Assembly: GCA_938075415.1 (NCBI GenBank)
Contig: CALJHC010000016.1
Span: forward strand, 124,001 to 188,000
DNA length: 64,000 bases
Source: an uncultured Rubripirellula sp.
Lineage (GTDB): Bacteria > Planctomycetota > Planctomycetia > Pirellulales > Pirellulaceae
Direction: 5' to 3'
Positions 1-64,000 of the stretch are shown here, piece by piece. The notes under the pieces are model-generated. The model was not told the origin of the DNA, did no database searches, and was given only the letters and a program-made list of their open reading frames with translations. The position numbers were made by a program, and so were the translations under genes. Positions within the stretch are counted from its first letter, which is position 1, and the number at the start of each line of letters is the position of its first letter.

Positions 1-1036
1 TCAACTGGGCGTTCAAAATGAAATCCTTAATCCCACTTTCCGATCGCAATACGAATCCTTGACAAGGATTCTGGGTTTTCAGAATCAAATTGATCCAGCA
101 TCCAGGCTCTTGTTGACCTATTACCTATTGCTCCAGAATCGAATCACAGAGGCAATCGAACAGTTCAACTTGGTCGACCGCGATAACGTCGAAACCAAAT
201 TGCAATATGACTACCTTGCCGCTTTTTTGGCAATGCATCAAGCAAACTACGATCAGGCAACTCAAATCGCAATGAATTATCAAGAGTACCCCATTCCAAG
301 ATGGCGTTTGCGATTTGCAGAGATGTTGAAGAATCTGCAGCAAGGTCGGTCGTTGCAGGAGTCGGAAAATCTTGATGAGGATGCCTTGGAATCGAATCCT
401 CGTGAGGGAAGTCTTGCCATTGATGATAGGAACCGCAGGATGGGTGACGCTGCTGAGCAGGTTCCGGTCGTTGTCTTGGATATTGATGGAAATACGCTTC
501 GCATTGATCACCGTAATTGCGAAATGGCAACAGTGAACTTCTACGGTGTTGACCTAGAGTTGCTCTTTAGTAAAGCACCATTCGTAAGAGAAGATTTAAA
601 GCGAATGGCAATGGTGCGTCCCATGTTGAGTCAAGAGATCAAATTTGGCACTGCAAACGCGAGTACCGAATTTCAATTAGATAAAGCGATGCAGAGCCAA
701 ACTTTATTGGTCGAAGTGGTGACTGGTGCATCACGAAGCACATCCCTCTATTTTGGTGGTGGACTGACCACTTATGTCTCAGAGAGTTTTGGTCAGCTTC
801 AGGTAGCGGAACGCCAGACACAGAAACCGATCGCTAGCGCTTATGTGAAGGTGTATGCAAAATATCCCAACGGAGAAGTACGATTTTACAAAGATGGTTA
901 CACCGACCTTCGCGGAAGATTTGACTACGCCAGTTTAAGTGCGGCTGATGCCAAGGGTGCTGAGAGATACGCCATTCTCGTCAAGAGTGAAGATCAGGGT
1001 TCGACAATCCAAGAGGTAGCCAATCCGCTTAATTAA
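1..1036 (+). CDS. C-terminal part of a large TPR/Ig-like protein (5'-truncated)
   Basis: The frame is open from base 2 to the window edge, so the TTG near base 59 is probably an internal Leu codon and the true start lies outside the window. The first ~100 visible residues are helical and repeat-like (TPR-style pattern with Leu/Ala/Tyr spacing, e.g. TYYLLLQNRITEAIEQF). An acidic linker follows, then a beta-rich half. The end (AYVKVYAKYPNGEVRFYKDG, then TDLRGRF) looks like a carboxypeptidase-regulatory or macroglobulin-type Ig-like domain, as found in big secreted planctomycete proteins. No catalytic motif is visible. The family is inferred; the function is unknown. Confidence 0.6.
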   Translation, partial: QLGVQNEILNPTFRSQYESLTRILGFQNQIDPASRLLLTYYLLLQNRITEAIEQFNLVDRDNVETKLQYDYLAAFLAMHQANYDQATQIAMNYQEYPIPRWRLRFAEMLKNLQQGRSLQESENLDEDALESNPREGSLAIDDRNRRMGDAAEQVPVVVLDIDGNTLRIDHRNCEMATVNFYGVDLELLFSKAPFVREDLKRMAMVRPMLSQEIKFGTANASTEFQLDKAMQSQTLLVEVVTGASRSTSLYFGGGLTTYVSESFGQLQVAERQTQKPIASAYVKVYAKYPNGEVRFYKDGYTDLRGRFDYASLSAADAKGAERYAILVKSEDQGSTIQEVANPLN

Positions 1037-1107
1037 CACGCTCGTTGGTTAGCCGGCTTGAATCCAGTTCAATTTGCATTGCGTTGGGAAGGATAAAATT
1101 CTCTGCG

Positions 1108-3081
1108 CTAACGTTTACGTATGAATTCATCCGCATAACTGCGAACCTCTGTTCCGTTGAGAACATGAACTCTGCGTAATTGCTGGATATGTTCATCACT
1201 AAAAGATGAAAGTGGAATATGAACGAGGCGTTTCTTATAACGTTTCGCTAGTTTTCGCCAGCCAGCGCCAGGAGGTAACGCTGATAGCAATGCAATTTCT
1301 TTGCCTGCTGAGTGAAGGCATGATGCGCTGAGAAGACGTTCTTCCAGAGTTTCGCAATAATCGAGACGCGGATCTTGCCAAATATCCGGGATGGCCTTTG
1401 GTGGATACAGAAACAAAGCGCCGCCGTAAGTGCCCATGCCGATTCCAGGGCCAACCAACTCGTCCCTGAAATGAGTCGCGTAAAACGCTAGCGTGGATTC
1501 GTCTTGGTGCTCGGCAAACCAGGTGGTGCGCCACGGATACTCTCGAGGATCTGATGGAGAGTCAAACAGCATGACACAAGCATCTAGTATTCCACGGTTC
1601 GGCGGGTTCACACGAACGTAAATTTGTTTTTCATGCCAATGACGCAATGTGTCGCGGATGTCGATTCCGTCTTTCACGCTGGTTGTGAACTTTTCCGTAA
1701 CCGCCAGATCACTACCGAGAATGGATTTGGCTCGAGCAAATACTCGTGATCGAAACGTTTCAATTCGTGAATCTTCAGGTGGGTAACTGCACTGCGAGAA
1801 AGGATCCCAATTGTATTGCCAGTCTTTTTTTTCTGTTTGGTTTGGGCGACGCTGTAATTGAATGGTTCGCCACATTACCGGTGGGGCTGGTAATCGACTG
1901 ACCGTCGCGTGCGTGTCACCATTTGGAAGACGAGCCTGGTCAATTCCGAGCGTCACGCAATGGTGATCTTTTGTGTTGGAAAGGGGAATAGAATTACCTG
2001 CGTATTGATTAGCGATTTCCGCAATTCTGAGAGCGAATTCATCACCGAGGATTTGTTGAGTCGCCGTGACGATCGTGATAAGGTCCGGCGTTAATCTCCG
2101 ATGAATGAGTGACAGGTTGCGAATGTACTGCAGGCATTTTGATAAGTGCGAGGAGGTAACGCGTCGTCCGCGATCCTGAAGATCGGACCGGTAGGCATCT
2201 CGAGCTGCGATCAGCAACTCTTTAACACCATCGATTTGCATGTTCTCATCATTTTCTAGTTCTGATCTGGCTTTTTCATAAAGTGATGTGATGAAAGGAA
2301 GTTCGCCAAATAAAAAAGTGAGTGTTTTTGGTTCGATGTCATAGGTTTCGGTAAGTAGCGAATCCTGGCGTGGTTCACTGTCATTAAAATCAGAAAGGTC
2401 CGGATCTGCCGTGTCGGATAGACTGTTGTAAGCTTCGCGAATCCACGGCCAGTGAAGAACGCTTGTGACCATTAGGATTCGTTGATAGCGAGATTCTAGT
2501 TTTTTCAACCGTCCGGCCATGTAACGAATTCGGTTCTCTGTTTGTGAGTCAGGTGGCCGAGGAATGGCTGGCAGCACCGCTGCAGCGAATTGTTCCGGCG
2601 CTACATGCTTTACCGCGTAGGGATCGGGCATCACCGTCGCAAATGGCTGAAAAGAAGAGGATTCTAAATCAATGAATACTCTGGGAAGGTGTTCTCCCAA
2701 CGCAGCTCGAATCGCTGAAATGACCCCTTGGCACGGGTCAATCGGAACATAACTAATTGGAGGGGTCTCAGGATCGTCTTGTTCTTCGGTCTCAGGGTCC
2801 CAGTCTGTTGGTGCAGAGAAATTAGATGAATCGCCCATTGCAAAAGCGTCGGTTTGGGGCCGTTGGATCACAATGGAAGGGCGTGGTAGGTCGAGGATGG
2901 CGGACTCCACGCATCCTTGGAACGAACGTGGCAACGGAACTGCAAGACAGTCAAAATTTTTGTCGAGCATCCATTTACGTACAGTCAGCGCAAACTGCCC
3001 ACTGCCGTGAACGATGGGTAGCAGAGTCACATGCGGGCCAATGCGCAAAAGATCTGGTATCGATTGAACATCGTTTTGCAT
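1108..3081 (-). CDS. Hypothetical 657-aa protein
   Basis: I do not recognise this protein with confidence. It starts at an ATG (MQNDVQSIPDLL) and has no signal peptide or clear membrane segment, so it is probably cytoplasmic. Visible are an N-terminal alpha/beta-like part with VHGSGQFALT near residue 24, an acidic loop around residues 97-110 (DPETEEQDDPETPP), and a central helical part with many Arg/Lys. The pattern RYMAGRLKKLESRYQRILMV followed by HWPWIREAY faintly recalls TraB/ChaN-like families, where a helix with MA.R precedes a strand ending in a His; this is only an impression. It lies 238 bp downstream of the lipase-like gene on the same strand. Confidence 0.7.
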   Translation of the reverse strand: MQNDVQSIPDLLRIGPHVTLLPIVHGSGQFALTVRKWMLDKNFDCLAVPLPRSFQGCVESAILDLPRPSIVIQRPQTDAFAMGDSSNFSAPTDWDPETEEQDDPETPPISYVPIDPCQGVISAIRAALGEHLPRVFIDLESSSFQPFATVMPDPYAVKHVAPEQFAAAVLPAIPRPPDSQTENRIRYMAGRLKKLESRYQRILMVTSVLHWPWIREAYNSLSDTADPDLSDFNDSEPRQDSLLTETYDIEPKTLTFLFGELPFITSLYEKARSELENDENMQIDGVKELLIAARDAYRSDLQDRGRRVTSSHLSKCLQYIRNLSLIHRRLTPDLITIVTATQQILGDEFALRIAEIANQYAGNSIPLSNTKDHHCVTLGIDQARLPNGDTHATVSRLPAPPVMWRTIQLQRRPNQTEKKDWQYNWDPFSQCSYPPEDSRIETFRSRVFARAKSILGSDLAVTEKFTTSVKDGIDIRDTLRHWHEKQIYVRVNPPNRGILDACVMLFDSPSDPREYPWRTTWFAEHQDESTLAFYATHFRDELVGPGIGMGTYGGALFLYPPKAIPDIWQDPRLDYCETLEERLLSASCLHSAGKEIALLSALPPGAGWRKLAKRYKKRLVHIPLSSFSDEHIQQLRRVHVLNGTEVRSYADEFIRKR

Positions 3082-3319
3082 TGGTCTTCCGTAATCCCTG
3101 CCGTTTGTTGTTGATTGTCCGAGTCATTTCTCAAGCTTAGCGAATTGCATCGTGATGTTCACGTTGCTCACCGGTGGGGATTATCGAACAGAGCAAACCG
3201 TATGTCGACGAGTGAAAAGGGGCAGTCGGTTATTGACTGAAGGGGAATCGAGAGCAATACCACTTAAAGCGTCGATTTTACCCTCTCATGAACGTCGCGT
3301 TTATCGACTGAATACCGAG

Positions 3320-4321
3320 CTAATATTGCGTGAGAAAATCCATCGTCATTTTTTGTACCTCTTCGTTATCCATCAGAAAACTGTGGAGTACTGGAACCGT
3401 CTTCAACCACTTCGATCCGTCGAGCCGGGCTTCTTCCACACTCACGACAAGATCACCTGAGCCTTTTGTGAGAGGGTTTTGAATTGGTTGATCCGAGACG
3501 TCACCTGCTACGATGGCGAAGGGGAACTTGGGCGTGTCGAGCCGCTTCTCAAGGTTTTTCCAGTCGGGACCAAGTTCTAATCCACCTTCACCGGTTATCC
3601 AACCAAAGACACCAGTTGGGGCAAGTCTTTTCGCAATCAGAGCACCTTGATTTGGTGGTCCAAGCATTACCATCGATTTGCAGCGCTTCGCAACCTGATT
3701 GGGGTCATCTTTTCTTAAGTCACCTAGCAGGTGTCGTACAACAATATTGCCCATGCTGTGTCCTACAAATCGAAACTCGGAATTTTTCGGTAAATGTTCC
3801 AAGACATCACGAAGAGCCGACGCATGGTTTGCAATGGATCCCCTTGTGCTCGCGTAGGAAAATCGAATGACATTTTTAAAATCTTTTTTTTTCAGCTCGC
3901 GTTCCAGTGAATTCATTGATCCTCTCGTGCGCATCAGTCCATGTAAAAGCACGACGTAGGATTGTTGGTCTTCCAAGGTAGCGGTTGGCTTGCATTTTCG
4001 ATCAAGAACACCCTCACAAGTTGAACGGCGTCCCCAGCTCAGGCGAATGTTGTCAGGATCGAGGAGACGCCAATGTCCAGTGATGACATTCTGCTGAATA
4101 CGGAATCCTTGGCGATGAACATGATCAGTCCAGAATTGCATCCCACCAGTGGTTTTCCATGCGAGGTTCAACGGACCGCCCTCTTCTTTCTCGTTCTGCT
4201 TTGTGTCTTGTTTAGTACCTTGCTTTAATTGAACTTCATCCGCTAATGCCGAAGTAAGCAATAGCGGCGAGAGGATGAGTCCAATTATGGCTAAACGGTG
4301 AAACATCGAGCGGGAATTCAT
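3320..4321 (-). CDS. Secreted lipase/esterase-like alpha/beta hydrolase
   Basis: Probably a periplasmic or secreted serine hydrolase of the lipase/PGAP1-like group. Residues 8-28 form a signal peptide ending in SALADE. The core has an oxyanion HG motif (LLHGLM, His127), a nucleophile elbow GHSMG with Ser189, a likely acid Asp290 (GSGDLVV) and a catalytic His313 (VLHSF), in the canonical order and spacing. A Lys/Gln-rich linker separates the signal peptide from the domain. At 333 aa it is normal for such lipases. The substrate cannot be told; it could be an acylglycerol lipase or a GPI-deacylase-like enzyme. It is transcribed on the same strand as both neighbours but with gaps of 200-240 bp, so an operon is not certain. 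Confidence 0.85.
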   Translation of the reverse strand: MNSRSMFHRLAIIGLILSPLLLTSALADEVQLKQGTKQDTKQNEKEEGGPLNLAWKTTGGMQFWTDHVHRQGFRIQQNVITGHWRLLDPDNIRLSWGRRSTCEGVLDRKCKPTATLEDQQSYVVLLHGLMRTRGSMNSLERELKKKDFKNVIRFSYASTRGSIANHASALRDVLEHLPKNSEFRFVGHSMGNIVVRHLLGDLRKDDPNQVAKRCKSMVMLGPPNQGALIAKRLAPTGVFGWITGEGGLELGPDWKNLEKRLDTPKFPFAIVAGDVSDQPIQNPLTKGSGDLVVSVEEARLDGSKWLKTVPVLHSFLMDNEEVQKMTMDFLTQY

Positions 4322-4524
4322 GGTTGACTCGTAATAGGATGGATTTGCGAAGCAAATTCTTTACTCGGAGACTTTTGGGGTCTTGCGATCGCCCATATTC
4401 TGTAACGAGCCTTTCTCTCGATAAAGGTTTCGCAATAAATACTGCTTTTCGAAAACCTGAGGTGATTCAACACCGAGGTAAATCTGGTCAATTGGCAATC
4501 ATTCAACTAACACTACAAATCATA

Positions 4525-5637
4525 TCAGCCATCTGGCTTAGACTGTAATAAATCAATGAATTGGGTCTCATTTAGAACGCGATACTCAAGGGTTGAGCTT
4601 CGAAGAGATTTTGCAACACCCATGCAATCCATTTCGTTACCACTTGGTAATGAACGATTCTGATCACCCACCGATGTAGTGGTACCCTTTTCTACGCTTT
4701 GTGATTTCGCGTTACCCAAGATGACCAGGTCTGTTTGTTCATTGACTTGAGAGTGACAGGTGGCACCTGAGCAGGAAAGAAGTTGATTCGCAATTGATTC
4801 GCTCATGGATTGGAATTTTCCTTGAAGCACGACGCCTTTACCCGCAAGAGGTCGAATCAATTCAAGACGAATCATTAACCTTTGCCAATCAATTTCCTCT
4901 GGCTGGGCACCAGTCGATGGATGTTGTGTGAAGGGTTTTGCATGACTGGTTTCTCGACGAGATGTTGCATTCAGATCGACCGGTCTAAGAAACGGCAGAT
5001 GATTTGGTGATTCAGCAGGCTGGGGAACTTTTCTGATTTTGCGTTGATTGGTCGTTGGGCCTTTCATCCCCCATGATCCAGCTTGTCCACGTCGAAGCCG
5101 AAGCCGTTTTTCGAGATCAGGCAATGACGTAGATTCCTGATCGATTCCAGCGGCGAGCAATATTTTAGCGCAGGCAATTGCGTCTTCGAGAGCATCGTGG
5201 TGTCGGAATCGGATTCCCAACCATTCCGAAAGTGGTTTTAACCCATAGCGACGATGGTGCGGCCATGTTTTTCTTGCCACCGCACGCGTGCAGGTGTATT
5301 CCATGTCGGGAACTGGCAGATTGTGTGACCGCAATGACGCAATGAGAACACGGAGGTCGAATGATGCATTGTGCGCCACGAGACAGGTGTCGCCAATTTT
5401 GTCGATGATTTCTGGCCATAGCGTGTCGAACTCGGGTTCTTGTTCGACTTGTTCTGGTGTGATTCCGTGAATACGAATATTTGAATTCTGAAAGAAAAAA
5501 GGTTTTGGCCGTATCAGCCAACACGCTTTATCAATAACACGTCCTTCTTGCACTTTCACCAGACCCAACTGGCAGGCACTATCAGGCCGCCGGCTAGCCG
5601 TCTCGAAATCGATACTCGTGAATGTCGCAGAAAACAA
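4525..5637 (-). CDS. DnaQ-like 3'-5' exonuclease with BRCT-like C-terminus
   Basis: A DEDDh-family exonuclease. Exo I is IDFET (Asp10, Glu12), Exo II is HNASFDL (Asp94) and Exo III is HDALEDA (His147, Asp152), so all four metal-binding acids and the general base are present. The exonuclease domain covers about residues 6-165. A basic linker follows (residues ~170-240). Residues ~270-365 have the shape of a BRCT domain (GKGVVLQGKF, then a later DLVILGNA), as seen in planctomycete and some firmicute exonuclease-BRCT fusions. Likely roles are DNA repair or proofreading-type trimming rather than the replicative epsilon subunit. It is divergent from the PQQ-like gene, sharing a 255-bp intergenic region. 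Confidence 0.85.
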   Translation of the reverse strand: MFSATFTSIDFETASRRPDSACQLGLVKVQEGRVIDKACWLIRPKPFFFQNSNIRIHGITPEQVEQEPEFDTLWPEIIDKIGDTCLVAHNASFDLRVLIASLRSHNLPVPDMEYTCTRAVARKTWPHHRRYGLKPLSEWLGIRFRHHDALEDAIACAKILLAAGIDQESTSLPDLEKRLRLRRGQAGSWGMKGPTTNQRKIRKVPQPAESPNHLPFLRPVDLNATSRRETSHAKPFTQHPSTGAQPEEIDWQRLMIRLELIRPLAGKGVVLQGKFQSMSESIANQLLSCSGATCHSQVNEQTDLVILGNAKSQSVEKGTTTSVGDQNRSLPSGNEMDCMGVAKSLRSSTLEYRVLNETQFIDLLQSKPDG

Positions 5638-5892
5638 GGTTTTTCTACCAACGTGCGAGGGCTAAAAACAAAAGCAGGTGATTGAATGAGTAAGTGGAAC
5701 AGACCCATCCTAAGAAGTTGTCCCCCAAATCCTAGACTAGGAGGTTGCGAATCGAAGCGAATTGCTGCGGGAAAAGTTTGAGAAAATTCTTCTGGTTTCG
5801 CCTTGGTGCAAGTCTCGCAGGGCGCGAATTGGCACACGTTCGCCGTTCTCAGGTTAGATTATTGTAGGTGGCATCTATTTCACGAAACCTTG

Positions 5893-8800
5893 ATGAAAAA
5901 TACAAAAATGGCAAGTGCTTTTTTTAAACCTTCATTGCGACGAACCCAATCCAAGAGGTTTTTCGCTTGCACGATTTATGTTTCCTTGGTCGCGATGGTT
6001 CATCCAAGCTTCTTGATGGGTGAAGATTGGCCCATGTGGCGTTATGACGCCTCTCGAACTGCGGCATCACCGAACCAATTGCCCGCAGAACTTAATAGCC
6101 TTTGGACTATTCAATCAGATCCGCGCGAGCAAGCATGGGACGACCCACTCAATCTTGATTTGATGACGTACGATAAAATCTTTGAACCGATCATCACTCA
6201 AGGTGTGATGATCGTTCCCTACAACGAAGAATGCAAAGTCGTCGCGTATGATTTATTGACGGGTTCCAAGCTGTGGACATTTTTTGCTGAGGCTCCCATT
6301 CGTTTACCAGCAGCGAGCGAGAGTGGTTCCGTTTGCTTTGTCAGTGACGATGGGCATCTTTATTGTCTTGACGCGATGAGCGGAAATCTCCAGTGGAGTT
6401 TTTTTGGAGCACCGAGCAAGCAGCATGCGATTGGTAATCGCCGCCTCGTATCAGCGTGGCCAGCTCGGGGAGGTCCGGTCATAAGAGAAGGTTCTGTTTA
6501 TTTTTCTTCCAGTATCTGGCCCTTCATGGGAGTGTTTATTTATTCACTGGATCTGGAGACGGGAAATCTTAATTGGGTCAATGATCGTATCGGTTCGCAA
6601 TACATCAAGCAGCCACATAGCGCGCCATCCTTTGCTGGAGTTGCTCCGCAGGGTGTCTTTGTGGCGACCGATAAGCGGTTAATTGTGCCAGGTGGTCGAT
6701 CGGTACCCGCGGTCTTCAATCGAATCAGCGGCGACCTGCAACATTTTGAGCTCAATGCTGGTGGAAAAGGAAACGGTGGATCTTTTGTTGCCGCAAGCGA
6801 AGATCGTTACTTTGTGCACACGAGAAATAACGGGACGCGTGCCTTTTCGATGGCTGATGGTTCGAAGCAAGGTTTTACGCCGAATGAACCGGTGTTGTCT
6901 GCGAACCGAGTGTTTTCAGCAGAACAAGATGACAATGGATCCAACGTCATTCAATGCTACGGCAAGGGTGATCAGCTTCAGTGGTCAATCAAGGCCAATG
7001 GAACAGGCGATTTGATACAAGCGGGTGATCAGCTGGTAGCAGCTGGCGGTGGGCTGCTTTCGGTGATCGATCTTCCGCGAGAAAACCAGCCAGCGAAAGT
7101 GACCAAAACGCTATCGATCGAAGAAGATGTTGAACGCCTTCTCTTGGCGGATGAGACTTTGGTGCTTGTCACCCAGAGTGGAGCCATTCGTGCCTTGGGT
7201 CAATCACAGAGTGATGCGACCGTCGCGACCAAAGTAGTTAGCGATGATTCAGTTTTGTTGAATGAACAAGCTAATCATTTGGATAGTCAGGCCATAACAA
7301 CCGCGCATCAACTGTTAGATCAATTCAAGGAGCGTCAGCAGCAGAGTGGGTATTCGCTGTGGTTCGGCAATGCGGATAGTGAGACACTTAAAGCCTTCAT
7401 ACTGCAATCTGAATACGATCAAGTGATTGTTGTCGATCCTGATCTGGACGCTGTTGCGAGACTGCGTCGGTGGCTTGATGACCATGGCTTACACGGGCGT
7501 GTGACCGCCCATCACAGCCAATTTAGCGAGTTCCTTGCACCGAAATATGTGGCCAGTGCAGTGATTTGTGATTTCGGATCTAGTCCTGAGTCAATTCAAA
7601 CCGAGCTCCCTAATCTTTATGAATCAGTTCGACCTTACGGGGGTGTGCTTTGTTTATTAGGTCAGGCAAAACAACAGCAGTTCGTCAAGTTGGTCGAAGC
7701 ATGCCAGTTGGAGCAGGGTCAATTAAAGACGGAAGAATTCGGAGTGCTGGTGGAAAGAGTTGGGCGTCTGCCAGGTTCTGCTGACTGGACCCATCAATAC
7801 GGTGACGCCGCAAACACGATTAAATCGGATGACCAACGTGTGAAGTTACCGCTGGGCGTTCTGTGGTTTGGTGGTAGCAGTCATCTTGATGTCCTGCCGC
7901 GACACGGCCATGGTCCACCAGAACAAGTGGTCGGAGGGCGGTTGTTCATACAAGGTATCGATTGCTTAAGCGCCCGTGATGTTTACACCGGTCGAGTCCT
8001 GTGGAAACGGGAATTTGAGGACTTGGGTACGTTTGATGTCTACTACGATTCAACTTTTGAAGAGACGCCACTGAACCCAAAGTACAATCAGGTACATATA
8101 CCAGGGGCCAACGGCCGAGGCACGAACTACGTGGTCACTGAAGATCGTGTTTACATTGCTGAGGGACGGCATTGCCATGTTCTTGATCCCGCGACGGGCG
8201 AGACCTTGGTAATGATTGAGTTACCAAGGCAATCGGATGAACGCGAGAAAGATGAGCCGGCGAGAGACCGGCAAGAAGATAGCTTGAATGAACCAGAATG
8301 GGGTTATCTTGCTGTTTATGAAGATGTCCTGATCGGTGGATTGGGATTTGCCGATTACCGTCAGAGATATGGATTGCCGTTTGACGAAGACAAAGAACTG
8401 ACGCGATCACGTGCCGGTTTTGGTGCCAAAAGTGTTGATCGAGCGGCAAGTCAATCACTCGTTGGTTTTGACCGATACACCGGTGAGCTTCTTTGGAATG
8501 TTCAGTCCGAATTCAGCTTTTGGCATAACGGAATCGCCGCTGGTGGAGAACAGATTTATTGCCTTGACCGTTTTCCCGCTCGTGTTGAGCAGGCATTGAT
8601 GCGCCGAGGAACGAAGCCATCTGGTTCCTATCGTATTGCGGCTTTCGATTATCGAACTGGGGATTTGAACTGGGAAGTTAAAGAAGGTGTTTTTGGTACT
8701 TGGCTAAGTTACTCAGAAGAATTCGATCTGCTGCTTCAGGCGGGTTCTGCGGCAAGTGATCGACTGACCGACGAAACTTCGAAAGGAATGGCCGTTTATT

Positions 8801-10356
8801 TTGCCTCAGATGGTTCGGTGAAGTGGAAAAACGAGAACCTTCGTTATACCGGGCCATGCATCCTTCATCATGATTGGATCATTACCAATACAAATTCTTA
8901 CGCGGAATCCGCTGGTGCATTTTTCTTGCATGACGGCCGTCAGAAAATGGTGCCGCACCCAATTACAGGTCAACCACAACCCTGGCGCTTGAAACGTGCT
9001 TACGGATGCAATCACATTATTGCCAGTGAAAACATGTTGACGTTCCGATCTGGAGCTGCAGGTTATTACGATCTGCTCAATGATGGAGGAACCGGGAATC
9101 TCGGTGGTTTCAAGTCAGGTTGCACATCAAATTTGGTGGTGGCCAATGGTGTACTCAATGCACCGGACTATACGAGGACTTGCAGTTGTGCTTACCAAAA
9201 CCAGACTTCTCTTGCTCTCGTTCACATGCCTGATGTGGATGTTTGGAGCGTCGATGAATTCGCTGCAAAAATGACGAGCGGTGAGACCGTTGAGCGATTG
9301 GGTGTGAATTTTGGGGCACCAGGAGATCGTCGTCATCATGATGGAACTTTATGGGTGGAGTATCCAGTCGTTGCCGGTGCTTCGCCTCCGATCGCTGTGG
9401 AATGGAATCCAGAGGTGTCCGTGTCACGACGTCACTCAAGTCGACACGGCGAAAACGGCTATTCATGGGTCTTTGCGTCCGGTCTAAAAAATGTGACTAA
9501 TTTGCGTTTGAGATTGAAGGACGCCGGGACCAACCTCAACGGCAAATTGAAATTGGCGAACGTGGAGAATGATGCTGAGGAAAATATTACCGACGGTAGC
9601 GTTAGTCTGACTAGCAGTGATCTGGAGATGTCAGAGGAAGATCAGTTGCAGTTGATCGGGTTGCGATTCGAAGGTGTTCCGTTTTCCGAAGAACTGGATA
9701 AGCCGATATATCTGCAATTCACCTGTGATGAGATTTCAAAAGCACCAACACAACTTGTCATCACGGCACAAGCGACGGGCAATTCAAAGTCTTTCCAAGC
9801 TGCGGATCGTAATCTTTCGTCTCGAGCAAGAACAAAAAGTCAAGTGCCATGGCAAGTTCAGCCATGGACGAAGGTCGGTGAATCCGGGTTGAAACAGCGT
9901 TCCCCCGATATCAGGTCCCTGTTGAATGAGGTGCTGCAGCGTTCGGATTGGCAAGCAGGTCAGGCCCTTACCTTGTTCGTGCAGGGCGAAGGAAAACGAG
10001 TTGCCTGTGCGTTTGATGGTGACGAAAAGAAATCACCTTGTTTAATCTTTGATGAATTGATGCTTGCGGAAAGAGAATCGGATACGCTGCAGGAGGAGAA
10101 TCATTACCAAGTAAAATTATTCTTCACGATACCTGAAGATTACGATTCTTGTGATTTTAAAATTGGGATTCAGGGACAGTCCGAGCGCAGAGTGAGCCGT
10201 CTTGCATCTGAAGCTACTCAGTCAAAATTCGAGGTCGTAACAGTCGACGACGTGAAGATCAGGAAAGATCTGCGACTGAGCATTCAGGCAATTTCGGGCA
10301 CTCCACTTCTCAGTGGTGTCGAAATTATCCGACAAGAGTCTGTGAAGAACGATTAA
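5893..10356 (+). CDS. Giant PQQ-like beta-propeller protein with methyltransferase-like insert
   Basis: The ATG at 5893 is preferred to an upstream GTG/ATG-type start because it places a signal peptide (residues ~15-38, ending SFLMGED) at the N-terminus; the mature protein starts with the WPMWRYD motif typical of PQQ-like propellers. Repeats of the type L.G..LW.....(P/G)....P are spread over residues ~25-460 and ~660-1130 (for example YDLLTGSKLW, LDAMSGNLQW, YTGRVLWKREF, YTGELLWNV). Between them, residues ~470-630 look like a Rossmann methyltransferase fold (SLWFGNADSE, VIVVDPDLDAV, then a GLHGRV strand), with a degenerate glycine loop. The last ~350 residues are beta-rich and unrecognised. 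No paired Cys or Asp of true PQQ dehydrogenases is evident, so cofactor use is unknown. First of four exported-protein genes in the same direction. Confidence 0.85.
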   Translation: MKNTKMASAFFKPSLRRTQSKRFFACTIYVSLVAMVHPSFLMGEDWPMWRYDASRTAASPNQLPAELNSLWTIQSDPREQAWDDPLNLDLMTYDKIFEPIITQGVMIVPYNEECKVVAYDLLTGSKLWTFFAEAPIRLPAASESGSVCFVSDDGHLYCLDAMSGNLQWSFFGAPSKQHAIGNRRLVSAWPARGGPVIREGSVYFSSSIWPFMGVFIYSLDLETGNLNWVNDRIGSQYIKQPHSAPSFAGVAPQGVFVATDKRLIVPGGRSVPAVFNRISGDLQHFELNAGGKGNGGSFVAASEDRYFVHTRNNGTRAFSMADGSKQGFTPNEPVLSANRVFSAEQDDNGSNVIQCYGKGDQLQWSIKANGTGDLIQAGDQLVAAGGGLLSVIDLPRENQPAKVTKTLSIEEDVERLLLADETLVLVTQSGAIRALGQSQSDATVATKVVSDDSVLLNEQANHLDSQAITTAHQLLDQFKERQQQSGYSLWFGNADSETLKAFILQSEYDQVIVVDPDLDAVARLRRWLDDHGLHGRVTAHHSQFSEFLAPKYVASAVICDFGSSPESIQTELPNLYESVRPYGGVLCLLGQAKQQQFVKLVEACQLEQGQLKTEEFGVLVERVGRLPGSADWTHQYGDAANTIKSDDQRVKLPLGVLWFGGSSHLDVLPRHGHGPPEQVVGGRLFIQGIDCLSARDVYTGRVLWKREFEDLGTFDVYYDSTFEETPLNPKYNQVHIPGANGRGTNYVVTEDRVYIAEGRHCHVLDPATGETLVMIELPRQSDEREKDEPARDRQEDSLNEPEWGYLAVYEDVLIGGLGFADYRQRYGLPFDEDKELTRSRAGFGAKSVDRAASQSLVGFDRYTGELLWNVQSEFSFWHNGIAAGGEQIYCLDRFPARVEQALMRRGTKPSGSYRIAAFDYRTGDLNWEVKEGVFGTWLSYSEEFDLLLQAGSAASDRLTDETSKGMAVYFASDGSVKWKNENLRYTGPCILHHDWIITNTNSYAESAGAFFLHDGRQKMVPHPITGQPQPWRLKRAYGCNHIIASENMLTFRSGAAGYYDLLNDGGTGNLGGFKSGCTSNLVVANGVLNAPDYTRTCSCAYQNQTSLALVHMPDVDVWSVDEFAAKMTSGETVERLGVNFGAPGDRRHHDGTLWVEYPVVAGASPPIAVEWNPEVSVSRRHSSRHGENGYSWVFASGLKNVTNLRLRLKDAGTNLNGKLKLANVENDAEENITDGSVSLTSSDLEMSEEDQLQLIGLRFEGVPFSEELDKPIYLQFTCDEISKAPTQLVITAQATGNSKSFQAADRNLSSRARTKSQVPWQVQPWTKVGESGLKQRSPDIRSLLNEVLQRSDWQAGQALTLFVQGEGKRVACAFDGDEKKSPCLIFDELMLAERESDTLQEENHYQVKLFFTIPEDYDSCDFKIGIQGQSERRVSRLASEATQSKFEVVTVDDVKIRKDLRLSIQAISGTPLLSGVEIIRQESVKND

Positions 10357-10449
10357 GCTGTAGAGTGTGATCGAAGAGCGGTCTATTATTTAATGTCTGT
10401 GTTGTCACCGGCACTCACTTTGTAAATCAAGTGTATCTTGGGTTTCTCG

Positions 10450-11433
10450 ATGTCTCACCGTTTAATGCTTGTTGGTCTAGCTCTTTTGGGTGTTATCCTG
10501 GGAGGCACCCTTTGGGCCTGTAACGTGCCAGTTTTTCGGTATGCGTTGGAACGCTGGCAGTCTGATCCCTATGACTTGGTGATTCTGCATCAATCTGATT
10601 TAAGCGAAGCAGACTTAAAGAAAATAGAAACACTGCGAACTTTGTCTCGAAGCAACGGAGGTAAGGCAAATTTCGATTGCCGTGTTCATGACATGCGCGA
10701 AAGCGTGGATGCAGATCTGAAAAAAGCTTGGGAGGTGAATCGGAATGATGATAACCAACCGTTGGTGTTGTTACTGTTTCCCCAAACGGCAGCCGAAGTT
10801 CCTGATCGATTAATTTCCGTTACGCAAATGGCCGATTTGCAGGTGGACCATTTAGCTGGTTCACCGCTTCGAACTGAGTTAGCAAAGCGACTTCTGTCTG
10901 GTGATTCTGCCGTATGGATTTTTGTGAAGTCGGGTAACGAAGAAAAGGACTCCGCAGCGATTGAAAGGCTGGAGCACCAAATTCTTTGGAATGAAAAAAA
11001 TCTTGAACTCCCTGCTCAAGAGGAGATTGAGGCTGACGAGTTTTTTAACCGGGATAATCCAATCGAATTGCGATTAGATTTTTCGATGATCATTTTAGAT
11101 CGATCGGACCCCAAAGAACGTGCTTTGCTGAACATGTTGTTGGCGAGTGAACCCGACCTTGAAGAGTTAGATCAGCCCATGGCGTTTCCCGTGATTGGTC
11201 GTGGTAGAGTTCTCTATGCACTGGTCGGTCCAGGTATTTATCGCGAGACAATTGCGATGGCTTCGAAGTTTGTTGTTGGTCCTTGTTCATGTCAGGTGAA
11301 GGATCAAAACCCTGGCTTTGACTTGCTGATGGACACAGATTGGGAGTCAAAGATTAATGGCAAGCCCATTTCTCGTTCGCGTGAAACCAAGACCAAAGCT
11401 CCGATTTTAATCAAGATTCCACCGGGTAAATAA
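10450..11433 (+). CDS. Hypothetical membrane-anchored protein
   Basis: The ATG at 10450 is preferred to the in-frame TTG at 10438. Residues ~4-25 form one hydrophobic anchor or signal (LMLVGLALLGVILGGTLWAC); the Cys inside could be a lipobox-like site (TLWAC) but the match is poor. Just after it comes NVPVFRYALERW, a motif I associate with a planctomycete family of unknown function. The body is alpha/beta with alternating strands (LVILH, LVLLLFP, VWIFVK, MIILDR), which resembles two thioredoxin- or GTPase-like half domains. Near the end is a CSC pair (VGPCSCQV) that might bind metal or form a disulfide. It ends 2 bp before the cytochrome/azurin gene, so the two are co-transcribed. Confidence 0.75.
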   Translation: MSHRLMLVGLALLGVILGGTLWACNVPVFRYALERWQSDPYDLVILHQSDLSEADLKKIETLRTLSRSNGGKANFDCRVHDMRESVDADLKKAWEVNRNDDNQPLVLLLFPQTAAEVPDRLISVTQMADLQVDHLAGSPLRTELAKRLLSGDSAVWIFVKSGNEEKDSAAIERLEHQILWNEKNLELPAQEEIEADEFFNRDNPIELRLDFSMIILDRSDPKERALLNMLLASEPDLEELDQPMAFPVIGRGRVLYALVGPGIYRETIAMASKFVVGPCSCQVKDQNPGFDLLMDTDWESKINGKPISRSRETKTKAPILIKIPPGK

Positions 11434-11435
11434 AC

Positions 11436-14400
11436 ATGCGACTTACGTTACCTTTTCGTAACCGAACCGCGCAAGTTCCAAGTGTCTTCATGCAGCTTTT
11501 TCCGCGCCTTGTTTACAACTTGGGACTGTTGCTGTTAGTCAGCTCGACTGTTGTTGCCCAGCAAGGACAGGCCACCGATGAGTTGTTGGCGGAGCAGGAC
11601 TTTGCGTTGCTCTATGAGAAGGCGATTGAGATGGGCAACCCCGGGCGAGGTGCTGTACTTTTCGCGTCGCCAACGCAAGCATGTTTATCGTGCCATCAGG
11701 TTGGTCAAGCGGGAGGTCAGGTGGGTCCTGATCTCACCAAAATCGCGACGCAACGAAAGCCCATAGAAATAGTTGATTCTTTGTGGAATCCGCAAAGTGT
11801 TGTTGCGAAGGAGTACCAAGCGATCGCTGTGCTGCTAGCGGATGGACTGGTGTTGCGTGGGCACCTTGTCAGCGAGACGGATCAAGAGATTGTTTTGCGA
11901 GAACATTCAAGCAATCAACAGAGAAGAATTCTGCAAGAGGATATTGAGGCGGTTCAGGAAGTTGGTTCGCTGATGCCAACGGGCCTGATGAATAGTCTGA
12001 GTGAGCAGGATCAGTTGGACCTGATCTCGTTCGTAAGCGACTTGGGTAAATTTGAACAGGTCGGCCTTGAAGCGATTGATGCCCTGTTTGCGCACAGTCA
12101 CGCGCATCACCCAGAGTCGTTTGAGATGGATCGGCGTCCGTTGGAACCCGAGGCTTGGCCCAGTTGGGAATCTCACGTGAATCGAGATCGGGTCTATGAT
12201 TTTTATCGCAAGCAAGCAAGGCATTATCGGAAAGCGAACCCACGTCCAAGTCTATTGGTTGAGTTCCCGGGACTTGATGGTGGCGGTTATGGACATTGGG
12301 GAAATCAGTCGGAGCCCGTTTGGGCTGATGGGCGTTGGTCAAAATCCAATCTCGGATCGTTGCAATCCGGCGTTTTCCATGGCGAGGGAATTTCAATTGC
12401 TCGTGGGATGTGTGTCAGGTTAACCCCGGGCGAGAGTGGTATCTCGGTCTGCTTTGACCCTGACACGCTCAGTTACCCACGAGTATGGTCGGGAGGGTTT
12501 GTAACTTTTACTGATTTTCGGCATGGTTTCATGCACGGTGTCAAGCAGGATGGGCCAACGATGGCTTTACCTGCGGAGCACACGAGCGCTGTCAGGGATT
12601 TAAGCCAAAGTGATGGTGGTTACGAATTTCTCGGACTTTACCGAGATGGCGAGAGGGTTTTTTTTTCATATCGAATCGATTCAAAAATTTATCTTGATGA
12701 GCCCGTAGTCCAAGATGGTGTCTTTCGTCGAATCGTTATGCCAATTGATCAGCACCCCGCCCGAACCGCCCTGAGCGGAGGGCGATCGCAATGGGATCAA
12801 AGGATCCTTACTGCTGGTCAGCTGGGTTCAGGGAAGCCATACGCTGTCGATACGATTTCGTTGCCAATTGAAAACCCTTGGAACTCGCTGTTGTATTGCG
12901 GCGGGCATGACTTCTTGTCCGATGGTTCAGTCATGATTTGCACGATGCAAGGCGATGTTTGGCATGGAACTGGTATAGATGAAGATCTAGAAAAGATTGT
13001 TTGGAAGAGATACGCATCCGGTTTACATCAGCCTCTCGGTTTAATCGTTCAAGATGATCAAGTTTACGTTCAAGGGCGGGACCAGATCACACGATTGCAT
13101 GATTTGAACGAAGATGATGAGGCAGATTTTTACGAGTCGTACAGTCGAGCCTTGGGTACTTCAAAATCGGGTCATGACTTCACCTGTGGTCTGCAGCGTG
13201 ATTCGTCTGGGCGGTTCTACACGGCGAGTGGGCTTCAGGGGGTGATGAGAATTTCCTCCGATGGTAGATCAGCAGAGGTTCTGGCAACTGGTTTGCGTAA
13301 TTCTGATGGAATTGGAATCACTCCGGACGGGTTGGTGACTGTTCCCAGTAGTGAGGGCGATTGGATGCCCGCATCCATGATCGCGGCATTAAGGCCCGAT
13401 GGGCCGATCCTGAATCGGTTTAAGGTTGACCGTAGCGGTGAGGAATCGAGTTCACCGAGCCCAGCATTTTTTGGTCGTCCCGGAACGAACCTAAAGCAAC
13501 CACCTGAAATTCCGATGCTTTATCTACCTCGGGGCTTAGATAATTCAAGCGGTGGTCAAGTTTATGTTTCGAGTGAGCGATGGGGACCGGTCCAAGGACA
13601 GATGGTTCACTTATCCTTTGGAGGCGGACGCGCCTTTCTTCTTCTAAAAGATGAATTTGACGGTTGGATTCAGGGTGCCGCCGTTCCCATTGCTGGTGAA
13701 TTACTTTCGGGTGCCCACCGCGGACGGTTTCATCCGATCGATGGTCAACTTTATGTTTCTGGCATGGCCGGATGGGGAAGTTACACCACCGCCGATGGGT
13801 GTCTGCAACGCATTCGATACACCGGTGGAAATCAAACGCAACTGCCAGTTTCGTTCCATCTACATGAGAATGGTATTCGTCTTTCCTTTTCTGAGCCCAT
13901 TGATTCAGAGCAGGCCAGCGATCCACATTCTCACTTCGTTCAGGCCTGGAACTATCGCTTCAGCGGAGCCTATGGGTCACCCGAGTACTCTCATCGCCAG
14001 CTTGGGTTGAGAGGGCACGACGTGATGCCTATTCAGTCCGCAACGGTTCTTGATCAGGGACACGGTCTGTTTTTGGAAATCCGCGATTTGCAACGTGTGA
14101 ACCAATTGCATCTGCTGGTAAATACCGGGCAACATGCCGATCACGATTTGTTTATGACCGTCAATCATCTTGATGAGCCATTCAGTGAATTTCCGACTTA
14201 TGAAACGTATAAAAAAGTGGAGTTGCCGCATCCGATGCTTGCGGATTTAAAACGTCCAATGACGACAAAGCGAAACCCATTTGGAAAGCCAATTCAGAAT
14301 GCCCGAGAGGAGACGATGCAGGCAGCTAAGAATTTGATGTTTGACCGGCAGCATTTCGAGGTTGAGGCGGGTGAAGCTATCAGGCTGACCTTTAAGAATC

Positions 14401-14678
14401 CGGACGCCGTGCCGCATAATTGGGCGTTGTTGACACCAGGATCTTTGCGCGAAGTTGGCGAGCTTTGCAATCGATTGATTTCGGATCCTGACGCAGTTGC
14501 TAATCATTACATTCCCAAGACGGATAAGGTTGTTGCTTTCACAGATGTTGTTGAACCATATTCCGAGCAAACCATTTACTTCCACGCGCCCAAAGAACCA
14601 GGCCGTTACCCTTACCTCTGCACATTTCCCGGTCACTGGATGGTGATGAATGGCTGGATGGAAGTAGTGGAGAAATAG
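11436..14678 (+). CDS. Cytochrome c / DUF6797 / sorbosone dehydrogenase-like / azurin fusion
   Basis: An exported redox protein. The signal peptide ends near residue 41 (TVVAQ). A haem c site CLSCH is at 83-87, within a planctomycete-type haem-binding domain (VGPDL, then VAKEYQAIAVLLADG). Residues ~225-460 match the DUF6797 type (VYDFYRKQARHY, then PGLDGGGYGHWG). A sugar-dehydrogenase-like beta-propeller follows (~460-820: SGLHQPLGLIVQ, DLNEDDEADFY, LRNSDGIGITPDG). The C-terminus is a type-1 copper domain: His994 in VPHNW, then CTFPGHWMVM with Cys1062, His1067 and Met1071, the same Cys-x4-His-x3-Met spacing as azurin. It could pass electrons from a bound substrate through haem to copper. It follows the previous gene by 2 bp. 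Confidence 0.9.
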   Translation: MRLTLPFRNRTAQVPSVFMQLFPRLVYNLGLLLLVSSTVVAQQGQATDELLAEQDFALLYEKAIEMGNPGRGAVLFASPTQACLSCHQVGQAGGQVGPDLTKIATQRKPIEIVDSLWNPQSVVAKEYQAIAVLLADGLVLRGHLVSETDQEIVLREHSSNQQRRILQEDIEAVQEVGSLMPTGLMNSLSEQDQLDLISFVSDLGKFEQVGLEAIDALFAHSHAHHPESFEMDRRPLEPEAWPSWESHVNRDRVYDFYRKQARHYRKANPRPSLLVEFPGLDGGGYGHWGNQSEPVWADGRWSKSNLGSLQSGVFHGEGISIARGMCVRLTPGESGISVCFDPDTLSYPRVWSGGFVTFTDFRHGFMHGVKQDGPTMALPAEHTSAVRDLSQSDGGYEFLGLYRDGERVFFSYRIDSKIYLDEPVVQDGVFRRIVMPIDQHPARTALSGGRSQWDQRILTAGQLGSGKPYAVDTISLPIENPWNSLLYCGGHDFLSDGSVMICTMQGDVWHGTGIDEDLEKIVWKRYASGLHQPLGLIVQDDQVYVQGRDQITRLHDLNEDDEADFYESYSRALGTSKSGHDFTCGLQRDSSGRFYTASGLQGVMRISSDGRSAEVLATGLRNSDGIGITPDGLVTVPSSEGDWMPASMIAALRPDGPILNRFKVDRSGEESSSPSPAFFGRPGTNLKQPPEIPMLYLPRGLDNSSGGQVYVSSERWGPVQGQMVHLSFGGGRAFLLLKDEFDGWIQGAAVPIAGELLSGAHRGRFHPIDGQLYVSGMAGWGSYTTADGCLQRIRYTGGNQTQLPVSFHLHENGIRLSFSEPIDSEQASDPHSHFVQAWNYRFSGAYGSPEYSHRQLGLRGHDVMPIQSATVLDQGHGLFLEIRDLQRVNQLHLLVNTGQHADHDLFMTVNHLDEPFSEFPTYETYKKVELPHPMLADLKRPMTTKRNPFGKPIQNAREETMQAAKNLMFDRQHFEVEAGEAIRLTFKNPDAVPHNWALLTPGSLREVGELCNRLISDPDAVANHYIPKTDKVVAFTDVVEPYSEQTIYFHAPKEPGRYPYLCTFPGHWMVMNGWMEVVEK

Positions 14679-14764
14679 TCACCGGCTTGTTTCAAACTCC
14701 CGAAGAAAATTTGCTGAAGGCAGTTCTTTAGCCCAACTTCATTTCTCAAACGTCCAGTTAGTCG

Positions 14765-17260
14765 ATGAAGTATTTCTTGCTTTTTTTGGTAGTGTGCTGC
14801 TTCGTGAAAGGGGTATCCGCCAACGAACCAATTAAAGTCCACGTCGCCGTTTTTGATGCCGACACAGAGTCAGCGATTCCGGCGAGGCTTTATCTTGAAG
14901 ATGAATCGGGAAACGATTTTTTCTTTGAAACACTCGATCCCAACGGCAGTGCTTACCGATTTGAGAAACAGAATTGGTTGAATGAAAATTCCGTCGAATA
15001 TCACACCACGATATCGGCGCATCCTTGCGAAGCAATCGTGCCAAGTGGCGAGTACAGGCTGACGGTGGAACGGGGGAAAACCTACAAGCGTCATAAGCAA
15101 GTCGTCACGGTTGGCAAACAAGATCTTCATTTGGTCATTCGTTTGAAACGTTGGTGTGATCCAGAATCACGTGGCTGGTACAGTGGTGATCTGCACCTTC
15201 ATCGGGAAATTGACGAATTACGAAATGTCATGCTCGCTGAAAATCTGAACGTAAGTTTTCCACTCACTAATTGGGTGACCAAGTCTGACACCCTACCAAC
15301 GCAGGGGGACAAGAATTCAAAAAAGTCCATTCCCAATGAATTAATCGAAATTGACGCTAACCACGTCATCTGGCCTCGCAACACGGAGTACGAGATTTTT
15401 AGTGTGGGCCCAAAGCAGCACACACTCGGTGCGCTCTTCGTGTTGGGTCATCAAGGCGGTCTTACTGAAACGGTCCCGCCATGGAAGCCAGTGGTGCAGA
15501 ACGCCTCGCAGTCCGGGGAGAATGTCTTGCTGGATATGGACAAGTTAGCGTGGCCATTTTCGATGCTACTGCCCGTCCTTGCGCCCAATGCGACTTATGA
15601 GTTGGCCAATAATCACCTTTGGCGAACTGAGTTCGCGTTTCGCAAATGGACGACTCCAGCACCCTCTTTTATGGTACCGCCTTTTGGGGCTTCAGAAGGT
15701 GGTGAGCGAGATTGGATCGATTTCACACTCGAGATGTATTATTCACTGCTGAACTGTGGATTCCGGTTACCGCCCTCAGCCGGTACCGCCAATGGTGTAC
15801 ATCCAGTACCTGCTGGTTTTGGACGCGTTTACGTTAATTTGGGTGACCATTTCGACTTTGAAAGTTGGAAAGAAGGACTGCAGGCGGGAAGAAGCTTTGT
15901 CACGACCGGTCCGATGGTTTTCGCCAAGGCACGTGGCCAGCATCCCGGAGAGGTTTTTGAAATTGGAGAAAGTGACGACGATGAGATTGCTCTGGATGTC
16001 AAAATTCTTTCAGGCGGTCCGGTTTCCTATGCTGAACTGATCGTTAATGGAAAGCCGGAGAAGCTTCTGCGAACGAGGTCGGAAATCACCCAGGACGGAG
16101 CATACCAATCCACCTATCAAGTCACGGTACATCCCAAGGAGAGCGGATGGTTTGCGATTCGAGTGTTCGAAGAGCCTGAGGTGGGTCGAGTTCGATTCGC
16201 ACACACGGCCCCTTGGTATGTTGAAAAAGTGGGTGATCAGGTTTCACCCACTCGAGAGCAGCGTGATTATCTGATCTCTCGGATGCAGGATGAGATGCGA
16301 CGAAGTCGTGATGCGGTCTCAGAAGAAGCGATGAGTGAATACAAAGAGGCCTTGGGATTTTATTCCTCACTGCCAATCGCAGATGAAAGTATTGCAATGT
16401 CACAAAGTCGACCACTCGATGATGCGGGTCGAGAGTTTTGGCTACGGAACATGATTGTTGATCATCAGTTTTCAGCTAATGAAGTGCGACAAGCAACTGG
16501 TATGCAACTGCGTCAGGCTGAGCGAGAGTTCAAGCGTCTTCAGGGTGCCCGGAATAAAGAAGTGCCACTTAATCAAATTCGCGTCTTGCCGTATCCTGGC
16601 GGACGGCATCCACGCCGAGGATTTCTGGAAGGTGCAATTGATCCACAACGCGAGACCAAAGTGAGCATCTTTCCACCTTGGGCCGAAGGTGGTTACGTTG
16701 TCGTGGATGTGCCTGAGGCGATTTTCAGTAACCTTGGGCTGACGTATCTAGCGCACCGTCATGTGCCAACGATTTGGACTGACCTGGCGATTGACCTTGA
16801 AAAAACGGAATGGAAAATCGATGGTCGAAAGTTGTCGATGCATCGAATACTGCCTAATCAGATTGCTTTCTCGAGTCACGTCACTTGGGATCGGTCATCA
16901 GTATCGATGACAATCAATCTTGTTAACGGCACCGACGAGGTTCTGACGCAAATGCGAGTTCAAGTCTGCACAATGTTGAAAGCGTTGGTCGGTTTCCATA
17001 CGCAGACGCGGCGTGAAGAATACATCGAAGGGCCTTTTGTTGCTGTCAAGGCAAACGATTTAGATCGATGGGTTATCACAGCCTGGACCCCATTCCATCG
17101 GTCATGGACTAATCCACCCGTGCCATGCCTTCACTCCGACCCTCAATTTCCTGATTGTCCTCCGGGCGAGATGGTTTCTGTCAAAGGAAAATTATGGTTT
17201 TATGAAGGGAAGGATATCGAGAAAGAAGTCCAAAGATTAAGGCAGGAAAACGAAGGCTAA
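14765..17260 (+). CDS. CehA/McbA-family metallohydrolase-like exported protein
   Basis: The start at 14765 gives a clean signal peptide (MKYFLLFLVVCCFVKGVSAN). Residues ~22-130 are an Ig-like or carboxypeptidase-regulatory domain (HVAVFDADTESAIPARLYLE). GWYSGDLHLHR near residue 138 is the metal-binding HxH signature of CehA/McbA, a PHP-related hydrolase family; further candidate ligands are LGHQGG and the NHLWR region. The C-terminal third (~560-830) contains a Tyr/Arg-rich helical part and a beta-sandwich-like end. The substrate is unknown; family members cleave carbaryl-type esters, but most planctomycete relatives are uncharacterised. It lies 86 bp after the azurin fusion in the same direction and probably belongs to the same unit. 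Confidence 0.8.
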   Translation: MKYFLLFLVVCCFVKGVSANEPIKVHVAVFDADTESAIPARLYLEDESGNDFFFETLDPNGSAYRFEKQNWLNENSVEYHTTISAHPCEAIVPSGEYRLTVERGKTYKRHKQVVTVGKQDLHLVIRLKRWCDPESRGWYSGDLHLHREIDELRNVMLAENLNVSFPLTNWVTKSDTLPTQGDKNSKKSIPNELIEIDANHVIWPRNTEYEIFSVGPKQHTLGALFVLGHQGGLTETVPPWKPVVQNASQSGENVLLDMDKLAWPFSMLLPVLAPNATYELANNHLWRTEFAFRKWTTPAPSFMVPPFGASEGGERDWIDFTLEMYYSLLNCGFRLPPSAGTANGVHPVPAGFGRVYVNLGDHFDFESWKEGLQAGRSFVTTGPMVFAKARGQHPGEVFEIGESDDDEIALDVKILSGGPVSYAELIVNGKPEKLLRTRSEITQDGAYQSTYQVTVHPKESGWFAIRVFEEPEVGRVRFAHTAPWYVEKVGDQVSPTREQRDYLISRMQDEMRRSRDAVSEEAMSEYKEALGFYSSLPIADESIAMSQSRPLDDAGREFWLRNMIVDHQFSANEVRQATGMQLRQAEREFKRLQGARNKEVPLNQIRVLPYPGGRHPRRGFLEGAIDPQRETKVSIFPPWAEGGYVVVDVPEAIFSNLGLTYLAHRHVPTIWTDLAIDLEKTEWKIDGRKLSMHRILPNQIAFSSHVTWDRSSVSMTINLVNGTDEVLTQMRVQVCTMLKALVGFHTQTRREEYIEGPFVAVKANDLDRWVITAWTPFHRSWTNPPVPCLHSDPQFPDCPPGEMVSVKGKLWFYEGKDIEKEVQRLRQENEG

Positions 17261-17470
17261 TCGACTCCTTCAACACTCCGCTACTTGCGCCAACGCGTAA
17301 AATGCGCTAGGATTTTTGTAGTTGAGGACGTGATTAAGTTTTCGAAATTACGGAAGTTGCATGATTGCTTCGTCAAGCCATCACTGATTCCGATTTGATA
17401 ATCAGGCGTCGGATTAATCCGTCTCATAAGATGTTTTGTACTGACTGACGGTATGAGATGCACAATTGTT

Positions 17471-17480
17471 GGGGAGAGGT
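17471..17480 (+). promoter_or_regulatory. Shine-Dalgarno that decides the TTG start of the methyltransferase
   Basis: GGGGAGAGG sits 5 bases upstream of the TTG at 17484. The other in-frame TTG at 17466 would place this purine run inside the coding region and has nothing comparable ahead of it. Confidence 0.55.
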
Positions 17481-17483
17481 TTT

Positions 17484-19148
17484 TTGAGTCTCAAGGCAAA
17501 TCAGATTCATCAAGGAAGTTGTCTCGATCGATTAAAAGAGATAGATCAAGGTTCGATTGATCTGGTTTTTGCCGATCCCCCATTCAATATTGGTTATCAA
17601 TACGATGCATACGATGACCAAAAGAGCTCGGACGAATACTTGCAGTTTTGTGAGTCTTGGATCACCGAGAGTCACCGAGTCTTGCAACCGGACGGATCAT
17701 TTTGGTTAGCGATTGGTGACGAATATGCCGCCGAGCTGAAATTGCTCTCACAGAAAATTGGTTTTCACTGTCGCAGTTGGGTAATCTGGTATTACACCTT
17801 TGGTGTGAATTGCGCGCGCGGTTTCTCTAGATCGCACACGCATCTTTTCCATTTCGTGAAAAACAAAGAGCGATTCACGTTTAACGGAGAGAATCCAGCA
17901 GTTCGCGTCGCATCAGCACGGCAGTTGGTTTACGCCGATGCGCGAGCAAACTCAAAAGGCCGTTTGCCGGACAACACCTGGATTCTTCGACCACAGGATG
18001 TGCCTTCACCGGGTTTCTCCATGTCGCACGATACTTGGTGTTATTCTCGCGTTGCGGGAACCTTCAAAGAGCGCGAAGGATTTCATGGCTGCCAAATGCC
18101 GGAGCAATTACTTGGCAGGATCATACGCGTTTCAAGTCATTCGGGCGATGTTGTTTTAGACCCGTTTGCCGGAAGCGGTACAACGCTTGCTGTCGCAAAA
18201 AAACTTGGGCGACAGTTCTTGGGTGTGGAATTGTCAACTGATTATGTATCCAAGATTCGTACGCGTTTGGATGATTGTGAAGCGGGTGATGCATTAGACG
18301 GTGCTGATGGTCCTAGCAGTGGCGTACCGACGTCAAAAGGAAAGCGACGCAACAAGTTTGTAAATGGCCGACCGGTGATTTCGCTACCAGATGAAGCCGA
18401 GCAGAGTATTATCGATGCGTTTATGGAGTCGGCCGATGGACATTCTGCAGATTATTTGCTTTGTGATCCTGGTTTAAATTCAAACTTTGTGAAGAGTTGT
18501 CGAAAGCGAAGCGTACCCGGTGATCCAAGGTTGTGGAATTCATTTTTGTTGAGGGTACGTAAGTCAGGAAAACTTCCGCGTTCGGTCGCTACCGGGCAGC
18601 GATTGTCAACTCAAGAAATGGATCCGTACAGCGATGCGAGTGAGGTTGCTTCGCGTTTGATGACGTTGGATTACGGCATGACTTTGGACGAGTTATTGTG
18701 CTCGCCAGAGGCGATACAAGAGTTTGACCAAATGGCCCAATCTTTTTCATCTGGTCATAGTTCATTTGAGTACCGCTGGTCTGCTCTTGCTCTGAGAAAA
18801 CGGGCAACCACAAAGCGATTTCGAACCATAGCGACTGAGCAAAAACAACATTGGGCTACGCAGAAACTCCCTCGCCGACGTTCCTTAGAAAGTTGTCTTG
18901 CAAAACAGTATGAGCATTCGGGGGTTTACGCGCTCTTCGATGAGAATTTCCCGGTTTATGTTGGCGAGACGAGTAATTTGCGAGAACGTATTGAGAATGT
19001 TTTAGGCAGCGAGGGCTGGAAGAAATTTAATCCGAATTCGGTGCGAATTTGGCAGATTAGGGAGGAGGTCGAGCAATTTGCTTTACGTTCTTACTTGGTC
19101 ACTAAGGATAAGCCACTCCTTAATTCAGATCTTTTAGTTGCCGAGTGA
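17484..19148 (+). CDS. Beta-class DNA N6-adenine/N4-cytosine methyltransferase fused to a GIY-YIG-like domain
   Basis: A 554-aa protein starting at TTG. Motif IV DPPFN is at residues 31-35 and the AdoMet-binding motif DPFAGSGTT begins at 226, so the order is IV then I, the beta class to which CcrM and M.HinfI belong; the target-recognition part lies between. A basic linker (SKGKRRNKF) leads to ~200 residues I do not recognise (LLCDPGLNSNFV; RLWNSFLLRVRKSGKL). Residues ~478-554 look like a GIY-YIG nuclease: GVY at 480-482, YVG at 492-494, NLRER with Arg500/502, and PLLN near the end. The Glu expected before the final helix seems to be Arg535, with Glu530 the nearest acid, so cleavage activity is doubtful. 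No separate restriction gene lies nearby. Confidence 0.85.
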   Translation: MSLKANQIHQGSCLDRLKEIDQGSIDLVFADPPFNIGYQYDAYDDQKSSDEYLQFCESWITESHRVLQPDGSFWLAIGDEYAAELKLLSQKIGFHCRSWVIWYYTFGVNCARGFSRSHTHLFHFVKNKERFTFNGENPAVRVASARQLVYADARANSKGRLPDNTWILRPQDVPSPGFSMSHDTWCYSRVAGTFKEREGFHGCQMPEQLLGRIIRVSSHSGDVVLDPFAGSGTTLAVAKKLGRQFLGVELSTDYVSKIRTRLDDCEAGDALDGADGPSSGVPTSKGKRRNKFVNGRPVISLPDEAEQSIIDAFMESADGHSADYLLCDPGLNSNFVKSCRKRSVPGDPRLWNSFLLRVRKSGKLPRSVATGQRLSTQEMDPYSDASEVASRLMTLDYGMTLDELLCSPEAIQEFDQMAQSFSSGHSSFEYRWSALALRKRATTKRFRTIATEQKQHWATQKLPRRRSLESCLAKQYEHSGVYALFDENFPVYVGETSNLRERIENVLGSEGWKKFNPNSVRIWQIREEVEQFALRSYLVTKDKPLLNSDLLVAE

Positions 19149-19245
19149 ATTTGCTGTCCGTTCTCTTGTCTGGCAAGTTGAAATACGGCTTGATTGCAGC
19201 GATCCGCAAATGGTTACCGTTGATTTTTCCAAAGGGCGTTCTGTT

Positions 19246-20361
19246 ATGTTGCAAAGACGAAAAAGCCATCTGTTTCACAGGCTGCTATCGCTCGCTTTGT
19301 TGCTGATTGGCTTGAATTCAGGAATGCAAGCTCAGGATCCTGCATTGCCTAAAATGAAGTGGACAGAATTACCATCTCTTCCGAATGATTTGGGTGTTGC
19401 GGGTCCCTTTGCAGGTGTGCACCAAGATGCATTGATTGTTGCGGGGGGTGCGAACTTTCCCAAGCCGGTTTGGGAGAATGACAAGCAATGGTTGGATGAT
19501 GTTTACATTTTGAGGCGCTCGGATCAGCAATATCAGTGGTCCCGGGCTGGTAAGCTGCCCAGGCGAATTGCTTATGGGTGTTCAGTGACGATTGATGAGG
19601 GTGTGCTTTGCATGGGAGGAGCCGATGCAGAACAGCATTTTGCTGATGTCTTTTTGATTCGGCTCGACGAAAAGGGGACCGGTGTAGTCTTTGAGTCATT
19701 CCCTCCACTTCCCCAAGCTTGCGCTTATGGAGCCGCAACTATCTCGAATCATGTAGTGTATTTTGTCGGTGGGCAAACGGATTCAGCATTGCAGTCAGCA
19801 AGCCAAAATGTGTGGGCCTTTGACTTAAAAAAACGGGCGAAATCAGCTGAATATTCTTGGGAAACCTTGGCTCCGATGCCCGCGTCTAACCGAGCCTTTC
19901 ATATCTTGATTTCTTCGGCGGATGCTACGGACGAATCAATTTTTCTAATTAGTGGTCGACGGCAAAATGACCAAGATGAGGTCGAGTTTCTGCGTGATAC
20001 TTGGCAATACCGGCCTCGGGATGCGACGTGGGATCGCTGCGCCGACGCGCCAAAGTGTTTAATGGCTGGGGTGGGAGTTGCTTTGTCCTCAAATGATCTT
20101 GTCGTACTTGGTGGTGCGGATGGAACGTTATTTCACCGTGGTGATGAACTGAAGAATCGGCATCCGGGTTTTCCTAAAAAAACGTATGCCTACGATATGC
20201 GACTTGATCGCTGGAGTGATTACGGATCAATACCAGCAAATCATGTGACAACCGTGGCGGTCCAGTGGAACGGCGCAACGGTTATTCCTAGTGGAGAGAT
20301 TCGCCCTCGCGTGCGGTCACCAAAAATTTTAAGTGGTTCGATTCAATCCATCGCTGAGTGA
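19246..20361 (+). CDS. Kelch-repeat mutarotase, NanM-like (N-acetylneuraminate epimerase family)
   Basis: The ATG at 19246 is chosen because it gives a signal peptide (FHRLLSLALLLIGLNSGMQA) and a mature start WTELPSLPND; upstream in-frame starts add a hydrophilic leader and overlap the methyltransferase gene. Kelch-type blades are visible throughout: GVHQDALIVAGGANF, GVLCMGGAD, HVVYFVGGQT, IFLISGRR, DLVVLGGADG. This matches the cyclically permuted mutarotase group that includes E. coli NanM, which converts alpha- to beta-N-acetylneuraminate in the periplasm. The next gene is an N-acylglucosamine 2-epimerase, which strengthens an amino-sugar or sialic acid role. No lyase (NanA) gene is in the window. 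Confidence 0.8.
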   Translation: MLQRRKSHLFHRLLSLALLLIGLNSGMQAQDPALPKMKWTELPSLPNDLGVAGPFAGVHQDALIVAGGANFPKPVWENDKQWLDDVYILRRSDQQYQWSRAGKLPRRIAYGCSVTIDEGVLCMGGADAEQHFADVFLIRLDEKGTGVVFESFPPLPQACAYGAATISNHVVYFVGGQTDSALQSASQNVWAFDLKKRAKSAEYSWETLAPMPASNRAFHILISSADATDESIFLISGRRQNDQDEVEFLRDTWQYRPRDATWDRCADAPKCLMAGVGVALSSNDLVVLGGADGTLFHRGDELKNRHPGFPKKTYAYDMRLDRWSDYGSIPANHVTTVAVQWNGATVIPSGEIRPRVRSPKILSGSIQSIAE

Positions 20362-20386
20362 TTGAAATCAAGTTCGCCAAAGTATT

Positions 20387-20396
20387 AGGAGAGAGG
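20387..20396 (+). promoter_or_regulatory. Shine-Dalgarno for a TTG start (epimerase)
   Basis: AGGAGAGAGG ends two to three bases before the TTG at 20399, with its AGGAG core 7 bases upstream. It supports a TTG start for the epimerase gene, which lacks a suitable ATG near its conserved N-terminus. Confidence 0.5.
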
Positions 20397-20398
20397 TC

Positions 20399-21580
20399 TT
20401 GCAATCACTTCGACGTCAGCAGTTGAAGTCCATTTATGAGAATGGATTATTCGAGGACGTCATTCCATTTTGGTTACAGCACGGGATCGATAAAGAATAC
20501 GGTGGTTTTTTCACCTGCCTTGATCGGTCGGGCGCTGTGATTGATTCGGATAAGGCGGTTTGGCAGCAAGGTCGTTTTACTTGGCTTCTAGCCAAGTTGT
20601 ACAACGAGTTTCCCAATCATTGCTCTGAGCAAAGATCGGTGTGGCTTCGGTTGGCAAATCAGGGTGCGGATTTCTTAGGGCAACACTGCTTTGACCCAAC
20701 CGATGGACGGATGTGGTTTCATTTGACCCGAGACGGAAAACCGATTCGCAAACGGCGGTATGCATATAGCGAAAGTTTTGCAGCCATAGCCTTCGCTCAA
20801 TTGGCCAAAGCTCAGGATGATTCACGCTACGCGCAACTCGCAATCAACACATTCAATCGCTTCGTTGAACATTCCAATTGCGATGATCCATTAATCGCAA
20901 AGACTACCCAGGAACGCCCATTACGAAGTATTGGGATACCGATGATCACATTGGTTACGGCCCAAGAACTAAGAGATGCGATTGATTTTGAGCAAGCCGG
21001 AGATTGGATTGAGGCGAGTATCGCAGAAATTCAGAAATATCACGTCAAGCCTGAGGAATGCTGCGTGATGGAAACCGTTAGCCAAAACGGAGAAATAGTT
21101 GACCATTTTGATGGGCGCACATTGAACCCTGGCCATGCTATCGAAGCTTCGTGGTTCATTATGGATGAAGGCATGAAGCAATCCAATCCTGAACTCATTT
21201 CGCTTGGTACAACCATTCTTGACTGGATGTGGGAGCGTGGTTGGGATTCTAAGTACGGAGGAATGCTTTATTTCACGGATTTGCATGACCATCCTGTTCA
21301 AGAATATTGGCACGATATGAAGTTTTGGTGGCCGCAAAACGAAACAATGATTGCGACGCTGATGGCATACCGGGCAACAGGGAATGAGAAATACGCACTG
21401 TGGCATCAGCGTCTTCACGACTGGGTGTATGCCCACTTTCCCGATACGGAGCATGGAGAGTGGTTTGGCTATCTGGATCGAACAGGACGCGTTACCTCCA
21501 CAGCCAAAGGTAATTTTTGGAAGGGACCATTTCATCTTCCAAGAATGCAGATGACTTGTGCTCGATTATTGGACTTCTGA
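20399..21580 (+). CDS. N-acylglucosamine 2-epimerase (AGE) family protein
   Basis: A cytoplasmic (alpha/alpha)6-barrel sugar epimerase of 393 aa, the usual AGE length. N-terminal landmarks are FWLQHGIDKEYGGFF and KAVWQQGRFTWLL. Likely active-site residues are in LNPGHAIEASWF (His, Glu) and YWHDMKFWWPQNE (His, Asp, Glu). The C-terminus GEWFGYLDRTG and KGPFHLPRM is also typical. AGE interconverts N-acetylglucosamine and N-acetylmannosamine; members of the wider family act on mannose or cellobiose, so the exact sugar is inferred mainly from the NanM-like neighbour 37 bp upstream. It begins at TTG behind a strong ribosome-binding site. Confidence 0.88.
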   Translation: MQSLRRQQLKSIYENGLFEDVIPFWLQHGIDKEYGGFFTCLDRSGAVIDSDKAVWQQGRFTWLLAKLYNEFPNHCSEQRSVWLRLANQGADFLGQHCFDPTDGRMWFHLTRDGKPIRKRRYAYSESFAAIAFAQLAKAQDDSRYAQLAINTFNRFVEHSNCDDPLIAKTTQERPLRSIGIPMITLVTAQELRDAIDFEQAGDWIEASIAEIQKYHVKPEECCVMETVSQNGEIVDHFDGRTLNPGHAIEASWFIMDEGMKQSNPELISLGTTILDWMWERGWDSKYGGMLYFTDLHDHPVQEYWHDMKFWWPQNETMIATLMAYRATGNEKYALWHQRLHDWVYAHFPDTEHGEWFGYLDRTGRVTSTAKGNFWKGPFHLPRMQMTCARLLDF

Positions 21581-21626
21581 CTTTTCCTTACCGATTTAAT
21601 AGACATCGGCATCTAAGATGCTTCGG

Positions 21627-21650
21627 TTTGTCCCTCGAAAGAGGGTCAAA
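21627..21650. other. Short hairpin with GAAA tetraloop in the leader region
   Basis: TTTG-T-CCCTC-GAAA-GAGGG-T-CAAA folds as a 4+5 bp stem with one T-T mismatch and a GAAA tetraloop. It lies 47 bp after the epimerase and about 207 bp before the Gfo/Idh start. No T-run follows, so it is more likely an RNA structural or processing element than a simple terminator. Function not known. Confidence 0.35.
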
Positions 21651-21856
21651 GATGACAGGAAAAATCTAAAGCCTCAGTTAAAAATCATCATTTTGTGTTG
21701 TTCAGCAAACCATCTGGATGCCGAAAACGTATGCAAAATCATGATTTCTAGCTCGATTCTCACAAAAGAGTTCGCAGGCTGTTTACAATTTTGGATCAGA
21801 GCATTGGATGCTCCACGTCCACATTCGACTCAAACTACCACTTGAGGTTTTACACA

Positions 21857-23179
21857 ATGCAAAATGATTCTAACCGTCGGAAATTTATCAAGAGCTCGAC
21901 GGCTGCTGCAGCTGGAGCCGCCCTTACCAGCACAATTGCCCGTACTGCTCATGCTGCTGGTAGTGACGAAATCAAGTTTGTTCTGATCGGATGCGGTGGT
22001 CGAGGCCTTGGAGCCACCGAGAATATCATGAACACAAAAGGCAACGTGAAACTTGTTGCCGCAGCGGACCCCTACACTGAGAAGGCCGCCAATAATTTGG
22101 CCAACCTTGGCAGAAAGAATAAAGGAAAGTTTGCTGAAAAGATCGATGTTCCGCAGGATCGAATTTTCGGCGGATTGGACGGTTACAAGAAAGCCATTGA
22201 TGTCGATGCTGACTTGGTTGTCATTGCGACTCCCCCTGGTTTTAAACCACAGCAGTTTGAGTATGCAGTCAATAAAGGACGACATATTTTCATGGAAAAG
22301 CCTGTTGCATCGGATGCAACAGGTGTTCGTCGCGTCTTGAACGCGGTCGAAGAGTCCAAAAAGAAAGATTTAATGGTTGCGATTGGTTTGCAACGTCGCC
22401 ATGAGCCTCGTTACGTCGAAACGATCCAACGGATTCATGATGGAGCAATTGGTGATGTCATCAATATGCGTGTGTATTGGAACGGCTCCGGTATCTGGTA
22501 CCGAAACCGTAATGAAGAGCAAACGGAGATGGGTTTCCAGGTTAATAACTGGTACCACTTCAACTGGCTTTCCGGTGACCAGATCTGTGAGCAACACATT
22601 CACAATCTGGACGTTGGATGCTGGGTGAAGGGTGAGTACCCCGTTGAATGTAACGGCATGGGTGGACGCGAACTTCGTGAAGACGGAGACGCGAAAAAGT
22701 CACAGATCTTTGATCATACCTTCTGCGAGTACACCTTCTCTGACGGGACAAAAATGTACAGCCAAGGACGTCACGTACGTGGCGTTTGGAACAAGGTTGG
22801 TGAATTTGTTCACGGTTCGAAGGGGACCTCTGATCCGGGAGCTGGTGTGATTGATGGTCCGAATGCTTGGAAGTTTGCTGGTCAGCGACCAAATGGTCAT
22901 CAGCAAGAGCAGCATGACATGATCGAGTCGCTGATGCGTGGCGAGATTTACAACGAAGGTGAGTATGGTGCAAAATCAACCTTCACTGCAATTCTCGGGC
23001 GAGAAGCCTGCTACAGCGGGAAGGTCCTCAAGTGGGATGACTTGCTAGAGAATGGCCGAGAGCTGGCTCCTGGTATCGACAATTACACGCTCGATACCCC
23101 GCCGCCGCCATCTGCACTTCCCGGACCGGATGGAGTTTATCCGTTCGCCGTGCCCGGCAAGTACGACCCCTTTGCCTAG
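21857..23179 (+). CDS. Tat-exported Gfo/Idh/MocA-family oxidoreductase
   Basis: The ATG at 21857 starts MQNDSNRRKFIKSSTAAAAG, a twin-arginine signal with an Ala-rich hydrophobic core ending at THAA-type residues (TARTAHAAG). The NAD(P)-binding motif is LIGCGGRG (~residue 44), followed by AAADPY at the end of the second strand and the family hallmark MEKPVASD. The C-terminal half is the beta-sheet substrate domain (NMRVYWNGSGIWYRN). This is the planctomycete-expanded group of exported sugar or inositol-type dehydrogenases; substrate unknown. It is followed directly by a strong terminator. The gene stands alone, about 276 bp after the epimerase, and may have its own promoter there. Confidence 0.9.
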   Translation: MQNDSNRRKFIKSSTAAAAGAALTSTIARTAHAAGSDEIKFVLIGCGGRGLGATENIMNTKGNVKLVAAADPYTEKAANNLANLGRKNKGKFAEKIDVPQDRIFGGLDGYKKAIDVDADLVVIATPPGFKPQQFEYAVNKGRHIFMEKPVASDATGVRRVLNAVEESKKKDLMVAIGLQRRHEPRYVETIQRIHDGAIGDVINMRVYWNGSGIWYRNRNEEQTEMGFQVNNWYHFNWLSGDQICEQHIHNLDVGCWVKGEYPVECNGMGGRELREDGDAKKSQIFDHTFCEYTFSDGTKMYSQGRHVRGVWNKVGEFVHGSKGTSDPGAGVIDGPNAWKFAGQRPNGHQQEQHDMIESLMRGEIYNEGEYGAKSTFTAILGREACYSGKVLKWDDLLENGRELAPGIDNYTLDTPPPPSALPGPDGVYPFAVPGKYDPFA

Positions 23180-23210
23180 AGCGTGCAAAGCGATTGGTTG
23201 AACAATCAGA

Positions 23211-23251
23211 CCTCACCTCGTCTTTCAGATTCGGGGTGAGGTTTTTTGTTT
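23211..23251 (+). terminator. Rho-independent terminator after the Gfo/Idh gene
   Basis: CCTCACC (23211-23217) pairs with GGTGAGG (23235-23241), a 7-bp GC-rich stem, directly followed by TTTTTTGTTT. It is 31 bp after the stop codon at 23179. Confidence 0.8.
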
Positions 23252-23348
23252 GGCCGATCTGCATCGGCCTGTCTTCTGAAAGGGCGCCTCAGGACAAGAC
23301 GCTCTGATGCCTTAAGTTGGAAGATGCCACCGACCATGCTGTCGATGG

Positions 23349-26300
23349 TCACTTTCCCCTGATTTGCCTTCTGGGACCGTGTTGTGGCTCAGAGGGAAAG
23401 TGGAGGCGCAACTTGGGAAGTGGGTCCACTTCACCTTGCGGCATCGCTTGTTGCATTGATTCCTGCGGTGTCAATTCTTCCTGAACCGCCGACAGGGGCT
23501 TGGATTCTTCTAAGTCGTTGATTGGATGCTCTGTCGGTAAGCCACCGAGGTCTCCATCATTTTTAGGCTTGCGGTTGCATTTGAACCATCGACCAGCGGG
23601 TCCCGCCAAGAGCGCCGGCAGTAGAATCATGTCTCCAATCAAAGCGGTGGCCAACATCACAAGCATGAGTGACCCAAAGCGTTGAGTAGGCGTGAAGGTG
23701 GAAAGAGCGAATACAAATAAGCCCAAACCGCCAACGATGGTTGTTTGGGTCATCGCTGGACCAACCCGTCGATAGGTCTCGATGACTGCCTCGATTCGCG
23801 TCATCCCTCTGCTGAGGTTGGTGCGGAACCAGGATAAAAAGTGAATGGTGTCATCGACCGCTACGCCCATCGCGACAGATGCGGTCATCATGGTTCCGAT
23901 GTCAATTTCCATACCCAGGTGGCACATCACGCCAAACACCATGATGACCGGAAAGACGTTTGGGATCATGGCAATCATTCCGGCGATAAAACCATCGCGA
24001 AGATTGCCGGGTAAAAGCCAGCTTGTTGGCATGCCGCCTGGATTCAATAGTAACGCCATCACTCCGGCAATCAGTATGAATGCCAAGCCAATCGATTCTG
24101 TCAAACTGGTAAGCAGGGTACGCTGTGCTTTGTAAACAACTGGAACGACACCTGTGTAAACGACTCCCAAGGAATCCGAGCCCGCTTTCTTTTCGGATTC
24201 GGTGATAGCAAGATTGATTCCGTCGTTCTCTCGGATCAACTCGGTGTCGATAAGATGATTGGCGGTGTTGAAGTCGTTTTTAGAGAAGGTGTCACTGCCC
24301 AGCCAGATAATCGCATCATAGCTCTGAACAAACTTTGTCCACTTCTCATTCGCCACGAGTTCATCACGTTTTTCTTTGGTGACGTCCAGCCAAGTTGGAC
24401 GAGAGAGGCGTTCACCGCTGATCAATTCACCAAGTGTGCTGAGGAATGCTGCTCGGGAATCAATCTTGTCGTTAGCAGTCAGCAGCGTGGCTTCCTCGAT
24501 TTTTGACGGCGTCTTCGAGCCGACTAGAAGTACGCGAGAGCGGGGGTTGATTTTGTTGGCGTTGGTTTCATCATTGGATGCCAATCTGCTGAGTAGTTCG
24601 CGGCGGGTTTCATAAGCGTGCAGCACCGGTTGAACTGCTTCCCGCAAGGTGTAAATGAATCCCCCGTAATCAACATCTGACAATGCGGCGACGCGCAAGC
24701 TGATTCGCCAAAGTTCACTTGGGCTTTGCTCCGCAGTTTGTTCCATTTGCAGATAATCAATTTCTTTGAGATCTGCAAGCGATGCCGTAAGTTCCCGAGT
24801 GAATTTTGCTCTGACTGGACTGTAGCTGTTGGCAGGTTCTGGCAAGGGTGGCAGAAAGGTGTTGGCCGACATGGCTTGGCCAACGATTCCTCTTCCGGGT
24901 TCACCGAGAGTTTGATTGACCACTTTCCGAACGCGTTCGACCAGTTCGGCACGCTCAAGAATTCCAAGCGAGTCAATCGTCTTGGCGTTGACATCAGTGA
25001 CTTCTGTATCGCTATCGGCGGGTGCCCCTTCAGCCTGCATCGATGCAGGTACCCTCACGACCAATTCCATCGGTACCAACTTGCCGAAGTTGTCCTCAAG
25101 CCAACCATAGTCGTGGATAATTCGAGAGTCTGGATCAAATAGCTTTAGCAATTGCACTGAAGTTTTGATTTCTCGCAAACCCCAAGCTCCGCCAAACAGT
25201 GCCAAGAGGCAAACTGTGGTTACCAAGGCATGGTGACCGGTAATCCAACGACCAAGATTTGCCCACCACTCAGATAATCGTGATTCGTTAGCCAGTTCAG
25301 CATTTGGTGTGATTTCCTCTTCTTTGAATCCCGGAACAAAGGTTTGTAAGGCCGCGGGTAGAAAGGAAAACAGAATTCCCACGGTCATCATGACACCGAT
25401 GCCCGAGTAAAGACCGAAATTGCTGATCGGGGCTAGGTTACTGGTGAAGAGAGAAACAAGCCCAATCGCCGTCGTGGTTGAGGCCAACGCACACGGTAGC
25501 AATGCATGCTTGAATGCACGGCCGGTTGCACCACGCTCGCCTCGTGCTCTCACTTCGTCACGGTAATAATTGATAACGTGAATCGCGCCGGAAAGACCTA
25601 GCACATACACCAAAGATGGCATGCTCATTAGGATGGCGTCCACCCTGCCGGCTGACCACCAAACGATCCCCATGCTTAATCCAGCCGAGCTTCCGCCAAC
25701 AATAAACACCATGGTTGTGATCTTGAAGCTTCGGAAGCAAAGGTAAGACAAGATGATGCCCAGAAGGATGCTGTATCCAACAAGGCGAACCAATGTCACG
25801 GTCCCCTCTTCATCGATTGCGATGTTGTCGACCGGTGGACCGCCCATGCGAAGGGGAGTCGTTCCGGGAGCGATAATTGAGTTGCTTTGATTGAATGGTG
25901 GCGGGGCCATCGACGGGGCCGAGGGTGGCGTAATCCCCGACTCCTCGGCAAGCACCAAAAGCCTGCCGCGAGCTTGACCCAGACAACCGCGTCCAAGTGC
26001 GAACGGCAGGTTGTCATTGGCGATGTCGGTCAGAGTAACCATCACACATGTCAAACGCGGTGGCGGTTCGACGTTGGCCGCATCATAGACCGCATACCAA
26101 ACTTCGGTTCGACGCTCGAGTGATGCGATCTTTAGTTCATCAAGCGAACCATTAAAGTCTGATTCGAGTAATTCGTTCAGCGTGTTTTCGACAAGAAAGT
26201 CAAAATCAGTCGGCAATGAGTCCCTGCGGTTTTCCGGGATGAGTGATCGGAAAGCAGTCGGAGTCCAGGTGAATTGGTCGTCAATGGCGGGCGCGAATAA

Positions 26301-27098
26301 ACTGCCCGTCAAACGCTGCATCGCTAGGCGTCGTGCCACGACGCCCCGCCGTGACTCATCCGTGAAATCAACAGGCCACAGCGAACCGCCCTCTTGGGCT
26401 AATTCATCAACGGCCATTTCTCCAGTTTGCACCGTCTGAAACAGCGGTGCACAAATGAGGGATAGGTCGTTGTAGAAAGGATTGGCAATGCGATCCCCCG
26501 GCGGTTCCCCAAAGGCCGTCACAAAGGTGCCTTGGAGTTCGAATGTTCCCATTGATCGCTGGATCCGGCGTACGACACCAGCCACCGCATTCATCGCTCC
26601 CTCCCAACGGTACAGATGACCGTCAGGGGTGATGTAGTACCACTGGCCTTGAGTGTTGCAGAGCCATTTTTCCTGCTCGCCTCCCCAGTTGAATTGCTCG
26701 TCGCCACTGAGTACTAACTGGAGGTCGATAGCGACTTCTCGTGCCCTTTGATAGGTTTCTACCTGATCAGCGGCGACGTCTTCTGAAGGATCGTAGGATG
26801 CACTCTCATGAACGAGTTTTTCCTGAAACAATTTCAGGCGTTGATCGTCTTTGGAACAGCCAGGCCATGTGGTGAGGACGAAACTTTCACCAGCGAAGTG
26901 ATCTGCGAACCAACTCAGCTCGGCAGTTTCCGGAAAATCACTTGGTAACCAGTCTTTGACGTCATTCTCTTTCTGCTGCAAGCTAAGCCGCGCAGCCCGA
27001 AAGACCGATGGCATGCAAAAGCAGAAGACAATGAGAATCAGTAGCGCATACGGGATGCCGAGAGGGCTTCGTCGCTCGAGTAGAGGGTCTTGGTTCAT
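23349..27098 (-). CDS. RND-superfamily (MMPL/SSD-type) exporter
   Basis: An inner-membrane transporter of 1249 aa. One transmembrane helix near residues 14-36 is followed by a large periplasmic domain, then a helix bundle around 435-600 (VGYSILLGIILSYLCF, PSLVYVLGLSGAIHVI), a second single helix (~640-665) with another periplasmic domain, and a final bundle (~1000-1180) including DIGTMMTASVAMGVAVDDTIHFLSWF. The GVAVDDTIHF-type motif in TM4/TM10 is the proton-relay/SSD signature of MMPL-like RND proteins. Relatives export lipids, hopanoids or other hydrophobic compounds; substrate unknown. The C-terminal ~80 residues are hydrophilic and low complexity. No membrane-fusion or outer-membrane partner gene is adjacent. 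It is convergent with the Gfo/Idh gene. Confidence 0.85.
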   Translation of the reverse strand: MNQDPLLERRSPLGIPYALLILIVFCFCMPSVFRAARLSLQQKENDVKDWLPSDFPETAELSWFADHFAGESFVLTTWPGCSKDDQRLKLFQEKLVHESASYDPSEDVAADQVETYQRAREVAIDLQLVLSGDEQFNWGGEQEKWLCNTQGQWYYITPDGHLYRWEGAMNAVAGVVRRIQRSMGTFELQGTFVTAFGEPPGDRIANPFYNDLSLICAPLFQTVQTGEMAVDELAQEGGSLWPVDFTDESRRGVVARRLAMQRLTGSLFAPAIDDQFTWTPTAFRSLIPENRRDSLPTDFDFLVENTLNELLESDFNGSLDELKIASLERRTEVWYAVYDAANVEPPPRLTCVMVTLTDIANDNLPFALGRGCLGQARGRLLVLAEESGITPPSAPSMAPPPFNQSNSIIAPGTTPLRMGGPPVDNIAIDEEGTVTLVRLVGYSILLGIILSYLCFRSFKITTMVFIVGGSSAGLSMGIVWWSAGRVDAILMSMPSLVYVLGLSGAIHVINYYRDEVRARGERGATGRAFKHALLPCALASTTTAIGLVSLFTSNLAPISNFGLYSGIGVMMTVGILFSFLPAALQTFVPGFKEEEITPNAELANESRLSEWWANLGRWITGHHALVTTVCLLALFGGAWGLREIKTSVQLLKLFDPDSRIIHDYGWLEDNFGKLVPMELVVRVPASMQAEGAPADSDTEVTDVNAKTIDSLGILERAELVERVRKVVNQTLGEPGRGIVGQAMSANTFLPPLPEPANSYSPVRAKFTRELTASLADLKEIDYLQMEQTAEQSPSELWRISLRVAALSDVDYGGFIYTLREAVQPVLHAYETRRELLSRLASNDETNANKINPRSRVLLVGSKTPSKIEEATLLTANDKIDSRAAFLSTLGELISGERLSRPTWLDVTKEKRDELVANEKWTKFVQSYDAIIWLGSDTFSKNDFNTANHLIDTELIRENDGINLAITESEKKAGSDSLGVVYTGVVPVVYKAQRTLLTSLTESIGLAFILIAGVMALLLNPGGMPTSWLLPGNLRDGFIAGMIAMIPNVFPVIMVFGVMCHLGMEIDIGTMMTASVAMGVAVDDTIHFLSWFRTNLSRGMTRIEAVIETYRRVGPAMTQTTIVGGLGLFVFALSTFTPTQRFGSLMLVMLATALIGDMILLPALLAGPAGRWFKCNRKPKNDGDLGGLPTEHPINDLEESKPLSAVQEELTPQESMQQAMPQGEVDPLPKLRLHFPSEPQHGPRRQIRGK

Positions 27099-27468
27099 AA
27101 GCGACAGTGGGGGACCAAAAACGCTGCGGGCATCAGATGAATAAGATCATTCTGAACGTAAATTACCGACCCGAGGCTTGGGGGTCTACTTCAATCGGTC
27201 CTTTACCATTGGGCAAGTGCTCAATACCGCCGGAATGTAGCAATCACGGCCAGTTTGCTAGCACACTAATCAGCAGATAGCCCCGAAGGGGGGGTAGTTG
27301 GGCGGTTGTCAACTGATGGCGATCCCCTGTCGACTTCACGAACGATGAAATCGGGAGAGTGAGGTGATGATTAGTTCGAAGTTGGCTTGGGATTGGTTGC
27401 CCACCAGCCAGTTTTCCCGCCCGTTTGGTCAGTCAATCGGCTTCCTGCAAGCAGGATCGGTTAACAAG
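27099..27468. other. Intergenic stretch between the exporter and the pilin gene
   Basis: About 390 bp without a convincing gene. It should hold the promoter of the exporter near its right-to-left start at 27098 and the end of the pilin operon. A GC-rich patch CCCCGAAGGGGGGG (27282-27296) could form a very short hairpin. A small plus-strand ORF from 27364 overlaps the pilin gene end and has no support. Confidence 0.4.
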
Positions 27469-27496
27469 AATCTCAATTCATCAATCTCAATTCATC
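27469..27496. repeat. Perfect 14-bp tandem duplication over the stop codon of the pilin gene
   Basis: AATCTCAATTCATC occurs twice in direct tandem (27469-27482, 27483-27496). The TGA stop of the DUF1559 gene is inside the second copy (27487-27489, minus strand), so the duplication adds nothing to the protein but repeats its last codons. Confidence 0.85.
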
Positions 27497-28392
27497 TCCG
27501 GCAATTGACCATCGGCTCGATTTCCATAATTTTGAAAGACATCTGGATCGATGGAGCTGCTAATGAATTGCGTTGAGCCATCCGCCATGCCAAAGTTACC
27601 ACCTCCAAAATGAAAGCTACCGAACTTTCCGACTGCCAACGGATCTTGATCTTGAAACCCGTTTGAGTGGTTCGTTTGATAGGTTTGCCAGTTGTTATCT
27701 TTTCTCGCATCGAAGCCACTTGTGTTTCGAAGTGTGGCGCGCGTTCCGGAAACCCAGCCCAAATTATTCCCACCCGGGATGCATTCTCCGACCAAAATTG
27801 TATGGGAGCTACCGTCAAGAATATCGCTATAGCGCACGTCACTATTGAGATACAACAGTCCGTTATTATCGATGTCAATTGGAGCCTCCGAGCCATTGTG
27901 GCATCCAGCATAATTCGTGATCCCAATTTGGAGATCATCGGCCATTGTGATGGTGCCATCGGTCCACGCTGAGGGGCAGACAAGTGTTGGGATCTTTAAG
28001 GCCCTGACTTTTTGGTTCACCTCAGCGTAAGCCCCAGCCTCGATGTCAAACTGTTGAAAAACATTTTGCTGTTCGATGTAAGGCAAGATGGAGACAATCC
28101 AGCTGACGGACTGACCGACTGGTTCATTCACAATGGGTCCCTCAGAATTAATGGATCCAGCTGGCAGCTTTTCCATACTGAATTCATAGTGATGAATGCC
28201 CAGACCAAGTTGCGCTAGGTTATTCAGGCAGCTCACTCGCCTCGCGGCCTCTCGAGCCGCCTGCACAGCTGGTAGTAGTAGGCCGACTAGAATGCCAATA
28301 ATTGCAATGACGACCAACAGTTCCACAAGCGTGAAAGCGCGTTGTTCATGCCGTTTTCGCAGTTCGTTGTTATGGTGAAAAAGCATCTTCAT
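27487..28392 (-). CDS. DUF1559 prepilin-type protein
   Basis: A 301-aa pilin-like protein with a type IV prepilin signal: basic leader then A-FTLVELLVVIAIIGILVG, with Glu at +5; the -1 residue is Ala instead of the usual Gly. AVQAAREAARRVSC directly after the helix is the hallmark of the planctomycete DUF1559 family. The C-terminal part has FHFGGGNFGMADGS, the conserved DUF1559 motif. It would be cleaved by a prepilin peptidase (not in this window) and assembled in an envelope filament. Its start codon abuts the stop of the GspK-like gene, so it is the last gene of the operon. It could be the major subunit of the structure. Confidence 0.92.
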   Translation of the reverse strand: MKMLFHHNNELRKRHEQRAFTLVELLVVIAIIGILVGLLLPAVQAAREAARRVSCLNNLAQLGLGIHHYEFSMEKLPAGSINSEGPIVNEPVGQSVSWIVSILPYIEQQNVFQQFDIEAGAYAEVNQKVRALKIPTLVCPSAWTDGTITMADDLQIGITNYAGCHNGSEAPIDIDNNGLLYLNSDVRYSDILDGSSHTILVGECIPGGNNLGWVSGTRATLRNTSGFDARKDNNWQTYQTNHSNGFQDQDPLAVGKFGSFHFGGGNFGMADGSTQFISSSIDPDVFQNYGNRADGQLPEMN

Positions 28393-28878
28393 TTACTCCG
28401 GCGTCGAGTTAGCGTTGAGGGATTTTGTATTTTTGACAGGGTGCATGAACGAATGACTGCGTTTTGTGATCAGATATTTCGATGGATTCATATTCTTCGT
28501 ATCGGAATCTAATTGAGCGGTGACGCTGACTTCTAAATCGCTCGAATTAGACAGGTTTGGGTTAACTCTGATCGTCACGATTGGAGAGTAAGCTGCCAGA
28601 GTCTTGTCCTCTGGATTCCAGTCTTCGCCAGCGTACTCAGGGGATCGTGTTAATTGCTTCGCGGCCCGAAGGATACCTGCATCGAGTAAAAGTTCGGTTT
28701 GACGCATTTGTCGAGTTAAGAGTGTGGCGCGTCGAGCTCGAATCGCACTGAGCGTTGACAGGCTCATGATTGCGGTTGCCACACTCAAGCAAACCAAGAC
28801 ACAGATCATCAGCGTGCCATCACGTCGGCAAGGATGCACCACAATCTTTTTCTGCTCGTCGATCATTAATTTGATCAT
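28393..28878 (-). CDS. GspK/PilX-like minor pseudopilin
   Basis: 161 aa with one N-terminal helix after a basic leader (RRDG then TLMICVLVCLSVATAIMS). There is a G at the possible cleavage site but no Glu at +5, which is the pattern of GspK and PilX proteins. The helix continues into an amphipathic region (RATLLTRQMRQTELLLDAGILRA), also typical. The remaining part is much shorter than the ~300 aa of E. coli GspK. Its start overlaps the GspJ-like stop by 4 bp (ATGA-type), indicating translational coupling. Likely a tip component of the pseudopilus. Confidence 0.7.
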   Translation of the reverse strand: MIKLMIDEQKKIVVHPCRRDGTLMICVLVCLSVATAIMSLSTLSAIRARRATLLTRQMRQTELLLDAGILRAAKQLTRSPEYAGEDWNPEDKTLAAYSPIVTIRVNPNLSNSSDLEVSVTAQLDSDTKNMNPSKYLITKRSHSFMHPVKNTKSLNANSTPE

Positions 28879-29384
28879 TGGTGGACCTCACCTTTTTCGT
28901 GGTCAAGTCTGCGACCCAGCACCGCGTTGAATTGACGCGATTGTCTGATTTGAATTCCAACAGATTCTTTTGCGGAAGAGACTGTCAGGGATACTTGTTG
29001 TGGGTTTTGATTCGTTGCGAATGTCGAAAGTATCGGGCGTTCAAATTGATAGATTTCTTGCCACTTGACTTTGCCATCCACAATGTTCTGTCGCCTGATT
29101 GCATCTTGTTTCGTTGAGTATTTGATCAGTGTCTGATCTGCTTGGGTTAGGGTGATTTCAGTGGCGGACTTTAAATTTGCTGAAATGGCAAGATGAACCG
29201 ATGAACGAAAGTCCTGACTTAATCGATCGAAGGTTTGGTGTTCGGCGGCGCGTTGTTTTGATATCGAGTGAAATCTCATGACCTGATGAACCAGACCAAC
29301 CGATAGCATCAGCAATGAAAATCCAACCGACATGGTGATGGAGAGTTCGATGAGTGTGTAGCCACGGCACTTTTGCTTCCTCAT
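28875..29384 (-). CDS. GspJ-like prepilin
   Basis: 169 aa with a good type IV prepilin signal (CRG-YTLIELSITMSVG, Glu at +5) and a following hydrophobic helix. The mid part (QTFDRLSQDFRSSVHLAIS) resembles GspJ/PulJ minor pseudopilins. Overlaps both neighbours by 4 bp. Position between GspI-like and GspK-like genes repeats the I-J-K order of type II secretion operons. Confidence 0.75.
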   Translation of the reverse strand: MRKQKCRGYTLIELSITMSVGFSLLMLSVGLVHQVMRFHSISKQRAAEHQTFDRLSQDFRSSVHLAISANLKSATEITLTQADQTLIKYSTKQDAIRRQNIVDGKVKWQEIYQFERPILSTFATNQNPQQVSLTVSSAKESVGIQIRQSRQFNAVLGRRLDHEKGEVHQ

Positions 29385-29797
29385 TCAGCTATCTCCCTTT
29401 TTTCTTCGGGCAGTGGATCAACCCAAGCGACGAGAGAAATTGAGGCTCGGGGACGATTTTGGAAGTTCCAGTTAAGTTCTAAGGTGACCCGTCGCTCTGG
29501 TTCTTCGGTTACCGTGGCCTCAATGGACGCTTTGGGTGCGATGGAAAGAAGTTGCTCAGAGGGAGTTATCTGCCTTAGAGCCTCAATTCGATCGGCTGGT
29601 GTTAGTGCTGTAATCCGTTCAATTTGTTGACTTAGTTCTTCCAATGCAATTTGTTGGTGACGAGTGTCTTGCCACACTCGAGTGGTTCGCACGGCCATGG
29701 ATCCAACGACCAGTATTGCCGTGACCAATATCGAACAGGCTACAACAAGCTCAGTGCTAGTGAATCCGCTTCGTTTCCGAATGTTTGCTAGTTTCAT
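29381..29797 (-). CDS. GspI-like prepilin
   Basis: 138 aa; signal RSG-FTSTELVVACSILVTAI with Glu at +5, then a hydrophobic helix and a short soluble part (QQIALEELSQQIERITAL). The size and position fit GspI/PulI. It starts 17 bp after the GspF-like gene and overlaps the GspJ-like start by 4 bp. Confidence 0.72.
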   Translation of the reverse strand: MKLANIRKRSGFTSTELVVACSILVTAILVVGSMAVRTTRVWQDTRHQQIALEELSQQIERITALTPADRIEALRQITPSEQLLSIAPKASIEATVTEEPERRVTLELNWNFQNRPRASISLVAWVDPLPEEKREIAE

Positions 29798-29814
29798 TTT
29801 GGTAATGTTCCTTC

Positions 29815-30927
29815 CTAAATGACCTGAGCAAGTGCATTAATCAAGTCCGCTAGAAAACGGATCATTGCGCCGGAGATGATCAATACAATCCCGGCAAAAA
29901 GTAGTGTGACCATAGGATGGCCCAGTCGCATGATGAGGTTTTGGCTGCGTTGGATTCCTTGCCTCCTCTGCTCACTCAGTTCACGCAAACACCAGACCCG
30001 GCTTTCGAGCGAGGTGGATCGGTCCAATGCCTTGTATTGGGATTCATTCAGAATGCCTTGAAGGAAAAGGGCGTGCCAAAGGTTTTCTTTTTCGTTCAGC
30101 AGGGCGTCAACTTTTTGAAGTCGTTTCCGGAACCTCGCATCAAAATGCTTCTCAGTTAGCGTCGGTAGTACAGAACTGGCTGGTCTTCCCGCCTCAAGGG
30201 TCGACGCAATGAATTCCAAGAATTCACAAGTGCGAATGACTTGAGTATTAGGAGTTAATCGTCTAATCAGGTTATGTCTTAGAAAGCGGCGAGTTGGCCT
30301 CGACCACAAGATGAAGGCTCCGATAAAAGCACAAAGGATCATCATTGGAAATAAATTGATTAACCAACCTGACACCGTGCTAATCAGGGTGATTTGGTGA
30401 TTCATTCCGACGTCAAATTCCTTAATCATAGTTTCCAGCATTGGAATGATAAAAACCATTAGGAATAGCGTTGCGAGCATGGTTAGCAACGCAAGAATGA
30501 ATGAGTAAACATACAAGTGTTTACGTATTGTTGTATTTTCATCGAGAACAATTTTTCCCTCGTCTAGACGCTGGCGGTAAGTTTCTCCGATGGTCCCCGT
30601 CTGTACAGCAAGTTGCAGAGAAAGCAGATCTGTTTCATTAATCACATCCGGTGTCTGCTCCAAGGCAGCCAGAATTGGGATTCCCTCTTTGAGTCTCCGC
30701 GTCAATTTCTTTAAAAGACGTCGGTAATGCCCGCGGTGTTCTGCTGCAAGATTTTCAACCAATGGATGAAGATCTAGCTGCTCTCGGTGTGAAACAGCAA
30801 GTAGCCGAAGCAAGGATCGCTGCTTAATGCTTAGCGTATCGCTTGATAAACGTCCGGAGAGAGTCCATGTAGATTCATGAAAAACCAGGAATCGTGGTGC
30901 AAGGTTTGATGGCAACTTTTCCAACAT
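29815..30927 (-). CDS. GspF/PilC-like inner-membrane platform protein (third of three)
   Basis: 370 aa. A helical cytoplasmic part (residues ~50-120: LKKLTRRLKEGIPILAALEQ, then LLSLQLAVQTG) precedes two close membrane helices (~140-215, with FIIPMLETMIKEF between, a T2SSF-type motif) and a second cytoplasmic part, ending in a last helix (~345-368). GspF proteins link the secretion ATPase to the pseudopilus. Its ATG lies just after the previous stop behind an AGGAGGCTAGGG purine run. It is clearly diverged from the other two GspF-like copies upstream. Confidence 0.8.
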   Translation of the reverse strand: MLEKLPSNLAPRFLVFHESTWTLSGRLSSDTLSIKQRSLLRLLAVSHREQLDLHPLVENLAAEHRGHYRRLLKKLTRRLKEGIPILAALEQTPDVINETDLLSLQLAVQTGTIGETYRQRLDEGKIVLDENTTIRKHLYVYSFILALLTMLATLFLMVFIIPMLETMIKEFDVGMNHQITLISTVSGWLINLFPMMILCAFIGAFILWSRPTRRFLRHNLIRRLTPNTQVIRTCEFLEFIASTLEAGRPASSVLPTLTEKHFDARFRKRLQKVDALLNEKENLWHALFLQGILNESQYKALDRSTSLESRVWCLRELSEQRRQGIQRSQNLIMRLGHPMVTLLFAGIVLIISGAMIRFLADLINALAQVI

Positions 30928-30937
30928 TTAGTTATCC

Positions 30938-32131
30938 CTAGCCTCCTAGATGATAAATGAGTGTGAAAAGTGGAGCCAAGAGAAAGGCCACAGTAAAACC
31001 GATCGCGATACCTAGCATGACGATAGCGAGCTGAGAGATCGCACCCGATGTCCAATCCACCCGACAATGAACTCGTTCTGCGTAGAGAACCGAAAGTTCG
31101 CGAAGAAGAGGCACGTTAGGGCCAGGGTCTGTTTCAAGTGCCAGGATCATGTTTGGTGGGAAGCGTTTTCCAATTTTTGTTTCAGATAGTTTTGAATTCT
31201 TTTCTGCTTCCTTCGCAAGTCGGACGCACGCGTTTCGGTAATAGTGGCTCTTCACGCCGTTAGCCGATAATCGGATTGCACTTCCCAGTGGTAATCCCAG
31301 CTTCAGAAGTTCTGCTAACTGAGAACTAAGTATGGACATCAAGCTGACGCTGGCCGAGTTACCGGCGAAAATAAAACCAAACAGGCGGTGGGTTAGGCCC
31401 GTCCAAGAACACAGTTTTTGCAACGCAACCGTGACAGCAATGAGACCTGCTGTCTTGGATAACATGCGAATCGGGTTAAAACGAATCTCCCGAGAAAGAT
31501 TAATGACCAATTCGGTTGATCCGGGTAGTTCTAATCCAAAGTCTTCAAAGATTTCTTCGAAAGTGGGAACAACGATATAGATGAATAGCGAGAAAACGAA
31601 GGCGACTCCCATCGCCAAAAAAGCAGGATAAGCGAGCAATCGTCTTCGTTCCGTTCGGATCTCGTTATCACGCACCGCGTGACTGATCATGTTTGTAAGG
31701 TTCTGCTTCGAATTCTGATCTCCTAATCCTGATGCCAACACGGGCAACCACTGCATGATTTGCTTGCTTGACTCCAAGTCATCAGGCGATGACGCTGAGT
31801 CCAATTCAGACGCCAGGTATCGCAAGTCATTTTGTGTTTTTGAATGATGGATTTCGGCTGCCAAAGCTAGAATCACGGGGGTGATGTGATCACGATCTTT
31901 CCAGATTGAACGTAGCAGTTGCCTCGTGATCTCCTGCAGCGATTGCTGTGGCAAATCTTTTCGGGGATCCGATTCAGCATCCTTTGCTTCCGGCAGTGGC
32001 TCGATTTGTTGGACGAGCAATCCCTTGCTCTCGAGCAATTCTCTAGCCTCGAGCTCATTTGCAGCCTCAATTTCTCCGGTGGTTAATTCGCCACGACTGT
32101 CCAAGCAATGGAACTTGTATGGTTTCACCAT
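30938..32131 (-). CDS. GspF/PilC-like inner-membrane platform protein (second of three)
   Basis: 397 aa. The N-terminus KPYKFHCLDSRGELTTGEIE, with the following AANELEARELLESKGL, is the classic beginning of GspF/PilC (Y.y.a.d..G....G...A.....A...L...g). Two T2SSF-type halves follow, each with helices (FVFSLFIYIVVPTFEEIFEDF in the first; LAIVMLGIAIGFTVAFLLAPLF at the end). Of the three copies this is the most canonical. The ATG overlaps nothing but directly follows the TAA of the upstream gene (TAAATG) behind GGGAGGGG. Confidence 0.88.
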   Translation of the reverse strand: MVKPYKFHCLDSRGELTTGEIEAANELEARELLESKGLLVQQIEPLPEAKDAESDPRKDLPQQSLQEITRQLLRSIWKDRDHITPVILALAAEIHHSKTQNDLRYLASELDSASSPDDLESSKQIMQWLPVLASGLGDQNSKQNLTNMISHAVRDNEIRTERRRLLAYPAFLAMGVAFVFSLFIYIVVPTFEEIFEDFGLELPGSTELVINLSREIRFNPIRMLSKTAGLIAVTVALQKLCSWTGLTHRLFGFIFAGNSASVSLMSILSSQLAELLKLGLPLGSAIRLSANGVKSHYYRNACVRLAKEAEKNSKLSETKIGKRFPPNMILALETDPGPNVPLLRELSVLYAERVHCRVDWTSGAISQLAIVMLGIAIGFTVAFLLAPLFTLIYHLGG

Positions 32132-33214
32132 TTAAACCCCTCCCATTCCAGTAAGTGGACTGGCCAGGTCGTAGAGCATCTGGATGACAGGATTGAAAAG
32201 GCTAAAGCCGTAGGCCAGTACTAATAATCCTCCGATGAGCAATCCCGCAATTGAAGGGACTAACGAGTGCCAAGAACGTATTTGTCGGCCTGCAGTTTTT
32301 TCATAAGTATGAGATACGAAGTCCAAGGCGTTGTGTGGTTGATCTGAGTTGGCGGATTCGGATTCAACCGCCCATCGCATTAGGGGTGGCAACCAATCAG
32401 GGCTATTCACTTTCGAGGACGCAATGCGATTTGATTTGCTAGTGGCTTGGCCGTGTGATTGGAATGCCGCAGTCAACCATTCTTTGGTCAGTTCAAAATC
32501 TGGATTTGATAGAGCAATTGCTGAGTTGCGATCACACCCATGCTTTAATAAATCCGAAAGTTGTCTTGTCGCCTGAGCGTTGCGCAGGGTCTGATAGTAG
32601 TTCTGATTTCCTGGAATCCAATTCCAATTCATCCTAGTTCCTCGTCGCCTCCACCAGTACCAAAAGCCCGCGATGGCCAAAGGTATCAGGGTTCCCCAGA
32701 CCATGATTAATTCTCGGCTCCGTTGAAGGAATAAAACACCTGAGGGAGGCGTTTCACTCACCTGATCGTAGAGCATCAAGATACTTGGACCTGCAGTGGT
32801 GCAGGTGATTAAAAAACCGATGTAAGTCAAGATCAGCAGCACCGTCGGATAAATAAGTGCTGAGGAAAGTCGGTTGGTAACAGGAGCTCGCGACCTAGCC
32901 GACGAAGCAAGTTGGTCCAGTGCGATTCGAGTGCTTCCGGTTAGTAAATAGGCTAATGCAGCACGCTGGTAATTGCTGCCAAGCTGTGGGAATTCAAAAA
33001 CGATATTCGCTACGTCCTGATCAGGTCGATCGGCTAGTTTTAAAGCGTCATTTAATTTTTCCAGATCCTCCCGAAACGATCGTTGTTTCTGAACGGCTTG
33101 ATTCTTACCGGCTGATTGGTGCGACTGTCCTGAGCTAATCACAATATCGGCATTGGAGAATTCAATCAGATCGTGATTGAACTCGATGAGTTCTTCTGCA
33201 GAGATTTTTTGCAT
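32132..33214 (-). CDS. GspF/PilC-like inner-membrane platform protein (first of three)
   Basis: The ATG at 33214 (MQKISAEELIEF) is preferred over a TTG 18 bp upstream because GAGGGA precedes it. The 360-aa protein has the T2SSF layout: a helical part with PQLGSNYQRAALAYLL, a helix after LSSALIYPTVLLILTYIGF (a typical GspF phrase), a middle helix VWGTLIPLAIAGFWYWW, a second cytoplasmic part, and a C-terminal helix ending FNPVIQMLYDL. The GspF N-terminal domain is absent or very different. It is the first structural gene after the sigma/anti-sigma-like pair, 160 bp downstream. Confidence 0.75.
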   Translation of the reverse strand: MQKISAEELIEFNHDLIEFSNADIVISSGQSHQSAGKNQAVQKQRSFREDLEKLNDALKLADRPDQDVANIVFEFPQLGSNYQRAALAYLLTGSTRIALDQLASSARSRAPVTNRLSSALIYPTVLLILTYIGFLITCTTAGPSILMLYDQVSETPPSGVLFLQRSRELIMVWGTLIPLAIAGFWYWWRRRGTRMNWNWIPGNQNYYQTLRNAQATRQLSDLLKHGCDRNSAIALSNPDFELTKEWLTAAFQSHGQATSKSNRIASSKVNSPDWLPPLMRWAVESESANSDQPHNALDFVSHTYEKTAGRQIRSWHSLVPSIAGLLIGGLLVLAYGFSLFNPVIQMLYDLASPLTGMGGV

Positions 33215-33374
33215 GAGAACAATTTCCCTCAAAATTCATCAGTGTTGTTGTTCGTCGCGTACATTGATGCAATCACCAATTAATCGGAAAACAGAATCAC
33301 CTTTTCGATGATTGATTAGATCGGTTTTTTCCCACAGGTCTCGAAGAGATTATTCACCAGTGTTGTTGAGTGCA

Positions 33375-33818
33375 TTAGTCCGCGGCCAATGGAGGCCTGT
33401 TGAAATCTGACCGGACCGCACTTTTTGCATCGAGAATAGAAAAGGATGCCACTTGTTTTTTTCGAAACAGATCGAAGCCATCGTGAATCGACCAGGCTGC
33501 CGCTTCAAAACCACCTTCCGCGAATTCTATCGTTAGCTCATGAATTTGTTGGGAGGACTGTCGTTTCAACGATTCTCCCCAATGTTCAGTGATTGAGACA
33601 ACCTTGGAGTTGAACAGCAGCATGAGCGTTAACGTGATTGCGAATCCACTCAGCTTTCGTTCCGCTTCCAGATCGCTCCAGGATTGCTTCACACCATCAA
33701 TGAGGTTTGCACGCAAGGATTTTTTTGGCGTAACATCGTTTTGAATGCTGCGAATAAGTAATTCTATCCCGTGATCGTCAGCATCAAAGTCGTTATCAAA
33801 ATCATGGAGTGACATCAA
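33375..33818 (-). CDS. Small one-TM protein coupled to the sigma factor (possible anti-sigma)
   Basis: 147 aa; starts 17 bp inside the end of the sigma factor gene. It has an acidic N-terminus, a cytoplasmic part of ~55 residues and one membrane helix (~58-76, GFAITLTLMLLFNSKVV). No zinc-binding HxxxCxxC anti-sigma motif is present, so it is not the classical ZAS type. By position and topology it could hold the sigma factor at the membrane, but the sequence alone does not show this. Alternative: a small membrane component of the pilus-like system. Confidence 0.7.
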   Translation of the reverse strand: MMSLHDFDNDFDADDHGIELLIRSIQNDVTPKKSLRANLIDGVKQSWSDLEAERKLSGFAITLTLMLLFNSKVVSITEHWGESLKRQSSQQIHELTIEFAEGGFEAAAWSIHDGFDLFRKKQVASFSILDAKSAVRSDFNRPPLAAD

Positions 33819-34380
33819 TCTCTCCAGTTTTTTGCTGAGGGCTTAACTGCTGAAACAGTTTATCCATTGCATAGCGATAACGACTTGCTACCGTGGCGGT
33901 CGAAATTTCAAGGACCCCCGCGATCTCCGAGAAAGTCATTTCCTCCCAAATTTTAAGAACAACGACTTCGCTTTGTCTTGCGGGGAGACTGATTAAAACA
34001 TTCCAAATTACTTGATTGGATTCTTGATCAGCGAGTCGATTACTACTTCCAAGTGTGGTGATGTCAGACAAGTTCGGAGCAAAACTCAGTCGTTTTCGCT
34101 TCCGGATAATGTTCAACGCCTCGTTTCTTGTCATCCGCAGCAAGTAGGGCCAGGCTTGGTCCACTTGATTCAATCGATTGGGATTGGTGGCGACTTTCGT
34201 AAGAGCGGACTGAACAGCGTCCTCACCGTCATGTTGGTTTCCGGTAAGGCTGACAGCAAATCGAAGCAGACGCTGGGAAGTGACGTCGTAAAGCCCGGAG
34301 AGAGCATCGATGTCATTGGAAGAAATCCGCTTTGCGTATAGCTCGACGGTCTCTGCGAAGTTGTGCTTGTGGTGAGGCAT
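33802..34380 (-). CDS. ECF-type RNA polymerase sigma factor
   Basis: 192 aa, the normal ECF length. Region 2 is at ~24-90 (LYDVTSQRLLRFAVSLTGNQ; then EDAVQSALTKV and the -10 binding stretch PYLLRMTRNEALNIIRKRKR). Region 4 is at ~130-180 (LPARQSEVVVLKIWEEMTFS, with a helix-turn-helix ISTATVASRYRYAMDKL). There is no extra C-terminal domain. It overlaps its partner gene and heads the run of pilus/secretion genes on the same strand, so it likely controls them. Confidence 0.92.
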   Translation of the reverse strand: MPHHKHNFAETVELYAKRISSNDIDALSGLYDVTSQRLLRFAVSLTGNQHDGEDAVQSALTKVATNPNRLNQVDQAWPYLLRMTRNEALNIIRKRKRLSFAPNLSDITTLGSSNRLADQESNQVIWNVLISLPARQSEVVVLKIWEEMTFSEIAGVLEISTATVASRYRYAMDKLFQQLSPQQKTGEIDVTP

Positions 34381-34426
34381 GGCAGTATGAAGGACGCGCG
34401 AGGCCTCGTCATTTATTTAATGAACT

Positions 34427-36835
34427 TTAGATTTTCGCCAAGTTCTTCTTTTTTAGACCAATTGAACGGGGATTTCTTTGTTGATAGAAGCGATTCGAGA
34501 GGATTTGCTCCAAAATAAACAGGATTGCTACAAGCAGCATCGCTGGCGAATGTAAGCGTAACCGACGATTTTGGTCTTGATCGCTCTGGCCGTAATCTTC
34601 CTTTCGCGAGATCAAATCGTATTGATTTGCGCCAAAGATTACCGATAGGTCATCGGATTGAATCCGATCGAGCTTCGTTTTGGATGCACCCAGGTTCGCC
34701 GAAAACCCATTCCCCGGTTGCGATCCCCTCAGCCAATAGGTCCCCGAGTGGGTGACATCCCTAATGATGAGGGAACCGTTGTTTTCCCCGGCCAGAATCG
34801 GTGAAGGTGACTGATTGTTTGGCGAGAAAAGAAGGGTTTTTACCTGAGGTGTAAGGCTTTTGTCGAAGTTGAGATCCAGAGAGTGGCTCTCGCCGACCAA
34901 CGCCATGTTGTTGGTTCCATGTCGATTGGTGAGATATTCGATACTCTGCCGGCAAAGCAGCCATGCCGGCCAAGCATTGGATCCGAATAAGTCGTTCCAT
35001 GGACGATTGCGGTTTGCCACCGCTGGAAATGGAGTGGTAATGAGCAACAGGCGACCAGCATCTGTTTCCGATTCTGCGTCGGGCGCAAGATCGAATTGGC
35101 GCTCGATCATCGCGGGGTGTTCCGTTCCCGCAAACTCGAGCAAGACACGATCGTTTTCCGAAGCGGTTACCTGCCAATACTGATGAACTCGATAATTTCC
35201 CCAAGGAATATTTTCGCTTAGCTCACTTAAGATTGGATGTTGAAATTCTGCACTCTGAAGAAAAGCACCCGGTGATGGAACCCGCCAAGATCTTACCGAT
35301 CCCTCAAACCATTGGTCGTTGATGTCTCCCAGTTGGCCGTTACTTCCAAATGCAACCAACGCTCTGCCACCTTGACTGAGAAACGAATCAATCGCTTTTT
35401 GGTCTAATTCTTTCGAGGGTGGATCCAGCAAAATCAGAACATCGTATTCCTCGAGTCGGACCACCGCTAAGTCGGGAAAATCAATGCTTTCGATGTCGTA
35501 TTCAGACGTCGCCCCATCATTGGAGGATGCACGGATTGCACTGGCAACAACCTGCGCCTCGGATTGGTAACTGCTGACCAGCAAGACTTTGGATGGCGGT
35601 AACACTCTAACACTAAAGAAACGTGCGTCATCCAAAGGCATCGCATCGTTTCCAATCAGTCTCACAACACCATGGTGGGTTCCAACCGGTAAAGCGGGGA
35701 TTGTGAGAAGTAATTGCTGTGGTTGTCCGTTGATCAGTTGTGTGCTGGCTCGATCAACCGCGGTGGTTGCTGGCCAAAGGACTTGTTCGTTGCGTAATGC
35801 CGGAAGAGCCAAGTCATTTTGATACATCTCTAGCTCAGCCGTGACGGAAACCGCTTCGTCAGGGCCCAGCGATTCAACCTGCACAGTGACCGTGAGCGGC
35901 GTGGGCGTGTCCTTTGGCGGGGTGGCATCCGCAAGTTTAGGAATCGAGAGAACTCGATTTTTTCCGGTGAATTGGCCAAGGTCGAAAATGGTGAGATCGA
36001 TGGTTCCCTTTTCATTTGACAGTTCAAAATTACCTTCACGTCGCTCAGTTTCCCAAGCTGAGAGGGTTAAATCGCTGATGAGGAAGATACTTGATCTCTC
36101 GTGCCGACCAGTTTCAAGTAAACGCGCTGCGGAGGCTAACCGTGAGCGAAGCGGTTGGGCGGATTCTATGACGTCAAGCTGTTCCACCTTCTTTGTGGCG
36201 CTCGATGCATCGAGCGCGAAGGTGACCAGCTGTGTTGATCGATCGATGACGGCCACTTGACTGGATTGGGGTAATTGCGAAATCACCCAGTTTGCAACCG
36301 TTTTCATCCGTTCAAGGCGATGATCGTCGCTTGTTTTCCATGCAACGCTTGGTCCATTGTCCAACACAATTGCAATGCTTTGTGGCGCGAGTTGATTCAA
36401 TGATCCCGAAGGTCCATTGGCATAAGTTGCGACACCCCAAATGGATGCGGCACTGATCAGTGACATGGCGACAATCGCAAGGATGACCGCAAACGAGCGT
36501 TCCATTCCACGTGATTGAGCAAGGGTTGCCAATGCTAAAAGGCAGAAGCCAAATAGCATCAAAAGACTAATGGTCAGCCAAGTCAATGAGAGGGTTGCAG
36601 GGATAGCGGGTTGTGCCAGGGTTAAAGCCAAAGCCGCAAGAGCCGCAATTCGGAACGCGAGCAACCACCATTTTTTTACTCTGACCCTGCTCCGATTGAT
36701 CTCGGCTTTTTGTTTGAGTAGTTGAATGGAAGGGAAAATGATTTTTTTTGGCTGACGCCGCGACAGAAAATGTAATGCAATGGGGATTGAGACGGATAAA
36801 ACGCCAAGAATCAGTGATACATTAAAAAAAGTCAT
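34427..36835 (-). CDS. BatA-type N-terminal / VWA-like membrane protein
   Basis: 802 aa. Residues 1-80 match the BatA/aerotolerance N-terminal domain (two helices, IPIALHFLSRRQPKKIIFPS between them), with two more helices at ~70-140. A von Willebrand A-like domain follows (~150-300), but its metal site reads LDNGPS instead of DxSxS, so metal binding is doubtful. Then come an Ig-like part (~300-400), a flavodoxin/glutaminase-like part (~410-480, EEYDVLILLDPP with SQGGRALVAF) and a final membrane helix near 770. It lies downstream of MoxR and DUF58 genes, the usual arrangement for planctomycete Bat-like clusters. Role inferred: periplasmic-side partner of a MoxR chaperone system. Confidence 0.85.
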   Translation of the reverse strand: MTFFNVSLILGVLSVSIPIALHFLSRRQPKKIIFPSIQLLKQKAEINRSRVRVKKWWLLAFRIAALAALALTLAQPAIPATLSLTWLTISLLMLFGFCLLALATLAQSRGMERSFAVILAIVAMSLISAASIWGVATYANGPSGSLNQLAPQSIAIVLDNGPSVAWKTSDDHRLERMKTVANWVISQLPQSSQVAVIDRSTQLVTFALDASSATKKVEQLDVIESAQPLRSRLASAARLLETGRHERSSIFLISDLTLSAWETERREGNFELSNEKGTIDLTIFDLGQFTGKNRVLSIPKLADATPPKDTPTPLTVTVQVESLGPDEAVSVTAELEMYQNDLALPALRNEQVLWPATTAVDRASTQLINGQPQQLLLTIPALPVGTHHGVVRLIGNDAMPLDDARFFSVRVLPPSKVLLVSSYQSEAQVVASAIRASSNDGATSEYDIESIDFPDLAVVRLEEYDVLILLDPPSKELDQKAIDSFLSQGGRALVAFGSNGQLGDINDQWFEGSVRSWRVPSPGAFLQSAEFQHPILSELSENIPWGNYRVHQYWQVTASENDRVLLEFAGTEHPAMIERQFDLAPDAESETDAGRLLLITTPFPAVANRNRPWNDLFGSNAWPAWLLCRQSIEYLTNRHGTNNMALVGESHSLDLNFDKSLTPQVKTLLFSPNNQSPSPILAGENNGSLIIRDVTHSGTYWLRGSQPGNGFSANLGASKTKLDRIQSDDLSVIFGANQYDLISRKEDYGQSDQDQNRRLRLHSPAMLLVAILFILEQILSNRFYQQRNPRSIGLKKKNLAKI

Positions 36836-36964
36836 TCGCGATCTGTTGTCAGGCGTTCGTGTAGCCTCGTTTCGATCATATTCTGATCTGACGTGGTTAG
36901 ATATTGTTGAAGATTACTGTTCAAAAAACAGCATCATTCCTAGCATGTTTTTTTCAGACGGGAA

Positions 36965-37870
36965 CTAAAAGCGACTTTGCCGCTGCATCAGGTATTCGGT
37001 CAAAGCTTTGTCAAATGGCATGCTTGTATCCAACGGGACATAATCAATTCTTAACTGATGGCATCCCTCGCGATAACGATCTCGAAAAGCTTCAAGTTGA
37101 TCGAGGTATTCTTGGCGGAATCCACTCGCGTCGACTGAAACAGTTTGTCCTGATTCAGAGTCTTCGAATTGGGTCGGTCCATCGTAAGGGAAATTCACTT
37201 CGGCTTCGTCCAAGACGTGAAACAGGATCACATCGTGTCCGCCATGGCGTAACCGGGCGAGTGCGGAAATGACTTCTTCGGATTGTCCTCCACCATCAGC
37301 ATCAGGCAGGAGATCCGTGAACAGCATCACCAGCGAATGCTGTTTCAACATGGCTGCTACTTGAGTCAGACATTCAGGCAATCGAGTTGAACCGCTAGGT
37401 TCAAGTCGTGTCAATTGTGCCATTACATCGCCAAGATGTCCTCGACGGCTTTTAGCGGGAAGCAGGGCCTGAACTTTTTCGGCACATGTCAATAAACCAA
37501 CCGGGTCTTGCTGCATGGTCATTAAATAGGTCAGCGATGCAGCAAGGCAGGTGCAGTATTCGAATTTTGTCATCGTCTGATTCTCGGTAAAACCCATGGA
37601 TTTCGAGAGATCAATGACTAGATAGCCCGTCAGATTGGTTTCCGCCTCATAGCGTTTTACAAAGTATTTGTCTGTTTTCGCGTACGCCAACCAGTCAATA
37701 AGTTTTGGGTCGTCACCTCGGTTGTATCGGCGGTGTTCACTGAATTGAACGGAGAAGCCGTGAAATGGACTCGAATGCAGTCCCTGTAGAAATCCACGAA
37801 CCACCATCCTCGCTCGCAAATCCAGTCTTTGGATCTGTTGGAGCGATTCCGGGGACAAGGTGGTGGACAT
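36965..37870 (-). CDS. DUF58 (VWA-like) protein of the MoxR cluster
   Basis: Started here at the ATG (MSTTLSPESLQQIQRLDL); an in-frame TTG 27 bp upstream (37897) is possible. The DUF58 signature is clear: RRYNRGDDPKLIDWLAYAK and KRYEAETN. The VWA-type metal site LVIDLSKSMGF keeps DxSxS. No membrane helix, so cytoplasmic. It follows the moxR gene by ~90 bp on the same strand. DUF58 proteins are regular partners of MoxR ATPases. Confidence 0.9.
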   Translation of the reverse strand: MSTTLSPESLQQIQRLDLRARMVVRGFLQGLHSSPFHGFSVQFSEHRRYNRGDDPKLIDWLAYAKTDKYFVKRYEAETNLTGYLVIDLSKSMGFTENQTMTKFEYCTCLAASLTYLMTMQQDPVGLLTCAEKVQALLPAKSRRGHLGDVMAQLTRLEPSGSTRLPECLTQVAAMLKQHSLVMLFTDLLPDADGGGQSEEVISALARLRHGGHDVILFHVLDEAEVNFPYDGPTQFEDSESGQTVSVDASGFRQEYLDQLEAFRDRYREGCHQLRIDYVPLDTSMPFDKALTEYLMQRQSRF

Positions 37871-37960
37871 GTTTTCTTGGCTCGAAGAGTTAATCAAAGT
37901 ACGAAACCAAAAGCAGACAAGACGGCTTCGTCAGGGAGGTGATGGAATCGGGTTAGCCCT

Positions 37961-39064
37961 CTAACGCACGCGAGCCAGTTTTTCTGGCTCGGGTTCCTGG
38001 ATCTCTGAAATCAGTCGTTCAATGATGGAATCGGAATTCATTCCTTCAGCTTGTGCTTGAAAATTGGTGATGATGCGGTGTCTCAGTACCGGTGCGGCAA
38101 TACGACGAATGTCCTCCGGCGCGATGCTGAATCTGCCATCCATGGCAGCAATCGCCTTCGCACCAGCAATCAGATTTTGTCCAGCGCGTGGGCCTGCACC
38201 ACAATCAACCAAATCGCGGACATATTCCGGAGCTGAATCATCCCGAGGTCGTGTTGCGCGAACGAGTTGTGTTGCGTATCGAATGACGTATGGATTCACG
38301 GCAATGCTGGCAACGAGTTTTTGCACATTAAGAATGGCTCGAGCCGATAAGACTTTCCCAACAGAAACGCTTTCACCACGTGTCGTCGACGTCAGAATTT
38401 GCTCTTCTTCAGAAGCGGTTGGGTAGTCGATTTTGATATTGAACATGAAACGATCGAGTTGTGCTTCGGGTAGCGGATAAGTCCCCTCCTGTTCGATCGG
38501 ATTCTGTGTCGCAATGGTGAAAAACGGAGATGGCAATGAGTAAGTCTCTCTGCCAATGGTCACTTGGCGTTCCTGCATTGCTTCAAGCAACGCAGCTTGC
38601 GTTTTAGGTGGTGTTCGGTTGATCTCATCCGCCAGCAGAATGTTGGTGAAGATCGGACCCTCGACGAATCGAAAGCTTCGTTTTCCGGAATCATTTTCCT
38701 CCAGAACCTGAGTGCCCGTGATATCAGAGGGCATTAGATCCGGCGTGAATTGAATTCGCTTGAAAGAGACATCGAGGATTTCAGATAAGGTACTCACCAT
38801 CAATGTTTTAGCGAGGCCTGGAACGCCCTCAAGCAGACAGTGCCCTCGGGTGAAGATGGCCGCCAGTAATTGCTCAATGGTGGTACTCTGACCAACGATC
38901 ACTTTGGCCAATTCGTTTCGCATCGTTTGTTGATGTTCAGCGAATTCGCGCAAGACATTGGCAAGATTCCTGGGCGGCATCGCACCAGTGTTCGTTGAAA
39001 CACCCTGTGCCGCGCCAGCCTTGGACGGAGGCTGGTTGGGATTGGAAGGTGGGGAACCGCTCAT
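37961..39064 (-). CDS. MoxR-type AAA+ ATPase
   Basis: 367 aa. Walker A is GVPGLAKT, Walker B LLADEINR, followed by PPKTQAALLEAMQERQVT (sensor/pore region), the family motif NPIEQEGTYPLPEAQLDRFMF, and a C-terminal lid. An N-terminal tail of ~30 residues is Pro/Ala-rich. MoxR proteins act as chaperone-type ATPases for VWA proteins, here the DUF58 and BatA-like genes downstream. It is divergent from the DUF4159 gene with ~300 bp between. Confidence 0.95.
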   Translation of the reverse strand: MSGSPPSNPNQPPSKAGAAQGVSTNTGAMPPRNLANVLREFAEHQQTMRNELAKVIVGQSTTIEQLLAAIFTRGHCLLEGVPGLAKTLMVSTLSEILDVSFKRIQFTPDLMPSDITGTQVLEENDSGKRSFRFVEGPIFTNILLADEINRTPPKTQAALLEAMQERQVTIGRETYSLPSPFFTIATQNPIEQEGTYPLPEAQLDRFMFNIKIDYPTASEEEQILTSTTRGESVSVGKVLSARAILNVQKLVASIAVNPYVIRYATQLVRATRPRDDSAPEYVRDLVDCGAGPRAGQNLIAGAKAIAAMDGRFSIAPEDIRRIAAPVLRHRIITNFQAQAEGMNSDSIIERLISEIQEPEPEKLARVR

Positions 39065-39367
39065 AATGGCTCGTTAACTAAGGCTTTTGTTGTTCGAATC
39101 GTTCTGGTGATCGCCGGTGCGATCGACCCCAAAGTAATGTGTCATAATCGCGAACCACACGGTTGCTTTGACGAAGCGATTATTGCGGTGAGTTCTCTGT
39201 TTTTTGTTTCGTCTGATTTGAATTAACGTTTTGCGGCAGAACAAAGGAGACTTCGGTGTGTTCTTGGACTTGTGAAATCTGCCATCATGCACCGGAAGTG
39301 TCAGTACGAGGGCGTTGGAGCTTTCGTCGATCGCAGTGAATGAAGTTATCTCGGCTTGGATGCTAGC

Positions 39368-41863
39368 ATGGGGAAAATCACGATCGCAATGGATCGTTCT
39401 TCTAGAGACCGCAATTCCATCGAGGTCTCTAATCGGCTCTTTCAAGAGATTGAGGGTAACGATAGAGCGTGTTCGGAGTCACGGCAGTTTTTCGACGTTA
39501 ACGGAATTTTCAATTGCTTGCATTTCGATCGACAGTCAATCTGGCTCTGGGTGCTTCTGGTTCTACCGGGTTTTATGACGTGTCGGCAAGCTGGTGCGAT
39601 TGACGCTTTTGCGGTGCAGCAGTCGATTGATCGTGGAGTTGCCTACCTGAAAAAGAGTCAAAACGAGCGAGGCGGTTGGAATGAGTACAGTGGACAGTCC
39701 TGTGGTCTTTCCTCCCTATGCACTTTAGCGTTATTAAATTCCGGCGTTGTAAAGGACGACGCTGTCATGGTCAGCGCGCTGGATTACCTGCGAGGTTTTC
39801 AGCCGGAGGAAACTTATTCAACGGCGCTTCAGACCTTGGTTTTTTGCCAATTGGGAGCTGCGGGTGACCTTCCTCGAATTCGACGTAATGTTCAATGGCT
39901 AGTTGAAAATCAGCAACTTGGCGATCCCCTGAAACAACGCGGGGGTAGTTGGGATTATGGGCGGATGCGTGGCAGTGGCGATCCGTCTAACACTCAGTTT
40001 GCCTTACTTGCACTCAGTGCAGCAAGCGATCGTGGGATACAAGTCAAGCCAGAGGTGTTTCAACGCTCATTGAAATATTGGAGCGTCCGACAACTGCAAG
40101 GGGGTTGGGGTTACGGTAACAGTCGGCGTCTATCGGGTAGCATGACATGCGCAGGAATCGCCTCCACGATGATTGCCCAACGCTGCATTGCTGCCAGTGG
40201 TGAATTGACGATTGATTGTTGCGGGGGTGACTGGGATGAGGCACAGCCTGTCGAGGAGGGTCTGCGTTGGCTCGGCGAAAATTTTACTTTGCAGGTGAAT
40301 CCAGGCGGTGATTCTCTGACCTTTTTCTACTACCTCTACGCCCTTGAGCGTGTAGGACGATTAACCGGTCGACGCCTCATCGGAGGACATGACTGGTATC
40401 GCGAAGGTGCTGAGAGGTTGTTGGCTTTGCAAGACGAATTTGTTGGTTTCTGGTCCGGATCGGGCTTAATGGAACAGAATCGGGATATTGCTACCGCATT
40501 TGCCTTGCTGTTTCTGAGTAAGGGAAAACGGCAAGTTGTGCTTGCGCGAGCTAGGTACGGAGATGATCTTACAAGTCAGCAGTGGCAACAGCATCCCAAC
40601 GCATTACGGCAACTGGTTCGACACATTGAAAGAGATTGGGGGAGAGATCTCACTTGGCAAACAATTGACGTTGATTCAGCAAAGTTGGATGATCTTCTGC
40701 AGGCACCCATTGTGATTTTCAGCGGTAGCGAACCATTTCAGCTTTCGCCGGATGCTGAGCGTCGACTACGGGAGTATATCGATCAAGGTGGAAGCTTAAT
40801 TTTTGAAGCAGAGGCTGGGGACGGATGCGGTGACGCTAAAGGATTTGAGCAGAGTGTGGCTCAGTTGTGTAATCGATGGTTTAACGATCTCAAGCTCGAG
40901 CGATTGCCGCCCGGGCACCCAGTCTGGACAGCTCAGCATTCAGTAGACCCCCAATTCATTTCACCGGATTTTTGGATTTATGGTATTCAGGCATGTTGTC
41001 GCACTGCCGTGTTTTATCTTCCCCAAAGCCTTTCTTGTCGGTGGGAGCGCGGAGACTTTCTTTTTAACCGAGAGTTTCCATCAGGTGATTCCAATACGCC
41101 AAACCAAAAAGCGATTCGCCAGCAGGTCTTAGCCTCCATACAGATCGGCGAAAACCTGATTAGTTACGCTACGGGCCGTGAGCTGAAGGATAAGTTGGCC
41201 CAAAGAATGGTGCTGGAAGGGGCAGCCCCAACGGAACCAAGGCGAGCCGAAATTCGAATCTCAGCGTTAGCACTAGGTGCTGGTGGCGAGGAAGCAAAAC
41301 GGGCATTGCCGAACGCTGTCAATTTAGTCTCGATGGGTGTGCCGATTGACTTGACGACGTCCAATGAATTAGTCGGTTTTGATTCTCAGGATTTGAACTC
41401 GGTACCCTTTTTATGGATGCACGGCCGAACCGATTTTGAGTTGTCCAATAATCAGCGGGAGACCCTCAGAGAGTATGTCGAGAATGGTGGGATTGTTTTC
41501 GGTTCTGCGTTATGCGGAAGCCAGGCGTTTGCGGACGCATTCCGACGCGAGTGGAAACAGATTATTCCTGAAGCAGAGATGCTTCGAGTCGAAACCCAAA
41601 GCGAGTTGTTGAACCTTGGCAGTGGATTCGATTTGCGTTCGGTTTCAGTCAGACGAGCTGGATCAAACGGAAAGCTTGAACGAACTCGTGGACCGGTTGA
41701 TTTGGAAGTCATCCGATATGACGGTCTTGCCGCCGTTTTTTTCTCACCGCTCGACCTCAGCTGTGCTCTGGAAAGTCCTAATTCCATCCAATGTCCCGGG
41801 TACGACACAGAGGTCGCAGCAAAGATTGTTGCCAACTTGGTTCTGTTCGCCCTGCAGCAGTAG
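39368..41863 (+). CDS. Cyclase-like alpha/alpha-toroid protein with DUF4159
   Basis: Start uncertain: the ATG at 39368 gives ~50 extra hydrophilic residues before a signal-like helix, while the TTG at 39518 (MHFDRQSIWLWVLLVLPGF) would give a clean signal peptide. Residues ~75-380 have prenyltransferase/squalene-cyclase-like repeats (GVAYLKKSQNERGGW, QLQGGWGYG, FWSGSG). A DUF4159-type domain follows (~400-600, IVIFSGSEPFQLSPDAERRL and YIDQGGSLIFEA). A second flavodoxin-like copy near the end has LREYVENGGIVFGSA. This protein pairs with MoxR/Bat clusters in planctomycetes. No catalytic DxDD or QW motif of true cyclases is visible. Confidence 0.8.
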   Translation: MGKITIAMDRSSRDRNSIEVSNRLFQEIEGNDRACSESRQFFDVNGIFNCLHFDRQSIWLWVLLVLPGFMTCRQAGAIDAFAVQQSIDRGVAYLKKSQNERGGWNEYSGQSCGLSSLCTLALLNSGVVKDDAVMVSALDYLRGFQPEETYSTALQTLVFCQLGAAGDLPRIRRNVQWLVENQQLGDPLKQRGGSWDYGRMRGSGDPSNTQFALLALSAASDRGIQVKPEVFQRSLKYWSVRQLQGGWGYGNSRRLSGSMTCAGIASTMIAQRCIAASGELTIDCCGGDWDEAQPVEEGLRWLGENFTLQVNPGGDSLTFFYYLYALERVGRLTGRRLIGGHDWYREGAERLLALQDEFVGFWSGSGLMEQNRDIATAFALLFLSKGKRQVVLARARYGDDLTSQQWQQHPNALRQLVRHIERDWGRDLTWQTIDVDSAKLDDLLQAPIVIFSGSEPFQLSPDAERRLREYIDQGGSLIFEAEAGDGCGDAKGFEQSVAQLCNRWFNDLKLERLPPGHPVWTAQHSVDPQFISPDFWIYGIQACCRTAVFYLPQSLSCRWERGDFLFNREFPSGDSNTPNQKAIRQQVLASIQIGENLISYATGRELKDKLAQRMVLEGAAPTEPRRAEIRISALALGAGGEEAKRALPNAVNLVSMGVPIDLTTSNELVGFDSQDLNSVPFLWMHGRTDFELSNNQRETLREYVENGGIVFGSALCGSQAFADAFRREWKQIIPEAEMLRVETQSELLNLGSGFDLRSVSVRRAGSNGKLERTRGPVDLEVIRYDGLAAVFFSPLDLSCALESPNSIQCPGYDTEVAAKIVANLVLFALQQ

Positions 41864-42075
41864 CCCTGTCGGGTGGTTTGGGAAAGAGCGTTTTACGAGT
41901 TTCACCCAAAATATCGGCAATGATGGCTTCAAACAGCAAGAATTCCGTTACCCAAGTTTTTTGATCCGCCCATTTCTACTTGTGGAAAGATTGTATTGGC
42001 TGCAATAATTGCCCCTCCTAAAATTCCAGCCAACGTTACCGAATTCACCCGAAACAAAATCCGTCGAGCCCGATC

Positions 42076-42237
42076 ATGGCCAAGAGTAAGAAGAAAGAAA
42101 CCATTTTTCTCGTTTGCGAAGAGTGCGGCGATTACAACTATTCGCTGAAACGAAAGTCTGGCGGAGAGAAACTTCGCTTGAAGAAGTACTGCCCGCGTCT
42201 GCGAAAGCACACTTTTCACGCCGAAAAGAAGAAATAG
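42076..42237 (+). CDS. rpmG: 50S ribosomal protein L33
   Basis: A 53-codon gene. The product begins [20 protein letters not shown] and ends [17 protein letters not shown], a clear L33. It keeps a CxxC at residues 14-17 and a third Cys at 39, the zinc-type (C+) form, with a His-rich end. L33 is in the large subunit near the E-site. Identity is strong because length, motifs and the Lys-rich ends all agree. Confidence 0.93.
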
Positions 42238-42675
42238 CGTGACAGAGCCGTTCCGCCGGATCCTTTGCGGCGTGACGCTTGACCGAATCCTCTTCGCCTC
42301 TACTCTCGGGGCGCTTCCCGAAGATGCCAAGCTCCTTCTTGCGCATTAGGATTCTGATGAGTCTTTCGGAGACTCTATCCGCCGAGCAAATTGCAAAACG
42401 TTTGGACGTTTAGCTCGGACTTCACAGGGTCATAGGGCCACAGGTGGGCATGTGGTTCTTTTCGAGATGGCCTGAGGATTGAGGTCGCCTTTTCCCAGAC
42501 GGTCTAATCTGAGGAGAATCCATCAGCGAACATCTTAAAATGGCTTAAATTTGCGTGTCCGCTGACTGGTCAATGAAGTCAAATAGCTGCAAGCGAGTCG
42601 CCTATTCGGTGGATGTTCCTGCAGGCGTTGTTAAAATTCGTTGACGAAAATTCTTGAAACTTAAGCGGGGTCCCC
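42238..42675. other. 438-bp intergenic stretch between rpmG and recJ
   Basis: No convincing gene. A GTG ORF of 36 aa right after rpmG (42239-42349) has no RBS or recognisable product. A weak hairpin CGCCG/CGGCG (42254-42272) without T-run follows rpmG. CCACA/TGTGG (about 42438-42454) followed by TTCTTTT could be a weak terminator. The rest should hold the recJ promoter. Confidence 0.35.
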
Positions 42676-44451
42676 ATGCGGCGAGAATGGCGAATAATTC
42701 CTCACGATGCTGAACGAGTGGAAAGCCTTGCTCGCTCCGCTTCGCTTCCGCATGTGGTGGCACAGCTCTTGGTCAGTCGCGGTGTTTATGACGCGGATGC
42801 TGCGGAGAAATTTCTTGACACCAAGCTGATGGGTCTGCGGGATCCTAAATTATTGCCCGGGGTGATTGATGCAACCGCGATCTTGGTTCGCGCGATTGAC
42901 CAAAAGAAGCCAATCGTGATCTATGGTGATTACGATTGTGATGGGATGACGGGAACCGCAATTCTTGTAAACGGTTTGCGTCTTCTGGGCGCCGATGTCA
43001 GCTATTTTGTCCCTAATCGCCTGGAAGAGGGATACGGGTTAAACGAGGATTCGATCAGGCGTTTGGCCGAGCGTGGGAAGCAGTTGATTGTTTCGGTCGA
43101 CTGTGGGATCACGAGTGTTTCACATGCTGAATTATGCAAAGAGTTAGGCGTCGAATTAATTATCACAGACCATCACACAATGGGTGAACAACTTCCTGAT
43201 GCCGCAGCGGTTGTGCATCCAAGATTACCGGGGACAAGTTATCCTTTCGGTGAATTATGCGGAGCGGGTGTAGCATTTAAGTTGGCTTGGGCTTTGTGCC
43301 AAGAAAAGTGTGGTGGCAAGAAAGTTTCAGGACCACTGCGTCGTTTTTTAATGCAGTCGCTCGGGCTTGCCGCAATTGGAACCGTTGCAGATGTTGTTCC
43401 TTTGTTGGATGAAAATCGAATCTTGGTTGAGCATGGTCTGCGAATCTTGAAAGAGGAGCCAGTTCCCGGACTCGCGGAATTGATTCGTGTTACCAAGTTG
43501 GATCAAGCGAGTCGCTTAGATACAGAAAGTATCGGTTTCACCATTGCTCCTCGGTTGAATGCTGCGGGCAGGTTGGGCCAGGCGCAACTGGCGATCGAGT
43601 TATTAACAATTGACGCCGGAGAGCGGGCAAAGCAGTTGGCTGAATACATCCATCAGTTAAATGTCACTCGTGATAGCTTGCAACGCAGCGTCTATTTAGC
43701 GGCAAATAAGCAGGCAAAAGAAGAGTTTAACCCCGAGAAAGATGCGGCGCTTGTGTTATCGGGTGTCGGTTGGCACCAAGGTGTCATTGGTGTTGTTGCC
43801 GGACGATTAGCGGAGAAGTTTGCCAAGCCGGTTTTGGTCATTTCATTGGATGCATCCGGGAAAACGGAAGCTGTTGGATCGGGGCGTGTCGGTGGCACAA
43901 ATATCAATTTATACGACGCATTGCATGAATGTGAGGATCGACTTGTTCGCTTTGGGGGACACGCTGCTGCTGCGGGAATCACGATCAAAGAGGGTGATTT
44001 GAATTTGTTCCGAGAGGATTTCTGCGAGGCGGTTTCCAAACAGTGGATTGAGAAACAGGTGGTACCGGAAATCGCGATTGATGCCGAAGCGACCTTGGGA
44101 CAGCTGACGTTGGAGGTTGTTAAGCAAGTGGAGACACTCGCACCGTTCGGAGCGGGAAATCCTCGCCCAATTCTATGTTGTCGTGGTGTGGAGTTGGAAG
44201 AGCCGGCGCGCCGGATGGGAAGTGGTGAACGTCACCTGAGTGTCAAATTAAAGCAGGGTGCCAAGGTGGTGCGCGCGGTGGCGTTTGGGTCAGGTGATTG
44301 GTGTGATGAGCTGAACGCGGTGGATGGACCTATTGAAATAGCTTACCGACCGGTGATTAACGAATTTCGCGGATTCCGTAACGTGGAGATTCATCTGGTG
44401 GATTGGCGTGCAAAGTCAGTGAATGCCGAGATGGCGGTCATTGCGTCCTGA
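42676..44451 (+). CDS. recJ: Single-stranded-DNA-specific exonuclease RecJ
   Basis: 591 aa, usual RecJ length. DHH-superfamily motifs: GDYDCDG at 84-90, VDCG with Asp142, TDHH at 164-167. These are followed by HPRLPG and CGAGVAFKLAW, then the DHHA1 motif GGHAAAAGI and the C-terminal OB-fold region that binds ssDNA. RecJ degrades 5'-ended ssDNA in recombination and base-excision/mismatch repair. It is cytoplasmic and probably monocistronic; a terminator follows. Confidence 0.96.
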   Translation: MRREWRIIPHDAERVESLARSASLPHVVAQLLVSRGVYDADAAEKFLDTKLMGLRDPKLLPGVIDATAILVRAIDQKKPIVIYGDYDCDGMTGTAILVNGLRLLGADVSYFVPNRLEEGYGLNEDSIRRLAERGKQLIVSVDCGITSVSHAELCKELGVELIITDHHTMGEQLPDAAAVVHPRLPGTSYPFGELCGAGVAFKLAWALCQEKCGGKKVSGPLRRFLMQSLGLAAIGTVADVVPLLDENRILVEHGLRILKEEPVPGLAELIRVTKLDQASRLDTESIGFTIAPRLNAAGRLGQAQLAIELLTIDAGERAKQLAEYIHQLNVTRDSLQRSVYLAANKQAKEEFNPEKDAALVLSGVGWHQGVIGVVAGRLAEKFAKPVLVISLDASGKTEAVGSGRVGGTNINLYDALHECEDRLVRFGGHAAAAGITIKEGDLNLFREDFCEAVSKQWIEKQVVPEIAIDAEATLGQLTLEVVKQVETLAPFGAGNPRPILCCRGVELEEPARRMGSGERHLSVKLKQGAKVVRAVAFGSGDWCDELNAVDGPIEIAYRPVINEFRGFRNVEIHLVDWRAKSVNAEMAVIAS

Positions 44452-44477
44452 TCGCAAATGCTTTGGCTGATTGTTTG

Positions 44478-44508
44478 ATGACTGATCTTGGAGTCATATT
44501 TATTTTTT
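44478..44508 (+). terminator. Probable terminator after recJ
   Basis: ATGACT (44478-44483) pairs with AGTCAT (44492-44497), followed by the T-rich ATTTATTTTTT. A second short hairpin ACGCC-AAC-GGCGT (44529-44541), next to an A-run, lies just downstream and would work on the minus strand. Confidence 0.5.
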
Positions 44509-44613
44509 GCTTAACAATGAAAAAAGCAACGCCAACGGCGTGATGAACTGCTCAGAGTTTTGTTTCAATCATTGTATTATTTCCACGCATTTACGCTGCT
44601 GAAGGAAAGAGTG

Positions 44614-45348
44614 TTGAGTTCTTCCTACTTAAAACGTATTGAGTCTTTGGACTGCATTGTGGTTGATGGCGGTGAATCTCCTGAGATTCTCGTTGTTGTT
44701 TGTCACGGTTATGGCGCGACCAAAGACGATCTGGCCCCACTAAGCGGGGAATGGATTCTGGGTCTTGGGGAACAAGCCGCAAAGTATCGCTTTGTTTTTC
44801 CCAATGCACCTCATTCACTCGCGGAGATGGGAATGCCCTTTGGTCGCGCTTGGTGGCCAATCAACATGGCCAAGTTAGCGCAACTGGTGGAGGCATCCGA
44901 ATTTGATGAACTACATCAGCATCAGCCGCCAGGTATTGATGAGGCGAGGCAGATGCTGAGTTCGTTGATCATCGCTGGTATGAATGAGCTTTCCGTCGCA
45001 GTGCCGCGTTTGGTAATTGGCGGTTTCTCTCAAGGTGCGATGCTCACAATGGATGTGGCATTACGTGGTGAAATACCGCGGCCGAATGCCCTGATTCAGT
45101 TTTCCGGTACGATGATTTGCCAACAGCAATGGGAAGCTTCGATTACCAATTTGAAGCCAACGTCTGTTTTCCAGTCGCACGGAACAATTGATCCGATTCT
45201 GCCATTCTCAAGTGCAGAGGCAGTTCGCGATTTGTTGATGGGCAATGGGATCGATGTTGACTTCCACTCGTTTCTAGGTCCACATACCATCGATCTTGAT
45301 TCAATAGCAAAAAGCGGACATCTGCTGAGGCAAGTTAGTGACCAATAA
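44614..45348 (+). CDS. Phospholipase/carboxylesterase-type alpha/beta hydrolase
   Basis: The TTG at 44614 is chosen: GAAGGAAAG lies 7 bases before it and the protein then starts near the first conserved strand; an in-frame TTG at 44560 has no RBS. CHGYGATKDDLAPL holds the oxyanion region; the nucleophile is in GGFSQGAM; likely acid in GTIDPILPF (Asp) and the His in GPHTID. This is the YpfH/EstB-type esterase family, cytoplasmic. The substrate is unknown. About 244 aa, slightly longer than usual. Confidence 0.85.
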   Translation: MSSSYLKRIESLDCIVVDGGESPEILVVVCHGYGATKDDLAPLSGEWILGLGEQAAKYRFVFPNAPHSLAEMGMPFGRAWWPINMAKLAQLVEASEFDELHQHQPPGIDEARQMLSSLIIAGMNELSVAVPRLVIGGFSQGAMLTMDVALRGEIPRPNALIQFSGTMICQQQWEASITNLKPTSVFQSHGTIDPILPFSSAEAVRDLLMGNGIDVDFHSFLGPHTIDLDSIAKSGHLLRQVSDQ

Positions 45349-45500
45349 ATCGAAGAATTGGGAACACTGAGTTGTTTACGATGCGTTATGTCGATGATTT
45401 GTTTAAGATAAAACAACTGTTACGAGTCGCATTTGAAAAAATGATTGACGAGCGGAGTCGACTTCTTTAATTGACAGATTTTTAAGAATAGCGAGATTCG

Positions 45501-46046
45501 ATGGGCCGGATTGCCAGCCGTAGACCGTGTGACAGTGAAATGACCTCGGAGTATCACCGGCAACTGATTCAAAACGTCGAGGGTGAGTGTGCGTTGCGCA
45601 TTCTCGAGACGCAAATGCATTGGTTGTGTGAACTTGCCAGTCATCTTAGCACCGAGCAAATTGACAAAATCCATAAACCTTACTCATGGACGGTGAGGCA
45701 AGTTTTTGCTCATTGCGTGGAAGCTGAGCGTTTTTTTGGAACGAGAATTCAGCGATTTGTGGCGGGAGACGAACAGCCTCTGAGAAGTTTTGATCATGAA
45801 AAATACGCTGATCAGCGATATGGATTGGGGAGTTTTTCGGGATTAATTTCGGAGCTCGGTTTTTTGAGGCAGGCGAATTTGCTGTTGTTACGCCGGGTGT
45901 TGCCCACCGTTTGGGATCATTCTGGCAAAGTGGATAATGATTCCATCACCGTGCGATCCTTGGCATGGCTCGCTGCGGGGCATCTTCAACATCATTTAAA
46001 GATCGTGGAGCAGCGTTGTGGTGTTACCATCTCAATGCCTGGCTGA
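45501..46046 (+). CDS. DinB-like (YfiT) four-helix metal-binding protein
   Basis: 181 aa of mainly helical sequence. The DinB-type metal triad is visible: a His in QVFAHCVEAERFF and two in AGHLQHHLKIVE. DKIHKPYSWTVRQV fits the conserved start of helix 2. DinB-like proteins are often thiol-dependent transferases (bacillithiol/mycothiol) or of unknown activity. Start at ATG 45501; a later ATG at 45540 also possible. Confidence 0.82.
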   Translation: MGRIASRRPCDSEMTSEYHRQLIQNVEGECALRILETQMHWLCELASHLSTEQIDKIHKPYSWTVRQVFAHCVEAERFFGTRIQRFVAGDEQPLRSFDHEKYADQRYGLGSFSGLISELGFLRQANLLLLRRVLPTVWDHSGKVDNDSITVRSLAWLAAGHLQHHLKIVEQRCGVTISMPG

Positions 46047-46277
46047 ACCGATGAAAAGGGTTAATTCCATGATGAATCCGCCGCTAACGGCCCTTATCAG
46101 ATCCGAGAGTCACTTCGATTGTGTAATTTGATACTTGTCGAAGCCCTTGGGGAAACGAACCAATCATGAGATAAACAGCAGATTGGCGGTTATTGATTGC
46201 GTATTTATTGATTCGCTAATCATTTCTCTGTCTCCCTTCGACTCATATCCATCTATCACTCCAAATCGAGTTATCCG

Positions 46278-47819
46278 TTGTTTAGTGAGAGCCTTGACGC
46301 ATTATTGAACGTGTCGGTAGACCCCGTAACAGCGGGTTGGCAGCTTCGTGATCTTTCTAGAAAAGCGGCAGGCCACGGACAGGAATTATTAGACCAACTT
46401 GCCAAGAATCAAGATCGCGTTTTGCAAACGGATCCCGCAGTGGTTGGCACCCTCTTGCGGATACTTCACGCGTCTTTGCTAGCCGATGGCTGGGCGCCCA
46501 TTGATGAGGTCAGTCTCGCAACGCTCAATGAGTTGGAACAGCACCTGCCCAAGAATGCATCCAATCGTTTTTTATTACAGCAGCTCTACGCCATACAAGG
46601 CACGGATGCTTCGCTGCAATGTTTAACGAATTCTTTGAGCACCAATCCCCCACAGAAATGGGTGGAAGCTGCTCAAGTACTCAGTCCACTGATGCAACGT
46701 GTAGGGTGGAATGTTGAGTCCTTTTTTCCAGCTGCTCTCGGTTTGTTGCAACACGCAAGTTTGGCGTCTCCAACTCTGGATCTTGCGAATTATTTGATGA
46801 GAGATGAGCGAGTGGAGCAGCACCCCGCTGCGGATCAGGTTGAGATGTTAAGAAATCTTCTCGGGGAGGTGGTTGGCCGATTAGGGCGTTTTGAAGATGA
46901 CCCGCGTTCGTTCGGCACCGAAGTAGAAGTGGTTCAAGCACGCTTGGCCGAGGCGGTGGCTTTGGCGGTGTCGCTTAGCGATGCCGTTGCGCTGATTGGT
47001 GATTTATCATCGATTGGTAAATTACATCAGGCAATGGAACTTCGGCATCGGCGAGTGCAGTGCGAAGCCGCAGGTGCCTTGGCCCATCTTGGTGATCATC
47101 AGGGTAAGGAGAGATTGATTGAGTTGCTCGATGAGCCAGCAGCAAGATTGCGTGCGATTCATTACGCCGATGAACTCGGCTTTGGTGAAGAGTTAGACTC
47201 GAAATATCGCAGCGATGATGCGACCTCCGAGGCCGAGTTGGCTTTGTGGTTGAGTCAGCCTCAGCAGATGGGCGTTCCTCCGACGAACGTCGAGATCTTT
47301 GACAAAAGAAGATGCCTGTGGCCAAGTTACGAGCACCCCGTTGATGTTTCACTGGTGCGGTTTGAATACAATTTTGGCGCGAGATCCTACAGTAATGTGG
47401 GCATTACGGGTCCCTGTACGTTTGCCATCTCAGCGGACGTATCAGACTTGCCAACGGAAGACATTTATTCCATTTATGCTGGGTGGCATGTCGAGCACGA
47501 TGATATTTTCTCGGTTTCTCCGACCGAGTGGAACGACACTCAACGTCGCAGCGTCGATCAGTGGAAGCAACACTTGGATCGAAGCGGTTATGAGGAAATC
47601 AAGCCGTTGCTTTTTTGTGTCTTTCTTGATGAGAAGGCTGCTGTCTATTCTGGCAATCGAGATGAGGTAGCCTGTTTCGTGATTACCGATGGACTCGAGA
47701 CCATTGAGCAAATTGTAGATGGTAAAGACCGACCGTTCGGAGCCGAAGATCTTTTTAACTTGTACAAGGGGCGAAAGATGTTACGCACCTTTAACCCCGA
47801 TCGCGACTTGGCAACATAG
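46278..47819 (+). CDS. HEAT-repeat-like hypothetical protein
   Basis: 513 aa starting at TTG, with no obvious RBS, so the start is uncertain. The first ~320 residues are helical, with HEAT/armadillo-like spacing (QCEAAGALAHLGDHQGKERL, then IELLDEPAARLRAIHYADELG). The last ~190 residues are alpha/beta and not recognised; they contain several Trp and aromatic pairs (IYSIYAGWHVEHDDIF). No signal peptide. It precedes the WXG100-like and FtsK-like genes on the same strand; a 183-bp gap leaves co-transcription unproven. Confidence 0.7.
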   Translation: MFSESLDALLNVSVDPVTAGWQLRDLSRKAAGHGQELLDQLAKNQDRVLQTDPAVVGTLLRILHASLLADGWAPIDEVSLATLNELEQHLPKNASNRFLLQQLYAIQGTDASLQCLTNSLSTNPPQKWVEAAQVLSPLMQRVGWNVESFFPAALGLLQHASLASPTLDLANYLMRDERVEQHPAADQVEMLRNLLGEVVGRLGRFEDDPRSFGTEVEVVQARLAEAVALAVSLSDAVALIGDLSSIGKLHQAMELRHRRVQCEAAGALAHLGDHQGKERLIELLDEPAARLRAIHYADELGFGEELDSKYRSDDATSEAELALWLSQPQQMGVPPTNVEIFDKRRCLWPSYEHPVDVSLVRFEYNFGARSYSNVGITGPCTFAISADVSDLPTEDIYSIYAGWHVEHDDIFSVSPTEWNDTQRRSVDQWKQHLDRSGYEEIKPLLFCVFLDEKAAVYSGNRDEVACFVITDGLETIEQIVDGKDRPFGAEDLFNLYKGRKMLRTFNPDRDLAT

Positions 47820-47990
47820 TTGGGGTGCTGACCGTTGCTTTTCGTCCTGATGAGTCGATGAATACCAAAGACTGATGTTCGGATTCTACTCGGCAAATGG
47901 TAGAGTTTGCTTGACCGTCCGCGGCCGGAATTGCAGGATGGATAAGAAGGAAGCTGGTGAGCAGTATTCGCACGACCGTCACCCCGATCA

Positions 47991-47998
47991 AGGAGAGG
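47991..47998 (+). promoter_or_regulatory. Shine-Dalgarno supporting the 78-aa gene
   Basis: AGGAGAGG lies before ATG 48003, with AGGAG ending 7 bases upstream. This is the best RBS in this region and argues that the small gene is real. Confidence 0.6.
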
Positions 47999-48002
47999 CT
48001 TG

Positions 48003-48239
48003 ATGAGTTTTTCAAAAGCAGTTCTTCAAAATGGCGAAAGTCGATTGCAACGCGAATTTTCTGATTTCGCAGTGCTTTGGCGTGAGGTTCGAGACCATTG
48101 GAAAGATGAGCGACGCAATCAATTTGAGAATCGCCATTTGAAAACATTGGGGCCAAGCTTAGAGAGATTCTCTACTTCACTACGAGACTTGTCAGAGTCC
48201 ATTGCCCAAGCCACGAATGATCTGAGAGACGACCATTAA
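48003..48239 (+). CDS. WXG100-like small helical protein
   Basis: 78 aa, all helical by inspection. A first helix (~12-31) ends in DHWKDERRNQFENRHLKTLG: W33-x-D35 in the place of the WXG turn, F41 and a following LxxLxxxLxxL helix (~48-75). This W-x-D...F...hL.pL pattern is what I expect of WXG100/ESAT-6-like proteins outside Actinobacteria and Bacillota. The first helix is shorter than usual. It sits 132 bp before an FtsK/EccC-like gene, the normal gene pairing for type VII-type secretion. Alternative: a generic coiled-coil protein. Confidence 0.65.
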   Translation: MSFSKAVLQNGESRLQREFSDFAVLWREVRDHWKDERRNQFENRHLKTLGPSLERFSTSLRDLSESIAQATNDLRDDH

Positions 48240-48371
48240 CTTGCCACAAAAATGCTCTGTTGGGTCCGGTCCTTTGCGTCTGATGCCTTGTTGGTGATAC
48301 CAACTCGGCGAATCTAAAACGATTTTTTGTTCTTGGAGGTGATCGGCAAATAATTTGTCGACGTAGTAAAG

Positions 48372-51300
48372 ATGAAGGATTCCATCGTTCGCCCTGTTGG
48401 TATGTTTAGTCCCAGAAGGCAGAGGCGGTTACTGGACGGATTAACCAACCGTTTTGACAACTGTCGCGAACAATTGTCTCGGATAAGCCAAGAGCATCAA
48501 GCCGAGAAACGGCAACAGCAGCAATCTCTTCAACTGGAGCGTGGCGGAAAGGCAAGTGAGTGTTCGACCCAGCGTAAGAGTATGTTGGCAGATTGGGATC
48601 GAGAAGAAGAGAAGCTGATTGCAGATTATGAATCAACAGTGATTGACCATCGAACCAAGCTAAGTCGACTTTCAGCGCATTACCGCCGAAAAATTGGCGA
48701 GCAAGAGAGTCTCGTTGAAGAGAAAGCGAATTCACGGATCAAGCAGGTTCAGCAGGAATGTTATCGGGAAAAAAACCGTGTTACCGTTGAACAGAAGAAA
48801 AGTATTCATGGAATTGATGCAAGGCAAAAACAATTTCATGAAACCCTGCGACTCACTCGTGATGTAGTTCTCAGGCGACTTGATGGTCTGCCTGAGGTAG
48901 CTACGTCAGTCAACGAAAACATGACTGGCCAAGCGGGAGAGACACTCGACGAAGAGGCAAGACTTCTTCAATGCGAAAAACAGCTGAGTTCTCTTCGAGT
49001 CGCTTTGAAAACCACGAAAAGTGCAAAAGTTGTCGATTCTTGGGCGCTGCCGATTACCGGTTTTCTAGTCGCCTGTGCGTGGATTGCAGTCGCTACACAA
49101 TGGATTCCCGCGCCCGACAGTTTGCCTAGTTTGGTTTGGATTGGTGGCGGTGTGGTGGTTGCCGGTGTGTTTTCCTTCGTGGTGTACCTCCTCTTAATGG
49201 TCCCATTGAAGCGTCATACGACCGTCATTTTTACGGAGATTGAAAATTGTGCTTTTACGTTTGATGTGAGTGTCAAGAAACAGCGACAAGTAATTTCGAA
49301 AAAGGCGGTACAGTTACACGACAGTCTTGAAAGTATCCGAGATGAGGAGATTGAGAAGGTAGAGCAATGGCAACAACAACAAAAAAAATCAATTTCCCAA
49401 GCGTTGCAAAGCGAGCAACTCTCTATTCAAGAAGACTTGGAGAATAGGTTAAAGCAATTAGATGTACAGTTCTCCGAGTCTTACCGGGTGATGGGAACAG
49501 GTATGCGGCAGCAAGCCGATGGTTTGGCAAACCAAATTAAACAAGAATTGGTAGCTGTGGATCAGATCATTCATGCTAAGCAGCAAGAACTGGAGTCGAA
49601 TTACGATGCAGCAATCTATCGATTAAATCAGCGTCTAGGCGAGGGGATTGATCACGCAGTGAGACGCATGCATCAGACAAATCAGGATGTCCGTCAACGA
49701 TTTCCTGAGTGGGATAACCTCGAATTGAATTTAGCGCAAACAGCTGATCGTTTAGATTTTTTGCCGGTTGGGACAGTGCGAATTGGTGATTGGCTTCGAT
49801 CCCTTCCTTTGAGGGCGATGCAGGAATCCGTAGCGGGTGGTTCGAGTCAGTCAAATGTCTTGAATGACGATCAATTCTGGAAAGAATTAGGTCTTCCCGA
49901 GGAATTCTCGATTGTGCTGCATCGTCGTTTGCATTCCGGTTTGCTGATTTCTGCTTCCGGAAAACAAATGCAAAAGGCGATTGATCTGGCCCATCAAGTA
50001 CTTTGGAGACTGCTCACCGGTGTCTTGCCGCCCCGTTCCAAGTTGCTGCTGATTGATCCAATGGGTCGAGGGCAAAACTTCACGAATTTCATGGCTTTAT
50101 CGGATCATGATCCGCACTTAGTTGGACATCGTGTTTGGACCAATGACGAAAATATCGAATCACGATTGGCGGAGGTTGCGCAGCACGCTGAAGATGTGTT
50201 GCAATCCAGTCTGCGTGACCGCTTCTCCCGAATTGAGGATTACAATCTAGTTGCCGGTTCGCTCGCAGTGCCCTATCAAGCTGTCGCGGCGGTTGGCTTT
50301 CCTGATGGACTTAGTCGGGCATCCCATCGACATTTGAACGCATTGATAGAAAGTGGTATTCGGTGTGGCACGTTTGTGGTGATGGTTACTGATGCTGACA
50401 AGGCGTGGCCGGCAGATATGCCGAAGCCAAAAAGCCAAAATATCCTGAGTCTCGAGATTGATGATCAAGGTTCTTGGAGAGTGAGTTCGGATGGGCTGAA
50501 TAACTTAACGTTTGTGCCGGAGAAGCCTCCGTCAGCTTCCCATCGTGAGCAGCTCGTTGAAATTATCGGATCCGCTGCCATCAATGCGGCACGTGTGGAA
50601 GTGCCTTTACGCGATGTGATCGACAGTGATGCTGAAGCATTGGGCAACTCGGACGACGGACTGGAAATACAAATCGGAACCCAAGGAGCGGGTCGACCGT
50701 TATCATTGAGGCTCGGAGAGGGAGTTAAGCAACACACGCTGATTGCCGGGAAAACGGGATCAGGTAAAAGTACTCTCTTGCACGCCATCATTACATCGGG
50801 TGCAGCGCATTACCGACCGGATCAATTGCTGTTTTACCTTCTCGATTTCAAGAAGGGGGTCGAATTCAAGCCTTACGCGGATCGTAACTTCCCGCATGCG
50901 CGAGTGATTGGAATTGAGAGTGAACGTGAATTTGGGCGCAGTGTTTTGCAAAGGTTGGATCAGGAACTTCAAGAGCGTGGTGAGAAGTTTCGAGAAGCTG
51001 GAGTGCAGAAATTAGGTCAATATCGTGCGATCACTGGCGAAACTCTGCCGCGTCTCGTGATGATAGTTGACGAATTCCAGGAATTGTTCGTGCGAGATGA
51101 TCGATTGGCGAGTGAATGCACGATGCTGCTCGATCGGATCATTCGCCAAGGGCGCTCTTTTGGGTTGCACGTCATCCTTAGTAGCCAATCACTTGCGGGC
51201 GCTTATTCGTTACCTCGATCGACCCTTGGCCAAATGGCCATCCGTATTGCGATGCAATGCAGTGAATCGGATGCTGCATTGATTTTGTCGGATGATAATA

Positions 51301-52292
51301 CCGCGGCGCGTCTTATCCAACGTCCGGGCGAAGCAATTTACAATGATGCCGGTGGTTTGATCGAAGGTAACCAGCCATTTCAAGTAGCGTGGTTGTCTAG
51401 AGATGAGCACGACCAGTGGCTTCAGAAATTGTCTTCCCGAGACAGTGGATTTGAAGATCAACTTACCCCGAAAGTCGTGTTTGACGGTAACCGCCCTTGT
51501 CGTTGGACAGTCGGGTTGGCAAATCAGGCGATCGAAGCTCATTCTGACCATGTCGTGGTTGGTTTGCTTGGAGAGGCAATTGAAATCGGACCACCGGTCA
51601 CCGTTTGCTTTACACCCGATCCTGGAAAGAATGTGCTGGTGGTGGGCGCGGAGAGATCAAGGTCTGCCGTGGTCATTACCGTGCTCATTTCGATACTCAA
51701 GTCACATCCAAGTGCTGATATTCTATTTTTTGACGGCAGCCGAAAAAATGATTCGGAAACGACAGGAGCTTGGCTGGAGCATCCTCAGGTTAATGTTCGG
51801 AAAATCAAGGCTAGGGATTGCGATGTTGAGATCCTGCGCATTGAAGAAATTGTGAAAACGCGCTCTAGTTCCGATCAAGATCATCCGCCAATGTTTATCT
51901 TTGTTGATTCCCTTGAGCGGTTCCGAGAGTTGCGGCAGGAGGAAGCATTTCGTTTCAATTTAGATGGCGATTCTGGTGTTCAGCAGACAAGTGTGGCATT
52001 TCAAAACGTCTTGAGAGACGGCCCCTCGGTAAGCGTGTTTGTCGTCCTTTCCTGTTCCTCAGTGGAGACGTTATCGAGATGGTTGCCTAGAGCATCGCAG
52101 CGAGATTTGGAACTGAGAGTGCTGGGTAAAATGAACCCAGCGGATTCAGGTTTTCTGATGGATTCTGTAGACGCCGCGCAGTTGTCGACCGCGTCATTGC
52201 TTCTCTACGACGACGCCAACGGTAGCGTCAAAAAGTTTAGGCAATGCGCCCGTCCTGATTTAGAAGAGGTTCTGGGATGGGTTGTTGATTAA
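48372..52292 (+). CDS. FtsK/SpoIIIE (EccC-like) membrane ATPase with three ATPase modules
   Basis: 1306 aa. Residues ~15-200 are an Arg/Gln/Glu-rich coiled coil. Two membrane helices at ~226-243 and ~255-280 follow, then a second coiled coil (~290-450). Three FtsK-like modules come next. Module 1 (~520-680) keeps the fold (LLLIDPMGRGQNF, ESGIRCGTFVVMVTD) without a P-loop. Module 2 (~755-1015) is intact: GKTGSGKS at 793-800, VDEF with Asp900-Glu901, and GRSFGLHVILSSQS. Module 3 (~1080-1300) has VVGAERSRSA in place of Walker A. This triple layout with only one working site recalls EccC/EssC of type VII secretion rather than the DNA pump FtsK, which has four TM and one motor. Its stop overlaps that of the convergent regulator gene. 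Confidence 0.9.
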   Translation: MKDSIVRPVGMFSPRRQRRLLDGLTNRFDNCREQLSRISQEHQAEKRQQQQSLQLERGGKASECSTQRKSMLADWDREEEKLIADYESTVIDHRTKLSRLSAHYRRKIGEQESLVEEKANSRIKQVQQECYREKNRVTVEQKKSIHGIDARQKQFHETLRLTRDVVLRRLDGLPEVATSVNENMTGQAGETLDEEARLLQCEKQLSSLRVALKTTKSAKVVDSWALPITGFLVACAWIAVATQWIPAPDSLPSLVWIGGGVVVAGVFSFVVYLLLMVPLKRHTTVIFTEIENCAFTFDVSVKKQRQVISKKAVQLHDSLESIRDEEIEKVEQWQQQQKKSISQALQSEQLSIQEDLENRLKQLDVQFSESYRVMGTGMRQQADGLANQIKQELVAVDQIIHAKQQELESNYDAAIYRLNQRLGEGIDHAVRRMHQTNQDVRQRFPEWDNLELNLAQTADRLDFLPVGTVRIGDWLRSLPLRAMQESVAGGSSQSNVLNDDQFWKELGLPEEFSIVLHRRLHSGLLISASGKQMQKAIDLAHQVLWRLLTGVLPPRSKLLLIDPMGRGQNFTNFMALSDHDPHLVGHRVWTNDENIESRLAEVAQHAEDVLQSSLRDRFSRIEDYNLVAGSLAVPYQAVAAVGFPDGLSRASHRHLNALIESGIRCGTFVVMVTDADKAWPADMPKPKSQNILSLEIDDQGSWRVSSDGLNNLTFVPEKPPSASHREQLVEIIGSAAINAARVEVPLRDVIDSDAEALGNSDDGLEIQIGTQGAGRPLSLRLGEGVKQHTLIAGKTGSGKSTLLHAIITSGAAHYRPDQLLFYLLDFKKGVEFKPYADRNFPHARVIGIESEREFGRSVLQRLDQELQERGEKFREAGVQKLGQYRAITGETLPRLVMIVDEFQELFVRDDRLASECTMLLDRIIRQGRSFGLHVILSSQSLAGAYSLPRSTLGQMAIRIAMQCSESDAALILSDDNTAARLIQRPGEAIYNDAGGLIEGNQPFQVAWLSRDEHDQWLQKLSSRDSGFEDQLTPKVVFDGNRPCRWTVGLANQAIEAHSDHVVVGLLGEAIEIGPPVTVCFTPDPGKNVLVVGAERSRSAVVITVLISILKSHPSADILFFDGSRKNDSETTGAWLEHPQVNVRKIKARDCDVEILRIEEIVKTRSSSDQDHPPMFIFVDSLERFRELRQEEAFRFNLDGDSGVQQTSVAFQNVLRDGPSVSVFVVLSCSSVETLSRWLPRASQRDLELRVLGKMNPADSGFLMDSVDAAQLSTASLLLYDDANGSVKKFRQCARPDLEEVLGWVVD

Positions 52293-53677
52293 TTGGGAGC
52301 CAAGGTCTCCGATGATTCAATCGATTTAAGTCTTCGGTAGAGGGTCTTACGGTCAAGTCCGAGAATTTTTGCCGCAATCGTTCGGTTGTTTTTCACCACT
52401 TTCAGTACGTGTTGAATGTATTGGTTTTCAATGTCTGATAAGGGAACTAGTTCTCCGGGGTCTTGACCCCCGATATAGAGGTTATCCCCTTTGTGCTCGA
52501 TAATTTTACGCGGTAAATCTTCGAGGGTGATGGTGTCATATCGCGTCAGCGTGACCGCACGCTCGATGACATTTCGAAGCTCACGAACGTTTCCGGGCCA
52601 GGAGTAGGTCATCAGTTTTTCGGCCGCGGGATTAGCGATGCTGAAGGTTGGTTTGCCATTTTTCTCGGAGAACTGTTTCAAGAATTCATGAGCGAGAAGA
52701 AGGATGTCAGAACCTCTTGATCGAAGTGTTGGTGCGTACAACTGAATCACATTGATACGGTAAAACAGATCTTCCCGAAAAGTTCCACTTTCAACTGCTG
52801 ATTCAAGATCGCGGTGCGTGGCGGTAAGAAGACGTACGTTGAATGGTATTTCTTGATCACCCCCTACCGGGCGAACGCGACTTTCTTCCAAAGCTCGCAA
52901 AAGTTTGACCTGCATGGCGTTTGGCATCTCCCCTATCTCATCGAGAAACAGCGTTCCCCCTTGAGATTCCAGAAACAGGCCTTTTCTGTTTTCGCTCGCG
53001 TTGGTGAAAGATCCTTTGACATGGCCAAAAAGTTCACTTTCAAGAAGTGACTCGGATAAAGCTCCACAATTGATGGCGACGAACGGCTGATTTACTCTTG
53101 AGCTGTTTTGATGGATGGATTTTGCGATCAGTTCTTTTCCGGTACCGCTTTCACCGGTGATCAAAATTGAAGCGTCGGTGCGGGAAACTTTTTCGATGGT
53201 TTTGCGCAGTCGCCGCATCGTTTCGCTTTGCCCGACCAGGCTCCCGAATCTACCTTGTTGGGTATCCTGTTGTTCGAGCATTTTAATCTGACGAGTAAGA
53301 TCGCGATGTCGCGCCGCACGCTGCACAGTTAGTGTCAGTAGTTCTAGTTCAAAGGGTTTTGTTACAAAGTCGTAAGCACCGCTTCGAATCGCTTCGACAG
53401 CGGTTTCCAGAGTGCCAAAAGCGGTCATTACAATCACGGGGACATCGGGCCGTAGTTGATGAATCTGGTTGCAAAGATCTAGGCCGCTTTTTCCGGGCAT
53501 TTTGATATCAGTGAGAACTACATCAAAATCTTGAGAGTTCATTGCCTTCAAGGCATCTTCTGCATTGCCACACCAGTGACACCGGCAATCGTGCATCGAT
53601 AGGGCCGTTTCAATGAGTTCGCACATTGCGACTTCATCATCAACGATGAGAATGCTCTTGTCTTTTAAGCTTGGCAT
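52289..53677 (-). CDS. NtrC-family sigma-54-dependent response regulator
   Basis: 462 aa from ATG 53677, one base after the kinase stop; an in-frame ATG at 53698 would overlap it. Receiver domain: DDE near 13, phospho-acceptor Asp57 in VVLTDIKMPG, and VTKPFE. AAA+ domain: Walker A GESGTGKE, Walker B GGTLFLDEIGEMP, plus an R-finger area. The sigma-54 contact loop reads GSFTNA where GAFTGA is usual; Thr is kept. The C-terminal Fis-type HTH is IAAKILGLDRKTLYRRL. It activates sigma-54 promoters upon phosphorylation by the adjacent kinase. Targets are unknown. Confidence 0.93.
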   Translation of the reverse strand: MPSLKDKSILIVDDEVAMCELIETALSMHDCRCHWCGNAEDALKAMNSQDFDVVLTDIKMPGKSGLDLCNQIHQLRPDVPVIVMTAFGTLETAVEAIRSGAYDFVTKPFELELLTLTVQRAARHRDLTRQIKMLEQQDTQQGRFGSLVGQSETMRRLRKTIEKVSRTDASILITGESGTGKELIAKSIHQNSSRVNQPFVAINCGALSESLLESELFGHVKGSFTNASENRKGLFLESQGGTLFLDEIGEMPNAMQVKLLRALEESRVRPVGGDQEIPFNVRLLTATHRDLESAVESGTFREDLFYRINVIQLYAPTLRSRGSDILLLAHEFLKQFSEKNGKPTFSIANPAAEKLMTYSWPGNVRELRNVIERAVTLTRYDTITLEDLPRKIIEHKGDNLYIGGQDPGELVPLSDIENQYIQHVLKVVKNNRTIAAKILGLDRKTLYRRLKSIESSETLAPN

Positions 53678-53678
53678 A

Positions 53679-55145
53679 TTACTGAGCGTTTTCTTCATGT
53701 AACGGCAGGAAAACTCGGAACACACTTCCCTTCCCCACGATGCTTTTCACTTCAATCCATCCATCGTGTTCTTTTACGATAGCGTGGGCAATTGAAAGTC
53801 CTAGCCCTGTTCCTTCACCCACATCCTTTGTGGTGTAGAACGGCTCAAACACATGTCCTATTTCACTCTGGCGGATGCCCTGTCCGTTGTCGACAACTTC
53901 GATCGTGCAGTACTTTGGTGTTTGGTTTTGATCATCGAGAGAAACTTTAGCTACATCAAGATTCAAAGATACTGCACCATCCGTTTTGATGCTGTGGATC
54001 GCGTTGATCATTAGATTGGTCAACACCTGTTCAAGTTGCCCGGTGTCAATGTCTGCATCAATCAATTGAGTTGGTACCTGGGTTTGTAAGCTGACGTTCA
54101 GGTTATCCGCCAATGGTTTCATGCGTTCGAGTGTATGCTGGATTAAATCATTGAGACATGTTTTGGTACGGTTAGGTGTGCGTGGCCGAGAAAAGTCGAG
54201 AAGACTACGCACAATTTTGGTAATGCGTTGGGATTCCGTTTGAATTGCCTTTGCACTGTCTTGAACACCGTCTGCGGATAGTCCTCCGCCGGCGATTAAT
54301 TCTGCACGACCTGCAACAACGTTTAACGGGGTTCCGATTTCGTGGGCGAAACCAGCCGCCATCTGCCCAACACTAGTTAAGCGATCCGAGTGACGAAGCT
54401 GTTCAACGGCCTCCAAACGCGAAGCGGTTTCCAACGCAATTGCGTCTCGCTGTTTTGTTAGTTGATCACACATTTCGTTGATTGACCGTGCAAGGTTTTG
54501 CAGCTCATCATTTGATTCGAGTTCCAACGGTTGTGTGAAATCACCCTGACCGATACGACGGACTTTATCCGTCAGCTTTTGTAGGGGTTCGCCAACCATA
54601 CGAAAACCACCGATCACGATAATCATTCCTGACAAGAAGGTCACACCGATGAAAGCCACTAACGAGGAGATGATGGATCGACGAACACGATGGTCAGCTT
54701 CTAAATCCGGATCAGAAACTTCAATCCGACGATCTGCATGACCGTCCTCGTCGACCGACGGCATCGGCACATAGGTGTAGAACCTTTGTTGTCCGGTTTC
54801 GTCGGGTAGGGAAATGGTGGTAATTTCCTCTCGGGTCATTACCATCTCCGTCGGCACCGATGGGCGAAGTTGATCGTTTGCTGTTCCAAATTGAACAATG
54901 CGGATTTGCGATGAATAGAAACGCACGGAGGGATTCGGCTCGCCAATTCCGTGTGTCGGCGAATTCACGCGATCGGTCCGCAGGTTTGGATCTGATTGAA
55001 CCGCTTCGGCGAGAGCTTTAGCGCGTTGTTGGTGTTGTGCAATCGCCAGTTGTCGATCTAGTTGGATCGTCAAATATGCGAAGATCCCGACAATCAAGAG
55101 GATGCCGGCGAGGAAAAGTAAAATGAGTTTGGCTGCGAGTCGCAT
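53679..55145 (-). CDS. Sensor histidine kinase (HAMP, HisKA, HATPase)
   Basis: 488 aa. TM1 at ~7-28, periplasmic sensing domain to ~165, TM2 ~167-188, HAMP ~190-245, then HisKA with the phospho-His in MAAGFAHEIGTPLN. HATPase motifs: N box NLMINAIHSIK, G1 VVDNGQGI, G2 GTGLGLSIAHAIV. The periplasmic domain has no recognisable fold. It ends one base before the response regulator, so the pair is a two-component system in one transcript. Confidence 0.94.
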   Translation of the reverse strand: MRLAAKLILLFLAGILLIVGIFAYLTIQLDRQLAIAQHQQRAKALAEAVQSDPNLRTDRVNSPTHGIGEPNPSVRFYSSQIRIVQFGTANDQLRPSVPTEMVMTREEITTISLPDETGQQRFYTYVPMPSVDEDGHADRRIEVSDPDLEADHRVRRSIISSLVAFIGVTFLSGMIIVIGGFRMVGEPLQKLTDKVRRIGQGDFTQPLELESNDELQNLARSINEMCDQLTKQRDAIALETASRLEAVEQLRHSDRLTSVGQMAAGFAHEIGTPLNVVAGRAELIAGGGLSADGVQDSAKAIQTESQRITKIVRSLLDFSRPRTPNRTKTCLNDLIQHTLERMKPLADNLNVSLQTQVPTQLIDADIDTGQLEQVLTNLMINAIHSIKTDGAVSLNLDVAKVSLDDQNQTPKYCTIEVVDNGQGIRQSEIGHVFEPFYTTKDVGEGTGLGLSIAHAIVKEHDGWIEVKSIVGKGSVFRVFLPLHEENAQ

Positions 55146-55250
55146 GTTGAATCAACGAAGCATGGATACAGGGTCGTCCGTTTAATTTATCGGCGGAGAC
55201 ACTCTATCGCATACTCCGTTGGCTAAAAATATCCAACTGTCCCAATAAAG

Positions 55251-55267
55251 TCGCCATCAGATGGCGA
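55251..55267 (-). terminator. Small 7-bp hairpin between htrA and the kinase
   Basis: TCGCCAT-CAG-ATGGCGA is a perfect 7-bp stem with a 3-base loop, about 50 bp after the HtrA stop on the minus strand. Only a weak T-stretch (CTTTATT) follows, so it may be an attenuator or a weak terminator. Confidence 0.35.
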
Positions 55268-55315
55268 GGGAACCAGAAAAATCAACTACTGGGTCCAAAC
55301 TGGGAAATGTCAGTG

Positions 55316-56869
55316 TCAACTGATTTGAATAACAAGGAAACGTGATCTCTCATTTTCGCGAACCAGCAGCATGATCGTATCAAGTCCTTTTTCGAGAGCT
55401 GATGCATGAACCTGAAACAAGTCATCCGGAGACTTAAGTGATTGTTGGTTAGCTTCGAGAAGGACCATCCCGGGTCGAATCCCAGCGAGAGCTGCTTGGC
55501 TGTTTCTTTCAACGGAATCGACCGTGATGCCATTGTTGGAGAGTTCACCATTGCGTTTTGTTTCTGACGTCGGATCAGTGGATAGTGTCATACCCATTGC
55601 ATGATTCTTGCTGGCAACCATGTCACCTTGATTGATTCTTTGAGAAGCGAGCGGATTACTCGGACTCGCTTTTGCGTTGTACACAAGGTCCATGGAACTG
55701 CCATCTCGAATGATTTTGATAATGTGTTTCTCGTTGAATGACGAGCGTTCAACCGCAAGCTGAAGTTCTTGAGGAGTACGGATCTTGGTGTCTCCGATTT
55801 TTGTGATCACATCACCGGTTTTCAGTCCCGCTTCAGATGCTGGAGTATTTGGCAGTACCTCGGTAATCACGACACCGGTATTTGGATTAACGGACAGATG
55901 CATTGCGAGCTCGGAGGAAATTGGTTGGATGCCGACACCAAGGTAAGCACGTTGGACGGATCCGGTATCAAGCAACTGGTTGGCGACCCAACTTGCAAGG
56001 TTTGCTGGTACGGCAAACCCGATGCCGTTGTTACCACCGCTTCGGGAGTGAATGGCTGTATTGATTCCGATAATTTCGCCACGGAGGTTCACTAGCGGTC
56101 CTCCACTGTTACCGGGATTGATTGCGGCATCGGTCTGAATAAAACTTTCACGATCCGTAATTCCGATCCCGCGATGCTTCGCACTGATGATTCCAGCGGT
56201 CACGCTACGCTCAAGCCCGAAGGGTTGGCCAAGCGCGAGAACCCATTCTCCAATCCCTGTTTCATCGCTGTTTCCAAAGGTAGCTGCTGGTAGGTTAACA
56301 GCATTGTCCAAGATTAAAATCGCGATGTCTGTTTTGGGATCGGTTCGAATTTCCTTCACGTTGAATTCTCGGCCGTCATGGCATCTTACGAGGACCTCAT
56401 CTGCGTTTTTCACAACGTGATCATTCGTCATGACCACGCCAGACTGCTGAATGATCACACCTGATCCAATTCCACGAACTGTTTTGGGAGCGAAAGGTTG
56501 CGTCGGTTGTTCTAGGTTGGGTGGCCGGTTCCTATCACGCAAGAGTTCATCGAACGGTGTTCCCTGGAAGGGTTGACGATTACCGAAAAGTTCATTTTGC
56601 ATGCCCGGTAATCCCTTAATACTTTGCTGACTCGAGGCCTGCTGCTTTGACTCGATAGCGACGACGCATGGCAAAAGTTCTTCGGCAACACATTGAAATG
56701 CGGTGGAAAGCTGATTCGCATGCTCGATCGCTTTACTTTGAGATTCCGTTAGGTTTCTCAGTGGTTGCTGTTCAGACGGATTAGCACGAGCATTCGAGTT
56801 AATTACGATGCAGGCGGATAGAATGCAGATGCCAGTCAATGTTGTGATAATCGTTTTGCGTTGTGTCAT
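55316..56869 (-). CDS. HtrA/DegP-type periplasmic serine protease with two PDZ domains
   Basis: 517 aa. Signal peptide ~6-29. Trypsin-like domain ~55-300 with the complete triad: His151 (TNDHVV), Asp181 (KTDIAIL) and Ser255 (GNSGGPL). Two PDZ domains follow (~310-395, with YLGVGIQ and GLKTGDVITKIGD; and ~435-515, with LAGIRPGMVLLEANQQ). It would degrade or refold damaged envelope proteins. It lies directly upstream of the two-component genes on the same strand, which may sense envelope stress. The N-terminal insert (~78-130) is rich in Gln, Pro and Phe. Confidence 0.94.
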   Translation of the reverse strand: MTQRKTIITTLTGICILSACIVINSNARANPSEQQPLRNLTESQSKAIEHANQLSTAFQCVAEELLPCVVAIESKQQASSQQSIKGLPGMQNELFGNRQPFQGTPFDELLRDRNRPPNLEQPTQPFAPKTVRGIGSGVIIQQSGVVMTNDHVVKNADEVLVRCHDGREFNVKEIRTDPKTDIAILILDNAVNLPAATFGNSDETGIGEWVLALGQPFGLERSVTAGIISAKHRGIGITDRESFIQTDAAINPGNSGGPLVNLRGEIIGINTAIHSRSGGNNGIGFAVPANLASWVANQLLDTGSVQRAYLGVGIQPISSELAMHLSVNPNTGVVITEVLPNTPASEAGLKTGDVITKIGDTKIRTPQELQLAVERSSFNEKHIIKIIRDGSSMDLVYNAKASPSNPLASQRINQGDMVASKNHAMGMTLSTDPTSETKRNGELSNNGITVDSVERNSQAALAGIRPGMVLLEANQQSLKSPDDLFQVHASALEKGLDTIMLLVRENERSRFLVIQIS

Positions 56870-56979
56870 TGTTCGTTGCTTTTATGGAAAGTGGAGACCT
56901 GCGAAATTCGCAGACGTTGTTGATGGACTTTGGGTGACTGGTTGTCCAAGCCAGTTAGTGAGCACGGGTGATTTGAAAT

Positions 56980-57180
56980 CTAGGACTCCATTTTTTGGTC
57001 AAACAAGATTTCCGTCAGCACAACTCTTGGTGGTTGCCACCTCATGCAATCTTCTGAAGAGCGGCGTCTTTTTGTTTGCTCACTCCAGCGACGCCTAATT
57101 GCGGCACTTCGTCGAGCAATTTGGTTGGGTGTTGGTGTATTTGCCGACTCTTTTTGTGAGTTGCGGTTTAGATCAGACAT
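56980..57180 (-). CDS. Small basic protein, unknown function
   Basis: 66 aa beginning MSDLNRNSQKES. The ATG at 57180 has AAGGAG (57188-57193) exactly 7 bases upstream, the best ribosome-binding site in this stretch. The middle is strongly basic with a repeated RR..WS..TKRRR pattern (IARRSAAIRRRWSEQTKRRR) and a single WQPPRVV segment. It could bind nucleic acid, but this is a guess. It lies 110 bp upstream of the htrA start in the same direction. Confidence 0.6.
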   Translation of the reverse strand: MSDLNRNSQKESANTPTPNQIARRSAAIRRRWSEQTKRRRSSEDCMRWQPPRVVLTEILFDQKMES

Positions 57181-57822
57181 CGAAGTTCTCCTTAACAAAG
57201 CATGGCAGTGTTGATCTCGACGTTTTGTGAGACGACCAAACTGATATGCAGTTTGCGTGCCAACACGGTAAGAGGGTTTTTCATTTGCTTCTGCGGGAAT
57301 TCTCCCGAGGAATTGCGTGGCAGGATGACCCAGTGGGGCAAGTTGCCCCGATGTGTGCCCCCAGAGAGAATCACACCCTTGCGTTTTAGACGGGATCTAG
57401 AGGAAAAACGCGGGTGAACTGTGCCATCGCTGAACCAGTTGTTGCGGCCATCTGATTGAATCTCTGTAAAGATGCTCCAAGTCGAGATTCATGATGACTG
57501 GGTTTGCGAGACCGACTGAGGGCTGAACATCAGGATCGAGGCTTGCCTAGCGGGATACACATTCTGGATCTTAAAGAGCTAAGACTTGTTGGCCATCTCG
57601 GGAACCAAAAGAGTGTCTGCCGAGTATTTGTTGGTCCGAAAATCCATGGTGGCTAACCTCGATCAACCAAAACGTGTGCTGGTCAGCCTTTTCAGATTGT
57701 GATTGGTTGATGTCACCGATTGTCATCGTTGGTAAAATCTGCAACGAATGTGCTGCTAAGTGGCATGGGATGACTTGTTCAAGTGTATTGGCCGTGGAAA
57801 ACTAGATAACGCGACCGATCAT
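57181..57822. other. Non-coding stretch with a short inverted repeat
   Basis: No gene is supported: two overlapping 60-70-codon ORFs (around 57192-57417) on opposite strands lack RBS and protein-like composition. GGGGCAA-G-TTGCCCC (57335-57349) is a perfect 7-bp palindrome-like site that could be an operator. The promoter of the small basic gene should be near 57200-57260. Confidence 0.35.
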
Positions 57823-57855
57823 TGGATCGGACAATGTGATTCCTTTTCCGATCCA
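57823..57855. promoter_or_regulatory. Perfect 9-bp inverted repeat just upstream of a metal-binding-type lipoprotein gene
   Basis: TGGATCGGA (57823-57831) and TCCGATCCA (57847-57855) are exact inverted repeats with a 15-base spacer, ending 16 bp before ATG 57872. Position fits an operator for a dimeric repressor or a leader hairpin that would control the lipoprotein gene. No T-run follows, so it is not a terminator. Confidence 0.5.
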
Positions 57856-57871
57856 TTTAATGGGAAATTTG

Positions 57872-58306
57872 ATGAGTAAGACGAATGCTTCATTTTTAGT
57901 TGGTTGCCTCGCTACCTTTTGCTTGACCATCTCGATTGGTTGTGCGGGTGCGGACGATCCAATTGATGCCGGTGCGCAGCAGGTTTCCGCAGAGAATAAC
58001 GAGGCGGATGATCACTCTCACGATCACGGCGATCATTCGCACGGTGATCATGATCATGACGCTGCTGATTCCAAGAGTATTGAAAAATCGTTGACTGGCC
58101 TATCTGAGGAAGATCGCGAATCCGTGATGTCACAAAAAGTTTGTCTCGTTGGCGGTGAACCACTTGGTTCGATGGGTGCTCCGGAAAAGGTTGACGTCAA
58201 TGGGACCCCAATCTGGATTTGCTGTGAGGGATGTCGAGATACTCTTTTAGGTGATCCGGAAAAATTCATTGCGATGATCAAGGTAAATGCTGAAGCGAGC
58301 AAATGA
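57872..58306 (+). CDS. His-rich lipoprotein with CCxxC metal-binding-type domain
   Basis: The ATG at 57872 is preferred (GGGAAA just ahead); two further in-frame ATGs lie upstream at 57860 and 57836. The N-terminus carries a lipobox (TISIGC), so the mature protein is likely lipid-anchored. A ~25-residue histidine/aspartate tract follows (DHSHDHGDHSHGDHDHD). The C-terminal ~65 residues have VCLVGGEPLGSMG and WICCEGCRDTLL, resembling heavy-metal-binding (YHS/TRASH-like) domains that use Cys ligands. Probable role: zinc, copper or nickel binding in the envelope. Not certain which metal. Confidence 0.8.
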   Translation: MSKTNASFLVGCLATFCLTISIGCAGADDPIDAGAQQVSAENNEADDHSHDHGDHSHGDHDHDAADSKSIEKSLTGLSEEDRESVMSQKVCLVGGEPLGSMGAPEKVDVNGTPIWICCEGCRDTLLGDPEKFIAMIKVNAEASK

Positions 58307-58682
58307 GCTGGCATGTGCTTTGGATGAAAAATGCGTCGATTGCTTTTCTGAGGGAAAGCTCGACGAACTAGATCCCTATTGATCGATTCAAGCACGAAGC
58401 GTTCAGCAGAAACGCTTTGGTTGATCTAAATCGGCCGAGTGTTTTTTATCGTTGGATCGCAGTGGTGTGATTTCACAGATTTTCTGGTTGGCAGTGACGA
58501 ATCATCATCGTAGATCTGCAACTAGCAACAAATGGGTCATTTGGGCGAGCTCATTCTCAGGAAATCGCTGTTTGTTCGCTGGTTCAAAAACGTGAACACG
58601 ATTAGATTAAGCCTCAAAATGGCCACGAGAAATTGGTCTTTAAATTCTTCTCATAAGTATCTGGAATTTCAGGGATCTATCG
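58307..58682. other. 376-bp intergenic stretch
   Basis: No gene, tRNA or strong hairpin seen. It precedes the 228-aa gene and presumably contains its promoter. I see no T-run terminator after the lipoprotein gene. Confidence 0.3.
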
Positions 58683-59369
58683 ATGTCGGAAACCGGTGAG
58701 CAAAAAGAAAAACGTGATTACGTCCCCGCTAAGAATCGGCGTGATGCAATCTCAAAGCTTGTCGCAGCCCATCCTACATTAAGGGCTATTTACAAACCCG
58801 GGCCTCAAAATGACGGTAAGGCGGGCTGGGTGAACGCCATTCGAGATCAACACGATCCGGCGTATCGCCTGCTTTTTTATCTCGATCGCCTTGTAATTGC
58901 AGAAGATTATCGTGAGTTAGATCTACATGATTTATTTTTTGGTCCATACGATGAACATGCAGATCCGAATTATCAGCGCGTGTTATTTACCACGACCGGT
59001 GGTGTAAACCTGTTATTGCAGGATTTACCAGATCCTACTTTTGGAACAGCTCTCGCGACCGACTCATTGGAAGTTGTTCCATTGTCGATGGACCGCGATC
59101 TACGGATTAAGCACCTGCTTGAAGATCGCTTTGAGTACATTTGCGCGTTTGACGAGACTCGCAACGGGATGTGGATTTTGAGTTTAAAGGACTTTCTTGA
59201 AATCTATGTGAGTCGTCAGAAGCAGGAAATACAGGTTCGCGATGAGGAGCGAATCTTTGTTGGCGATACTCGGTTGATGCGTCCTTTTTTGCTTCGTTAT
59301 GTCATCAAAAAAGCAGATGGTCGAGCAGTGGATTCACGGTCGGCTGCGAATCAGATGTTGAATGAATAA
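58683..59369 (+). CDS. Hypothetical 228-aa protein
   Basis: Not recognised. It starts at ATG with a basic N-terminus (MSETGEQKEKRDYVPAKNRR) and has no signal or membrane segment, so it is cytoplasmic. It is mixed alpha/beta with acidic patches and tryptophans (VNAIRDQHDPAYRLLFYLD; ETRNGMWILSL). Repeated Asp/Glu and Arg could support protein or nucleotide binding, but there is no motif to name. Confidence 0.65.
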   Translation: MSETGEQKEKRDYVPAKNRRDAISKLVAAHPTLRAIYKPGPQNDGKAGWVNAIRDQHDPAYRLLFYLDRLVIAEDYRELDLHDLFFGPYDEHADPNYQRVLFTTTGGVNLLLQDLPDPTFGTALATDSLEVVPLSMDRDLRIKHLLEDRFEYICAFDETRNGMWILSLKDFLEIYVSRQKQEIQVRDEERIFVGDTRLMRPFLLRYVIKKADGRAVDSRSAANQMLNE

Positions 59370-59532
59370 AATCGCCTGGATGTGGTGGACCTTTTTGATT
59401 CAATGGAGATCAATGGTGTTATTGTGCTCTGGCCACGTCTATTTTATGGACGCTTGAAGTCATCTTCGTGAAGTGCAAATCGGATAATCGGCATCCGGTT
59501 GATTTCAGTTTTTCCAAAGTGAAGATTCGTAC

Positions 59533-60798
59533 ATGAACATTTGCCCTCGTATTTCGGTTCGATCTTTTTTTTGCAACAGCATTTCTTTCATCATCGCTGC
59601 TGGTAGCTGTGTATCCGTTAGGGCTGTGGAGCCTGAGTCACCACCATTGATTGCCTACGTTGGTACTTTCAGCTCACCACTGGGAGATGTTTTGCCGACT
59701 CAGGTAGACCTTCCGCCCGGAAATGGTAAGGGCATCCATCGCTTTCAAGTCAATCAAACCAATGGTGACTTGACTGCCTTAGGGGTTTTTCCCATGGGTA
59801 ACAGCCCAAGCTGCTTAGCCATCAATGCAGCAGGAAATCGCTTGTATTCCGCTAATGAGACTGAAAGATGGAATGGAACTACGGAGGGAAGTATTAGTTC
59901 TTTTCGAGTTAGCGAGCCAGATGGAAAGCTAACCATTCTCAATACAGTGCCCTCCGGTGGGGCTGGTCCGACTTACGTTAGCTTGCACCCATCTGAAAAA
60001 TATTTATTCGTCGCTAATTACTTTGGTGGTTCCGTTGCTGTTCTTACCATTGAAGCAGATGGAACCTTGGGTCATCCCATTTGTATTCAAGAAGACAAAG
60101 GAAAGATTGGGCCCACTGTCGCAACTAATTCTCCCATGGGCAGTTTTGCTTTCAGCGGACATGATCGCACGCATGCTCACATGATTCAGTCTGATCCGTC
60201 CGGCAATCATGTTTTGCATATTGATCTGGCTTTAGACAAGATTTATCTGTGGAAATTTGACCAGTCAAACGGACAGCTTACCCCCGGAGATCAGGAATCG
60301 GTTTCGCTTCCCCCGGGTGATGGTCCTCGGCATTTTCATTTTCACCCTAATGGCCAATGGTTCTATTCGGTGCAGGAGGAAGGATCGACCGTAGCGTTAT
60401 TCAACTATGATTCGGACAAGGGAACTCTTGATTTTCAGAAATCGTGGTCGACCCTACCGCCTGACTTTGCCGGAAGTAATTTTTGTTCTGAGATTTTGGT
60501 TTCAGGAGATGGCAAGTACGTTTACGCGGGTAACCGTTTATACGACACGATTGCAATTTTCTCAGTGGGAGATCGCGGTCACTTGAAGTACCAGGGAGAG
60601 GTTTGGACGCGAGGAAATTATCCCCGCAGCTTTCATTTTGATCCCTCCGAAGATTTTCTCTACTGCTGCAATCAGCGTGCTGATAACGTGACCGTCTTCA
60701 GGGTGGATCACCAAACAGGTGAGCTAGCTTTTACTGGGCACTACCAACCGGTGGGCAACCCATCCCATATTGTTTTTCGAGAGACCAATCGCCAATAG
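59533..60798 (+). CDS. Secreted lactonase-family beta-propeller (6-phosphogluconolactonase-like)
   Basis: 421 aa with a signal peptide (SISFIIAAGSCVSVRAVE). The rest is a seven-bladed propeller of the Pgl/lactonase family: YVGTFSS at the start, SPSCLAINAAGNRLYSANE, GPTYVSLHPSEKYLFVANY, GPRHFHFHPNGQWFYSVQE and YPRSFHFDPSEDFLYCC. Exported copies are common in planctomycetes and may act on extracellular lactones; the E. coli Pgl enzyme is cytoplasmic. The substrate is therefore unknown. Confidence 0.85.
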   Translation: MNICPRISVRSFFCNSISFIIAAGSCVSVRAVEPESPPLIAYVGTFSSPLGDVLPTQVDLPPGNGKGIHRFQVNQTNGDLTALGVFPMGNSPSCLAINAAGNRLYSANETERWNGTTEGSISSFRVSEPDGKLTILNTVPSGGAGPTYVSLHPSEKYLFVANYFGGSVAVLTIEADGTLGHPICIQEDKGKIGPTVATNSPMGSFAFSGHDRTHAHMIQSDPSGNHVLHIDLALDKIYLWKFDQSNGQLTPGDQESVSLPPGDGPRHFHFHPNGQWFYSVQEEGSTVALFNYDSDKGTLDFQKSWSTLPPDFAGSNFCSEILVSGDGKYVYAGNRLYDTIAIFSVGDRGHLKYQGEVWTRGNYPRSFHFDPSEDFLYCCNQRADNVTVFRVDHQTGELAFTGHYQPVGNPSHIVFRETNRQ

Positions 60799-60928
60799 TG
60801 CAAAACCGTTCACGGTGCCGCGTGCGGATCGACACCGGTATTCGACGCGACATTGAGCTGGATTTGGGTGACCCGAGCGGATCAAGGCAATCATGCGTAT
60901 GAAATTCGCATCATAAGAAGGCAACGAG

Positions 60929-61002
60929 CGACGCGGACGGGACTCGAACCCGCAACCTCCGGATCGACAGTCCGGGGCTCTAACCAATTGAGCTACCGCG
61001 CC
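60929..61002 (-). tRNA. tRNA-Asp (GTC)
   Basis: 74 bases. The acceptor stem GGCGCGG pairs with CCGCGTC with one G-T pair and discriminator G. D-arm GCTC...GAGC, anticodon stem CCGGA/TCCGG with loop CTGTCGA (anticodon GTC), and T-arm GCGGG-TTCGAGT-CCCGT are all complete. The CCA end is not encoded. The minus-strand ORF over it that reads RAPDCRSGGCGFESR is the usual tRNA artefact. Confidence 0.95.
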
Positions 61003-61868
61003 AGGTTGTTTTCGCTACCGAGATGGCGAATTATATCGGTCCTCCCCTGAATCGCAAGACCGTCCATCTTCCGCAAATCGTTTTGTTGCTGGAAATTTGA
61101 TAACGATTATAGCGATTGAGGTAATTTCGTCGTCGGACGGCCCGTGGGTGTTGCAGAACTTAAGCTTCAGACCGCTTTTTCTTTTCGCCGAGGCGGGTGC
61201 GGCATAGATTTTAGTAGGTGGGGCTGGCCAAATTTGGATGGCGTGTTCGCGAAATGGCCGGTTCCTGACCCGCATTGAATTTGCGGCTGCAAAATAACAG
61301 TGATAGCCAGAGATCTTCGCTTTTTTCAGTGCAAGGGATCGACGGTCGATATTTAATCCGGAGAGAAGCCAGTTGTCAGAAATTAGTCACCTTTTTGCGA
61401 ATGCAGTCGAGGATCTTTTGTCGTTTTCCCATGGGATGACAACAACACAGTGGGGAATTGTTTCCCTTTGTGCGGTCACTTTTGGCTTCCTATGTCTCCG
61501 AGGCACAGCAATCAACCGCTAGGCTATTTATGGACGCCGCTTTTTCATTGAGCCTCTTTTACCAAAAGTTTGCATTGTTTTCGTCTCGGTTCCCCTGTCG
61601 TACTTGGGCTGCTCTGGCACCCCTCTTTTCCTGCTGTTCTGGATAATCTGGGTGCACAACCACGTAATGCTTGTCGATCGAAGATTGACGTCCCATTGAA
61701 GTCGAAACCCATTTGCTGGCCATCTCAGCCAAAATCGACGGATAATCTGAGATGCTCAGAGAAGTACGAAAGCTTTTCCGAGGCTTTCTTGATCGCTATC
61801 ATGGCAGCATGCATGCTCACGGTGGGTTTTGATTGCAGCAAGTAGAGCTCAGTGAACGGAGTTGTTTG
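61003..61868. other. 866-bp stretch without a supported gene
   Basis: Three overlapping ORFs of 62-91 codons (61015-61275 minus, 61458-61646 plus, 61570-61845 plus) have no RBS, no homologous look and Ser/Pro/Cys-rich composition, so I do not call them. AGCATGCATGCT at 61806-61817 is a perfect 12-base palindrome 51 bp before the next gene. The stretch could hide a small RNA or the remains of a gene; nothing further can be seen. Confidence 0.4.
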
Positions 61869-62195
61869 ATGCCACTTTTTGAAATTGAAACAGATTCGCA
61901 CATCATCATCACTTGGGCGGAAGATGAGGATGCGGCGCGATCTGTGGTTGTTGATGCCTATCCAACCGACGAAATTGCTCGCTTAACCAAGCGTCCTAGA
62001 GATACTTGGGTGATCAGTAAAGGAGCTTTGGGGCTAACCAAAACTGAACTTGATCCCTGCACGGTCGCGCGTGAATGTTTGAATCGTTCCGCTGGTGACA
62101 AGGTCAATGCCATTCGCTTGTATCGTAATGAAACGGGCAGTGATTTAGAGCAGGCCCGTAAGGTGATCGAATCGAACATGGTGATGGGTTGGTAA
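61869..62195 (+). CDS. Small protein with an L7/L12 C-terminal-like motif
   Basis: 108 aa from ATG 61869 (MPLFEIETDSHIIITWAED). The last 30 residues, KVNAIRLYRNETGSDLEQAR plus KVIESNM, closely match the ribosomal L7/L12 C-terminal pattern (K.aVi...R..TgL.L.eAk.lVe). The first ~70 residues are a small alpha/beta part (ITWAEDEDAARSVVVDAYPT). It is too short for L7/L12 and lacks its N-terminal dimer domain. Planctomycetes and other bacteria have stand-alone proteins of this kind with no known role. Confidence 0.7.
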   Translation: MPLFEIETDSHIIITWAEDEDAARSVVVDAYPTDEIARLTKRPRDTWVISKGALGLTKTELDPCTVARECLNRSAGDKVNAIRLYRNETGSDLEQARKVIESNMVMGW

Positions 62196-62251
62196 AAAAA
62201 ACAGTTCGATCAGGATGGTCGCATGCCGGTGTTGAGTCATCTAGTTATCGA

Positions 62252-64000
62252 GTGGGTAACTTGGCGTGGTTCACCATGCTGTTCTGCCTCCCGCTACTGG
62301 TTGGCTGCGAGGGTTGTCGCACCGGAGAACAGCAAGCCAAGAAAGATGAGGCAGTGCCGATTGATGCATTCGTCTCACGTCCAATGCGATCGTTTCCCTC
62401 TGATGAAACGCAAGAATTTGTGGTGAAGCCAAATCACTGGACCACTGCACAGCAATCGCTCAAAAGTCAGCAATTTGATGCGCGTGGTGAGCTGACTGCA
62501 ATTGCTCGCTCTCAGATATCTGGTGTAGCAAGTCGCCCATTAGTCAGTTCTGATCAAGTCACACGGCGGCCGATTGTTTTGCCGCAAGGTCAGTGGAGAC
62601 GTTTTGACTTTCGAACATTGCCCGCGGTGACCGGTGACTCAAATGGGCAGAGCAGCGTGCTGGAGAATGTCGTTTCAATTTCCGGCAAGCAAGTCGACCT
62701 TCCAAATTTGAGAAAGGTCACTAAGTGGCGCAGAATCTTGGAGCCGCAGGAGTACTTTTTCGTCATTCTCACAAATCGGCCGGAGCGTTTCGCGAGGTTG
62801 CAAGCTGCTAATTGGGTTCGTCATACGACCGAAGATTTTCAAACCGTTCAGTCCCAAGGCAATTACCGCATCATTTTGCCATCGGCTTCAAATGGCATCA
62901 TTGCTCTACCCCAGACGATGTTGGATTGGACCGGCACAGCAGTCTTGCTTTGGGATAATTTCTCTGCTGATTCCTTGACCCTCGCTCAACAGAACGCCAT
63001 TGCGGATTGGGTGCGATTCGGAGGTCAAATCATTATCAATGGAACTGTGGCAAGTGAATCAATCGGCTATTCGGCGTTGGCTGATCTCTTGCCAATGCAC
63101 TCGAAAGGAAACGTGGAATTGGATACGAAGCGAGCCGCCGACTTGCTGAAGGCGTGGAATGTTAGCGGGGATCAATCTTTGGAAAAACAGGTCGCTGTCT
63201 TGAATGCTCAATCACGTCTCTCATTTTCTGGACCACTCGCCAGCAATGCTGAATCAATCTCACAAACGGGTCAGCTCATCAATACTCTCGCAGTTGGGCG
63301 TGGGAGGGTTGTGCAGACGCGTTTTGATCTAACGAGTGACTGGATTACGGGGTGGGATTCTTACGATAGTTTTATGAACGGAGTTGTGTTGAATCGTCCT
63401 CGGCGACAATTTCGCGAAATAAATGTGGTTCCGCTGGATGAGAAAACCATCGAACAGTTTTATCCTGATTTTGGAAATCCGCTGTCTGATGCAGGTTTTA
63501 ATACCAATCTTCGGATTAGCTCTCGAGATGCTTTGCTATTTGTTGCAGATGATGGCGAGCGGTACAGCACCAGGACACCAAGTCGTTATGACTCGACAAC
63601 AGCAGTCGACTCGGTTGGTGGAATTGCGAGTTGGCTTGATAATAGCGATGTGGTTCTTCTGAGTCGTGAAATCTTGAAAAAAGAATCTGGGATCGAGGTT
63701 CCAAAAGCATCGCTGGTGACTTGGATGCTGGGTATTTACCTGCTTATCTTGATACCTGGCAATTACATGGTTTTTCGAATCATGGGCCGACTTGAACTTG
63801 CTTGGATAGCAATTCCGTTGATTGCTGCAATTGGTGCCATCGTAGTGGCTCGATTATCTCGGTTGGACATCGGCTTTGCTCGAAGTCAAACTGAGCTATC
63901 CCTTCTTGAGGTTCATTCTGGTTATTCTCGAGGTCATCTGACGAGATTTGTCTCGGTTTATAATTCGCTGTCTGATCAGTACGAAATTAATTTCGACACT
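62252..64000 (+). CDS. Large membrane protein with glutaminase/flavodoxin-like domain (3'-truncated)
   Basis: The frame stays open to the window edge, so the 3' end is missing. The GTG at 62252 is my preferred start (MGNLAWFTMLFCLPLLVGCE, a signal with a perfect LVGC lipobox); a TTG at 62189 or ATG at 62276 is possible. Residues ~60-190 are alpha/beta. A flavodoxin/GATase-like part (~225-290: TAVLLWDNFSADSLTLAQQN and WVRFGGQIIINGT) follows, then VGRGRVVQTRFDL. A pair of membrane helices is near 490-540 (VTWMLGIYLLILIPGNYMVF; PLIAAIGAIVVARL), before another soluble part. The layout resembles proteins of planctomycete Bat-like clusters. Confidence 0.75.
   Translation, partial: MGNLAWFTMLFCLPLLVGCEGCRTGEQQAKKDEAVPIDAFVSRPMRSFPSDETQEFVVKPNHWTTAQQSLKSQQFDARGELTAIARSQISGVASRPLVSSDQVTRRPIVLPQGQWRRFDFRTLPAVTGDSNGQSSVLENVVSISGKQVDLPNLRKVTKWRRILEPQEYFFVILTNRPERFARLQAANWVRHTTEDFQTVQSQGNYRIILPSASNGIIALPQTMLDWTGTAVLLWDNFSADSLTLAQQNAIADWVRFGGQIIINGTVASESIGYSALADLLPMHSKGNVELDTKRAADLLKAWNVSGDQSLEKQVAVLNAQSRLSFSGPLASNAESISQTGQLINTLAVGRGRVVQTRFDLTSDWITGWDSYDSFMNGVVLNRPRRQFREINVVPLDEKTIEQFYPDFGNPLSDAGFNTNLRISSRDALLFVADDGERYSTRTPSRYDSTTAVDSVGGIASWLDNSDVVLLSREILKKESGIEVPKASLVTWMLGIYLLILIPGNYMVFRIMGRLELAWIAIPLIAAIGAIVVARLSRLDIGFARSQTELSLLEVHSGYSRGHLTRFVSVYNSLSDQYEINFDT

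Follow-up and report, generated by a model that had tools for sequence, protein, structure and literature searches.

A conserved solitary methylase of Planctomycetota with a tandem helical repeat and a predicted catalytically dead GIY-YIG tail

The GIY-YIG nucleases Eco29kI and Hpy188I are each genetically tied to a separate methylase, and neither methylase is known to have a nuclease-like tail. Eco29kI shows which residues cutting depends on. The substitutions Y49A, H108F and E142A each abolish cleavage; E142A gives neither cleavage nor nicking and still binds its site (Kd 45 vs 16 nM), and H108F binds more poorly (PMC1952068, partial text). Orphan methylases are described as better conserved than restriction-associated ones (PMC4752239, partial text), and the terms planctomycet and pirellul have no match in that partial text. 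Among known methylases, CcrM, MboIIA and the YhdJ type (PRK11524) share the methylase domain, the motif order and the DPPF motif with the protein studied here, and wide conservation across an order is a further likeness, to solitary CcrM in particular. The protein differs from all of these in its C-terminal half, which comprises a tandem helical repeat and a predicted dead GIY-YIG domain, and it scores far under their cut-offs (127 of 830 bits for CcrM, 159 of 292 bits for PRK11524).

Coordinates below are positions in the window, the whole 64,000-nt stretch of DNA that was analysed, and residue numbers refer to the product of the methylase gene, whose layout is given in Table 1. In the product, the motifs DPPFN, DPFAGSGTT, GVY, YVG and NLRER begin at residues 31, 226, 480, 492 and 498. 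The TTG start lies at the same codon in 8 of 14 same-genus rows, the window gene counted in, and ATG one codon downstream is found in three (L018-L020), the last three of the 14 having been mislocated by the script.

Table 1. Layout of the methylase gene and its product, in window coordinates
Feature	Position	Strand	Length, conservation or basis
Complete gene, encoding a methyltransferase, a linker, a tandem helical repeat and a GIY-YIG domain predicted to be inactive	17484..19148	+	554 aa, TTG start; open frame, Pfam, AlphaFold2 model
Residues 1-265, beta-class amino-methyltransferase domain	17484..18278	+	Pfam PF01555, phmmer, Foldseek
Residues 31-34, catalytic motif IV DPPF	17574..17585	+	D31, P32 and P33 invariant in 81 rows
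Residues 226-234, AdoMet-binding motif I DPFAGSGTT	18159..18185	+	D226, P227, F228, G230 and S231 invariant in 81 rows
Residues 266-302, linker, pattern GD.LDG..P..SAP.T	18279..18389	+	Pattern also in methylase-only orthologues, shortly before their end
Residues 303-362, helical repeat 1: four helices, GxSxDxLLxDP...LRKxGKL	18390..18569	+	AlphaFold2 model, repeat test
Residues 383-442, helical repeat 2: four helices, TLDELLCxP...ALxLRK	18630..18809	+	AlphaFold2 model, repeat test
Residues 470-549, GIY-YIG domain, predicted catalytically dead	18891..19130	+	Profile, model, catalytic column
Arg535 codon CGT, catalytic-Glu position (E76 of Thermotoga UvrC)	19086..19088	+	Alignment of free-standing relatives with UvrC

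The N-terminal half is a beta-class methyltransferase, as the original prediction had proposed, and both motifs that it cited, DPPFN and DPFAGSGTT, are in place. The Pfam family N6_N4_Mtase (PF01555) matches residues 25-257 with an E value of 5.1e-54, above the cut-off, and the DPPF/Y motif precedes FxGxG as is characteristic of the class, with F34 nearly invariant in 81 rows. The nearest solved relatives are MboIIA (5.3e-29) and CcrM (1.9e-24) by phmmer, and CcrM (1.5e-16) by Foldseek. With the whole AlphaFold2 model as query, the top 50 Foldseek rows were methylases only; the methylase part of this model includes stretches with pLDDT under 50, for example residues 164-175 and 177-202. A DPPF motif goes with a preference for N6-adenine, and judged by this motif the enzyme probably modifies N6-adenine.

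Between the two recognizable domains, about 200 residues had been called unknown, ending in a repeated DPGLN/RKSGKL-style pattern. This pattern reflects a real tandem duplication. Residues 303-442 are predicted to form eight helices, arranged as two copies of one unit (AlphaFold2, block pLDDT 84-97 over residues 301-440), and the two halves pair at 95.8% hhalign probability (pairwise E 8e-9), compared with at most 33% for five control pairings. The repeat unit has no Pfam match, the best E value among 21 members scanned being 0.029. This middle part of the protein is itself a recurrent module that is also present outside the window gene. In a fold search with the model of a free-standing relative, winged-helix or helix-turn-helix proteins made up several of the top-ranked rows covering the first repeat, at a Z of about 4-5, a level that by the tool's own warning may carry no meaning.

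The C-terminal part adopts a predicted GIY-YIG fold. The Pfam GIY-YIG match to residues 479-511 of the window protein reaches 19.4 bits, below the 22.6 cut-off, and a profile built from 81 relatives matches the GIY-YIG structures of UvrC at residues 471-549 with an E value of 1.1e-5. The AlphaFold2 model gives the order beta-beta-alpha-beta-alpha (block pLDDT 93-97, residues 471-550). The cut-off was reached by four of ten proteins scanned, all four of them free-standing and carrying the catalytic Glu, and a Pfam GIY-YIG match at E 0.001 was obtained for 40 of the 47 free-standing copies. The model of one free relative superposes on UvrC (1ycz) with a Z of 9.9 and an rmsd of 2.5 over 87 residues. 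Profile, model and free relative thus place the domain within the superfamily, in line with the GIY-YIG-like assignment made at the outset. In a viral structure library, GIY-YIG proteins top the list, none at E 0.001 or better.

The active site of this domain is incomplete. The Glu of the free relatives aligns to E76 and their Asn to N88 of Thermotoga UvrC (positions counted from the printed range), and the window equivalents are Arg535 and Asn547; the alignment bears out the expectation that an Arg occupies the position of the catalytic Glu. The two Tyr, the Arg and the Asn of the site are present as Tyr482, Tyr492, Arg502 and Asn547, and the site His (H108 in Eco29kI, four residues after the Arg, R104) is replaced by Val506. 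Glu530 was rejected as a substitute catalytic residue and is no conserved stand-in, since just 56 of the 141 fused homologues have an acidic residue in its column (E 33, D 23). Neither Glu nor Asp appears among the up to eight commonest residues in each column within four of the site (108 fused copies).

The same loss extends across the family. Among 141 distinct methylase-fused sequences, counted after identical tails had been removed and five short-tail matches dropped beforehand, the catalytic column holds Gln (67), Arg (35), Lys (30), Trp (4), His (2), Ala (1), Val (1) or Ile (1), and Glu or Asp in none. Gln thus accounts for nearly half, and a change to this residue, E142Q, features in the title of 3mx4, an inactive Eco29kI structure. 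Free-standing repeat and GIY-YIG relatives carry Glu in 41 of 47 copies, with Leu in four and Ala in two, both of the latter divergent. These 47 remain from 52 'solo' rows after the removal of three contig-end fused fragments (Gln, Lys, Ala), one spurious frame (Thr) and a specificity-subunit fusion (Ala), none of which has Glu. The other site residues are largely retained in the fused copies (Asn547 in 139/141, Tyr or Phe at 482 in 140/141 and at 492 in 139/141, Arg502 in 118/141), whereas the site His is found in 18 of 141 fused and 44 of 47 free copies.

A module tree of 161 rows, built by a quick search and rooted at its midpoint, contains several long branches. It places 44 of the 47 non-fused copies in one supported clade (97), and the Glu state changes twice on it. 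Because so few changes are needed, loss of the Glu would be old and clade-wide, about one event and not 141 independent ones, and a reversal is never seen on this tree. The free form looks ancestral in its chemistry, since free copies keep Glu and His and fused copies lack the Glu and mostly lack the His.

With both Glu and His missing, and given the behaviour of the Eco29kI mutants, cutting of DNA by the window protein is very unlikely, and DNA binding by its GIY-YIG tail is possible. The suggestion that the domain may bind DNA without cutting it stands; the binding reading is weakened by the importance for DNA binding in Eco29kI of the His that most fused copies lack. The fused family offers a testable natural case of a nuclease that may have become a binding part.

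In some relatives the disarmed module is accompanied by an armed one. Counting the distinct fused loci that extend for 400 nt or more downstream (135 in all), at least 11 have a free intact module, called by profile, directly behind the fused gene (L021, L128, L153, L175, L177, L182, L184, L185, L188, L195 and L196); this two-gene type II form, with a nuclease gene beside the methylase, was not found in the window among the six neighbouring proteins scanned. By a first-start rule the spacing is -4 nt in eight of these loci, -1 in L182, and -16 and -23 in L177 and L195, and an ATGA overlap was read directly in four. All 11 free copies have the catalytic Glu. One more pair, L181, is found at the end of a contig, outside the 135 loci. 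Judged by this arrangement, predicted dead and live copies are translationally coupled in some relatives.

Beside the window gene, no Pfam nuclease match was found in the six neighbouring proteins scanned, two of which have no match of any kind. The window's assembly (87% complete) gave one repeat-domain match and no second copy in a search that scored part of the first-look candidates. Downstream (window:19138-21580) lie a kelch protein of the N-acetylneuraminate epimerase type (NANM, E 4.6e-35) and an N-acylglucosamine 2-epimerase (E 2.8e-46), both assigned by Pfam, a setting of sialic-acid type. Two related fused genes are followed by uvrB, 26 nt downstream in one case (L145:5734-7818, Pfam UvrB domains) and recognized by eye in the other (L162); the GIY-YIG domain resembles that of UvrC.

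The methylase itself is widespread, and its C-terminal module is patchy. A match was obtained in 39 of 40 genomes searched. The full-length form lies in one frame in 21 of 22 same-genus genomes, the window's assembly counted, and 18 genomes of other genera hold the fused form in seven, the methylase alone in ten and neither in one. At least 80 loci, the best 80 of 560 relatives, all have methylase and repeat in one frame, and the matches listed include Rubripirellula, Rhodopirellula, Stieleria, Mariniblastus, Botrimarina and other planctomycete records; Rhodopirellula baltica, Stieleria tagensis and Botrimarina hoheduenensis are three of the species represented. Within the order, a methylase orthologue (E 1e-55 or better) is present in 130 of 146 genomes and in 118 of the 127 good-quality ones. 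A repeat-domain match accompanies it in 44 of the 130, of which 39 were counted as fused; the five left out of that tally comprise two with a free copy only (G028, G460), one with a weak short match (G531) and two with contig-end fused fragments (G461, G469). For the repeat domain, matches came from 101 of 346 genomes in the order and from 15 of 392 in the phylum, in searches that score part of the first-look candidates, which makes absences soft. Plasmid and phage collections (tblastn) and IMG/VR, searched with one coupled nuclease, gave no relative. With many orthologues consisting of the methylase only, the predicted C-terminal module is dispensable. The 50 methylase-only proteins that were collected stop shortly after a tail, and in most of them this tail has the linker pattern. 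Fused and methylase-only forms are intermingled on the methylase tree, with 15 changes of which 4 are forced; this intermingling, together with the linker pattern in the methylase-only tails, suggests that the module has been lost repeatedly from methylases.

Wide conservation and the lack of an adjacent nuclease partner mark the window gene as a conserved solitary methylase with a predicted pseudo-nuclease tail, and its descent from a two-gene restriction-modification-like operon, which survives in some relatives, is likely. As a full account, we assign a rough probability of 0.55 to a solitary methyltransferase that arose from such an operon, lost its nuclease repeatedly and kept a dead tail that holds DNA. 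The ancestor would have been an operon of a methylase with a pseudo-nuclease tail followed by an active nuclease, the two sharing one module. Repeated loss of the nuclease gene would have left solitary methylases such as that of the window. The helical repeats and the substrate-binding face of the dead GIY-YIG domain would hold DNA, steering or tethering the methylase; by holding DNA or a partner, the tail may place or limit methylation. In the coupled loci, the live copy would cut DNA left unmarked by the methylase. The tail is best read as a putative pseudo-nuclease kept for DNA binding or partner contact.

An old operon with repeated nuclease loss also appears to be the simplest history. 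The coupled state changes 10 times on the fused-protein tree, 6 of these changes being forced by well-supported branches, and it clusters there no more strongly than labels assigned by shuffling (115 of 500 shuffles gave a count as low); this is a fasttree topology that carries a warning of long branches meeting at L021, L175 and L196. Such scatter, and the small share of coupled loci, are also compatible with nucleases gained independently behind fused genes. This alternative is disfavoured, on 11 pairs, because a single supported clade (99) of the module tree holds 11 of the 12 coupled copies, with the twelfth beside it, while their host genes scatter. The covariation of nuclease and module distances given below likewise speaks for the operon history.

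The main rival to a DNA-holding tail is that the dead copy chiefly makes protein contacts, pairing with or restraining the live nuclease as a heterodimer or immunity arrangement and self-associating where the nuclease is absent, which we regard as somewhat unlikely. Translational coupling of dead and live copies fits it, and so does their covariation. Across 11 pairs, nuclease distances track fused-module distances (Mantel r 0.67; two runs gave p 0.00025 and 0.0004), and the relation persists beyond the methylase in a partial Mantel test (r 0.52, p 0.008); by domain, the partial correlation is weaker, with r 0.43 (p 0.019) for the repeats and r 0.28 (p 0.084) for the GIY-YIG part. Against it, a nuclease is no closer to its own partner's module than to those of others (31.3% vs 32.1%), and most fused genes, that of the window among them, stand without a coupled copy, one repeat-domain match having been found in the window's assembly with part of the first-look candidates scored. 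Gene conversion between partner modules was also considered and rejected, as no sign of it was seen.

A second alternative dispenses with any restriction-modification stage: an ancient regulatory orphan methylase would have acquired the module purely for regulation, with nucleases arriving behind it later. Presence of the methylase in nearly all genomes of the order is what a regulatory orphan would predict, and the scatter of the coupled state on the fused tree is compatible with late arrivals. We nevertheless consider it unlikely, as the free copies keep the seemingly ancestral chemistry, the split between free and fused copies is deep and not one of local duplicates, and the distances of nuclease and module covary.

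Next comes the view that the tail is a non-functional relic, merely tolerated. Methylase-only orthologues are common in the order and interleave with fused forms, and where the two are coupled (11 loci) the fused module shows a lower mean identity than the free nuclease (36% vs 51%), all of which it would accommodate. Selection on the fused genes speaks against it. Among 78 fused-gene pairs more than 80% identical, which are non-independent and include many high dS values, median dN/dS by the Nei-Gojobori method comes to 0.022 in the methylase (71 usable pairs), 0.035 in the repeats (69 pairs), and 0.041 and 0.077 in the linker and the GIY-YIG part (62 pairs each). The predicted dead domain is under purifying selection by this measure, with nothing pointing to decay. 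Together with the retention of the full-length form in nearly all same-genus genomes and of Asn547 in nearly all fused copies, these low ratios make a relic quite improbable.

A working one-protein restriction-modification enzyme, as originally envisaged, with metal held by Glu530 (five residues ahead of the catalytic site) or by a migrated acidic residue, is scarcely credible even though Hpy188I has Lys for the YIG Tyr and Arg is found elsewhere in one family branch (PMC2630997, partial text), since the window lacks both Glu and His, the acidic state of column 530 is not conserved, no acidic residue is common nearby, and the absence of Glu and Asp from every fused copy, in a module whose free copies mostly have Glu, led us to reject an active single-chain (type IIC-like) enzyme on the predicted catalytic column.

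The module also occurs in other settings. In one genome (G487), a type I specificity subunit (L260:8811-11297; Methylase_S E 2.1e-31, PADLOC E 1.6e-94) ends in the repeat and a GIY-YIG-like tail with Ala at the Glu site, and a type I restriction subunit adjoins it (L260:6004-11297). In another (G354), a fused methylase gene is followed by two TIR-domain genes with overlapping ends (L257:5852-8626); the TIR genes (L257:7557-8626) match TIR_2 with E values of 8e-17 and 2.8e-10, and the second TIR protein weakly matches a portion of the repeat domain (E 2e-4). Each a single case, these two loci hint at a defence setting. Five of the 47 free repeat and GIY-YIG proteins carry an N-terminal HicB-family domain by Pfam (L031, L032, L180, L183 and L204, identified by reading the sequences), and Leu takes the place of the catalytic Glu in four of them. 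Many free copies with Glu (L034-L038, L189, L190, L191, L201, L203 and others) have, by eye, a signal-peptide-like N-terminus and are possibly exported GIY-YIG nucleases. Divergent repeat and GIY-YIG proteins with an unannotated N-terminal part were found at L047, L211 and L212, this part being similar between L047 and L212.

Taken together, these features raise a broader proposal, which we put forward tentatively as possible but short of probable: Planctomycetota would harbour a restriction-modification-like family, hitherto undescribed, whose methylase carries a disarmed copy of its partner nuclease as a targeting or licensing domain and is translationally coupled to the armed copy, repeated loss of which would give rise to solitary methylases such as that of the window. 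In this phylum, the module would then serve as a general part for reading DNA, in most cases disarmed where it is joined to another DNA-handling domain. One order contains three forms, namely the methylase with predicted dead copy and live nuclease, the methylase with dead copy, and the methylase alone. These may represent visible stages in the origin of solitary methylases from restriction-modification, an origin otherwise argued mostly from remnants. The repeat module, which has no Pfam match, could help to locate further restriction-modification or defence genes in Planctomycetota. A literature search covering open-access titles and the starts of abstracts, with most subscription papers and REBASE outside its scope, did not find this architecture described.

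Several known systems resemble parts of it. The wH-GIY-YIG type IV enzymes likewise join a GIY-YIG domain to a helical DNA-reading domain; they differ in being methylation-dependent nucleases that have no module in common with a methylase, and the wH fusion genes mostly have no methylase within three genes on either side (PMC11037411, partial text). The DnmA-YeeB-YeeC system of Bacillus subtilis, with an m6A methylase and a neighbour of the T5orf172/GIY-YIG family, is akin to the coupled loci, but its genes are separate with a helicase between them, and the partial text of PMC9973331 does not mention a pseudo-nuclease fused to the methylase. A natural fusion with the methylase N-terminal, as here, is that of a COG4123 methylase with an Slx1-like GIY-YIG domain in Lactobacillales; its methylase belongs to another family ('predicted O-methyltransferase', NPPY), and a middle repeat goes unmentioned in the partial text of PMC1564403. 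RM.Eco29kI is an artificial methylase-nuclease fusion (PMC3039593, partial text). Further parallels are Eco29kI and Hpy188I, in which, as in the coupled loci of the window's family, a GIY-YIG nuclease is genetically tied to a methylase, and the free copies share the Tyr/Arg/His/Glu/Asn site of Eco29kI. In those two systems the active nuclease stands with a separate methylase, whereas in the family described here the methylase itself bears a predicted dead copy of its partner nuclease's module.
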